In this document: positions 1-36,425 of the stretch, piece by piece
How the letters are laid out: each line of letters starts with the position of its first letter
How positions within the stretch are numbered: position 1 is the stretch's first letter
Source: Armatimonadota bacterium
Lineage (GTDB): Bacteria; Armatimonadota; Armatimonadia; Armatimonadales; Capsulimonadaceae
Direction of reading: 5' to 3'
NCBI GenBank assembly: GCA_025354405.1
Contig: JANXMY010000172.1
Location: 1-36,425 of the forward strand
DNA length: 36,425 nt
The notes under the pieces: model-generated
Databases searched by the model: none
What the model saw: only the letters and a program-made list of their open reading frames with translations
What the model was told of the DNA's origin: nothing
Program-made: the position numbers and the translations under genes

Positions 1-51
1 TCTTAAAATAGGCTCTAAGTTTGGATGGCGAGACACGTTGTCCACTTCCAG

Positions 52-118
52 TCCACCCTCCCGTTTCGGGAGGGTCGCAACTTGTTGCGGGGTGGGTTCC
101 GAAGACCTTCCGTAACGA
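52..118 (+). repeat. Relic of the 222-bp inverted-repeat element (one end)
   Basis: This stretch matches, with a few substitutions, the right-hand part of the inverted-repeat element at 17844-18065. It has a CCCTCCC/GGGAGGG hairpin, then GGGTCGCAACTTGTTGCGG, GGTGGGTTCCGAAG and an end resembling CCTTGCGTAAC. No matching left arm is visible in the preceding 51 bases, so this is either a single-ended relic or the element begins outside the window. It lies directly upstream of the acyl-CoA synthetase start and may supply part of that gene's leader. Confidence 0.7.
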
Positions 119-140
119 TACAACCTTTAAAGGTCTAACA

Positions 141-1931
141 ATGCCGCAACCATTCGACACCATCAATACCCGCTTTGCCGAGACAGCGGCAAAGTATCCC
201 GACCGGCCCGCGCTTTCGGCCAAATCGCCGGTCAGCAAAGTCTGGGAGACGCTTACCTACCGTCAGCTGGAAGACAAAGTGCGGCAGGTGGCTCTCGGAC
301 TTCGGGCGTTGGGGGTTGAGCGCGGTGACCGAGTGGCTATCCTCTCGGAGAACTGCACCGAATGGGCCATCGCAGATCTGGCGACACTCGCCGCGGGAGC
401 CATCTCCGTACCGATCTACCCCACCCTTCCCGCAGGACAGGTCGCACATATCCTGGCCGACAGCGGTGCGAAAGCGATATTTGCAGAGAACTCCAAACAG
501 TTAGCAAAAGCCCAGCTTGCTCAGGCGATAGCAGCGGAGCTTTCGGTATTTATCACGATCGAGGAAAAGTCGAACGAACCTGGAGTATTCACTCTGGCCG
601 ACATCATTACAGTCGGCGAGACGGCAGTTCTTGGGGAGAGCTATGAAGCGCGGCGCGACGCAGTCACGCCCGAGGACCTGATGAGCCTGGTCTATACCTC
701 GGGAACCACCGGCAGCCCGAAAGGGGCGATGCTGTCCCATGGCAGCATGGCGGCGGCACTCGACGGAGCCAACCGACAGTTCCCCCTCTTCCAGCCGCCC
801 TACGATCTATTCCTCTCTTTTCTGCCGCTTTCGCACGTCTTCGAGCGCGTCACCTATAACCTGGCACTGACCCAGGGCGCACAGACCTGCTTCAATGACA
901 GCATCTTCAAGCTCATGGATAATCTGGGTGAGCTGCACCCGACTATCATGCAGTGCGTCCCGCGTGTCTACGAAAGCATCCACGAGCGTGTCATCGACGG
1001 CATCGCGAAGCTGCCGGAGAAGCGTCAGACTCTGACACACTGGGCCCTCGGAGTCGGCAGCACTCGTGCCGAAAGCATCAATGCCGGCAAGGGTATCGGC
1101 CCAATTCTGTTTCTGCAGCACCTGGTCGCCGAGAAGCTGGTGCTGTCCAAGATACGTGCCCGTTTCGGCGGCAAACTCAAGTTTTTCGTCAGCGGCGGTG
1201 CCCCGCTCAATCCCCGTACGGCCAACTTCTTCCTCGCCATCGGCATCCCGATTTTGGAAGGCTGGGGCCTGACCGAGACCACCGCCGCCGTCTGCGCAAA
1301 CCTCGCAGGCCGGGTCAAGGTTGGCACCGTCGGCCCCTCGCTGTTCAATGTCCAGGTTCAGACCGCCTCCGACGGTGAGCTGCTCGTCAAAGGCCCGACC
1401 GTCATGCGCGGCTACTGGAACAACCCCGCTGCAACAGCGGAAGTGATCGACCCTGAAGGCTGGTTCCACACCGGCGACATCGGCATGATCGATAGTGACG
1501 GTTACGTTAAGATCACGGACCGTAAAAAAGATATTCTTGTGCTGGCAAATGGCAAGAACGTCGCTCCGCAGCCTATCGAAACCCTGCTGAAGCACAGCCC
1601 TCTCATCAGTGAGATCGTCCTGCTTGGCGACAAAGCCGGCACCGTCAGTGCCCTGGTCGTCCCAAACTTCGACATATTAAAAGCCTGGGCCAAAGCGCAG
1701 GGCCGTGAGAAAGCCACTTCTGCCGAACTAGTCGCCGACCCTGCCGCCCGCAAATATGTAAAGACCGAAATCGACTCACTCTCCAAAGAACTGGCTGACT
1801 ACGAAAAGATCAAGCGCATCGCCCTCATCGACCATGCCTTCTCCGTTGATGGCGGCGAACTCACCCCAACCCTGAAAGTCAAACGAAAAGTCGTCGCCGA
1901 GAAATATGGAATGCTGCTGGAGAAGGAATGA
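141..1931 (+). CDS. Long-chain acyl-CoA synthetase (AMP-forming), FadD15-like
   Basis: A 596-residue ANL-superfamily enzyme that should activate fatty acids to acyl-CoA through an acyl-AMP intermediate, feeding beta-oxidation or lipid synthesis in the cytoplasm. The P-loop-like motif YTSGTTGSPKGAMLSH lies near residue 185. It is followed by the adenine-binding GWGLTETTA, the hinge-proximal GWFHTGDIG and DRKKDILVLANGKNVAP, where the NGKN segment is typical of the FadD15/eukaryotic ACSL branch. Length is normal for that branch. The frame is open upstream to position 21, but that extension translates a repeat relic. The ATG at 141 begins MPQPFDTINTRF, where family alignment normally begins, with a weak AAAGG about 8 nt upstream. 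A PlsC acyltransferase is encoded 2.4 kb downstream and could use its product, but the two are not in one operon. Chain-length preference cannot be read from sequence. Confidence 0.93.
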   Translation: MPQPFDTINTRFAETAAKYPDRPALSAKSPVSKVWETLTYRQLEDKVRQVALGLRALGVERGDRVAILSENCTEWAIADLATLAAGAISVPIYPTLPAGQVAHILADSGAKAIFAENSKQLAKAQLAQAIAAELSVFITIEEKSNEPGVFTLADIITVGETAVLGESYEARRDAVTPEDLMSLVYTSGTTGSPKGAMLSHGSMAAALDGANRQFPLFQPPYDLFLSFLPLSHVFERVTYNLALTQGAQTCFNDSIFKLMDNLGELHPTIMQCVPRVYESIHERVIDGIAKLPEKRQTLTHWALGVGSTRAESINAGKGIGPILFLQHLVAEKLVLSKIRARFGGKLKFFVSGGAPLNPRTANFFLAIGIPILEGWGLTETTAAVCANLAGRVKVGTVGPSLFNVQVQTASDGELLVKGPTVMRGYWNNPAATAEVIDPEGWFHTGDIGMIDSDGYVKITDRKKDILVLANGKNVAPQPIETLLKHSPLISEIVLLGDKAGTVSALVVPNFDILKAWAKAQGREKATSAELVADPAARKYVKTEIDSLSKELADYEKIKRIALIDHAFSVDGGELTPTLKVKRKVVAEKYGMLLEKE

Positions 1932-1950
1932 GATCGCTTTGCATACAGCA

Positions 1951-2262
1951 ATGCATACGTTAAAATTAATCGCAGATGGTTTGGGGGCGATATTTCTGCT
2001 GCTGGGGCTTTGTTGCGACTTGTCCAACTACCAAATCAGCAAATCCGTTGGGCCAAGGAAGCCGTCACCTGTTGTTCTTGTCCCCCTCCTGCTCAATTGC
2101 CTGGCGGCAATAGCACTGTTCTGGGGAATGGGAATCTTCGGGTGGGCAGGGCTTTTTGGGATTGTTCTTCTGCTTGTCGGTGTATTTGAGCCACTACCCT
2201 ACCCGAAATCCTGCTCAAGTTACCAGTGCGTCCTGCCGATAAAAGCAGCAGGGCTACTATGA
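1951..2262 (+). CDS. Small multi-pass membrane protein of unknown function
   Basis: A 103-residue hydrophobic protein with about three predicted membrane segments (roughly residues 6-25, 43-62 and 63-83) separated by short polar loops. No family was recognised. The ATG at 1951 starts MHTLKLIADG. A longer form from 1906 would overlap the acyl-CoA synthetase out of frame and is less likely. Its TGA overlaps the ATG of the next ORF in an ATGA arrangement (2259-2262), which usually marks translational coupling and argues that this is a real gene. The downstream partner is a truncated histidine-kinase-like ORF, so the protein may once have been an accessory of that signalling system. That role is inference from position only. 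Confidence 0.55.
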   Translation: MHTLKLIADGLGAIFLLLGLCCDLSNYQISKSVGPRKPSPVVLVPLLLNCLAAIALFWGMGIFGWAGLFGIVLLLVGVFEPLPYPKSCSSYQCVLPIKAAGLL

Positions 2263-2642
2263 TGAAAGCAGATTTCACATCAGAACCAAAACAAGCACCT
2301 TTCGAGGAGCGTCTGTCGGAGCGCATCCGGACCTCCCTGCTCCCGGTTCTGCTGCTGGCAGCCCTCGGAACCACCGCCGGATGCCTCAGGGAAGCACTGG
2401 CGAAGCCCAAAGTGCTGGCCGAGAGAATCCTCATGGCACTACTGCTGGCACGGACCATCTACCAGACTCATTCCGCAAAGCTGCGGGGGCAGGTCGTCAG
2501 CAGCATCAAGCAGCAGCTGAATGCCCAGATGACGGCGCTTTGGCGGACGGAGCAGGCGCTGCGCAGCAGCGAGGCCCGGTTCGAAGCCTTTATAGACAAC
2601 AGCCCAGCAGTATCTTTGATCAGGGACAAAGCCGGCTGCTAA
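2259..2642 (+). pseudogene. Histidine kinase remnant (N-terminus to start of a PAS domain)
   Basis: The ORF encodes 127 residues. It has a short hydrophilic start, a possible membrane segment (SLLPVLLLAALGTTAGC), a helical linker, and then QALRSSEARFEAFIDNSPAV, the classic opening of a PAS/PAC sensor domain in histidine kinases. The reading frame stops at 2640-2642, about 20 residues into the PAS fold. No DHp (H-box) or HATPase_c motif follows in any frame before the next gene. The start ATG overlaps the preceding stop by four bases. A palindromic repeat (2663-2735) and a broken receiver domain (from 2742) follow directly. I read the whole stretch as a deleted two-component locus in which the kinase core and regulator effector domain have gone. 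Confidence 0.7.
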
Positions 2643-2662
2643 GTAATCGTGCAAATGTAATC

Positions 2663-2735
2663 AGGTATTTCCCTCAGCCCCGGAGGGGATTTCTCCGAAT
2701 AGCCCGGCCCTTCAGGGCCGGGTCAGAACACCGGG
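2663..2735 (+). repeat. REP-like palindromic repeat
   Basis: Two palindromic parts lie side by side: a GC-rich segment around CCCCGGAGGGG (about 2678-2688) and a perfect hairpin CCCGGCCC-ttca-GGGCCGGG (2703-2722). The layout resembles short extragenic palindromic repeats of GC-rich soil bacteria. No second copy occurs in this window. It sits exactly between the histidine kinase fragment and the receiver fragment, that is, at the deletion junction of the decayed two-component locus. Confidence 0.5.
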
Positions 2736-2741
2736 AAACAT

Positions 2742-2934
2742 ATGCACGACTACTTAGTCGGAGATGAGGCCGATATCGCGCATATTCTGACATTCGTCCT
2801 GGAGCACGAAGGCTGTGGAAAGGATCCGCACTATGCCTCCGCCGAGGCTAATCCTGCTGGACATCATGCTGCCGCGCATGGACGGTATGCTGGTGATCCC
2901 CTATAGCTTATGGCCCGCCTCAGGCCGTTTCTAA
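2742..2934 (+). pseudogene. Response regulator receiver-domain remnant, frameshifted
   Basis: The frame at 2742 reads LVGDEADIAHILTFVLEHEG, which corresponds to the beta1-alpha1 start of a receiver domain (family form VDDEPDI...L...LE.EG). After about 25 residues the match switches to another frame. From 2833 the sequence reads PPRLILLDIMLPRMDGM, the beta3 strand with the phospho-acceptor Asp followed by the MLPxMDG loop. The alpha2-beta2 part between is missing, and translation ends at 2932-2934 just after the phosphorylation loop, so no DNA-binding output domain remains. One frameshift plus internal and C-terminal deletions make this a pseudogene. The receiver resembles the OmpR/PhoB group, but so short a fragment cannot be assigned firmly. 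Confidence 0.72.
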
Positions 2935-2992
2935 GCACGGGTGGCTAACAAAAGCAGGAATACCGACGCCGGCCGCCGAACTGTGCGCCTAT

Positions 2993-4315
2993 ATGGATAG
3001 CGCACCACCGACTCGGACTACGGTCGCCGAAGGCGATGTACGAACACCACTCTCCGCCGCCGGCGTTTTTTGGTACGCTCTGGCAAATCTCGGCTACGGT
3101 GCGTTTTATGCGTTCAACAACTTCGTCATCCCACTGTGGCTCAGAAGTTTCACGGGAAATGCCGTCCTGCTGGGCCTGATGGGTGGATCGCACTCGTTTG
3201 AAGGGGTGTTTATTCAGCCAATCGTCGGCTCTATCAGTGACCGTTTGTCCGGGCCGGGCGGGCGGCGGCGGCCCTTCATGCGGGCCTTCGTCGCCCTCTC
3301 TGCGCTGTTTCTGCTGCTGGCACCGGTGGCGGCACATTTACCCCCGGCACTGCGACTGACAGGTATCATCAGTTGTATATTTCTATTCACTTTGACGTTC
3401 AATGTCGCCATGGATCCGTATCAGGCGCTGCTGGCAGATATTACCACGTCAACCCAGCGGGGCAAAGTGACCGGGACCTGGTACTTTGTCGGCGCCTTCG
3501 GGCAGGTGCTGATCCTCGCGCTGATCGCCGTTTTGAAGCTGCCATTGGCCGTCGGCTTCACGCTAGTAGGCCTGCTGATGCTCGCGACGACATTACTTAC
3601 CTGCGCCCGGACACCCGAGCCGCTGGTTCGAACGCCGCCCGAGACGCGCCGCGGCCACTGGGACGACATCAAGCTGGCACTTGCCGGGCTGCGGCTGCTG
3701 AAACAGGCGCGGGCGTACTACGCGATGTTTTTTTTCTTCGGGGCAGGGGTCGGGGCCGTGACCCCGTACCTGACACTGTTTATTGAGCGCATCACCCACT
3801 GCGCCGACAATACCCTCCATCCCGATCAGCCAAATCACACGCCTGCCCTGATGCTTTCCGTGCTGCTGCTGGCGAGCACCGGCATCGGAAGCCTGCTCTT
3901 TGGGCAGCTGGTCAATGCGCTTGGCCCAAAGCGCCTGCTGCTGCTCAGCCTAGGACTCATCGCAGTCGCAGCGGGAAATGCCCTTTGGGTGACCACCCTG
4001 CCACAGGTCGCAGGCATCATGTTCCTGGCGGGCCTGGGGATCGGAGCGCAGAATGCCTCGGCATATCCCCTGCTGACCCGACTGGTACCGCCGAAGGAGA
4101 TCGGCTTTTATGTCGGTCTGCAGACAGCGGCGGCGTCCATTGCCGGGCCAGGATCTGTCTGGCTAACGGGCACTTTGATTAACCGCTCCGGCTACCGCGT
4201 TATCTTCGCCGTCTGCGCCGTCTTTCTGCTCATTGCTATCGTTGCCCTTTCCAGCCTGCACGAGGATCGAGCCGCAGCGGAAATCGCCCAACGGGAGCTG
4301 GAGATCGCCGCGTGA
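2993..4315 (+). CDS. MFS transporter, GPH/SLC45 sugar-symporter type
   Basis: A 440-residue polytopic membrane protein with about 12 hydrophobic segments. The first half has the pattern of glycoside-pentoside-hexuronide/SLC45 sucrose-type carriers: PIVGSISDRL followed by GPGGRRRPFM in the loop between helices 2 and 3, and NVAMDPYQALLADI with a downstream QRGKVTG in helix 4/loop 4-5. The central loop is hydrophilic, and a second MFS half begins near residue 220. It probably moves a sugar or glycoside across the inner membrane with a cation, though substrate is not readable. The ATG at 2993 has no clear Shine-Dalgarno. It is kept because the first membrane helix begins about 25 residues later and no better start lies before it. 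The stop overlaps the start of the plsC-like gene (GTGA), so the two are probably one transcript. Confidence 0.88.
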   Translation: MDSAPPTRTTVAEGDVRTPLSAAGVFWYALANLGYGAFYAFNNFVIPLWLRSFTGNAVLLGLMGGSHSFEGVFIQPIVGSISDRLSGPGGRRRPFMRAFVALSALFLLLAPVAAHLPPALRLTGIISCIFLFTLTFNVAMDPYQALLADITTSTQRGKVTGTWYFVGAFGQVLILALIAVLKLPLAVGFTLVGLLMLATTLLTCARTPEPLVRTPPETRRGHWDDIKLALAGLRLLKQARAYYAMFFFFGAGVGAVTPYLTLFIERITHCADNTLHPDQPNHTPALMLSVLLLASTGIGSLLFGQLVNALGPKRLLLLSLGLIAVAAGNALWVTTLPQVAGIMFLAGLGIGAQNASAYPLLTRLVPPKEIGFYVGLQTAAASIAGPGSVWLTGTLINRSGYRVIFAVCAVFLLIAIVALSSLHEDRAAAEIAQRELEIAA

Positions 4316-4950
4316 TCTATTTCCTGGCCTACCCCGCCGTCTTTGCAGTGATGCGGCTATTGATGCGAGTCCTCGGCCGACTCCGATCGTCCGGCGAGGC
4401 GAATGTCCCGCGCCGGGGGGGAGTTCTATACTGCCCTAATCATTCCAGTGACTGTGACCCGGTCGCCATTTTCGTCTCCGCCCCGCGCCGCTGCTGGATG
4501 ATCGGCAAAAGTGAACTGTTTGATATCCCCCGCCTGGGCTGGTTTTTCGCCCACTTTCAAGCATTCCCCATCAAGCGCGGCAGCCCTGACCGGGCCGCAC
4601 TTCGCCGGGCGGAGAATCTGCTGAAGTCCGGGGAAGCTCTTTTGCTCTTTCCCGAAGGCCGCCTCTCGGAAGACGGCTGCCTCCAAACACTTCAGCCCGG
4701 AGCCGCCCTGCTCTCCCTGCGCTCCGGTGCCCCGATCATTCCGATCGGTCTGCGCAATACGAATTGCATCGTTCCGTACGGCGCAGTCAGCCCCCGCCGC
4801 TCCCCCTACCCCGTCACCGTCACCTATGGCTCGCCGATTGATCCCCGCGGTTTTGCGCATCTTTCGCGCGGGGAAGGAGTAAGTGCGATGACCCAGCAGC
4901 TGAGCGAAGCGTTGGCACATTTGACCGGCCTTAACCTAAACTTAACCTAA
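4312..4950 (+). CDS. 1-acyl-sn-glycerol-3-phosphate acyltransferase (PlsC family)
   Basis: A 212-residue membrane-associated acyltransferase. Motif I is NHSSDCDPVAI near residue 42 (canonical NHxxxxD), and motif III is FPEGRLSEDG near residue 117 (canonical FPEGTRS). Between them lies FPIKRGSPDRAALRRAE, matching the motif II region. It should transfer an acyl group to lysophosphatidate, making phosphatidate for phospholipids. The start is a GTG overlapping the MFS stop by four bases, so translation is probably coupled. The last codons of this gene lie inside the first two repeats of a Pho-box-like array (from 4930), so the regulatory site for the next gene overlaps this one. The length is at the short end of the normal range. 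Confidence 0.9.
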   Translation: MIYFLAYPAVFAVMRLLMRVLGRLRSSGEANVPRRGGVLYCPNHSSDCDPVAIFVSAPRRCWMIGKSELFDIPRLGWFFAHFQAFPIKRGSPDRAALRRAENLLKSGEALLLFPEGRLSEDGCLQTLQPGAALLSLRSGAPIIPIGLRNTNCIVPYGAVSPRRSPYPVTVTYGSPIDPRGFAHLSRGEGVSAMTQQLSEALAHLTGLNLNLT

Positions 4951-4970
4951 GCTTAATCTTGCCTTAACAT
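4930..4970 (+). promoter_or_regulatory. Pho-box-like operator: four CTTAAY repeats at 11-bp period
   Basis: The octamers CTTAACCT, CTTAACCT, CTTAATCT and CTTAACAT begin at 4930, 4941, 4952 and 4963, an exact 11-bp period with 3-bp spacers. This matches the published cyanobacterial Pho box (tandem PyTTAAPyPy(T/A), 3-bp spacers) bound by the SphR/PhoB-family regulator. A TATAAT -10 box lies 22 bp after the last CTTAAC (4991-4996), placing the last repeat where a -35 would be, as in PhoB-activated promoters. The first two repeats overlap the end of the plsC-like gene. The regulator's identity is inferred from the motif. Confidence 0.82.
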
Positions 4971-4990
4971 AAACCTCCTCTGCTACCCTG

Positions 4991-5028
4991 TATAATTACA
5001 ACGAAAAGATTATTCTACACTAGAGGAG
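4991..5028 (+). promoter_or_regulatory. -10 box and ribosome binding site of the DUF1559 gene
   Basis: TATAAT at 4991-4996 is a consensus -10 element with no recognisable -35. The position of the -35 is taken by the Pho-box-like array, which suggests activator dependence. The predicted transcript start is near 5003. GAGGAG at 5023-5028 is a good Shine-Dalgarno 7 nt before the ATG at 5036. Confidence 0.75.
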
Positions 5029-5035
5029 TTTACTT

Positions 5036-6028
5036 ATGCTGCAAATAAATGCACGCCCTGCCGCGGATCGCCGCAAGGGCTTCACCCTGATCGAGCTGCT
5101 CGTCGTCATCGCCATTATCGCGATTCTCGCCGCAATCCTGTTCCCCGTCTTCCAGAAGGTTCGCGAGAATGCACGCCGCACCGCCTGTGCTTCTAACTTG
5201 AAGCAAATGGGCACGGCATCAGTTCAGTACACCCAAGACTATGATGAGTCCTACTATCCCCACCGCTACAACTGCGGCGCAGTAGGTTCCGCTTGTAATC
5301 CACTGCTTCAGCAAAACGGGGGACCGCTGCCAAATAATTACTATGGTACGGCCAGCTCAGAGCGCAAGACATTCTGGATCAGCGAATTGCAGCCCTATAT
5401 CAAAAGCTACAACGTATTCATCTGCCCGGATGCTCCGAATGGCTTCGCCGGGGCTGATTCGACGAACACTGTTTGTGCGGTCGGCGGGGCGAAAGGCTGT
5501 GACGGCGTGGGATATGGCGGCGAGAACAGCTACGGCCACAACGATGCATGGCTTAGCCCTGCAGGTGCCTATAACTCATCGACAGGAACACCTCATGTCG
5601 TGAGCCTTGCGGAAGTCAATCGGCCCGCAAGCACGATTATGATTACAGATTCGACCTACTACGGTGTCTGCCCTGATGTTACAAATCAAACAGGCACACT
5701 TGTCAATAATATTGGTAGCACGTCTGATGCAGCATGTGCAGCTGGAGCTGCCTGCAACAGCGACGAAGGTTACCTCAAGGCGCAGAGTGGTGCTAACACC
5801 TCCCAGTACGAGTCCTACTGGCAAAATATCGGGAACTCAAAGTATAGCTATGCAGCCACACTTCCTAGTGTTGCACAGGCCGAAAGCGACATCAAGTCTC
5901 GTCACACAGAATTAATCAACTGTCAGTTCGCTGATGGCCATGTGAAAGCGATGCGCTGGGAAAAAGTTGTTGGCGATATTTGCCTTTGGGCAACGGACTA
6001 CAACGGCGCACACCCGAACTGTAACTAG
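5036..6028 (+). CDS. DUF1559 type II secretion/prepilin-like protein (H-X9-DG)
   Basis: A 330-residue pseudopilin-like protein. A short basic leader ends in [11 protein letters not shown], the prepilin peptidase site after Gly15, followed by one hydrophobic helix (residues 16-38). The junction [14 protein letters not shown] is characteristic of Armatimonadota members of this family. The body contains [21 protein letters not shown] and ends with [18 protein letters not shown], which fits H-X9-DG exactly. The protein probably sits in the cytoplasmic membrane or a pilus-like surface structure. The family is greatly amplified in Armatimonadota and Planctomycetes and its function is not established. 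Several Cys and many Asn/Ser/Gly residues suit an extracytoplasmic domain. The gene has a Pho-box-like array and -10 box upstream and a strong terminator downstream, so it is a single-gene unit, possibly phosphate-controlled. Confidence 0.93.
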
Positions 6029-6053
6029 TTCCCTCTCCGCCTCAAAATCAAGA

Positions 6054-6085
6054 AGCCCGCGACCATCCCCGGTCGCGGGCTTTTT
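6054..6085 (+). terminator. Rho-independent terminator after the DUF1559 gene
   Basis: A perfect 11-bp stem AGCCCGCGACC / GGTCGCGGGCT (6054-6064 and 6071-6081) with a 6-nt loop is followed at once by a T run. It lies 26 bp after the stop codon. Confidence 0.95.
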
Positions 6086-6092
6086 CTCACTA

Positions 6093-6271
6093 GACCTCTT
6101 GCATAAGTCCCCGGATTAAAATCCGGGTCTTTGATAAAGCGATTGTCTACTGCGTAGACAGAGGAGATAATGCTCGACCCGAATCTTTGTCCGCTCTGCG
6201 GACACTCGCACTTCTACAGACCCGCACTTCTACAGACCCAAATTTCAATCCGGGGACAAATGTAAGAGGTC
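6093..6271 (+). mobile_element. MITE-like element with 37-bp imperfect terminal inverted repeats
   Basis: The left end GACCTCTTGCATAAGTCCCC is repeated in inverted form at the right end (GGGGACAAATGTAAGAGGTC), and the similarity continues inward to about 37 bp (CCGGATT.AAAT..GG). The element is flanked by TA on both sides (6091-6092 and 6272-6273), consistent with a TA target duplication. Inside are two perfect hairpins, TGTCTAC/GTAGACA (6144-6160) and TGTCCGC/GCGGACA, and an exact tandem duplication of a 16-bp unit (6207-6222, 6223-6238). No ORF of transposase size is present, so it would have to be mobilised in trans. Ends of the form GACCTCTTGCATAA recall IS5-type elements, an impression only. 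Confidence 0.82.
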
Positions 6272-6294
6272 TACTTGAAGAGATTTTATCAAAA

Positions 6295-7779
6295 TCACAG
6301 CACTCGAAACGCCTGTGACAGTGCCGATTCGGCCTCCCAGGCCTTCACTTCGGCTGCCTGCCGAGAAGGGTCCCAGCCCAGCAATGCCGCCATTTGGCCC
6401 AACACCGCAGAGACGGAGGAGCGGCCTTGGTCTGGTGACCAGAACCGAGAGCTGCGGCGAATGAGAAAATCGTTAAGTGTGTGGCACTGCTCGTACTTCA
6501 CGGAATACTGGACCGCTGCCGCCAGAGTAGATTCGTCGTGGAAAGTGATACCCGGTGTGGTACGTGTCCCTGCGGAAAGCGGCAGGACGGAAGTTCGGCA
6601 CGCTGGGGTCGACAGTGCCCGGCCCAGCTTGCGGCAGGCAAGGTCCACCACTTCTTCGGCCTGACTTCGGCAGGACAGCAGGCTGCCGCCTGCCGCTGAA
6701 ATGAGGCCACCCAGGCCGTCACCGCTGGCCGCATGGTCGATTACCAGGGGCAGGAACGTATCCGGCAAAGCGGGTGGACCGGGGAAGGGAGGCGAGACGC
6801 GCAGTGCGGCCAGGGCCAGAGTGGGATGCTCCCAATCAGCCTCCGGCAGGTATTCCCGTAAAGGGTGCAAGAGGGCAGCGACTTCGCGCCCCGTCGCGTA
6901 CAGTGCCTCGGGGGACTGGCCGGCAAAATCCGTTTCCAAGGTTCCCAGCAGCGAAAAGCCCGGGCAGGGAACGACGGAGCGCAGACCGTCATCACCCCAA
7001 CCCGGAAAGAGAAGCGCATCCCGTCCCCCCTGCAGCGCAGGCAGAGCCACGGAAATACACTTGCGGCGCATTGCCAGCACCCCGGCCAGTCCTTTCACCT
7101 GCCGATCAACGTCCGGCAGGCTCGCCCCAGTGGCGTTTATGACGAGCGCTGCGGGGGTTTCTCCCTCTTCACCGGTCAGGAGATTTGTCCAGCAGACCCC
7201 TTCAACATTTTCACGCCGCCGTGCAGCCGGACGGAGCCGAAGGCCGTCCACGCGCGTATGCGTGTAGAGAGATGCCCCCTGCGCCTGGGCATCCAGTGCG
7301 ATTTCCAGTGCCAGACGTGCGGGGTTTGGGACTGATGCTTCCCAGACCAGTGCCGCACCGCCCAGCCCCCGAGGGCTGAGATTTGGTTCACGCTCCCGAG
7401 CTTCCGCTGCCGAAAGGATCTGATGCAGGGGCAGGGACTTATCGAAACCCAGCGCGTCCGTTAGGGCCAGGCTGGCCCGCAGGCGTGCCTGCACCAGCAA
7501 ATTAGAGTCGTAGAAGGGAATCAAGCAGGGAAGTGGGACGACCAGGGGTGAAGCAAATTGAAGCAGCACTTCCCGTTCGTGAAGCTGCTCGCGTACCCGG
7601 GTGAAGTCGAGGGTCTCCAGGGCACGCAGCCCTGCGCCCAGAACCCGTGCCCCATGCGAAGTCGCTCCGGCCCCGAAATCCTCCGCTTCGAACAGGGCGA
7701 CTGACAGACCGCGCAGCGCCGCATCCCGCGCTGTACTCGCTCCCAGAACCCCACCACCAATCACAACGACATCAATCAT
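6295..7779 (-). CDS. FAD-dependent glycerol-3-phosphate dehydrogenase-like oxidoreductase
   Basis: A 494-residue flavoprotein of the GlpD/DAO family. The N-terminal MIDVVVIGGGVLGASTARDA is a Rossmann GxGxxG motif, followed by FEAEDFGAGATSHGARVLGAG, the GlpD segment around the FAD and substrate site. The last 60 residues (NDFLIRRSSRFW..., GQMAALLGWDPSRQAAEVKAWE) match the helical C-terminal domain of GlpD. It probably oxidises sn-glycerol-3-phosphate to dihydroxyacetone phosphate at the membrane with quinone as acceptor. The substrate is inferred, and related 2-hydroxyacid or amine oxidases are an alternative. The start at 7779 was chosen because the Rossmann strand begins at the second residue. 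The longer frame from 7845 has no family support. A TATACT box (7793-7788) lies only 8 nt before the ATG, suggesting a leaderless or near-leaderless mRNA. The gene ends 23 bp from the MITE at 6093-6271. Confidence 0.85.
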   Translation of the reverse strand: MIDVVVIGGGVLGASTARDAALRGLSVALFEAEDFGAGATSHGARVLGAGLRALETLDFTRVREQLHEREVLLQFASPLVVPLPCLIPFYDSNLLVQARLRASLALTDALGFDKSLPLHQILSAAEAREREPNLSPRGLGGAALVWEASVPNPARLALEIALDAQAQGASLYTHTRVDGLRLRPAARRRENVEGVCWTNLLTGEEGETPAALVINATGASLPDVDRQVKGLAGVLAMRRKCISVALPALQGGRDALLFPGWGDDGLRSVVPCPGFSLLGTLETDFAGQSPEALYATGREVAALLHPLREYLPEADWEHPTLALAALRVSPPFPGPPALPDTFLPLVIDHAASGDGLGGLISAAGGSLLSCRSQAEEVVDLACRKLGRALSTPACRTSVLPLSAGTRTTPGITFHDESTLAAAVQYSVKYEQCHTLNDFLIRRSSRFWSPDQGRSSVSAVLGQMAALLGWDPSRQAAEVKAWEAESALSQAFRVL

Positions 7780-7870
7780 TAGAGAAGAGTATACACGATT
7801 CTGGCGGATGTTATGCATCAGGTCGCGAGTGACGCAATCGAGCATTTAAAAAATATTGGGACTATCTTAA

Positions 7871-8028
7871 CTGATGTTAGCAGGGAGGACGTGAAAGAGC
7901 AGGGCGTGGACCGGGCAAGATAGGGACAGGGCAAGACGTGGGAGTAAACTCCTACGCTTCTTTGCCTCATGCTTCTCCGGCTCACGCTCTTGGCCGGGAC
8001 TGACTCGAGAAACCCTGCGTAACGTCAG
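7871..8028 (+). mobile_element. Second MITE-like element with terminal inverted repeats
   Basis: The left end CTGATGTTAGCAGGGA and the inverted right end CTGACGTTACGCAGGGTT match at 15 of about 16 positions. The ends also resemble those of the element at 17844-18065, where CACTGATGTTAC corresponds to CTGATGTTA, so the two may be mobilised by related transposases. A perfect internal palindrome GGGAGTaaACTCC with extended flanks lies at 7937-7956. There is no ORF of note inside 158 bp. Its right end abuts a Pho-box-like array beginning at 8032. The rest of the 405-bp gap between the GlpD-like gene and the methyltransferase (7780-7870 and 8073-8184) shows no gene. Confidence 0.75.
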
Positions 8029-8031
8029 CAT

Positions 8032-8072
8032 CTTAACTCAAACTTAATCTTCGCTTAACGCCCGCTTAATCT
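8032..8072 (+). promoter_or_regulatory. Second Pho-box-like operator: four CTTAAY repeats at 11-bp period
   Basis: CTTAACTC, CTTAATCT, CTTAACGC and CTTAATCT begin at 8032, 8043, 8054 and 8065, again an exact 11-bp period with the CTTAAY core intact four times. The array starts four bases after the MITE at 7871-8028 and lies 115 bp upstream of the methyltransferase start at 8185. No good -10 sits at the spacing seen in the first array; CAGAAT at 8081-8086 is a weak candidate. It may act on the methyltransferase, or the MITE may have separated it from an original target. Confidence 0.75.
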
Positions 8073-8184
8073 GGCTGAACCAGAATGAGGAAGATGGAAG
8101 AGGTTGAAAGACCTCCCATTGCTCATCTCCTTCACTCTGGCTGTGGCTCCCGCCGCAGCCTCTTTTTTCGGGTACAATGGCCCC

Positions 8185-8958
8185 ATGCCCGCAGAAGACA
8201 TTGTTGAAGAAGATCCCATTGCAGATACCTATTTGGAGGGCTTTATTTCCGTCAGCTCTGCCCTCGAGGGAGGAAGGCGCGATGTCTATTCTCTTCAAAT
8301 ACGCACGGGAAAAGTGGATGGGCAGACACGTCACTTGGAGAATCTCGCACGCAAAGCGCAGATCTCTATGGAGAGGGTTTCAGGAGAAGCTATCGACGCA
8401 CTCGCCGGTGGACGGACACACGGGGGGGTGCTGGCCCGGGTCGGCCCGTATCGATTTGCCGAGATTGACAGCCTGACGGAAGGCAAAAAATCTCCGTTTA
8501 TCGCCATGATCGACGGCGTAGAAGACCCTTTCAACTTCGGGGCCTCCGTCCGCGCCCTCTACGCCGCCGGAGCCGACGGCCTGGTTCTGCGCCCGCGCAA
8601 CTGGCTTTCTGCAGCGGGAGTCGTAGCCCGTGCTTCCGCCGGAGCCTCAGAGCTGATCCCAACAGCCCTCTGCGAGACCGCCGCTGAGGCAGCAGCGCAC
8701 TTTCGCTGCCAGGGGCTTGCCGTCGCCTGTGCGACCGACGCGCGCAGCAGTACATCCCTCTACGACGCTGACCTGACAAAGCCCCTCTTTCTGCTGATCG
8801 GGGGCGAAAAGCGCGGAGTGACACGATCGTTTTCGGACGGTGCCGACCTGAAGCTATGTATTCCCTACGGCCGCCCCATGCCGCACTCTCTGGGGACAGC
8901 CTCAGCAGCCGCAATCATCGCATTTGAAGTCATGCGTCAGCGCAGCTTGAAATCTTAG
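8185..8958 (+). CDS. SpoU/TrmH-family RNA 2'-O-ribose methyltransferase
   Basis: A 257-residue SPOUT methyltransferase, probably 2'-O-methylating a ribose in rRNA or tRNA with S-adenosylmethionine. An N-terminal substrate-binding-like segment of about 100 residues (LEGFISVSSALEGGRRDVY) precedes the knotted domain. That domain shows motif 1 (GVEDPFNFGASVRALYAAG), motif 2 (LIGGEKRGVTRS) and motif 3 (IPYGRPMPHSLGTASAAAI). Motif 3 has SLGTASA where most relatives have SLNVSxA, so the usual Asn is replaced. The ATG at 8185 is preferred. The same frame from a TTG at 8104 would add a signal-peptide-like stretch that makes no sense for a cytosolic enzyme. TACAAT at 8173-8178, 6 nt before this ATG, suggests a leaderless transcript. 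The stop overlaps the convergent MoxR stop by four bases. The target nucleotide is unknown. Confidence 0.88.
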   Translation: MPAEDIVEEDPIADTYLEGFISVSSALEGGRRDVYSLQIRTGKVDGQTRHLENLARKAQISMERVSGEAIDALAGGRTHGGVLARVGPYRFAEIDSLTEGKKSPFIAMIDGVEDPFNFGASVRALYAAGADGLVLRPRNWLSAAGVVARASAGASELIPTALCETAAEAAAHFRCQGLAVACATDARSSTSLYDADLTKPLFLLIGGEKRGVTRSFSDGADLKLCIPYGRPMPHSLGTASAAAIIAFEVMRQRSLKS

Positions 8959-9962
8959 ACCCCGATCCCGGCGGTCGCTCCGGAGGATAGCCGGGTGAGG
9001 ACATCCCGCACGATGGCATCCGCGCCGACCCCTTCTGCTTCACCCTCAAAATTCAAGATCAGGCGATGGCGCAGAGCCGCCGGAGCGACCGATGTAATAT
9101 CGTCATAGGCGACATTGTAGCGGCCATCGAGCAGGGCACGGATCTTAGCCGCCAGCACCAGGGCCTGCGCCCCGCGCGGGGAAGCCCCGAAGCGGACGAA
9201 CTGGTTGACCATCGGAGTTGCGACTTCGGAACGGGGGTGCGTAGCAAGGATAACCCGCACCGCGAAATCGCGGACATGGGAGGCGATCGGCACTTCGCGG
9301 GCGACCTGACGCATTGCCAGAATCTGCGGCCCGTCCAGCACTTTTTCCACCTGGACCGACTCTGCTCCGGTGGTCCGTTCCACGATCGCCGACAGCTCAG
9401 CCAGGGTTGGCGAGGGCACGATTAACTTAAACAAAAAACGGTCCAGCTGGGCTTCCGGCAGCGGGTAGGTGCCTTCCATTTCAATCGGATTCTGGGTCGC
9501 CAGCACGAAAAATGGCTCTTCCAGCCGGTACTGCTTGCCGGAGACAGTCACGGAGTGCTCCTGCATCGCTTCCAGCATCGCCGATTGCGTTTTGGGAGTC
9601 GCTCGGTTGATCTCATCTGCCAGCACGATATTCGCAAAGACCGGCCCTGGCTGGAACTGAAAAATCTTCCGGCCCGATGCATCTTCCATCAGGATGTTGG
9701 TCCCGGTGATATCGGCAGGCATCAGGTCCGGGGTGAACTGCACTCGGTTGAAATTTAAATCCAGCACCTGCGACAGAGTCCGTACGAGCAGCGTTTTGCC
9801 CAGCCCCGGCACCCCTTCCAGCAGCGTATGTCCGCCGGACAGCAGGCAGATCAGTACCCCGTCCACAATATCGGTCTGCCCGACGATGACCTTTCCGACC
9901 TCGGCCCGGACGCGGGCGAAATCTGTCTTGAACTGCCCAATAGTCGCTTCATTGATTTCCAT
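8955..9962 (-). CDS. MoxR-family AAA+ ATPase
   Basis: A 335-residue AAA+ protein of the MoxR group, which usually acts as a chaperone-like remodeller of VWA-domain partners. Walker A is EGVPGLGKT near residue 49 and Walker B is IVLADEINRA near residue 112. These are followed by the MoxR signature ATQNPIEMEGTYPLPEAQLD and DRFLFK containing an arginine finger. The C-terminal lid includes RFGASPRGAQALVLAAK. The start at 9962 gives MEINEATIGQF, matching the family N-terminus. The longer frame to 10049 lacks support. The usual partners (DUF58 and VWA genes) are not encoded on either side: downstream is a convergent methyltransferase and upstream a divergent secreted protein. This is therefore an isolated moxR copy or its partners are elsewhere. 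Confidence 0.93.
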   Translation of the reverse strand: MEINEATIGQFKTDFARVRAEVGKVIVGQTDIVDGVLICLLSGGHTLLEGVPGLGKTLLVRTLSQVLDLNFNRVQFTPDLMPADITGTNILMEDASGRKIFQFQPGPVFANIVLADEINRATPKTQSAMLEAMQEHSVTVSGKQYRLEEPFFVLATQNPIEMEGTYPLPEAQLDRFLFKLIVPSPTLAELSAIVERTTGAESVQVEKVLDGPQILAMRQVAREVPIASHVRDFAVRVILATHPRSEVATPMVNQFVRFGASPRGAQALVLAAKIRALLDGRYNVAYDDITSVAPAALRHRLILNFEGEAEGVGADAIVRDVLTRLSSGATAGIGV

Positions 9963-10073
9963 GATTTTAAGTTCGCGACCGCCGCATGAAATCCTTCTCA
10001 AATGCACTTCGTCCAGGGAGGAACAACCGAAGTGTCTGGTGAAAAGCACTGCAAGTCAAGTAAGGAGGGGAAG

Positions 10074-10607
10074 ATGATGTACTACTCTTCTCTCAAAATA
10101 TCTCCGCTGCGAACATCTTTTCTAAAAACAGCGCTGATGCTGTCTCTAAGCACGATCGCTATCCCTGCAATAGCCTCAGCCGCTGATGTGCAAAAAACGC
10201 TGCAGGGTTATTACGCCGCGCGTGACACCGCGTTTGTGTCGAAGAACGTCGAGATTGTTCTGGCACATTACGCCCCAGATTTCACGGGGATCAGCGATGC
10301 CGGCAAGTCGCACGATCTGAAAGAAGAGCGGGCGGACTATCTTAAGACATTCGCTCTTCCGGCAAAATCCGCCATCACCCAATCTACCATTGAAAAACTG
10401 GCTCTGGGCAAGAGTGGGACTGAAGCAGTGGCGACGCTGCATAAACACGCCATTCTGCTGTTCTCCGACCCGCAGACAGGACGCAACAGCGTCCTCGTAC
10501 TCGATGGCAGGGTTCAGGACACATGGACCAAACGCCCCGCGGGCTGGCAGCTCACGCACGAAGTCTCTTCGGTCATCACCGCCACCATGAACGGAAAGCC
10601 GCTCTGA
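10074..10607 (+). CDS. Secreted SnoaL/DUF4440-type NTF2-like protein
   Basis: A 177-residue protein with a Sec signal peptide (basic start, hydrophobic FLKTALMLSLSTIAIPAIA, and an ASA|AD cleavage site near residue 36). The mature part begins VQKTLQGYYAARDTAFVSKN, typical of DUF4440/SnoaL-like NTF2 folds. It also has the strand pattern AVATLHKHAILLF...VLDGRVQDTWTKRPAGWQLTHEV, including the usual D.W.K...GW.L segment. NTF2-like folds bind small ligands or act as association modules, and no catalytic function can be assigned. AAGGAGG at 10062-10068 lies 5 nt before the ATG at 10074, a strong ribosome site that fixes the start. It is divergent from the MoxR gene with 111 bp between starts. A second in-frame ATG follows immediately at 10077. 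Confidence 0.82.
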   Translation: MMYYSSLKISPLRTSFLKTALMLSLSTIAIPAIASAADVQKTLQGYYAARDTAFVSKNVEIVLAHYAPDFTGISDAGKSHDLKEERADYLKTFALPAKSAITQSTIEKLALGKSGTEAVATLHKHAILLFSDPQTGRNSVLVLDGRVQDTWTKRPAGWQLTHEVSSVITATMNGKPL

Positions 10608-10630
10608 AAAATTTCTTTACAGTAGTACAG

Positions 10631-10657
10631 TTACCCTGGTAAAACTTGTGGTACAAT
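10631..10657 (+). promoter_or_regulatory. Promoter with overlapping palindrome before the 79-residue gene
   Basis: TACAAT at 10652-10657 is a good -10 element. In the -35 position lies a perfect palindrome TTACC-CT-GGTAA (10631-10642), which could be an operator for a dimeric regulator competing with RNA polymerase. The leader to the ATG at 10748 is about 85 nt. Confidence 0.5.
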
Positions 10658-10747
10658 TAAGACGTCGCACGCAACATCATTATTCCTATTCTATCCTTCA
10701 AGGCCCCACGTTGTTTCAGGCAGTAGTATTAGAAGGAGACTGTTCGA

Positions 10748-10987
10748 ATGGTAAGTTACGTAGTGTACGACACGCTTCTCGGCGAGGACCTCACCCGGCG
10801 ACGCAAAATCCGTGTGGATAAGCATCCGAGCCTGGAAGCAGCAAAGCAAAGCGCACAGCTGCGCTATATCCGTTTTGCCCGTGGCCCCCTACCGGAAAAT
10901 ACCGGCAAAGTCGAATGTATCACAGTTGAGACCCAAGATGGCCAGATCGTTTACGAACTGCCCGAAACCGCCACTTCTACCAGTTGA
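10748..10987 (+). CDS. Small conserved-looking protein of unknown function (79 aa)
   Basis: No family was recognised. The protein is soluble, basic at the start (TRRRKIRVDKHPSLEAAKQSAQLRYIRFARG) and acidic at the end (VECITVETQDGQIVYELPE), consistent with a small alpha/beta fold. It has no Cys pair, signal peptide or membrane segment. The evidence for a real gene is good: GAAGGAG at 10732-10738 precedes the ATG by 9 nt, a -10 box and palindrome lie upstream (10631-10657), and a strong terminator follows 27 bp after the stop. It is thus an independently controlled single-gene unit. The C-terminal strand-like segments could bind a partner, but that is speculation. Confidence 0.78.
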   Translation: MVSYVVYDTLLGEDLTRRRKIRVDKHPSLEAAKQSAQLRYIRFARGPLPENTGKVECITVETQDGQIVYELPETATSTS

Positions 10988-11013
10988 TGGCTTGTAAGAA
11001 ATACTTAGATCTG

Positions 11014-11048
11014 ACCCACTGCGAACTATAGGCAGTGGGTGATTTTTT
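11014..11048 (+). terminator. Rho-independent terminator after the 79-residue gene
   Basis: A 9-bp perfect stem ACCCACTGC / GCAGTGGGT (11014-11022 and 11032-11040) is followed by GA and six T residues (11043-11048). Confidence 0.93.
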
Positions 11049-11116
11049 GTCTGCCCTCGAAACCCCCAAGGCCACCGATGAGGGCGGTGCGCTCGGGAGC
11101 CCGCAGTATTGCCTGT

Positions 11117-11258
11117 GCAGGGGCAGGGCTTGCCCCCGCCCTCTGATATTCCCTGAACCGCCCTCTGACGTTTCCTGATACGTTGACAACGAAGGCGCGA
11201 AAAGAAGGGCAAAAAAAACAGGGCAAAAAAACAGGGCGGGGGCAAGCCCCGCCCCTAC
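11117..11258 (+). repeat. Inverted-repeat element with GGGGCTTGCCCC-type ends
   Basis: The left arm (11117-11141, GCAGGGGCAGGGCTTGCCCC and onward) is repeated in inverted form at 11234-11258, with about 23 of 25 positions matching. Motifs of this kind are widespread dispersed repeats in GC-rich bacteria and cyanobacteria. Inside are an imperfect tandem pair of 22-bp units beginning CCGCCCTCTGA (11136-11157 and 11158-11179) and a run of GGGCAAAAAA-type units (about 11207-11233). There is no ORF. The repeat fills most of the gap between the terminator and the sthA stop, and as RNA it would form a long hairpin that could stabilise or end the sthA transcript. Confidence 0.7.
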
Positions 11259-11281
11259 GTCGATACTTTTTGCAAGAAGCG

Positions 11282-12730
11282 TTAAGCTGCCATCTTTTCA
11301 TAGGCCGTTTCAGGAACTTCGTCATAGCCACCGTTCCAGAGCAGGCGCAGCTTGTTGGAGCCGTTCAGCGCCGCGACTTTGTAGCACTCGGCCAGGGTCG
11401 GATAGTTAAAGACATTGTTAATAAAGTAGTCCACAGTACCCTTGAAGGCCATCACGGCCTGACCGATATGGATCAGCTCGGTCGCACCGGTGCCGATAGC
11501 GTGGACACCGAGGATCTGGCGGGTTTCCTCATGGATCAGCAGCTTAAGCATACCTACCTCGTCGCCGAGGAGCTGGCCACGGGCGATCTCCCGGTACTGG
11601 GCCACACCGGCTTCATAGGGAATACCATCGGCGGTGAGCTGAGCTTCGGTTTTACCGACCATCGAAATCTCAGGGATTGAGTAAATACCAAGCGGGAAAA
11701 GCTCCGGGATTGAAGTGGTCGGCTCACCGTAGGCATGGCAGGAAGCCCGCCGGCCCTGCTCCATAGAAGTCGAGGCCAGAGCGGGGAAGCCGACGACATC
11801 CCCCACCGCGTAGATGTGCGGAACAGTGGTCTGATAGTTTTCGTTGACTTTTAAGCGCCCCCGATTATCGGGGACGATACCCACGGTTTCCAGGCCCAGC
11901 CGCTCCGTTGTCCCCTGACGCCCGATACAGTAGAGTAAAGTCTCTGCCCGCAGGTGCTTGCCCGACTGCAGCGTCGCCTGTACCAGACCATCAGGCAGGA
12001 CGAGGATCTCATCCACGCGTTCCCCGAGCCGCAGGGTCACACCCATCGCCCGCATCCGGTACTGCAGGGCCTCGCTAATCTCCGAATCCACAAAGTCGAG
12101 CAGCGAAGGCCGGGCTTCGGTCAAAATCACGCGCACGCCCAGAGTCGCCATCATGCAGGCGTACTCTGTGCCGATGACGCCCCCGCCGACGATGATCATG
12201 CTTTTGGGCAGTGTGGGCAGCTCCAGCAGGTTATCGCTGTCCAGCACTTTGAACCGATCAAACGTCACGTTGGGTGGCCGGGCCGGAACGGTGCCGGTAG
12301 CGATGACGAAATGGTCGGCACTGAGGCTCTCTGAAGAATACTCGTGCGAAATACTGAGGGTATGCGGGTCCTCAAATCTGGCCTCACCGCACAGAATATC
12401 CACCTCATTCCGGATCATGTGCTCGCGTATGACTTCCATTTCGGTGCGAATGACCTGCTGACCGCGTGCGATAAGATCTTCGATAGTGATCTCGGCAGGC
12501 TTGCCGCGCCCGTCCTGCTTGCCGTAGAAGCCGCGCTGCTGAATCCCCGACAAATGCAGCACCGCCTCGCGCAGGGCTTTGCTGGGAATAGTGCCCGTAT
12601 GTGTGCAGACGCCGCCAAGAATTCGGTTTCGCTCGACCAGTGCCACGCTCTTGCCGAGCTTGGCGGCCTGAATGGCGGCTTTCTGTCCCGCCGGTCCGCT
12701 CCCGATGACGACCATATCTACATGCTTCAT
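11282..12730 (-). CDS. sthA: Soluble NAD(P)(+) transhydrogenase (Si-specific)
   Basis: A 482-residue flavoprotein disulfide-reductase-fold enzyme that transfers hydride between NADPH and NAD+, balancing the two cofactor pools in the cytoplasm. The FAD site is MVVIGSGPAGQKAA at the N-terminus. The former redox motif reads GGVCTHTGTIPSKAL, with Cys42 present but Thr47 in place of the second Cys. This is diagnostic of SthA rather than lipoamide dehydrogenase. The C-terminus has FNYPTLAECYKVAALNG, again the SthA form, where lipoamide dehydrogenases have HPT. A second GxGxxG (IIVGGGVIGTEYA) binds NAD(P). The ATG at 12730 has an AGGGA element upstream; a TTG at 12745 is the alternative. The gene has its own promoter and a leader of about 167 nt with an intrinsic terminator, so transcription attenuation is likely. 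Confidence 0.93.
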   Translation of the reverse strand: MKHVDMVVIGSGPAGQKAAIQAAKLGKSVALVERNRILGGVCTHTGTIPSKALREAVLHLSGIQQRGFYGKQDGRGKPAEITIEDLIARGQQVIRTEMEVIREHMIRNEVDILCGEARFEDPHTLSISHEYSSESLSADHFVIATGTVPARPPNVTFDRFKVLDSDNLLELPTLPKSMIIVGGGVIGTEYACMMATLGVRVILTEARPSLLDFVDSEISEALQYRMRAMGVTLRLGERVDEILVLPDGLVQATLQSGKHLRAETLLYCIGRQGTTERLGLETVGIVPDNRGRLKVNENYQTTVPHIYAVGDVVGFPALASTSMEQGRRASCHAYGEPTTSIPELFPLGIYSIPEISMVGKTEAQLTADGIPYEAGVAQYREIARGQLLGDEVGMLKLLIHEETRQILGVHAIGTGATELIHIGQAVMAFKGTVDYFINNVFNYPTLAECYKVAALNGSNKLRLLWNGGYDEVPETAYEKMAA

Positions 12731-12801
12731 AGTTATCCCTGCCAATTAGTGTTCTCTGTCTTATCCTCGGAGAAATACCTGGACTTCTCCAGTGTAGACA
12801 G

Positions 12802-12859
12802 AAAAAAGACGTCTTACCCTCTCATTCGCCCGAATTGCGGGTCGAAGAAAGGAGACGTC
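12802..12859 (-). terminator. Intrinsic terminator (attenuator candidate) in the sthA leader
   Basis: On the minus strand, GACGTC (12859-12854) pairs with GACGTC (12813-12808), and a run of six T residues (12807-12802) follows. Inside, CCTTTC pairs with GAGAGG and CCCG with CGGG, giving a long, nearly continuous hairpin. It lies downstream of the sthA promoter but 72 nt before its ATG. After it, GGAGAA/TTCTCC nested in TCTGTC/GACAGA can form another structure. A terminator inside a leader implies conditional read-through. I do not recognise a known riboswitch consensus here. Confidence 0.75.
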
Positions 12860-12903
12860 ATTGCCTCAGCAGTATCCTTGAAAACTCTCCGTGGAGTGCT
12901 TAT

Positions 12904-12933
12904 ATCATATCACACTGGGACATTTAATGTCAA
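12904..12933 (-). promoter_or_regulatory. sigma70-type promoter of sthA
   Basis: On the minus strand the -35 is TTGACA (12933-12928) and the -10 is TATGAT (12909-12904), with an 18-bp spacer. The predicted start is near 12897, giving a leader of about 167 nt that contains the terminator hairpin. Confidence 0.8.
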
Positions 12934-12942
12934 TCCATGATA

Positions 12943-12971
12943 TTGACAATCACGCAAGTAACTGCCATAAT
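12943..12971 (+). promoter_or_regulatory. sigma70-type promoter of the GH99-like gene
   Basis: TTGACA at 12943-12948 and CATAAT at 12966-12971 are separated by exactly 17 bp. The -35 lies back to back with the -35 of the divergent sthA promoter. Together they form the palindrome TGTCAAT-N7-ATTGACA (12928-12948), which may also serve as an operator for both genes. The transcript would start near 12978, about 45 nt before the gene. Confidence 0.82.
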
Positions 12972-13022
12972 CGGTAAAACCGTAATTTGTAGTGGTTGCA
13001 ATGATTGCCACTGCCGAAAGTG

Positions 13023-14885
13023 ATGTTCATGAGAATTCCCCTTCTGACCGCGTTTCTTGTCTTGCTGGCTCTGAGAGCAATTCCCGCCGGGGCACAGTCT
13101 GCGGCATTTCCTCCTCTGCGCCCGCTCGCCCCCGAGACATGGACCGCCACGGATGCCCTGGGACGGACGACGCCGACAAATATCACGGCGCAGCAGCCGC
13201 ACCCGAAGCGTTATGTTGGCATCTTTTACTTTCTCACTCACGGCAGCCGGGCATATTATGACCGCCCGAAGGAGAATCTGGATTATGGGACGTTCGGCGA
13301 CGACCCACGAACTCTCCGTGACAACACGCAGATCATCGCGACAAGCGGCGGAAGTCCCGTCACCAACCCCGGCGCCTGGAAAGACGGCGGAACCTACTGG
13401 TGGGGAGAGCCCGCCGCCGGGTACTTTCTGGCCGACGACCCCTGGGTCGCCCGCAAAAACCTCGCCATGCTGGCCAACGCCGGCGTCGACGTGCTGATTT
13501 TCGATGTGACGAATGCCCCCCAGTATACCACCGCCTATGCCACCGTCCTGGATGCCGCCGAGCAGATGCGCCGCGAGGGCAGCCCAACGCCGCAGTTTAT
13601 GTTCATCACCTACAGCTCCACCGGTCCGGTCGCGAATAGCCTGTTCGATGCCATTTATGCCAAAGGCCGTTACAAGAACTTATGGTTCCTCTGGCAGGGC
13701 AAGCCGCTGATTTTGGGCGACCCGAACGGTTCCAGGCCGAATAAAACACCTCCTCGGCCTGAGGTACAGGATTTTTTCCACTGGCGCTATTCCTGGGCAA
13801 ATACTAACGGTCCCACCAATGACGGCAAAGACGAATGGGAATGGATTGAAACCGGTCACCCGCCAACCTATGGCTGGCACGGAGACCCTAAAATCGCGGA
13901 AGAAGTTCCGGTGACCTTGGGAGGCTGGTCTTCGTCTAATCTGGGCCGCAGCTACGAGGGCGGCCAGCGGACAGGGGGGAAGGAGCCGCCGATTGATGCA
14001 CGGGCGCTGGCAGCGGACACGGATAAAGGCTTGCTCTTTTCCCAGCAGTGGCGAGACGCACTTAAAATCGACCCGGAGTTTGTTTTCGTCACCGGCTGGA
14101 ATGAATGGACCGCCGGACGTCAGTACCAGCCGACCGTCCCCATGCTCGGCCTCGTCACGGGACCGGGTCAGTACTACTTTGTGGACGAATACAACGCTGA
14201 GTTTAGCCGGGATGCCATGCCGATGAAGGATGGGTTCAGCGACAACTATTATCTGCAGCTTGTAGACGGTATCCGGCAATTCAAGGGTGCCTCGCCCCAG
14301 CCAATCGCGCAAGGATTTCATTCACCAAAGACGATGAAGGACTGGAAAGCGATCACTCCCGAATATCTGGATGCCGTCGGCGACACGAAGCATCGCGACT
14401 GGCCCGGCTGGGGCGGAAAGTATTACACAGACACCTCAGGCCGCAACGATATCGTCGCCGCAAAAGTCGCCGCAGACGACCGCAATGTTTATTTCTATGT
14501 CCGCAGTCAGTCTCCACTGACCCCACGCACCGGCCCTCGATGGATGCAGCTCTTAATTGATGCTGATCGCAATCCGAAGACGGGGTGGAACGGATATGAT
14601 TTCGTCATCAACAGCCCGGTGATCAGCGCCAGGGTGACAACGCTCAAACGCTTCTCCGATGGTAAAATATGGCCGGTCTTTTACCGGGTCGTCGGCAATG
14701 AGATGCAGGTCACGATACCCCGTGTCCTGCTGGGTTTAACGGCCAAAAGCCGCACCGATTTTGATTTTCACTGGGTGGATAATGCCCCGGTCGGCGGCGA
14801 CCCAAAGCGTATTGCCGATTGGTGGTATGTCGGCGATAGCGCACCAGATGGACGATTCAACTATCGATATCAAAATGTAAAATAA
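13023..14885 (+). CDS. Secreted GH99/GH71-like glycoside hydrolase with C-terminal CBM9-like domain
   Basis: A 620-residue exported protein. A signal peptide (MRIPLLTAFLVLLALRAIPAGA|QS) leads into a TIM-barrel-like domain. This opens with PKRYVGIFYFLTHGSRAYYD near residue 62 and contains AGVDVLIFDVTNAP. It ends near residue 360 with FVTGWNEWTAGR, the WNEW segment seen at the acid end of GH99/GH71-like and related barrel folds. Residues about 440-612 form a beta-sandwich region (NDIVAAKVAADDRNVYFYV, WMQLLIDADRNPKTGWNGYDFVIN) resembling CBM9/DOMON ligand-binding domains. The catalytic assignment is tentative. The gene is transcribed from the promoter at 12943-12971, with the start at ATG 13023 or 13029 (weak ribosome site). 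It begins a run of glycan genes ending at 21956, and a degraded paralogue lies at 17590-18220. The 248-bp gap to the next gene holds no recognisable feature apart from that gene's ribosome site. Confidence 0.8.
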   Translation: MFMRIPLLTAFLVLLALRAIPAGAQSAAFPPLRPLAPETWTATDALGRTTPTNITAQQPHPKRYVGIFYFLTHGSRAYYDRPKENLDYGTFGDDPRTLRDNTQIIATSGGSPVTNPGAWKDGGTYWWGEPAAGYFLADDPWVARKNLAMLANAGVDVLIFDVTNAPQYTTAYATVLDAAEQMRREGSPTPQFMFITYSSTGPVANSLFDAIYAKGRYKNLWFLWQGKPLILGDPNGSRPNKTPPRPEVQDFFHWRYSWANTNGPTNDGKDEWEWIETGHPPTYGWHGDPKIAEEVPVTLGGWSSSNLGRSYEGGQRTGGKEPPIDARALAADTDKGLLFSQQWRDALKIDPEFVFVTGWNEWTAGRQYQPTVPMLGLVTGPGQYYFVDEYNAEFSRDAMPMKDGFSDNYYLQLVDGIRQFKGASPQPIAQGFHSPKTMKDWKAITPEYLDAVGDTKHRDWPGWGGKYYTDTSGRNDIVAAKVAADDRNVYFYVRSQSPLTPRTGPRWMQLLIDADRNPKTGWNGYDFVINSPVISARVTTLKRFSDGKIWPVFYRVVGNEMQVTIPRVLLGLTAKSRTDFDFHWVDNAPVGGDPKRIADWWYVGDSAPDGRFNYRYQNVK

Positions 14886-15133
14886 ACGATGTCGCTCCGA
14901 AAACCGTTCCGTGGCCCTCTGCTTTCTGGGAGCAGGCAAGGGGGGACAGATCTCAGGTAAAATGGGGAGAGCACTGATGCGATATTCACAAAAGTGTTCG
15001 CTTTCACGGGGCGACCCCAAATTTGGCTTCCGCCGCAGTGTCTGCAGGGGCGGATTATGCGGCATTTTGATCGCAAAGATAGCCAGCAGTTTAACTGGAA
15101 TTGGTTTGAGTTCACGCACGAAGGAGTACGAAG

Positions 15134-17572
15134 ATGAAGCGACGGGAGTTTTTGATTAAAGGCGCAGCCATTGCGGGCGGCGCGATGATATATTCCACTT
15201 TACCATTGACAGCGGCGCGGGCAGGAGCAGTGCGGGCGGGAGCGGCTTCCACGAAGGCCGCCCCGGCTGCCCTGTGGCGCGTACGCCCCGTCATCTCCGG
15301 GAAAGTGCAGGCCTTCGACCTAGCCGATGTCCGCCTGCTGAGCGGCCCCTTTCAGCAGGCTCGGGAACGGGACACCGCCTATTTATTGTCACTGGAATCC
15401 GACCGCCTGCTGCATAACTTTCGCACGGAGGCGGGACTCGATGCGAAGGCCCCGATCTACGGCGGCTGGGAAAACTCTGGGGTCGCCGGACATATTCTCG
15501 GACACTATCTTTCCGCCGTTTCGATGGACTACCGTGCCACCGGAGACCCGCGCCTGAAGCAGCGCGTCGATTACATCATCGGCGAGCTGGCGGTATGCCA
15601 GGAGAAAAACGGGAATGGCTACGTTTCGGCTATCCCAGGCGGCAAAGCCATGTTCGCCGATGTCGCCGCGGGGAAAGGCGACGGCACGCATCGCGGCTGG
15701 GTTCCGTGGTATACCATGCATAAACTGCTGGCAGGCCTGCGCGACTCGTATCTCTATGCCGATAATATTCAGGCAAAAAACGTCCTGCTGAAGCTGTCGG
15801 ATTGGGTGATCGCCACGACCGCCGCACTCAGCGACGAGCAGTGGCAGGTGCTTCTCTCCGACGAACACGGCGGCATGAACGAGGCCCTGGCCGATGTCTA
15901 CGCCCTAACCGGCGAGCAGAAGTATTTAGACATCACACACAAATTTTATCACAAAGCCGTTCTTGACCCACTCACGCGCCGCGAGGACGAACTGACCGGA
16001 CTGCACGGCAACACGCAGGTTCCGAAGCTGATCGGCCTGGCACGGCTCTACGAATTGACCGGAGACGTGAAAGACCGCACCGCCGCCGAATTTTTCTGGG
16101 ACCGGGTGGTCAATACGCGTTCCTACGTGATCGGGGCAAATACTGACGGCGAGCATTTCGATGCACCCGGCAAGCTCAGTGCGCACCTCAGCCCCGGTAC
16201 AGCGGAGACCTGCAACACCTATAATATGCTGAAGCTGACCCGGCACCTCTTCGAGTGGACCGCCTCCCCGGCCTACGCCGATTATTATGAGCGTGCACTG
16301 TACAACCATATTCTGGCGTCGCAGGATCCAAAGCGCGGCATGATGACGTACTACGTCTCGCTCAAGCCCGGCCACTTCAAGACCTACAGCAGCCCGACCG
16401 AATCGTTCTGGTGCTGCGTCGGCACCGGCATGGAGAACCATGTCAAGTACGGCGACAGCATCTATTTCCACGACGCCAACAGCTTGTATGTCAACTTATT
16501 TATTCCCTCGGAGCTGAAGTGGCACGCGAAAGGCCTGACTGTCCGGCAGGAAACAAAGTTCCCCGAGAGCGATACCACCCGACTCACTTTGACCTGCGCC
16601 CATCCGGTGAATGCCTCCCTCAAAATTCGTGTTCCCGCCTGGACACGCGGCATGAAAGTCGTCGTCAACGGAAAAGTGCAGCCAATCAACCCGACGCCCA
16701 GCAGCTATGTGACCGTGCACGGCCCCTGGAAGAACGGCGACAAAGTAGATATCACTCTGCCAATGCATCTTCACTCCGAGGCCATGCCCGACGATCCGAA
16801 TAAAATCGCGCTTCTCTACGGTCCAGTCGTCTTGGCCGGGCAGCTAGGCGAAGCTGGGATGAGTGCACCAATGCCCTATGCCTCCGGGGACCAGTGGGCC
16901 TATGCCGGTGTCAGCGACCCGCACGTCCCAGTGTTGATCGCTGTGGGCAAGCCGCTCGACACCTGGATCAAACCCGTAGCCGGACAGCCGCTGACGTTCC
17001 AGACCGTCGGCGCAGGCCGCCCGAACGATGTCACGCTGAAGCCGTTCAACACGACCTACTTCAGCCGCTATACCGTCTACTGGGATACCTTTACCCCGGA
17101 AGGCTGGAAGCAGCATGAAGCTGAATACCAGGCCGAGCGAGAGCATCAGCGGGTTCTGGAAGCACGAACGGTAGATCAGATGGGGATCGGCGAGCAGCAG
17201 CCCGAAGTAGACCATCAGCTGCAAAGCGAAAGGTCTAGCTCTGGCCCCTTAGGCGAAAAGCACTGGCGGGATGCGGCGGATGGTGGCTGGTTCTCGTTTA
17301 CGCTTAAAGTGCTGCCCGAGACGGCCCAAGACCTAGTCTGCACCTATTGGGGCGGGGAAACGGGAAACCGTGCCTTTGATGTTCTGGTAGACGGCACGAA
17401 AGTCGCTTCTCAGACACTGAACCAGAACAGGCCGGGCCAGTTCTTTGATGTCACAACTCCCCTTCCCGCTTCACTGATTGCTGGAAAAACCGTGATCAGA
17501 GTTCGTTTCCAGTCCCAGCCCGGAGCGATGGCCGGCGGCCTCTTTGGCTGCCGCATCGTGAAGCGTGTATAA
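15134..17572 (+). CDS. GH127 (DUF1680) beta-L-arabinofuranosidase, TAT/Sec-exported
   Basis: An 812-residue enzyme expected to release beta-L-arabinofuranose from plant or glycoprotein arabinan. The leader MKRREFLIKGAAIAGGAMIY has an RR-x-FL pattern typical of the TAT pathway. The (alpha/alpha)6 domain carries the GH127 zinc-cysteine site: Glu358 and Cys360 in TAETCNTYNML, and Cys427-Cys428 in SFWCCVGTGMENH. These align with E338, C340, C417 (nucleophile) and C418 of Bifidobacterium HypBA1. Glu340 (GEHFDAP) matches the acid/base. HxxGHYLSA and HKLLAGLRDSY segments also match. The last 100 residues form a beta-sandwich found at the C-terminus of many DUF1680 proteins. AAGGAG lies 8 nt before the ATG. 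The pseudogene begins 17 bp after the stop, so the two were probably co-transcribed. Confidence 0.94.
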   Translation: MKRREFLIKGAAIAGGAMIYSTLPLTAARAGAVRAGAASTKAAPAALWRVRPVISGKVQAFDLADVRLLSGPFQQARERDTAYLLSLESDRLLHNFRTEAGLDAKAPIYGGWENSGVAGHILGHYLSAVSMDYRATGDPRLKQRVDYIIGELAVCQEKNGNGYVSAIPGGKAMFADVAAGKGDGTHRGWVPWYTMHKLLAGLRDSYLYADNIQAKNVLLKLSDWVIATTAALSDEQWQVLLSDEHGGMNEALADVYALTGEQKYLDITHKFYHKAVLDPLTRREDELTGLHGNTQVPKLIGLARLYELTGDVKDRTAAEFFWDRVVNTRSYVIGANTDGEHFDAPGKLSAHLSPGTAETCNTYNMLKLTRHLFEWTASPAYADYYERALYNHILASQDPKRGMMTYYVSLKPGHFKTYSSPTESFWCCVGTGMENHVKYGDSIYFHDANSLYVNLFIPSELKWHAKGLTVRQETKFPESDTTRLTLTCAHPVNASLKIRVPAWTRGMKVVVNGKVQPINPTPSSYVTVHGPWKNGDKVDITLPMHLHSEAMPDDPNKIALLYGPVVLAGQLGEAGMSAPMPYASGDQWAYAGVSDPHVPVLIAVGKPLDTWIKPVAGQPLTFQTVGAGRPNDVTLKPFNTTYFSRYTVYWDTFTPEGWKQHEAEYQAEREHQRVLEARTVDQMGIGEQQPEVDHQLQSERSSSGPLGEKHWRDAADGGWFSFTLKVLPETAQDLVCTYWGGETGNRAFDVLVDGTKVASQTLNQNRPGQFFDVTTPLPASLIAGKTVIRVRFQSQPGAMAGGLFGCRIVKRV

Positions 17573-17589
17573 GTCAAAGGGAGGAAGAT

Positions 17590-18220
17590 ATGAGTCAATG
17601 GATCAGCAGGCAAAGACAACTGTTGTGTTCGGCTCTCTGCCTGTTGCTGCTGGCCCCATGGCAGGGAGGCAGGGCCCAGTCGCCCGTCCCTGCCTGGGAC
17701 ACCTACAGCGATACATGGGTGGGTTCAGATGCTCTCGGGCGGAAGCTTCCGACTTATGAAGGGGCCGGCCCACCGCGCCCAAATAAGACGCTCGGCATGT
17801 TTTATTTCCAGGTCTTTGAATCCGGCGGGGATGGGCCATATGGTCACTGATGTTACTTAAGGCTTTCGGAACCCACCCCGCAGCAAGCTGCGACCCTCCC
17901 GATACGGGAGGGCGAGCATGCGGTGGGAATGAAGCTCTGCCTATTGTTTGGATACCTAATCAAGAAGATAAAACCCTGCGACTGCCCTCCCGCAAATCCT
18001 CCCGTTCCGGGAGGGTCGCAGCTTGCTGCGGGGTGGGTTCCGAAAGCCTTGCGTAACATCAGTGATAGCACTCAAATTCTCAAGGCTCACCCGGAAGCCA
18101 TGGCTCGACGCACACAACACAGCCTGGGGACCACTCGAATCAAGCCACTACTGGGGAGATGCTGCTCCCGATGACCGCTTCAACTATCGGGCTGAACTGC
18201 AAGGGAGCCGCCCGCAGTAG
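17590..18220 (+). pseudogene. Deleted GH99-like gene interrupted by an inverted-repeat element
   Basis: The first 85 codons (17590-17850) give a signal peptide and DTYSDTWVGSDALGRKLPTY...NKTLGMFYFQ, clearly paralogous to the start of the 13023-14885 protein (ETWTATDALGRTTPT...YVGIFYF). Translation then runs into the 222-bp element at 17844-18065 and stops. On the far side, another frame ending at 18218-18220 reads SSHYWGDAAPDDRFNYRAEL, matching that protein's C-terminus (GDSAPDGRFNYRY). About 1.4 kb of the intervening coding sequence is missing. The ribosome site (GGGAGGAAG before ATG) is still intact. This was probably the third gene of the arabinan locus. Confidence 0.88.
17844..18065 (+). 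mobile_element. 222-bp MITE-like element with ~58-bp terminal inverted repeats
   Basis: The left arm TCACTGATGTTACTTAAGGC and onward (17844-17901) is repeated inverted at 18008-18065 with only a few mismatches across about 58 bp, including CTTTCGGAACCCACCCCGC and AGCAAGCTGCGACCCTCCCG. Each arm carries a CCCTCCC/GGGAGGG hairpin. There is no ORF large enough for a transposase and no convincing target duplication. It sits at the junction of a large deletion in the GH99-like pseudogene. A related end lies at 52-118, and the outer 12 bases resemble those of the element at 7871-8028. Confidence 0.9.
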
Positions 18221-18270
18221 CGCCGACCGAGCGGATTCGGCGAACTGTCATCCGTCAGCGCGCCTCTTCC

Positions 18271-18299
18271 TTGACATCACCCCCCCGCGCGGGTATAAC
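18271..18299 (+). promoter_or_regulatory. Consensus promoter placed for a leaderless mRNA
   Basis: TTGACA (18271-18276), a 17-bp spacer and TATAAC (18294-18299) form a near-perfect sigma70 promoter. The -10 ends 6 nt before the ATG at 18306, so the expected transcription start is at or within a base or two of the A of the start codon. No Shine-Dalgarno can fit. Confidence 0.88.
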
Positions 18300-18305
18300 G
18301 GGTTT

Positions 18306-21300
18306 ATGCTCCAAAGACTTCCGGGCACGGCTGCCCTGCGCCTTCTTCCCTTCTCCCTAGTTCTCCTGATGCCCGCACTTGGAGGTCCCTCCATGGCGGC
18401 TCCCAAAACTCTGTCCGCCGAGGAGGCGAGCGGTTTACGGGTCGGCACGATGTACACAACTTGGGACGACTATTATTTCTATGCGGCATTCCGGGTCAAC
18501 GATACGAATGTCATCGGAACCAACAGCAGCACGACATCTCAGCCGCAGCAGGATGACGATGTGGAGGTTTTTTTCGAGACCGATGACGCCCGGGCCAAAG
18601 TGCGGACTGCGCAGAGCTATCAAATGGCTGTTTCGGCAGCGCAAGGGGCTTACTTCAGCATCGGCGACGGCACGAAAACGCCGAAAGGCAAAGCTGTTTA
18701 CAGCTACAAGTACGCCGCTACGGTACATGGCAAGCTGAACTCCGCTGCGGGTACGGACAAAGGCTACGATGTTGAGCTGGCGATTCCCTGGTCTGAGATC
18801 GGTCTTTCCGGTCCGCCGAAGGCCGGGGCGACCTGGGGATTTAATGTCATTTCCCGAGACCGGGAAGCCGAATCGACGCCCAGCAGCAAGTTTTACTCCC
18901 TTTCGCCGAAAGTCAAAGGCCGGGGTGACGTGCAAAATCCGTCCCACTGGTCACGGCTGACTTTTGCCGCACCGGGAACGGCTTCCGCGTCTACCCCGGA
19001 GAATGTGGTCTGCGCCAAGGTGGTCGGGGCATTCCCGCGTGTCAATGGAACCATCGTCAGCGGCGACTGGCCTGCGGCAACCCGGCTGGCCTTTGGCAGC
19101 GAGCCGATCTCTGCAGCCGCCCCGACAATCGCCGAAGAGCCAAACACGACAGAGTCCCCGTTCGATAATCCTCCGCCGCTCAGCATGCCTTCGCCGGTGC
19201 AGACAGCCACACTCCCCACCGGAATGATTGACCTGCCAGGAGGACACGGATTTATTCAAGTGGTCCCTGGTGGCATTAAAAATCCTGCGGGTCTGGAAGT
19301 GCCGGTAATCGTCCCCCTGCCACCCACCCCGAAGCCGGGTAAAACCCCTAAACCAGTGCGGACGGCGCAGAATACCTCGATCCCGGACGGCGTCGTGGTC
19401 AACAGCGGGGCATTCGTGCTCGGTGCTCCGAAGCCTCCCCCGTTCGTCATGGCAGTCTATCGCATCGATTACAATGCCAACTCCCGAAAGGGAGCCTCGC
19501 AGAATGTCTGGAATACATCCGGCGGCACGCTTCTGGCCGATCAGCCGATGAGCGGTGCCGGCCCCTGGTTCTCCGGACTGCGCTCGGAATGGCATCGCCA
19601 GCAACTGCTGGAAATGCGCCAGGCCGGGGTGGAAGTCGCCCTCCTGCGGACCAGCGCAGGCGACACTCTTCTGAGCCGTGAGCTGGATGCCCTGGTCGTT
19701 GCCCTCAAAGAGCTGAAAGCCGCGGGTCAGGACTACCCCCTGATCGGAGTCGACGCGACCGCCGGCCAGCCCGATCTGGACGTGATCTACGCGCACTTGC
19801 CTGCAGAGTTCCGCGCCATGCAGGAAGTCGTGGGCAAAGACGAAAGCGGCGTCCTGGTCTATGACCTCACGGTCGGCACCGACAGCAAAGCAACACTCGC
19901 CGACGGCACTCCAATCGCTCGGGCTTACTACAATGTCGGCGTAGCTTCGGTTTCGCCGGGGCGCGTGGACAAGAATGGCATCATCGGCCGCAAAGGCGGA
20001 CGCACCTATGACACGTCCTGGCAGGTCGCTCTGGTCTCCACCCCTGACCAGATTGTCGTGGACAGCTGGAACGACTTCCTGCACGGCAGCGAGATCGCCG
20101 CGTCACGTCAGTACGGCGAGCAGTACGCTGATGCTACCCGCGCCCAGGCGATTCAGTTCGACGGCAGCCGCCAGTGGCACGCCAAATATCTGGCCCACGC
20201 TGTCCCGCGTACGATTTATCCAAAAACTCTCTATCAGATTCCTGTGCGTATCGAGAACGCCGGATCTCTCCCCTGGCGAGCCGGCGAAGGCTATTCGCTC
20301 AATACCCGATGGTACAAAGACGGCCGCCTCGTCGACGACAGCGCCCCTCGGATCGCCGTCGGCAAAGACGTTCTGCCGGGGCACGCACTCACGCTCTCCA
20401 TCGGCCTCGTAGCCCGCAACAACTTTGGTGAAGACCTGGAGCCGGGCGACTACACCCTGGTCGTCGACATGGTGCAGGGCCAGGACCGCTGGTTCTCCTA
20501 CGCCGGAGACACGCCGCTGCAGGTGCCGGTGACAATTATCGGCGCGAATGCCGGAATTGGTGCCGCGCAGGCAACCTTTCTCGGCACGACCACCCCTGGG
20601 GTCGCGCAGGCCGGGACCGATGTCCCGGCAACAGTGCAGGTGCGCAACGACGGCGCGGCCTCCTGGCCTGTCGGCTACACTCTCGGCTGGAAAGTGCAGA
20701 CGGTCGATCTGGACGGCAGCAATCCCGTGACTGTCGCCGAAGGCGGTCAGCCACTTGGGGCTGACCCGATCTCCCCCGGTCAGATCGCTGCCGTCTCCCT
20801 CCAAATTCCGGCCTCCGACAAGTCCGGTAAGGCTCTGAAAAGCGGCGATTATCGCGTTCACTGGTTCGTTGCCCCCGACGCTCTAGGCTCCGCTGTCAAT
20901 GGCAGTTATGACGAGCCCCTCTCGGTGGCCGAGAAGCTGTCCGGTGCCTCTTTTCTGCTTGCTGACCTGCCCCGCACGGTCGAGGCTGGAAAAGAAGCGA
21001 CCGCCACTCTTGCCCTCGCTAACCTCGGCCGCACGACGTGGAAAAAAGCCGATACGCATCTCGGGTATCACTGGTATTATCTGGACGGCACAGAGCGGGA
21101 ATGGGATGGCAGCCCGACCGCCTTCCTGAGTAAAGACCTGGCACCCGGCGAAGTCGACGGTGCGGTTTCAGCGACGTTCATAGCCCCAAAGCAGCCGGGG
21201 CGCTACGCTCTGGTCTGGGACATACGCCAAACAGATGGCCTCTGGCAGTCCGCACAGCCTCTGACGATCGGTGAGGACATGCTGCAGGTACTCATCACTG

Positions 21301-21956
21301 TCGGCGGCAAAGGCACGACAGTTCCCGTGGATCTGACTAAAGATTTTAACAGCGTCGGCATCGGATCCGCCCCCGCTTCCAAATCCGGCGGCTTCGACGG
21401 GCACGGTGCGACCTTGCCCGCCGAATTGATGCCTCCGGACGGCACAGCCGAAACCGATCTGAACCCCCTGCTCATCGGCAAGCCTGGCCCGCCGCTCTAC
21501 CCTTCCGGGTACTACACCGCCCAGGTCGGCAAAGAGCTGGCCTCGAACCATGCGATTTCGTTCCTGTACCCAAACGTCCGCGACGGCCAGCCAAACGTCG
21601 TTGCCTGCACCGGTCAGACTCTTTCTCTGCCCACCGGTAAATACAAAGCCATCCATCTGCTGATGGCCGCCGGCAGCACCACACCCGTCAGTGCAGGCTT
21701 TGGCCTGCAATACGACCGCGATGCTCCCTCCCCCATCGTCCTGGCTGTTGCCGAGTGGAGCGCCGTGCCGAACACAAGCAGCGCGACAGCCGCGTACACA
21801 GCTCCGTATTACTATTCACCCGCAGGTATCACACCTTCGCCCGTCACCCTGGGCGATTATACGCTGCGGCTGGATACGGGTAGGAAGCTAACCGGCCTGG
21901 TCTTACCAAACAACTCGGCGATTAAAGTCGTCGGGGTGACACTCGAAAAAGAATAA
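18306..21956 (+). CDS. Giant secreted multidomain protein: CBM9-like, GH99-like core, three Ig-like repeats, C-terminal beta-sandwich
   Basis: A 1216-residue exported protein. A signal peptide (LRLLPFSLVLLMPALGGPSMA) is followed by a CBM9/DOMON-like domain (about 45-218; YYFYAAFRVNDTNV, YDVELAIPWSEIG) and a Pro-rich linker. A GH99-like barrel spans about 378-610, opening PPPFVMAVYRIDYNANS and ending VVDSWNDFLHGSE. Its W-N-D matches the WNE of the 13023 paralogue, with Asp replacing Glu. Three Ig-like repeats follow (about 635-745, 760-875, 882-998), each with N.G...W and LPGDYTL/SGDYRV/PGRYALVWD patterns. A final beta-sandwich (about 1015-1216) begins FDGHGATLPAELMP. The start at 18306 is fixed by the promoter; the open frame upstream to 18159 is pseudogene remnant. 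It probably binds and cleaves a polysaccharide outside the cell. Whether it is catalytic is uncertain because of the Glu-to-Asp difference. Confidence 0.82.
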   Translation: MLQRLPGTAALRLLPFSLVLLMPALGGPSMAAPKTLSAEEASGLRVGTMYTTWDDYYFYAAFRVNDTNVIGTNSSTTSQPQQDDDVEVFFETDDARAKVRTAQSYQMAVSAAQGAYFSIGDGTKTPKGKAVYSYKYAATVHGKLNSAAGTDKGYDVELAIPWSEIGLSGPPKAGATWGFNVISRDREAESTPSSKFYSLSPKVKGRGDVQNPSHWSRLTFAAPGTASASTPENVVCAKVVGAFPRVNGTIVSGDWPAATRLAFGSEPISAAAPTIAEEPNTTESPFDNPPPLSMPSPVQTATLPTGMIDLPGGHGFIQVVPGGIKNPAGLEVPVIVPLPPTPKPGKTPKPVRTAQNTSIPDGVVVNSGAFVLGAPKPPPFVMAVYRIDYNANSRKGASQNVWNTSGGTLLADQPMSGAGPWFSGLRSEWHRQQLLEMRQAGVEVALLRTSAGDTLLSRELDALVVALKELKAAGQDYPLIGVDATAGQPDLDVIYAHLPAEFRAMQEVVGKDESGVLVYDLTVGTDSKATLADGTPIARAYYNVGVASVSPGRVDKNGIIGRKGGRTYDTSWQVALVSTPDQIVVDSWNDFLHGSEIAASRQYGEQYADATRAQAIQFDGSRQWHAKYLAHAVPRTIYPKTLYQIPVRIENAGSLPWRAGEGYSLNTRWYKDGRLVDDSAPRIAVGKDVLPGHALTLSIGLVARNNFGEDLEPGDYTLVVDMVQGQDRWFSYAGDTPLQVPVTIIGANAGIGAAQATFLGTTTPGVAQAGTDVPATVQVRNDGAASWPVGYTLGWKVQTVDLDGSNPVTVAEGGQPLGADPISPGQIAAVSLQIPASDKSGKALKSGDYRVHWFVAPDALGSAVNGSYDEPLSVAEKLSGASFLLADLPRTVEAGKEATATLALANLGRTTWKKADTHLGYHWYYLDGTEREWDGSPTAFLSKDLAPGEVDGAVSATFIAPKQPGRYALVWDIRQTDGLWQSAQPLTIGEDMLQVLITVGGKGTTVPVDLTKDFNSVGIGSAPASKSGGFDGHGATLPAELMPPDGTAETDLNPLLIGKPGPPLYPSGYYTAQVGKELASNHAISFLYPNVRDGQPNVVACTGQTLSLPTGKYKAIHLLMAAGSTTPVSAGFGLQYDRDAPSPIVLAVAEWSAVPNTSSATAAYTAPYYYSPAGITPSPVTLGDYTLRLDTGRKLTGLVLPNNSAIKVVGVTLEKE

Positions 21957-21979
21957 AGAAAACCGCAGCTCAGTTCGAA

Positions 21980-22004
21980 GGGTGCAGGGCCTATCCCTGC
22001 ACCC
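21980..22004 (+). other. Perfect hairpin just before the M48 ribosome site
   Basis: GGGTGCAGGG (21980-21989) and CCCTGCACCC (21995-22004) form a 10-bp perfect stem with a 5-nt loop, 23 bp after the preceding stop. An A run, not a T run, follows in the + direction, so it is a poor terminator for the upstream gene. The Shine-Dalgarno AAGGA begins within a few bases of the stem. It may stabilise the upstream mRNA 3' end or modulate translation of the protease gene. Confidence 0.65.
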
Positions 22005-22020
22005 AAAAAGGACCAAACCC

Positions 22021-22998
22021 ATGTCCAGCCGACAGCGATTTCCTGGTCTCTCCTCCCCCTCCTTCGAGCATCCTACCGATCGATCTACTCTCGCTGCTTT
22101 GCGCAAAGCTCCCGGCCTCGACTGGGTATTCCGAAAGTTCAACGAGTTTGGCGGCGACCGGGCCGGGAAGATGCTCTGCCTCTCGGATATGGTCCGGGTA
22201 GACCGAAACCAGTGCCAGGACCTGTACGCAGAACTTGTCGATTGCTGCGCCATTCTGGACATGCCTGTGCCGCAGCTGTATATCGATCAGCGGCCCGACG
22301 CCAATGCGTTTACCTTCTGCGTCGAGTCCCCAATCATCGTCGTGCATTCGGGCCTGCTGGAGTTGCTCGACGAAGAGGAGTGGCGTGTCGTGCTGGGGCA
22401 TGAGCTGGGGCACATCAAGGCTGGTCATGTACTGTACCGGCAAATCGCCGAGTTTCTCGCCACTTTGCTGCTGCGCCTGGGGGGCCGGACATTCGGCCTG
22501 GCGCAGGGTCTGGGGGTCGGCCTGTTTTATGCATTTTTCCACTGGTACCGCCAGAGTGAGCTGACAGCAGATCGGGCGGGCCTGCTGACGACGCAGGACG
22601 TGGCGACAGTTTTAAACGTGGAGATGAAGGTAGCGGGCGGCTCGCGCAAGTTGTACGCCCAAATGGATAAAGAGGCATTTTTGCAGCAGGGGAAAGAATA
22701 CGAAGAGATGGGCCGAGATGCCCTGAATTCTTTTCTGAGACTCGGCCGTACCCTGCAGACCACCCACCCCTTCCCGGCAGTGCGGGCGATGGAGATCGAT
22801 GCCTGGGCGAAAAGTGAAGAATACATCAATATTCTGAATGGCGATTACGCAAAAATGTCCGAGACCCCGCGGCCGACCACGGAAGCTTTCACAGACACGC
22901 CCCCTGACGACTCTCGCACCTGCCCAAACTGCAAGGCGAAAATTCTCTATCGTGCCTTCGTCTTCTGTCCCGAATGCGGGGGAGGACTGACAAAGTAG
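22021..22998 (+). CDS. M48-family zinc metalloprotease with C-terminal zinc ribbon
   Basis: A 325-residue HtpX/Ste24-type peptidase. The active site is VLGHELGHIKAGH, with zinc ligands His127 and His131, catalytic Glu128, and third ligand Glu180 in SELTADRAGLL. A hydrophobic stretch between them (about 140-178) may be membrane-embedded or amphipathic. The N-terminal 60 residues (LAALRKAPGLDWVFRKFNEFG) match a cytosolic M48 subgroup without the two N-terminal membrane helices of HtpX. The last 25 residues form a zinc ribbon, Cys301-x2-Cys304 and Cys316-x2-Cys319, which may bind a partner or nucleic acid. Its likely role is proteolysis in membrane quality control. The ATG at 22021 is preceded by AAGGA at 8 nt. 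The open frame upstream reads through the hairpin and is ignored. Confidence 0.9.
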   Translation: MSSRQRFPGLSSPSFEHPTDRSTLAALRKAPGLDWVFRKFNEFGGDRAGKMLCLSDMVRVDRNQCQDLYAELVDCCAILDMPVPQLYIDQRPDANAFTFCVESPIIVVHSGLLELLDEEEWRVVLGHELGHIKAGHVLYRQIAEFLATLLLRLGGRTFGLAQGLGVGLFYAFFHWYRQSELTADRAGLLTTQDVATVLNVEMKVAGGSRKLYAQMDKEAFLQQGKEYEEMGRDALNSFLRLGRTLQTTHPFPAVRAMEIDAWAKSEEYINILNGDYAKMSETPRPTTEAFTDTPPDDSRTCPNCKAKILYRAFVFCPECGGGLTK

Positions 22999-23061
22999 GG
23001 CGCAAAGACGCACGACGAGAAAGAGCAAGGAACCATCTCGGCTCCCGGGCATTACAGAAAT

Positions 23062-24180
23062 ATGACAATTTTTGTCGGCCTGCTTGGCCTGTACATGATA
23101 CTGGTGATTATCTGGGAGGGGTTTGAGACGGTTATTCTGCCCCGGTCGGTCACGCGGCAGCTTCGATTGACGCGTGGGTATTATCTGACAATCTGGTCTC
23201 TCTCTGCCGCCGTCGCTCGGAGGCTGCCGGACAGTCGGCGTCAGTTGTTTCTCAGCTACTTTGGGCCGCTTTCCCTGCCTCTGCTGCTGGTAATCTGGGC
23301 GCAGATTTTGATCCTAGCATTTGCCATGATCCAGTGGGCACTGCCTCATGGTCTCAGCCGGGTGCCAGGTATGAACCGATTTGAGACGGCGCTCTACGAG
23401 AGTGGGGTGACATTCTTCACGCTCGGCTACGGGGATGTGACGCCGCACACGCGGATCACGCGCTTTGCCGCAGTGCTCGAAGCAGGGGTCGGCTTTGGTT
23501 TCCTAGCAGTCGTGATCGGATACCTGCCGGTGCTGTACCAGTCGTTTTCCCGACGCGAGTCTATCATTTCCCTGCTCGATGCCCGTGCGTCGTCTCCGCC
23601 CTCGGCCACGGAGATGCTGAAGCGTTACAGTGAAGGGAAGAACATGATTGCGCTGGTTTCACTGCTTGCCGACTGGGAGGCCTGGTCGTCCGAGCTGCTG
23701 GAGAGCCATTTGTCGTATCCCGTCCTGAGCTATTATCGATCGCAGCATGATCGTCAGTCCTGGCTGGGCGCCCTTACCTGTGTTATGGACACCTGCACAC
23801 TGATCCTCGTTGGCTCTCCTGGAAACCCCGAATGGCAGCATGAGCTGCAGTGGCAGGCACGGATGACCCTCGCGATGGCGAGGCACACGGTCATCGACCT
23901 GGCATATATTTTTAACCAGCAGCCTGCTCCGCCCGAAACCGACCGGCTGCCGGAGCCAGACCGGGCCAAGATTCGAGAGGTTTTAGCGGCAGCGGGTCTG
24001 CCTCTCAACGACAGTCTGGAAGATGACGAAAAACTCACTTATCTGCGGGGCCTCTACGAACCCTATGTGAACACTCTGGGGCACTTCCTCATGTTCACAC
24101 TGCCGCCCTGGCTGCCGGAGCCGGGTTCCCCCGACAACTGGCAGACCAGCGCCTGGGACCGCGATACCCGACATTTCTAG
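23062..24180 (+). CDS. Two-TM potassium channel (Ion_trans_2) with long cytosolic domain
   Basis: A 372-residue membrane protein. A hydrophobic N-terminal helix (residues 1-22) and another at about 70-95 precede a pore loop with the K+ selectivity filter TLGYGD (residues 120-125) in FFTLGYGDVTP, then an inner helix (ARFAAVLEAGVGFGFLAVVIGYLP region). The C-terminal 220 residues are soluble and helix-rich, with no recognisable RCK/TrkA-N dinucleotide motif. The domain (MLKRYSEGKNMIALVSLLADWEAW) is of a kind seen in other channel-like proteins annotated only as ion channel. It should conduct K+, with gating unknown. No Shine-Dalgarno is visible before the ATG at 23062. It lies 63 bp after the protease gene, so co-transcription is possible. 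Confidence 0.88.
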   Translation: MTIFVGLLGLYMILVIIWEGFETVILPRSVTRQLRLTRGYYLTIWSLSAAVARRLPDSRRQLFLSYFGPLSLPLLLVIWAQILILAFAMIQWALPHGLSRVPGMNRFETALYESGVTFFTLGYGDVTPHTRITRFAAVLEAGVGFGFLAVVIGYLPVLYQSFSRRESIISLLDARASSPPSATEMLKRYSEGKNMIALVSLLADWEAWSSELLESHLSYPVLSYYRSQHDRQSWLGALTCVMDTCTLILVGSPGNPEWQHELQWQARMTLAMARHTVIDLAYIFNQQPAPPETDRLPEPDRAKIREVLAAAGLPLNDSLEDDEKLTYLRGLYEPYVNTLGHFLMFTLPPWLPEPGSPDNWQTSAWDRDTRHF

Positions 24181-24212
24181 AGAAGACTAGGAGAGAAGCC
24201 TAGGAGAGAAGC
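24177..24212 (+). repeat. Short tandem repeat, 13-bp unit, two full copies plus a partial
   Basis: CTAGGAGAGAAGC occurs exactly twice in tandem (24187-24199, 24200-24212). It is preceded by the related CTAGAGAAGA (24177-24186, overlapping the channel stop) and followed by another CTAGG. Together with the following AGGTTTCTTC it can fold back as GAAG/CTTC. The array sits between the channel stop and the pdxT -10 box, in the place of a -35. Confidence 0.8.
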
Positions 24213-24234
24213 CTAGGTAGGTTTCTTCATATGC

Positions 24235-24240
24235 TATAAT
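24235..24240 (+). promoter_or_regulatory. -10 box of pdxT, nearly leaderless
   Basis: TATAAT at 24235-24240 is a consensus -10 box 9 nt before the ATG of pdxT. There is no consensus -35; the corresponding position falls at the end of the 13-bp repeat array. The mRNA would have only 0-4 nt before the start codon. Confidence 0.65.
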
Positions 24241-24249
24241 TAAGAACTT

Positions 24250-24867
24250 ATGAGCACCCCTCGACCCACTATTACCAAAAGGCCAAAGATTGCAGTGGTC
24301 GCCATGCAGGGCGATTTTGAGAAGCATATTCAAATGCTTTTGCGCCTCGGTGCGGAGGCTTACCCAGCCCGGACATCGGCGGAGATCGAACGGGCTGACG
24401 GCATCGTCCTGCCGGGCGGCGAGAGCACGACGATCGGTAAGCTCCTTGCACGCTACGGGGTCGACGAGGCGATCAAAACCGCCGCCGGGCAGGGTAAGGC
24501 AATCTACGGCACCTGCGCCGGGCTGATACTGCTCGCCCGGGAAATTGCAGCAGGGACCGGCCAGCGCGGCGGTCAGCCGACACTGGGACTGCTGGATATC
24601 GTAGTCGCCCGCAATGCATTCGGACGGCAGCGCGATTCGTTTGAGGCGGAGCTGAAAATTCCCGTGCTTGGTCCGGAACCCCTGCACACAGTTTTTATCC
24701 GTGCTCCTTACATCGTCGAAGCCGGGCCGGAAGTGGAGATATTAGCCGCCTATGAAAGCAAAGGGATCTTTGTACGCCAGGGGAATATTCTGGGGAGCGC
24801 GTTCCACCCCGAGCTGAGCGATGATGACCGCACGCATCGGTTATTCCTCTCACAGATCGCCACCTAA
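24250..24867 (+). CDS. pdxT: Pyridoxal 5'-phosphate synthase glutaminase subunit
   Basis: A 205-residue class I glutamine amidotransferase that supplies ammonia to PdxS for vitamin B6 (PLP) synthesis in the cytoplasm. The PdxT landmarks are all present: VVAMQGDFEKHIQML near the start, VLPGGESTTIGKLL, the nucleophile Cys89 in GTCAGLILLAREI, LLDIVVARNAFGRQRDSFEAE, FIRAPYI, and the His186/Glu188 pair in SAFHPELSDD. The length is normal. Its usual partner pdxS is not adjacent, and instead the gene is directly followed (TAA then ATG with no gap) by a beta-propeller gene. The -10 box 9 nt upstream suggests a leaderless message. A small N-terminal extension (MSTPRPTITKRPK) precedes the conserved core. 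Confidence 0.95.
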   Translation: MSTPRPTITKRPKIAVVAMQGDFEKHIQMLLRLGAEAYPARTSAEIERADGIVLPGGESTTIGKLLARYGVDEAIKTAAGQGKAIYGTCAGLILLAREIAAGTGQRGGQPTLGLLDIVVARNAFGRQRDSFEAELKIPVLGPEPLHTVFIRAPYIVEAGPEVEILAAYESKGIFVRQGNILGSAFHPELSDDDRTHRLFLSQIAT

Positions 24868-26118
24868 ATGCTAAGTGCGCAAAGAAGAGTTGTCCGGGAA
24901 ATCATGCGCTGGCTGCCCGGCCTGGCCGTCACAGTGCTGCTGTGCGGAGTGGTGCTGCTGTGGGGGCATGCCAGCCGCCCAAAAGTAATTCGAACAGCGG
25001 CGGCGCAGGATGCCGCGCCGATGACACTCCTCTGGAGCCAGCCGATCGCCGGCTTTCGCGGCGCGGCCGTCTCTCCGCAGGGGGAGCTGATTGCCCTCGC
25101 CAGCGGTGCAAAGGGCGCGGTCTCCCTCTGGCACTGGCGGACACAGCCCACTCGCCCCCTGTGGATACATCCGGCGACTGGAGCATCCTCCGTGGCGGTC
25201 AGTGCGGCGGGGGGGTCGGTCGTCGCCTGGTCCGCACTCGACCCGGCCCTCAGCGACTTTTCTATCTTCCGCGGTGCGGACGGAACAACTCTCTCCCACC
25301 GAACACTCGACGGCGCCATCTGGGATGCCCGCCTCTCGGCTGACGGCTGCTATGCCGGAGTGGTGACGGGCAGCAAGCTCCTCTATCTTTACACGCTCAG
25401 CGATGAAACCTACACGACGGAGGATAAGCGAGTCCATCACTGGTCACTCGACGGCATCGGCAACTCCATCGCATTCCCCAGCACCGGGTCGTACCTGGTC
25501 TGCGGCACCTGGGACGACAGCGGGGTGGCCTGCTATACGCCCCAGGGGGCCTGCTTGTGGCAATACCCCGAGTCGGCTGCCGCACGGCGCTTGATATCGA
25601 ACCGACTGTTTTTCGCACAGCTTTCCGGCAATGGCCGCTATGTCCTGGGAGTTTCGTATGGAAATGTTCGCCAGAGTGCCCCGGCACTTTTCCTGTGGCG
25701 AACGGATGGAGGGGGGAACCCGCAGTGGAAAACAGAATTGGGGGAAGATGCGTTTTACCCGAAGGCACAGATCACCGCGGACGGAAGCTTCGTGGCCGTA
25801 TCCTATCTGCGCCAGATCGTGCGGGGCAATCAAAGCCTCTCCGAGCACCGCCTGCGCCTCCTTGACAGCCTCGGTAATACCGTGTGGGAACGCGGCGGCC
25901 TGCTCTTCTCCCCCACCCTGGTCGCCCTCTCGCCCGACGGCCAGCGGACGATCGTTTCCGACGGTCAGCGCACCCTCTATGCCCTGCGCCAGGACGGACG
26001 CATTCTGACGAGCCACGCCCTGCCGGGCCTGCTGCGCCAGAGCGTCCTCTCCGCCGACGGCCACACGCTGCTGGTCTACACCGGCGATGGCACCCTGAGC
26101 CTCTTCAAGCTCGGGTAA
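24868..26118 (+). CDS. Membrane-anchored WD40/YVTN-like beta-propeller protein
   Basis: A 416-residue protein with an N-terminal signal-anchor (basic start, then WLPGLAVTVLLCGVVLLWG, residues 15-33). An extracytoplasmic beta-propeller follows, built from about six or seven repeats: FRGAAVSPQGELIALASG, ASSVAVSAAGGSVVAW, IWDARLSADGCYAGVV, GNSIAFPSTGSYLVCG, FFAQLSGNGRYVLGVS, PKAQITADGSFVAVS, PTLVALSPDGQRTIVS and RQSVLSADGHTLLVY. Each has the S.dG..l pattern of PQQ/WD40-type blades. No catalytic residues are evident; such propellers act as scaffolds or ligand binders. The ATG is at 24868, immediately after the pdxT stop, so translation is coupled. A functional link with PLP synthesis is not obvious. 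Convergent with the ABC transporter operon. Confidence 0.82.
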   Translation: MLSAQRRVVREIMRWLPGLAVTVLLCGVVLLWGHASRPKVIRTAAAQDAAPMTLLWSQPIAGFRGAAVSPQGELIALASGAKGAVSLWHWRTQPTRPLWIHPATGASSVAVSAAGGSVVAWSALDPALSDFSIFRGADGTTLSHRTLDGAIWDARLSADGCYAGVVTGSKLLYLYTLSDETYTTEDKRVHHWSLDGIGNSIAFPSTGSYLVCGTWDDSGVACYTPQGACLWQYPESAAARRLISNRLFFAQLSGNGRYVLGVSYGNVRQSAPALFLWRTDGGGNPQWKTELGEDAFYPKAQITADGSFVAVSYLRQIVRGNQSLSEHRLRLLDSLGNTVWERGGLLFSPTLVALSPDGQRTIVSDGQRTLYALRQDGRILTSHALPGLLRQSVLSADGHTLLVYTGDGTLSLFKLG

Positions 26119-26125
26119 TTCTTAA

Positions 26126-26144
26126 GCTAGGCTAATTTCTAGCC
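26126..26144. terminator. Weak bidirectional hairpin between convergent genes
   Basis: GCTAG-N8-CTAGC (26126-26143), or alternatively GGCTA-N5-TAGCC (26130-26144), can form a 5-bp stem in the 20 bp between the stop codons of the propeller gene and the ABC ATPase gene. There is no T run on either side, so its strength as a terminator is doubtful. Confidence 0.3.
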
Positions 26145-26915
26145 CACCGCATCCACGCCCGCCGCGCCGGCCAGGTGCTCGGCTTCGCCGGCCATGCCGC
26201 CGATGCTGAGCTGAATATCGGCTCGGTTTTCGATCTTCTCCACTTTGCCGTCACGGATCCAGATCACCCGGTCGGATACGTCGACCATTTTGTAGTCATG
26301 CGTCGCCGTGATAATGGTGACGCCCTGCTCTTTGTTCAGGCGGCGCAGCAAAGCGATGATCTCTTCCCCGGTTTTGGAGTCGAGGTTGCCCGTGGGTTCG
26401 TCGGCCAGGATGATGCTGGGGTTATTGGCCAGGGAGCGGGCGATGGCGACGCGCTGCTGCTGACCGCCCGAGAGCTGGGACGGCTTGTGGTGGTACCGAT
26501 GGCCAAGGCCGACGATGTCCAAAAGCTCCATACCGCGTGCGATCCCGTCGTCGGTGGGTGTTCCGGCGAAGATAGTCGGCAGGGTGACATTTTCCAGGGC
26601 CGTCATGACCGTGATCAGGTTGAAGGTCTGGAAGATATAGCCGATCGTATGGCAGCGCAGATAGGCCAGCTCTCCGGCATCCAGCTGGGCCATGTCGACA
26701 TCGTTGATGAACACGCTGCCGCTGTCGGGCTTGTCCAGACCGCCGATGGCATTGAAGAGGGTCGATTTCCCCGAGCCCGAGGGTCCCATAATTGAGATGT
26801 ACTCACCCCGGCGGATGTCGACGTTGACTCCGTCAAGGGCACGCAGCTTCTCTTCGCCCAGGGTAAAGACTTTGACGACGTCCTTGGTGCGGACGATATA
26901 TTCTGTGGCTGACAC
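26139..26915 (-). CDS. MacB/LolD-type ABC transporter ATP-binding protein
   Basis: A 258-residue ATPase of the type VII (MacB/LolCDE/FtsE) class, which couples ATP hydrolysis to mechanical movement of FtsX-type permeases rather than to transport through a channel. Walker [10 protein letters not shown] is at residues 44-52, the Q-loop is in YIFQTFNL, the signature LSGGQQQR begins at 148, Walker [13 protein letters not shown] begins near 168, and the H-loop lies in ATHDYK. The C-terminus extends about 25 residues past the usual end with a small Gly/Ala/Glu-rich tail. It is the last gene of the six-gene minus-strand operon, 27 bp after the short FtsX permease, and should serve both FtsX subunits of that operon. 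Confidence 0.94.
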
Positions 26916-26942
26916 TAGTGGTTCTCCAGAGCGATCAAATAA

Positions 26943-27596
26943 TTAAACTTCGGTTCTTAACGCCGCCGCCGGCGGCATCTGAGCGGCACGCTGGGCGGGC
27001 AGCAGGGCGGCTATAAGCGTCAGGGCCCCGCCGATCAGCACGCTCAGCACCAGGGATCCGGCGATGATGCCAGGTGTCAGCGAAGTGACGCCACCGGCCC
27101 AGCCAAGGGTGATCCAGCGCACCAGAAAGACGGCGAAAAAGCCAAGTACCCAGCCGCCAAACGACGACACGAAGCCCATAAACAAGGCCTCGATGAGGAA
27201 GAGGCGGACGATCAGCGAGTTGAGTGCCCCCAGGCACTTCATGGTTCCAATCTCCCGGAACCGCTCGGACACCGACATCAGCATGGAGTTCATAATGCCG
27301 ACCGTACAGACCAGCAGAGCCATCACCACCAGCCAGACCTGACGGTTGAGGTCCGGGCCGGGGACGAGCTTATGCTGAAAGAGAGAGATCAAAATTGGCG
27401 ACCCTGAAAAGCATAAAAACGCAATCCCCAGAAAGATGCCCGCTCCTGTGATCATGGATCGCCAGAAACGAATCTTCAGCGAGTTCATGGCAATCTGCGC
27501 CGCTTTGCTCCAGGGCAGATTGATCTGGGTCTTAATACCGCCGCCGACGCCCTCGGCCTTTGGTTTGCGCCCGGTTTCGGTCGCCTCTGTCGTCAT
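26943..27596 (-). CDS. Short FtsX-type ABC permease without a periplasmic domain
   Basis: A 217-residue permease with four membrane helices: about 41-64, 83-105, 130-155 and 175-200. The FtsX family core is SERFREIGTMKCLGALNSLIVRLFLIEA followed by the terminal ALLPAQRAAQMPPAAALR, which is the coupling and C-terminal signature of MacB/LolC/FtsX permeases. Between helices 1 and 2 there are only about 20 residues, so the large extracytoplasmic MacB_PCD domain is missing. Together with the FtsX half of the 1620-residue protein, it would form an asymmetric heterodimer, with only one partner carrying an ectodomain. AAGGAG lies 9 nt upstream of the ATG at 27596. The start overlaps the end of the PqqD-like gene by 65 bp. 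Confidence 0.88.
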   Translation of the reverse strand: MTTEATETGRKPKAEGVGGGIKTQINLPWSKAAQIAMNSLKIRFWRSMITGAGIFLGIAFLCFSGSPILISLFQHKLVPGPDLNRQVWLVVMALLVCTVGIMNSMLMSVSERFREIGTMKCLGALNSLIVRLFLIEALFMGFVSSFGGWVLGFFAVFLVRWITLGWAGGVTSLTPGIIAGSLVLSVLIGGALTLIAALLPAQRAAQMPPAAALRTEV

Positions 27597-28035
27597 GAGA
27601 TTTCGCTCCTTCGTTTCCAATTTTCGGGAACCCGATCAGCCGACGCTGCGCCAGCATCTTCATCAGCGTCACGACCCCGACCTCACCCTGACGACGGTTC
27701 AGTTTGTAAGTCGTACAGGTGTACTTGATCAGCTGATCGACACTGGTCTCGCCGTCGCAGCGTGCCCAGATCTGGGAGTTTACTTCGTCCAGCTCGATCG
27801 TCTTCGTCGCCGGGATCTGAAAGATGCGCGAAAGCAGCTGTCCGATCCGGTCGTCCCGGCGCGGAACAATCAGCTTTGCCCCCGGAGCTTCATCGCCCCC
27901 TTTGAGTTCCCAGTCGATATCCGGGCTGCGCACCGGTCGAAGAGCCAGCAGCTCGCCGCGTGGCAGTCCACCCTTGTTGCGAGCCAGAAAGGGCACGTTG
28001 TTCGCGAGTATTTCGCGTAGATTTAGCCGTGACAC
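27532..28035 (-). CDS. PqqD-family protein (orphan RiPP-recognition-type fold)
   Basis: A 167-residue protein whose central part (residues about 75-138) is a PqqD domain: IELDEVNSQIWARCDGETSVDQLIKY, then YKLNRRQGEVGVVTLMKMLAQRRLIGF. PqqD folds bind leader peptides of ribosomally made modified peptides and present them to a radical SAM enzyme. No radical SAM or peptide-precursor gene is found here. A 70-residue N-terminal extension (LREILANNVPFLARNKGG, then DWELKGGDEAPGAKLIVPRRD) and a highly basic tail (RNRAQTKGRGRRRRY) are additional. The tail is read in a different frame from the start of the permease gene. The start is GTG at 28035, overlapping the upstream stop by 13 bp. A housekeeping role in the ABC complex is more likely than a classic PQQ role. 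Confidence 0.85.
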   Translation of the reverse strand: MSRLNLREILANNVPFLARNKGGLPRGELLALRPVRSPDIDWELKGGDEAPGAKLIVPRRDDRIGQLLSRIFQIPATKTIELDEVNSQIWARCDGETSVDQLIKYTCTTYKLNRRQGEVGVVTLMKMLAQRRLIGFPKIGNEGAKSHDDRGDRNRAQTKGRGRRRRY

Positions 28036-29036
28036 AGGGTACGCTCGACGATCTCATCTACCAGCTCCGGCTGCGGACGCCGACTGAAGCTCTGCACCAG
28101 AAAAATCTTGTTGCTGTCCGGGCATTCCCAGATACGCGCCTCAAAGTAAGTGGCAGGCTTTTGCAGCCGACCGATCTGCTGCAGGGCCTGCGACATCCAG
28201 TAAGACATTCCCCAGCGCCGCCCGGAGAGCGCCAGCACCGGGTGTCCGTGCGTTTCGCCCTCGGTGGCAGTGTAGCGAAGTATGCCCTCAGCCGCTTTGT
28301 TCTTCTCCCGAAACCATTGGTCTAGATAGGCACCGCGAAGCTGCACATTGGCAACCCCCCACTGCTCGACCATCACGGAGTCCATCGACGTGCCACGCAT
28401 GAAAGGAAGCTGGACGTAGATATTCATCAGCTGCGGCTTGCCGGTTAATGCGTAGTCGGCGGGAAGCTCCGTCTGCAGGTCGTACAATGACCAGAGCCGC
28501 CACTCCGAATCGACCGGATGACAGTCCAGAGTTTGCAGGACATCGGCGGCCAGGCTGTTGAAATCGTCACGCGGCCCGCCGAGCACCTGCGCAATGATCA
28601 CCCGCCCGCATTCTCCGCAGTGCCAGATACGCCCCACGGCCTTGCGGTCGGCTTTCCAGGTAAATGACCGCAGCCCCTGTCGCTCCGGGTGCTTCGTATC
28701 CTGGAGCTCTTTCACCTGTGTCACCGCGACAATCTTCTGCCGCTTCGCACTTTTTATGATACTGTCCAGGTACTGCGTCAGGCGCTTTTCAATGTCAGCA
28801 TCGGTCAGTTTACCTTTGATCGGTATCCAGCGGATATCGACGCCCAGAACTCCGTGCGCTTGAAACTCGCCGTTGTCCAGCCGCAGGCTGCCCGCTTTCG
28901 TATCGCCGCCGTAGGCCACCAGGTTCCACGCCGGCGGAACCTGCATCGAGAGACCCTGCCAGCCCATAACCTTCCAGCCCCGGCGCTTAAGCGTGTCTCC
29001 GCTGTTATTGATTTCTGTTCGTACTAATGTTGACAC
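28023..29036 (-). CDS. Unrecognised protein of the ABC/PqqD operon (~337 aa)
   Basis: No family was recognised. It reads as a soluble cytoplasmic protein with no membrane segments. It opens with MGWQGLSMQVPPAWNLVAYGGD, contains two CxxC-like features (WHCGECGRVII), and shows two similar halves, each ending in a short strand-rich region (SLRLDNGEFQAHGVLGVDIRW; LSGRRWGMSYWMSQALQQIG). The final segment FEARIWECPDSNKIFLVQSF is strand-like. The start is uncertain: GTG 29036 is used, ATG 28967 would be shorter, and a TTG at 29099 is longer. A TATAAC box (29046-29041) lies close to the GTG. It overlaps the PqqD-like start by 13 bp, so it is translationally coupled to it and probably acts with it. 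Confidence 0.75.
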   Translation of the reverse strand: MSTLVRTEINNSGDTLKRRGWKVMGWQGLSMQVPPAWNLVAYGGDTKAGSLRLDNGEFQAHGVLGVDIRWIPIKGKLTDADIEKRLTQYLDSIIKSAKRQKIVAVTQVKELQDTKHPERQGLRSFTWKADRKAVGRIWHCGECGRVIIAQVLGGPRDDFNSLAADVLQTLDCHPVDSEWRLWSLYDLQTELPADYALTGKPQLMNIYVQLPFMRGTSMDSVMVEQWGVANVQLRGAYLDQWFREKNKAAEGILRYTATEGETHGHPVLALSGRRWGMSYWMSQALQQIGRLQKPATYFEARIWECPDSNKIFLVQSFSRRPQPELVDEIVERTLCHG

Positions 29037-29120
29037 AGTTGTTATACGCACTCTATGACGAGAATGATGCAATGAGTTCGGAAACGGAGCCGAAGCCAAA
29101 CGAACCTAAGCCCTTCGGAA

Positions 29121-29160
29121 CCTAACGCCGGGGTTAGGTTCTTAACGCCGGGGTCAGGTT
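29121..29160 (+). repeat. Tandem pair of 20-bp units with internal palindrome
   Basis: CCTAACGCCGGGGTTAGGTT (29121-29140) is followed directly by CTTAACGCCGGGGTCAGGTT (29141-29160), 18 of 20 positions identical. The first unit carries a perfect palindrome CCTAAC/GTTAGG. A further AACCTAA occurs at 29103. The pair lies between the OPT-like gene stop and the next operon gene, inside the transcribed region of the minus-strand operon. It could be a processing site or weak internal terminator that sets expression of the distal genes. Confidence 0.8.
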
Positions 29161-29180
29161 GCATCATCCCAGCCCGATCC

Positions 29181-31190
29181 CTAGAAGGGCAGATAATTCA
29201 CGGTCTTCGCGATCAGCGCCAAGGCGATCGCGCTCATACCAATCAGCCCCGTTCCGCAGGCAAATCCCGCCAGCAGCACTGGCGTGTAAAGCTGCCAGCG
29301 CTCCAGGCCGAAACGTTTGGCAAAGTAATATCGGCCCAGTAAGGCCCCGATCATGGTCGGAATGGTATTGTGCGGGATGTTTCCAATTCCGCCGATGAAG
29401 CCGTAGAAGAACAGAAGCGGCCATTTGAAGAGCATCGTCGCCCCGTAGAGTGCCATCGCCGCTGCCGCACCGACCCCGATCACGGAGGGCTTGATCGCGT
29501 GGATCGCCCAGCCCGCACCGTGCCCGGCATTGATTTGGGTCCAGATCGAGAGGTTGATCACCGAAAGCGGCCAGAACTTCTGGGCATACGGGAACTGCGC
29601 ACTCGGGATATCGTTGGTCTTCCACAGGAAGCCCCAGTACAGGAAGCTGGTCACGAGGATCAGCGGCAGCATAAAGATTTCCAGCTTCAGGATGCTGGTG
29701 AACTTGGTACCTGTCAGCTCAATCTCGCGGAACTTCTGCGCCTGACCGCCATAGTCGTTCAAAGGCAGGGGTGCAAACCAGATATCCGGCTGCGTGTAAC
29801 CGCTGCGCAAGACGACCGCCTGGTTTAGGAAGGGGAAAGAGATGCCCTGCCCGGTCAAGCCGATCAGACGCGCGGAGACGTAGGAGTTCAGCGGGGTCCA
29901 GACCAGGCCATAGAAGATAATGATCCAAATCGGGAAGCCCGGAACCAGCTTGTGGTTTAGCAGAACGTAGCCGATTGTCGCCGCAAACCAGGCCCCCATC
30001 GCATACTGCCACGGGAAATCGCCGCGCCCTTCCGGCACTTTGCCGAGGCTTCCCCGCTGCGCCCGCTGCTCCGTGCCGCGCGACTTGAGGACCGTCAGCA
30101 GCACCGCCCCGATACCGATAGCCGCGATTGCCAGCTGGGTTCCGATCCCAAATGACATCCAAAAGTCGAAGTCAATCGCCGCTTTGGTCTGGATCGTCGG
30201 CGAGCCGGGAACCCAGTGTGGGAACAGATTATACGAGTGCAAAATCGGGTTGGCCACGATCTGCGCCCCGACCGAAGAGATAAAGCCGCCCAGAACAATC
30301 GAGTACGGCAGGATGAACCCAAACAAGATCAGGCCGAGGTCAGGATTATAGCCCGTCAATGCCGTCGGCAGGACGCGCTCGGTGTTAGGCGTCAGGTCCA
30401 GGAACGGGATCGGCAGAATCGTCAGGGGCTTGCCGAGGGCGACGCCCGTAAAGATTGGGATGGCCAGATAGAAGAAACCGAACAGGAGACCAATAATGGT
30501 TCCGGTGGAGAAGACCTGCCAGCGCCAGGAGTCCTCTTTAGACGATGCTTCCGCCAGAGCCGTCGCACCGGAAGCTGCAATTGGGGCAAACGGGAACGGC
30601 AGCCGCTCGATGTCGGAGGTCACCCGGAACAGCATATAGCCCAGGCCCATCCACTTCATACGATCGAAAATCTGCCCGAAGAGCATGACCAGGATCGGTA
30701 TGGCCCAGGCCGCATCCATAAATGTTCGATGCGCATACGCCGGAGAGCCGAGCGGCGGCGCGATCCACCCGACATGGGTCAGGTAGGGTGCGACAGTCGC
30801 CATCGCCGGGGACTGCATAATATACTGCAGGGCGATGAAGTTGCCGAACGGTCCACCGGAGATGCCCGGGAGCGAGCCGAAGCCGGAACCTGCCAGCGCA
30901 CCTGCCATGTAGAACAGGCAGTAGATCTCCTGCCGTTTCAGCGGCAGAAATGAGCGACGAGCGATCTCGGAAAACAGCACGATGGTCACCCACTGCGCCG
31001 CCGACCCCAGCCCCTGCCCCGCGACCAGGCCCAGATAGATGGCACCCGGCAGCATAATCAAGCAGACGAAGAGTGCCCCGAGCATGACTTTGCCCGTAAA
31101 ACCCTCTTCAAACTGGATTTTCTGTCCGTTCTCGTCGCCGGAAGTGTCTTCGGACCGCTCACGCGCCGATTCAATGTCGTCTTCTGCCAA
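29181..31190 (-). CDS. OPT-like multi-pass transporter (DUF6785/DUF6784-type)
   Basis: A 669-residue polytopic protein with roughly 14 membrane helices after a 30-residue acidic cytosolic start. Recurrent features include FVCLIMLPGAIYLGLVAGQG, the loop GSGFGSLPGISGGPFGNFIALQYIM, a long re-entrant-rich region and KLVPGFPIWIIIFYGLVWTP. The overall pattern fits the OPT/oligopeptide-transporter superfamily, as in large uncharacterised proteins from Planctomycetes, Armatimonadota and Verrucomicrobia. Substrates in that superfamily are peptides and metal complexes; none can be named here. The start is TTG at 31190, with AAGGAG 10 nt upstream. No ATG before the first helix exists. The gene is 38 bp downstream of the giant fusion and clearly in its operon. 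Confidence 0.72.
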   Translation of the reverse strand: MAEDDIESARERSEDTSGDENGQKIQFEEGFTGKVMLGALFVCLIMLPGAIYLGLVAGQGLGSAAQWVTIVLFSEIARRSFLPLKRQEIYCLFYMAGALAGSGFGSLPGISGGPFGNFIALQYIMQSPAMATVAPYLTHVGWIAPPLGSPAYAHRTFMDAAWAIPILVMLFGQIFDRMKWMGLGYMLFRVTSDIERLPFPFAPIAASGATALAEASSKEDSWRWQVFSTGTIIGLLFGFFYLAIPIFTGVALGKPLTILPIPFLDLTPNTERVLPTALTGYNPDLGLILFGFILPYSIVLGGFISSVGAQIVANPILHSYNLFPHWVPGSPTIQTKAAIDFDFWMSFGIGTQLAIAAIGIGAVLLTVLKSRGTEQRAQRGSLGKVPEGRGDFPWQYAMGAWFAATIGYVLLNHKLVPGFPIWIIIFYGLVWTPLNSYVSARLIGLTGQGISFPFLNQAVVLRSGYTQPDIWFAPLPLNDYGGQAQKFREIELTGTKFTSILKLEIFMLPLILVTSFLYWGFLWKTNDIPSAQFPYAQKFWPLSVINLSIWTQINAGHGAGWAIHAIKPSVIGVGAAAAMALYGATMLFKWPLLFFYGFIGGIGNIPHNTIPTMIGALLGRYYFAKRFGLERWQLYTPVLLAGFACGTGLIGMSAIALALIAKTVNYLPF

Positions 31191-31228
31191 GCAGGCGTAT
31201 CTCCTTGTTAATTCCGTAACTTACATTC

Positions 31229-34200
31229 TTACAGCGCAGGGGCCACTGTCGCACCCGCAGTCGCGGGCATCTGCACTGCGGTCGCCCCGGCGGCTTGCGT
31301 GCCGCCAATCTCCATATAGCGCTCCCGCTCGATCTCGGTCAGCGTCCGCCAGATCAGGAACTGCTTGCGCAGAACGTTCAGGAAGCGGCGATTGACGCGC
31401 TTCCAGTTGGAAACGTCGCCTGAAGTCCGGGTCAGGGTCAATTGTACATCGTACACCGATTCGAGGTCCGTCGGGGCCGTGTCCAGCATCAGGGTCTGCG
31501 AGACTCCAAGGTCGAACGGAGCCAGCCAGACCCGGCCCGTCAGACGGTAGCCGGGGCCAAGCGGCATAGTCTCGACACCGGTGCGGATATCCTGGGTCAA
31601 AAAGTCGCCGACCGACTGCTCTTCGTAGGCCCGGAACCACTCGGCTAAGAACTCGTTGATCCCCTGCGCCTGGGCTCCAGCGACGGCGAAGGGCAGCTTG
31701 ATCTTCCAAACGTCGCCTTCCGGCTCAGGAACTTTCCAGGTGCGGTCGACGGCCGGGGTCGCAACTTCCGACGCTTTGCGAGCCGGGAAGATCGTCGACA
31801 GCAGCACCACCGCGATCACGAGGCCAATGGACAGCTCGGCCGAAGTCGACGAGAAGTTGAGATAGAGTCCCGGCAGAATGTGGAAGACGCTGATCAGCTT
31901 ACTCAGACACTGCCCGATCAAGTAGCCTGAGACCGCGCCGATGATGCCGTAGACCACTGCTTCAGCAATGAACAGCATGGCGATATTACTCGGCGAGAGG
32001 CCGATAGACGAGAAGATGCCAATCTCTTTCACCCGCTCAAACACCGAGCCGAGCATCGTGTTGAGAACGATCAACGCTGCAATCAAAATCGGGATGATGA
32101 TCGTGATCAACCCCTGCGAGGAAGTCGCGCCGATGGCCGAGAAGCGGTGGTTCTCCGGCGCATCCGTGACCGTGTCTTTAGGGCCATTATGGAAGCCCCC
32201 TGCGTAGAGGTTCAGGTCGAGGCGCGGCATGAGGTCCTGCAGCTCACGGTAGACCGTCTTGCCGTCGCCCATGTTGATCGCCACGGAGCGCAAATCGCCT
32301 CCCATGTTGATTAGCGTGCTGTAAGGGACATAAAGAACATTGTCCGGGTCAAGATGCAGATATTCCTGGAAGCCGGCCTGCGTCGAGGCCGCCGCGCCCG
32401 CAGACGCGCTGCTCTGCTGCTGCTGGGCCTGGTAGTCCACGGGGGTCAGGGTCTCGTTATCCAGGTCTTTGACGGCTTTGAACTTGACGGGGTCCACAAT
32501 CCCAATCACGAGGTAAGGAACGCCGCTGAAGTTGATCGTCACCTTGCCAACATCGGACGGGGCGATCTGCAGGCTGGTCGCCACGCCCTGGGGAATGATC
32601 GCTGTGTAGGTATCGCCGCGGCTGAACCAGCGCCCCGCCGTCAGCGATTTATCCACGCCCGAAACCTGGGACTCTTGCGGGGTAAAGCCGCAAACTCCTT
32701 TGACGTCCGTACCCAGATGGGCGCGGGTGAGGTGCAGGAATGACTGCTGGCCCTGCGTTGTTCCGAAGAACCAGGCACGGGGCGCAACCGAGAACTTGTC
32801 GCCGTATTCATCGTTGAGCAGGCGGTAAGCAGGCTGCTGCAGCGCGTCCCAGGTCGGCAGCCGCAGCAGAAGCCCGCTGTACGGTGAAATGCCAGGGGCA
32901 CTCACATTGTTATACCGAATGGTATTGACGATGGAGGTAAACGACAGCACCGTAAAGGTCAGCAGCACCAGGGTCAGACAGGTCAGCAGGGTGCGCTCTT
33001 TGCGGCGGCGCATGTTGGAGATGCCCAGCGCGAAGGCCGCGAATGCGATGGAGGCCTTGCCGACATCAGCTTTATGCACTCCTGATACGGACCGGTTCAT
33101 CTGCTTGAGCTGCTCTTCGAACTTTCCCCAGACCAGCAGCGAGACGATCACCGAGAGTGCCAGCATGACAAACGCGATCAAAATGATCATCGGGTTGACC
33201 GACCCGATGCTGAATGCCGGGTGGATCTGGGAGAAGACCGCGAAGATCGCCAGGAAGATTGCAAACGCCGCTCCAAGCTGCCGCTTCAGGTCCGAGTAGC
33301 CAAATAACAGCCGCTCTAAGAAATAGGCGAACGGAATCAGCAGGAAAAGATAGAAGATGACGCCTTTGACCACATCATCTGCCGTCTGCTGCGCCTGCGG
33401 GTAAACGCGGGCTTCATTGGCCCATGCCTGACGGCTGAAGGCATCGAACGCTTCGTAGTCCTGCTTCGCATAAGCCGCTAGGGCCTGCTGAATTTCTTCC
33501 CCCGCCAAATGATGCAGATGCGTTATCGGATTCGTTTCGTCCTTGGTGTCCAAAATGCGGAAGCGAGCCAGGTTCTGGATACGGAATTCATCCAGGTTCC
33601 ACATATCTTTGGCGACGCGCAGGGCCGTATTTGTGATTGCGCCGTTTCGCACTGCATCGTCGGGATTATTCGGGTCTGGCGGGCGGGTATCGCTGCCGAA
33701 CCGGGCGGATGCCAGGCCGACGGCATAGCCTATCCCCTGGGCGTTGCGCTGGTTTTCGCCGCTGGATTTCTTCGGATCTGCAGGCAGAGAGTTGATCAGC
33801 AGGAACCTGGCCCCGCCAATTCCGGAGTCCATGACCACTTTCAAGCGTGTGTTCACGCCCGGTGTCGAGAAGAGCACGGCCACATCTTCGACATACGAGA
33901 CACCCGGCTCCAGCCCAGCGAGAATAAAACCGTACTGACGCGGCTCGCCGTCGGTGGCTCCGTCGTAAATGTGCACGCCCGTCAGCGACTTCAAGGCCTG
34001 CTGATCGATCAGATCGTAAATGGAAGTGGAAACGCAGGGAAAGACGATCACCTGGGTTTCTTTAAGGTCACTAGTCAGATCAAACTCAGTGGGATAGTTC
34101 GCCGCCCCGTTGACCCCTTGATCCGGTGCATAGTCGATGTCGCCGCGCGCGGCCAGGGCATCGTCGGTCTGGTGAATGTGGAACGCAGCAACCTTGACCG

Positions 34201-36091
34201 CACCGCCCGTGCCGGCTCGCAGCCCTGAGCCATTTGAGATGACGATCGGCAGACCGACAAAGCTGAACTTGGCATTGTCCGGTGCGCCTTCGGTCGCCTG
34301 AATCAAGTTGCCGCGAACACCCATCATGGTTTTGGAGGTATTCGCGATCACAGCCAGAGAGTCGGCAATCGGCAGGTCAGGGACGAAGTTCCGTTTCGGC
34401 TGAAACTCCAGAACACGCCCTGTCAGATCGGAAAAGCCCAGGCGAAGGCCCTGACGCGTCCAGGCCGGCCAGCCGGGGACAGGCATCACGGATTGTGTGC
34501 TGTCGGGCTTCACCGCATCGGGATCGTTCGTATCGTTGAGCAGGTGCCAGTACTGGCAGGCCAGCAGCTTCGTCTGGGCCGATAAGTTCACGATGTTGAC
34601 GTGACTGAAAGTGTCGGCTGGGGTATCGGTCTGCTGCCGCGCATCGTCGGTCGTCGCGAAAGTTATTCCTTTGCCGCCCGCCATCGTTGCAGCTTCGGCG
34701 TCAAAGGCAAACCGACCCGGCAGGTAGTTCCGCCAGTTCTTGCCGTTCGCGCCATTGACTCCATCCGCAAATGCCGTTGCGGGATCGAAGCCCAGCGTCT
34801 GACCGATCTTCTCCGAGTTCTCACGCAGGGTTCGCCCAATGTCCGAGAAGTCACTTTGAATATCTTCGCGATAGTCGTAGAACACGCCTTTATAGAAGAC
34901 ACCCACGCTGCCGGTCTGCGACGACAAGTCGATTCCGGAGAAGAGCAGGACATTTGTGCGCTTCGGCAATGGGGAGTGAAAAAGCGTATGCTTCAGCGTA
35001 TCACCCATCGAAATCGGACGCCAGCTATCCAGATGGGTATCGACGAAAGTCCGTGCGCCTTGAATACCCAGAAAATGCGCGCCGCAGGCGACGAAAATCA
35101 CCGTACGCTTCGGCGGATGCGCCTTAAAGGTACGCGCCAGCTCCAGCAGTGAGGCAATGCCCCCAGCCGATTCCGCTCCGGGTGCCTGTGTCGGCACCAC
35201 GGACATCGAATCGTAATAGGACTCGATCACCACCGCCTGGTCCGCCAGGGGCCCGGTGCCCTGGATCGTGCCGACGATGTTTGCTGCCGTGCCCATCTTC
35301 CAGGGATTATCGCAGGAGAGGCTGACCGTAAAATTGGGGGTGGTGAGCGTAGCGGACTGCAGAACGGCGGCATCCGCACGGGAGATCCAGAAGCGAGGTA
35401 CGGCGACGGGGATACCGATAAACTTGGATTCCCCCTCGCCGCGCATGGTCTGGGTCGGCTCGACGAAGATAATCGCTTTGGCCCCGAGCCGGGCGGCGTT
35501 CAGCCACTCCGTGCCGCAGTTGAAGTCCAGCAGAACGATGCTGCCGCCAACGGGCTTACCCCGAAAATTTCGCAGCTCGCCGCGTCCGGCATAAATCAGT
35601 GGGCCATTTATTCCCGCCGCCGGCAGAGTAGAGGTACGCACCAGGTTCGGCCAGAGCGGCTGCAGTGCCAGCGGCTTCGGCAGACCTGCTGCCTTGACAT
35701 AAGCCCCGCCATCGATGGGAGTAGTCACCGTAAACGGCTCTTCGGTGACATTCGCCGTGCCGAAGATCTGTGTAAATTGCTGCTTGACATACGCCCGGGC
35801 AATGTCCCCGCCCTGCGTCCCGGCGACCCGAGAGTGCGCGGTGACCGGTGCGCCCAGTGGCTGGTTCAGTACCGGGTACTGGATATTCGACAGGTCGGCG
35901 ACGGTCTGGGAGAGTCGTGCCGAACTGATACTCTGTGAGAGAGCAACATAATTCCGTGCCGCTTCCGGGTCGACCTTGATTTTACTGTCGGCGGCCCGTG
36001 CGCCGCTCAGGCAAAGAAAGAGCAGAGACACAGAGAGAAAGACACGAAACGCGGAGGCAGTCTCGCGGAGAATGCGGCGGGAACTCATCAT
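31229..36091 (-). CDS. Giant fusion: PA/M28 pseudo-peptidase ectodomain + FtsX/MacB-type permease
   Basis: A 1620-residue protein. A Sec signal (FRVFLSVSLLFLCLSGARA) leads into a large ectodomain containing a PA-like segment (LIYAGRGELRNFRGKPVGG, about 150-205) and an M28 aminopeptidase-like domain (about 270-500). The M28 sites are degraded: the zinc HYD motif reads YYD, the D-N-A-S-G bridge reads AESAGG, and the catalytic EE reads AHF in VACGAHFLGIQG. Three membrane helices (about 909-987) precede an FtsX-type core: a helix at about 1030-1053, a MacB_PCD-like external domain to about 1325, and three helices at about 1326-1440 with VFERVKEIGIFSSIGLSP. A 180-residue cytosolic C-terminal domain ends the chain. 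Helix count keeps the MacB-like part outside and the tail inside. The start is ATG 36091 with AAGGA upstream. Operon leader gene. Confidence 0.88.
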   Translation of the reverse strand: MMSSRRILRETASAFRVFLSVSLLFLCLSGARAADSKIKVDPEAARNYVALSQSISSARLSQTVADLSNIQYPVLNQPLGAPVTAHSRVAGTQGGDIARAYVKQQFTQIFGTANVTEEPFTVTTPIDGGAYVKAAGLPKPLALQPLWPNLVRTSTLPAAGINGPLIYAGRGELRNFRGKPVGGSIVLLDFNCGTEWLNAARLGAKAIIFVEPTQTMRGEGESKFIGIPVAVPRFWISRADAAVLQSATLTTPNFTVSLSCDNPWKMGTAANIVGTIQGTGPLADQAVVIESYYDSMSVVPTQAPGAESAGGIASLLELARTFKAHPPKRTVIFVACGAHFLGIQGARTFVDTHLDSWRPISMGDTLKHTLFHSPLPKRTNVLLFSGIDLSSQTGSVGVFYKGVFYDYREDIQSDFSDIGRTLRENSEKIGQTLGFDPATAFADGVNGANGKNWRNYLPGRFAFDAEAATMAGGKGITFATTDDARQQTDTPADTFSHVNIVNLSAQTKLLACQYWHLLNDTNDPDAVKPDSTQSVMPVPGWPAWTRQGLRLGFSDLTGRVLEFQPKRNFVPDLPIADSLAVIANTSKTMMGVRGNLIQATEGAPDNAKFSFVGLPIVISNGSGLRAGTGGAVKVAAFHIHQTDDALAARGDIDYAPDQGVNGAANYPTEFDLTSDLKETQVIVFPCVSTSIYDLIDQQALKSLTGVHIYDGATDGEPRQYGFILAGLEPGVSYVEDVAVLFSTPGVNTRLKVVMDSGIGGARFLLINSLPADPKKSSGENQRNAQGIGYAVGLASARFGSDTRPPDPNNPDDAVRNGAITNTALRVAKDMWNLDEFRIQNLARFRILDTKDETNPITHLHHLAGEEIQQALAAYAKQDYEAFDAFSRQAWANEARVYPQAQQTADDVVKGVIFYLFLLIPFAYFLERLLFGYSDLKRQLGAAFAIFLAIFAVFSQIHPAFSIGSVNPMIILIAFVMLALSVIVSLLVWGKFEEQLKQMNRSVSGVHKADVGKASIAFAAFALGISNMRRRKERTLLTCLTLVLLTFTVLSFTSIVNTIRYNNVSAPGISPYSGLLLRLPTWDALQQPAYRLLNDEYGDKFSVAPRAWFFGTTQGQQSFLHLTRAHLGTDVKGVCGFTPQESQVSGVDKSLTAGRWFSRGDTYTAIIPQGVATSLQIAPSDVGKVTINFSGVPYLVIGIVDPVKFKAVKDLDNETLTPVDYQAQQQQSSASAGAAASTQAGFQEYLHLDPDNVLYVPYSTLINMGGDLRSVAINMGDGKTVYRELQDLMPRLDLNLYAGGFHNGPKDTVTDAPENHRFSAIGATSSQGLITIIIPILIAALIVLNTMLGSVFERVKEIGIFSSIGLSPSNIAMLFIAEAVVYGIIGAVSGYLIGQCLSKLISVFHILPGLYLNFSSTSAELSIGLVIAVVLLSTIFPARKASEVATPAVDRTWKVPEPEGDVWKIKLPFAVAGAQAQGINEFLAEWFRAYEEQSVGDFLTQDIRTGVETMPLGPGYRLTGRVWLAPFDLGVSQTLMLDTAPTDLESVYDVQLTLTRTSGDVSNWKRVNRRFLNVLRKQFLIWRTLTEIERERYMEIGGTQAAGATAVQMPATAGATVAPAL

Positions 36092-36142
36092 GCAGTGCAA
36101 TCCTTGAACAAGGGCCGCGTCGGCATCGACGGGCAGTGAAAC

Positions 36143-36170
36143 GTTAAGAGAATATTAAGAGAATTTCAAA
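36143..36170 (-). promoter_or_regulatory. Weaker third Pho-box-like array before the giant fusion gene
   Basis: On the minus strand, TTTGAA (36170-36165), CTTAAT (36159-36154) and CTTAAC (36148-36143) are spaced exactly 11 bp. The two inner hexamers match CTTAAY perfectly and the outer one is degenerate. The array ends 51 bp before the ATG at 36091. No clear -10 box follows at the spacing seen at 4991. The region from 36101 to 36226 otherwise shows an AT-rich stretch but no gene. Confidence 0.55.
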
Positions 36171-36226
36171 GGTCTTGATAATAATATCACAAAGCGGCAA
36201 AAAAGGCAATAGGGGGAAAGATAGGG

Positions 36227-36273
36227 GAGTGCCTATAATCACTCGGTAAGTATTTTTAGGCTATAATAGCCTA
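36227..36273 (+). promoter_or_regulatory. Two palindromes each enclosing a TATAAT box
   Basis: GAGTG-CCTATAAT-CACTC (36227-36244) and TAGGCTATAATAGCCTA (36257-36273) each hold a TATAAT at their centre. The second ends on the A of the ATG at 36273, with TATAAT 5 nt before the start codon, so transcription would begin at the ATG. The palindromes may form the terminal repeat of the IS that follows or be operator sites for self-repression by its transposase. Confidence 0.6.
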
Positions 36274-36425
36274 TGACTGAACCGATTTTGTCCTGCCCCA
36301 CCTGCAGGGAGACCACCAAGCAACATCGTGCCGGCAAAAACGCCACCGGCACCGCCCGCCGCGAATGCCGACACTGCGGGCGCACCTATACGCCCGAGCC
36401 GAAACACCACGGCTACGACCTGGAG
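36273..36425 (+). CDS. IS1-family-like transposase, zinc-ribbon N-terminus (cut by window end)
   Basis: The first 51 codons run to the last base of the window. They encode MTEPILSCPTCRETTKQHRA, then GTARRECRHCGRTYTPEPKH, ending HGYDLE. The two pairs Cys8-x2-Cys11 and Cys32-x2-Cys35 form a zinc ribbon followed by G-R-T-Y-T-P-x-P and a GY segment. This is the pattern of the InsA-like N-terminus of IS1-family transposases. The catalytic part lies beyond the window. The -10 box TATAAT is 5 nt upstream inside a palindrome, so the mRNA is probably leaderless. A single-ORF transposase or a two-ORF IS1 with frameshifting cannot be distinguished here. Confidence 0.72.
   Translation, partial: MTEPILSCPTCRETTKQHRAGKNATGTARRECRHCGRTYTPEPKHHGYDLE

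Follow-up and report, generated by a model that had tools for sequence, protein, structure and literature searches.

A candidate Pho box upstream of a DUF1559 prepilin-like gene in an Armatimonadota bacterium and in related genomes of the phylum

The closest described counterparts of the site analyzed here are the targets of the phosphate response regulators of cyanobacteria and Escherichia coli. SphR of Synechocystis recognizes three or more tandem CTTAACCT repeats, each consisting of 8 bp and a 3-bp linker, and the repeats bound by PhoB of E. coli are also 8 bp long with 3-bp linkers (PMC1906773). The E. coli PhoB box is composed of direct repeats with an 11-bp period, the last of which stops ~10 bp short of the -10 element. 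We analyzed a 36,425-nucleotide stretch of DNA (hereinafter, the window), which is one of the 233 contigs (C219) of a 3.6 Mb Armatimonadota genome, and in which a comparable array precedes a gene for a prepilin-like protein of the DUF1559 family. The arrays described here share with the SphR Pho box the hexamer, the 11-bp period, the presence of at least three repeats and the location upstream of pst and phoA genes, but come from another phylum, usually consist of four repeats, are variable in positions 7 and 8, and show two distances to the -10 element (16 and 27-28 nt); moreover, DUF1559 pilin-like genes as well as a small RNA are among the predicted targets. As in the E. coli PhoB box, the 11-bp direct repeats in the window replace the -35 element, and their helical phase with respect to the -10 element is nearly the same, whereas the repeat sequence is different and the array is separated from the -10 by an additional, empty helical turn. 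The downstream protein resembles the DUF1559 proteins (PF07596, SBP_bac_10) of Planctomycetota and Armatimonadota in its prepilin N-terminus, its PF07596 match above the cut-off and its motif of the H-x9-DG type, and its subfamily differs from other DUF1559 proteins in the GYGGxNSYGHND motif, the C-terminal CxWxTD...H..C signature and the link to a Pho box. In the open-access literature searched, which covered DUF1559 and phosphate, the Pho regulon of Armatimonadota, and Pho boxes and pilins, we found no account of this link.

Direct reading of the window places the four repeats, CTTAACCTAAA, CTTAACCTAAG, CTTAATCTTGC and CTTAACATAAA, at positions 4930, 4941, 4952 and 4963 of the forward strand (array 4930-4973), with an exact 11-bp period, in full agreement with an earlier, sequence-only reading of this DNA. 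In that reading, the repeats were taken for perfect octamers; the hexamers (in order, CTTAAC, CTTAAC, CTTAAT and CTTAAC) stand as the repeat unit, whereas positions 7 and 8 vary, the fourth repeat being CTTAACAT. The array contains tandem direct repeats with an 11-bp period and a CTTAAC-type core, at least two to three of which characterize a Pho box. The end of the fourth hexamer (4968) is separated by 22 nt from the -10 element TATAAT (4991-4996), which begins 28 nt downstream of the first nucleotide of the fourth repeat. No TTGACA-like sequence is present 17 nt upstream of this element and a promoter scan detected no sigma-70 pair there, which bears out the original description of a -10 lacking a -35. 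The one-turn gap between the array and the -10 (4974-4990) contains no fifth repeat and is typical of the 27-28-nt promoter class defined below. A directly read ribosome-binding site, GAGGAG (5023-5028), is located 7 nt before the ATG and is retained in a congener (G001), as are both the array and its -10. The upstream gene encodes a plsC-like acyltransferase (4312-4950, forward strand; profile match to PF01553), and because this open reading frame (ORF) runs to the TAA at 4948-4950, within the spacer of repeat 2, its last codons contain repeats 1 and 2, as had been noticed previously; the ORF of the congener stops at the same place.

The gene downstream of the array (5036-6028, forward strand) encodes a 330-aa protein whose assignment to prepilin-like DUF1559 proteins is confirmed by a PF07596 match of 43.0 bits, compared to the gathering score of 23.3, and by the prepilin N-terminal methylation motif (PF07963, 2.4e-10; TIGR02532, above the cut-off). 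The C-terminal H-X9-DG element is recognizable as a pattern; TIGR04294 was not reported for this protein at an E-value of 0.001. A near-palindromic hairpin followed by a T-run (6053-6082, forward strand, listed by the scan on the reverse strand) is the probable terminator of a single-gene transcript. Between this terminator and a glpD-like gene lies a repeat-rich stretch (6103-6260) with a ccggattaaaatccggg hairpin and a repeated cacttctacagaccc unit. A plasmid search with the locus produced no match.

When 291 genomes of the phylum were searched with the C-terminal part of the window protein, the pilin helix being left out, orthologues, mostly single-copy and 39-60% identical, were found in 39. 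A three-repeat array with a period of 11 (at least 14/18) is present upstream of 24 of the 28 orthologues examined, and of 21 of 25 after the removal of three genomes with already known arrays; the remaining four of the 28 regions are below the threshold, and degenerate arrays precede the orthologues in the most distant families (f14). In the same upstream regions, periods of 8-10 and 12-15 yield 0-2 arrays and the reversed sequence none with a score of at least 15; among 20 upstream regions of other DUF1559 genes of the own genome, one passes the 11-bp array threshold. Given that 24 of the 28 upstream regions contain the 11-bp array, the DUF1559 subfamily with the invariant GYGGxNSYGHND motif appears to be a conserved member of the Pho regulon, which suggests that it takes part in the response to phosphate starvation. 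This subfamily (A) retains the motifs YxHRxN, GYGGxNSYGHND, YYGxxPD, YWxNIG, DGH and CxWxTD, and the residues that are invariant in the 28 orthologues are Y60, H62, R63 and N65, the GYGGxNSYGHND motif, D286-G-H288, W304-T-D307 and H312. Altogether, at least three subfamilies, each common to several families of the phylum, can be distinguished among the Pho-linked DUF1559 proteins, and the C-terminal domains from different families are mostly mutual best matches. Subfamily A orthologues adjoin phoU in one genome (G063) and pstB together with a histidine kinase gene in another (G072); the census of orthologue neighborhoods revealed no common neighbor, with phoU, pst and metallophosphatase genes present in a few only.

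Arrays of this kind are scarce in the own genome and concentrate upstream of phosphate-related genes. In the window, the two-repeat pattern (at most two mismatches) occurs 11 times, compared to 2.9 ± 1.7 in shuffled sequences, none of which reaches 11; genome-wide, the three-repeat pattern (at most three mismatches) has 29 matches compared to 9 when the pattern is reversed, and an exact three-repeat array occurs in just six places. About nine arrays score strongly. The one on contig C122 heads an operon on one strand (locus L053, 5879-15640), in which a DUF1559 pilin-like gene comes first and is followed by genes for a metallophosphatase, a PHP protein and an SLH/phosphate-selective porin O/P, and by pstS-pstC-pstA-pstB. 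Other arrays precede a gene for a small secreted protein followed by an alkaline phosphatase gene (PF00245; C139) and a secreted phosphoesterase gene (PF04185; C58). Contig C74 contains two arrays, each with a DUF1559 gene after it, within a phosphonate cluster that encodes a GntR/UTRA regulator, a PhnM-like amidohydrolase, an MFS protein, a class III aminotransferase, a HAD hydrolase resembling phosphonatase and a PF04185 protein. Two of the nine, those at 4930 and 8032, belong to the window; of the remaining two, one precedes a gene for a secreted protein of no assigned family at the edge of C65 and the other sits at the edge of C90. Thus, the enrichment upstream of Pho genes that the sequence-only reading had proposed as a test of its claim is apparent, the same site being found before pst, phosphatase and phosphonate genes of one genome. 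No array was detected in the examined stretches around phoB/R, phoU and the second pstS (C168). DUF1559 genes follow four of the nine arrays, three as the first gene and one behind a small ORF, with a binomial P of ~4e-6 under the assumption of ~3,300 genes (an estimate) and 45 DUF1559 matches in the genome; for the other DUF1559 genes checked in this genome, the array score never exceeds 17/24. A two-to-three-repeat CTTAAY site without a clear -10 is located on the reverse strand (36143-36170) just upstream of a 1623-aa ORF (31229-36100, reverse strand) in which an M28 peptidase-like part is joined to FtsX/MacB permease domains; this site is probably due to chance.

With an array model (R1) derived exclusively from the sequences of the nine own-genome arrays, so that scores are high by construction in the own genome and not in its relatives, arrays were detected in 14 of 41 genomes. 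The targets in the relatives are, repeatedly, DUF1559 genes, as well as alkaline-phosphatase operons, genes for PF01663 and PF04185 enzymes, and a GntR regulator gene. In G004, an array directly precedes pstS; in G002, none was found upstream of pstS within the stretch examined. In several genomes (loci L033 8657-11252, L122, L135 and L129), a small secreted protein of ~170-199 aa is encoded between the Pho box and an alkaline-phosphatase-type gene; it has no Pfam match where tested and contains an F.EFFVP.P motif in three loci. Among the 43 arrays of the own genome and relatives that score at least 21/24, the distance from the first nucleotide of the fourth repeat to a good -10 is 16 nt in 24 cases and 27-28 nt in 13, other spacings occurring 0-5 times each. 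Hence 37 of the 43 combine the array with a -10, lacking a -35, at a fixed helical phase, and these two spacings are in the phase expected of PhoB-type promoters. The 4930 promoter belongs to the 28-nt class, being in phase with the array one turn further upstream.

In a qualitative scan of public genomes for the exact fourfold array, in which the matches listed included many tandem repeats and downstream genes were read by eye, the array precedes pstS, pstB, pstC or alkaline phosphatase genes, among the matches listed, in Elusimicrobiota, Ignavibacteria, WOR-3, Planctomycetota and a Firmicutes MAG. Because it occurs before pst-like genes in several phyla, the array seems to be a widespread PhoB-class site; a motif confined to cyanobacteria is ruled out, and the initial label "cyanobacterial-style" was too narrow. 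In a Planctomycetaceae MAG (L201), a prepilin-like ORF lies behind a fourfold CTTAAY array, a hint that the link between Pho and pilins may reach beyond Armatimonadota.

The own genome also encodes a plausible regulatory pair. For the regulator encoded on contig C105, the best NCBIfam model is PhoB, at 232 bits, below the equivalog cut-off of 296, and the accompanying kinase is PnpS/PhoR-like, at 358 bits, below the equivalog cut-off of 400; judged from these matches, the two proteins are good candidates for the cognate pair. Together, the arrays in front of Pho genes, the presence of a candidate PhoB/PhoR-type pair and the persistence of the DUF1559 link across the phylum support the original interpretation, and we assign a probability of roughly 0.87 to 4930-4973 being a PhoB-type Pho box that controls the DUF1559 prepilin-like gene. 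We infer binding by PhoB, induction at low phosphate and pilus assembly as follows. When phosphate is scarce, the PhoR/PnpS-like kinase would phosphorylate the PhoB-like regulator of the OmpR family (candidate pair C105), which would then occupy the four head-to-tail repeats along a single face of the helix and bring RNA polymerase to a promoter that has a TATAAT but lacks a -35. The monocistronic DUF1559 mRNA would end at the terminator near 6053-6082. The encoded protein has a class III prepilin signal, and its processing and assembly would fall to the type IV pilus/type II secretion apparatus of the cell, which would leave the ~270-residue C-terminal domain outside the inner membrane. There, the protein could act at the surface or in a pseudopilus to help scavenge phosphorus, by presenting, secreting or capturing phosphatases, phosphate or phosphoesters. 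A role of the C-terminal domain in phosphorus scavenging is a speculative suggestion that we regard as somewhat doubtful, and we give about equal, equally speculative, weight to help in secretion or in a pseudopilus and to direct binding of phosphorus.

The first of these possibilities is that the pilin-like protein is a pseudopilin or a cargo adaptor for the secretion of Pho-induced phosphatases. Phosphate-controlled type II secretion occurs in other bacteria, and the Hxc system of Pseudomonas offers an analogy, although no more than that, of phosphate-controlled proteins with pilin-like N-termini that serve phosphatase export. The window protein has a prepilin signal, the own genome encodes T2SS/T4P ATPases (eight T2SSE matches above the cut-off), and Pho-linked DUF1559 genes adjoin those of secreted phosphoesterases on C74 and C122. 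Unlike in the Hxc case, however, there is no T2SS operon, and no T2SS gene was found adjoining the Pho-linked DUF1559 genes, which are either solitary or at the head of transport operons; in size, the C-terminal domain greatly exceeds GspG, and the family is expanded (45 matches), which pseudopilins are not. We consider this option rather unlikely, and the same holds for the second one, namely, that phosphate or phosphoesters at the cell surface are ligands or substrates of the C-terminal domain itself. The latter is suggested by the invariant set of His, Asp, Asn and Tyr residues in the 28 orthologues and by the Pfam name of the family, SBP_bac_10, PF07596 being named a solute-binding family by the authors of the R. 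baltica study (PMC2754498); "solute-binding" is, however, a putative label, a PDB search with the window protein yielded no solved homologue beyond the pilin helix, and the single-sequence AlphaFold model, with a pLDDT of 37, is uninformative.

A further alternative, which we consider quite unlikely, concerns the regulator: the array might be bound by another member of the OmpR family, for example, one responding to cell-envelope or other stress, whose regulon happens to include phosphate genes. TTAA-type repeats with an 11-bp period fit the entire OmpR/PhoB class, the own genome contains six full and one weak match to OmpR-type response regulators, and a two-component pair (C65; C33 in G001) adjoins one of the arrays. 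Against this stand the array targets, which are mostly pst, alkaline phosphatase, phosphoesterase, phosphonate and phosphate-selective porin genes, the presence of the same array before pst-like genes in unrelated phyla among the matches listed, and the binding of SphR, a PhoB homologue, to CTTAACCT tandem repeats (PMC1906773). That the array is a chance or coding feature of the plsC 3' end, as the position of repeats 1 and 2 might suggest, is ruled out for practical purposes by its conservation, along with the -10, in the congener, its persistence before orthologues whose upstream gene differs, the specificity of the 11-bp period in the control and the excess of matches over chance expectation.

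In addition to the array described in the sequence-only reading, the window contains a second perfect fourfold CTTAAY array (8032-8075, forward strand), detected both by pattern scans and by the array model, with a -10 element CAGAAT (8081-8086) that begins 16 nt downstream of the first nucleotide of the fourth repeat; the counterpart of this element is TATAAT in G001 and CATAAT in G002, G004 and G006. It is followed by a candidate Pho-controlled small RNA of ~76 nt (8093-8168, forward strand), which consists of a 5' hairpin, a nearly invariant GACCTCCCATTGCTCAT stretch and an intrinsic terminator (8139-8168). The GAGGTTG..GACCTCCCATTGCTCAT..CC stretch of this two-hairpin RNA is nearly invariant in five genomes from three genera. 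A covariance model detects one copy in six of the seven genomes of the family and none in the sister family; 98% of the pair cells hold, and seven pairs show double changes, six of these in the terminator stem. The copy in G005 has a degenerate array (TTTAAA/TTTAAC/CTTAAC) with a TATACT at 16 nt and is followed by a different gene; given this different downstream gene, the RNA is probably autonomous, and the possibility that it is the leader of a SpoU/TrmH methylase gene is disfavored. A conserved small ORF is disfavored as well, because the genera differ by a 1-nt indel that changes the reading frame, although the nucleotide sequence is invariant. At gathering thresholds, Rfam gives no match in the window, and a plain complement search for targets of the small RNA turned up none that was convincing.

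The signal described here is apparently the first definition of a Pho regulon signal for Armatimonadota, a phylum with few experimental data, and comes with a candidate phosphate-controlled small RNA. One may envisage, as a possibility that we consider unlikely on current grounds, a phylum-wide regulon in which dedicated DUF1559 pilin-like proteins would be a main phosphorus-scavenging arm at the cell surface; their invariant C-terminal domain would capture or process compounds of phosphorus, and the Pho-driven small RNA would reshape translation during starvation. DUF1559 is a greatly expanded, poorly understood family of Planctomycetota and Armatimonadota, with 74 members reported in Rhodopirellula (PMC2754498), and membership of one of its subfamilies in a Pho regulon apparently has not been described before. 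From the conserved Pho box, a specific condition under which this subfamily would be expressed can be predicted, and its role becomes open to testing.
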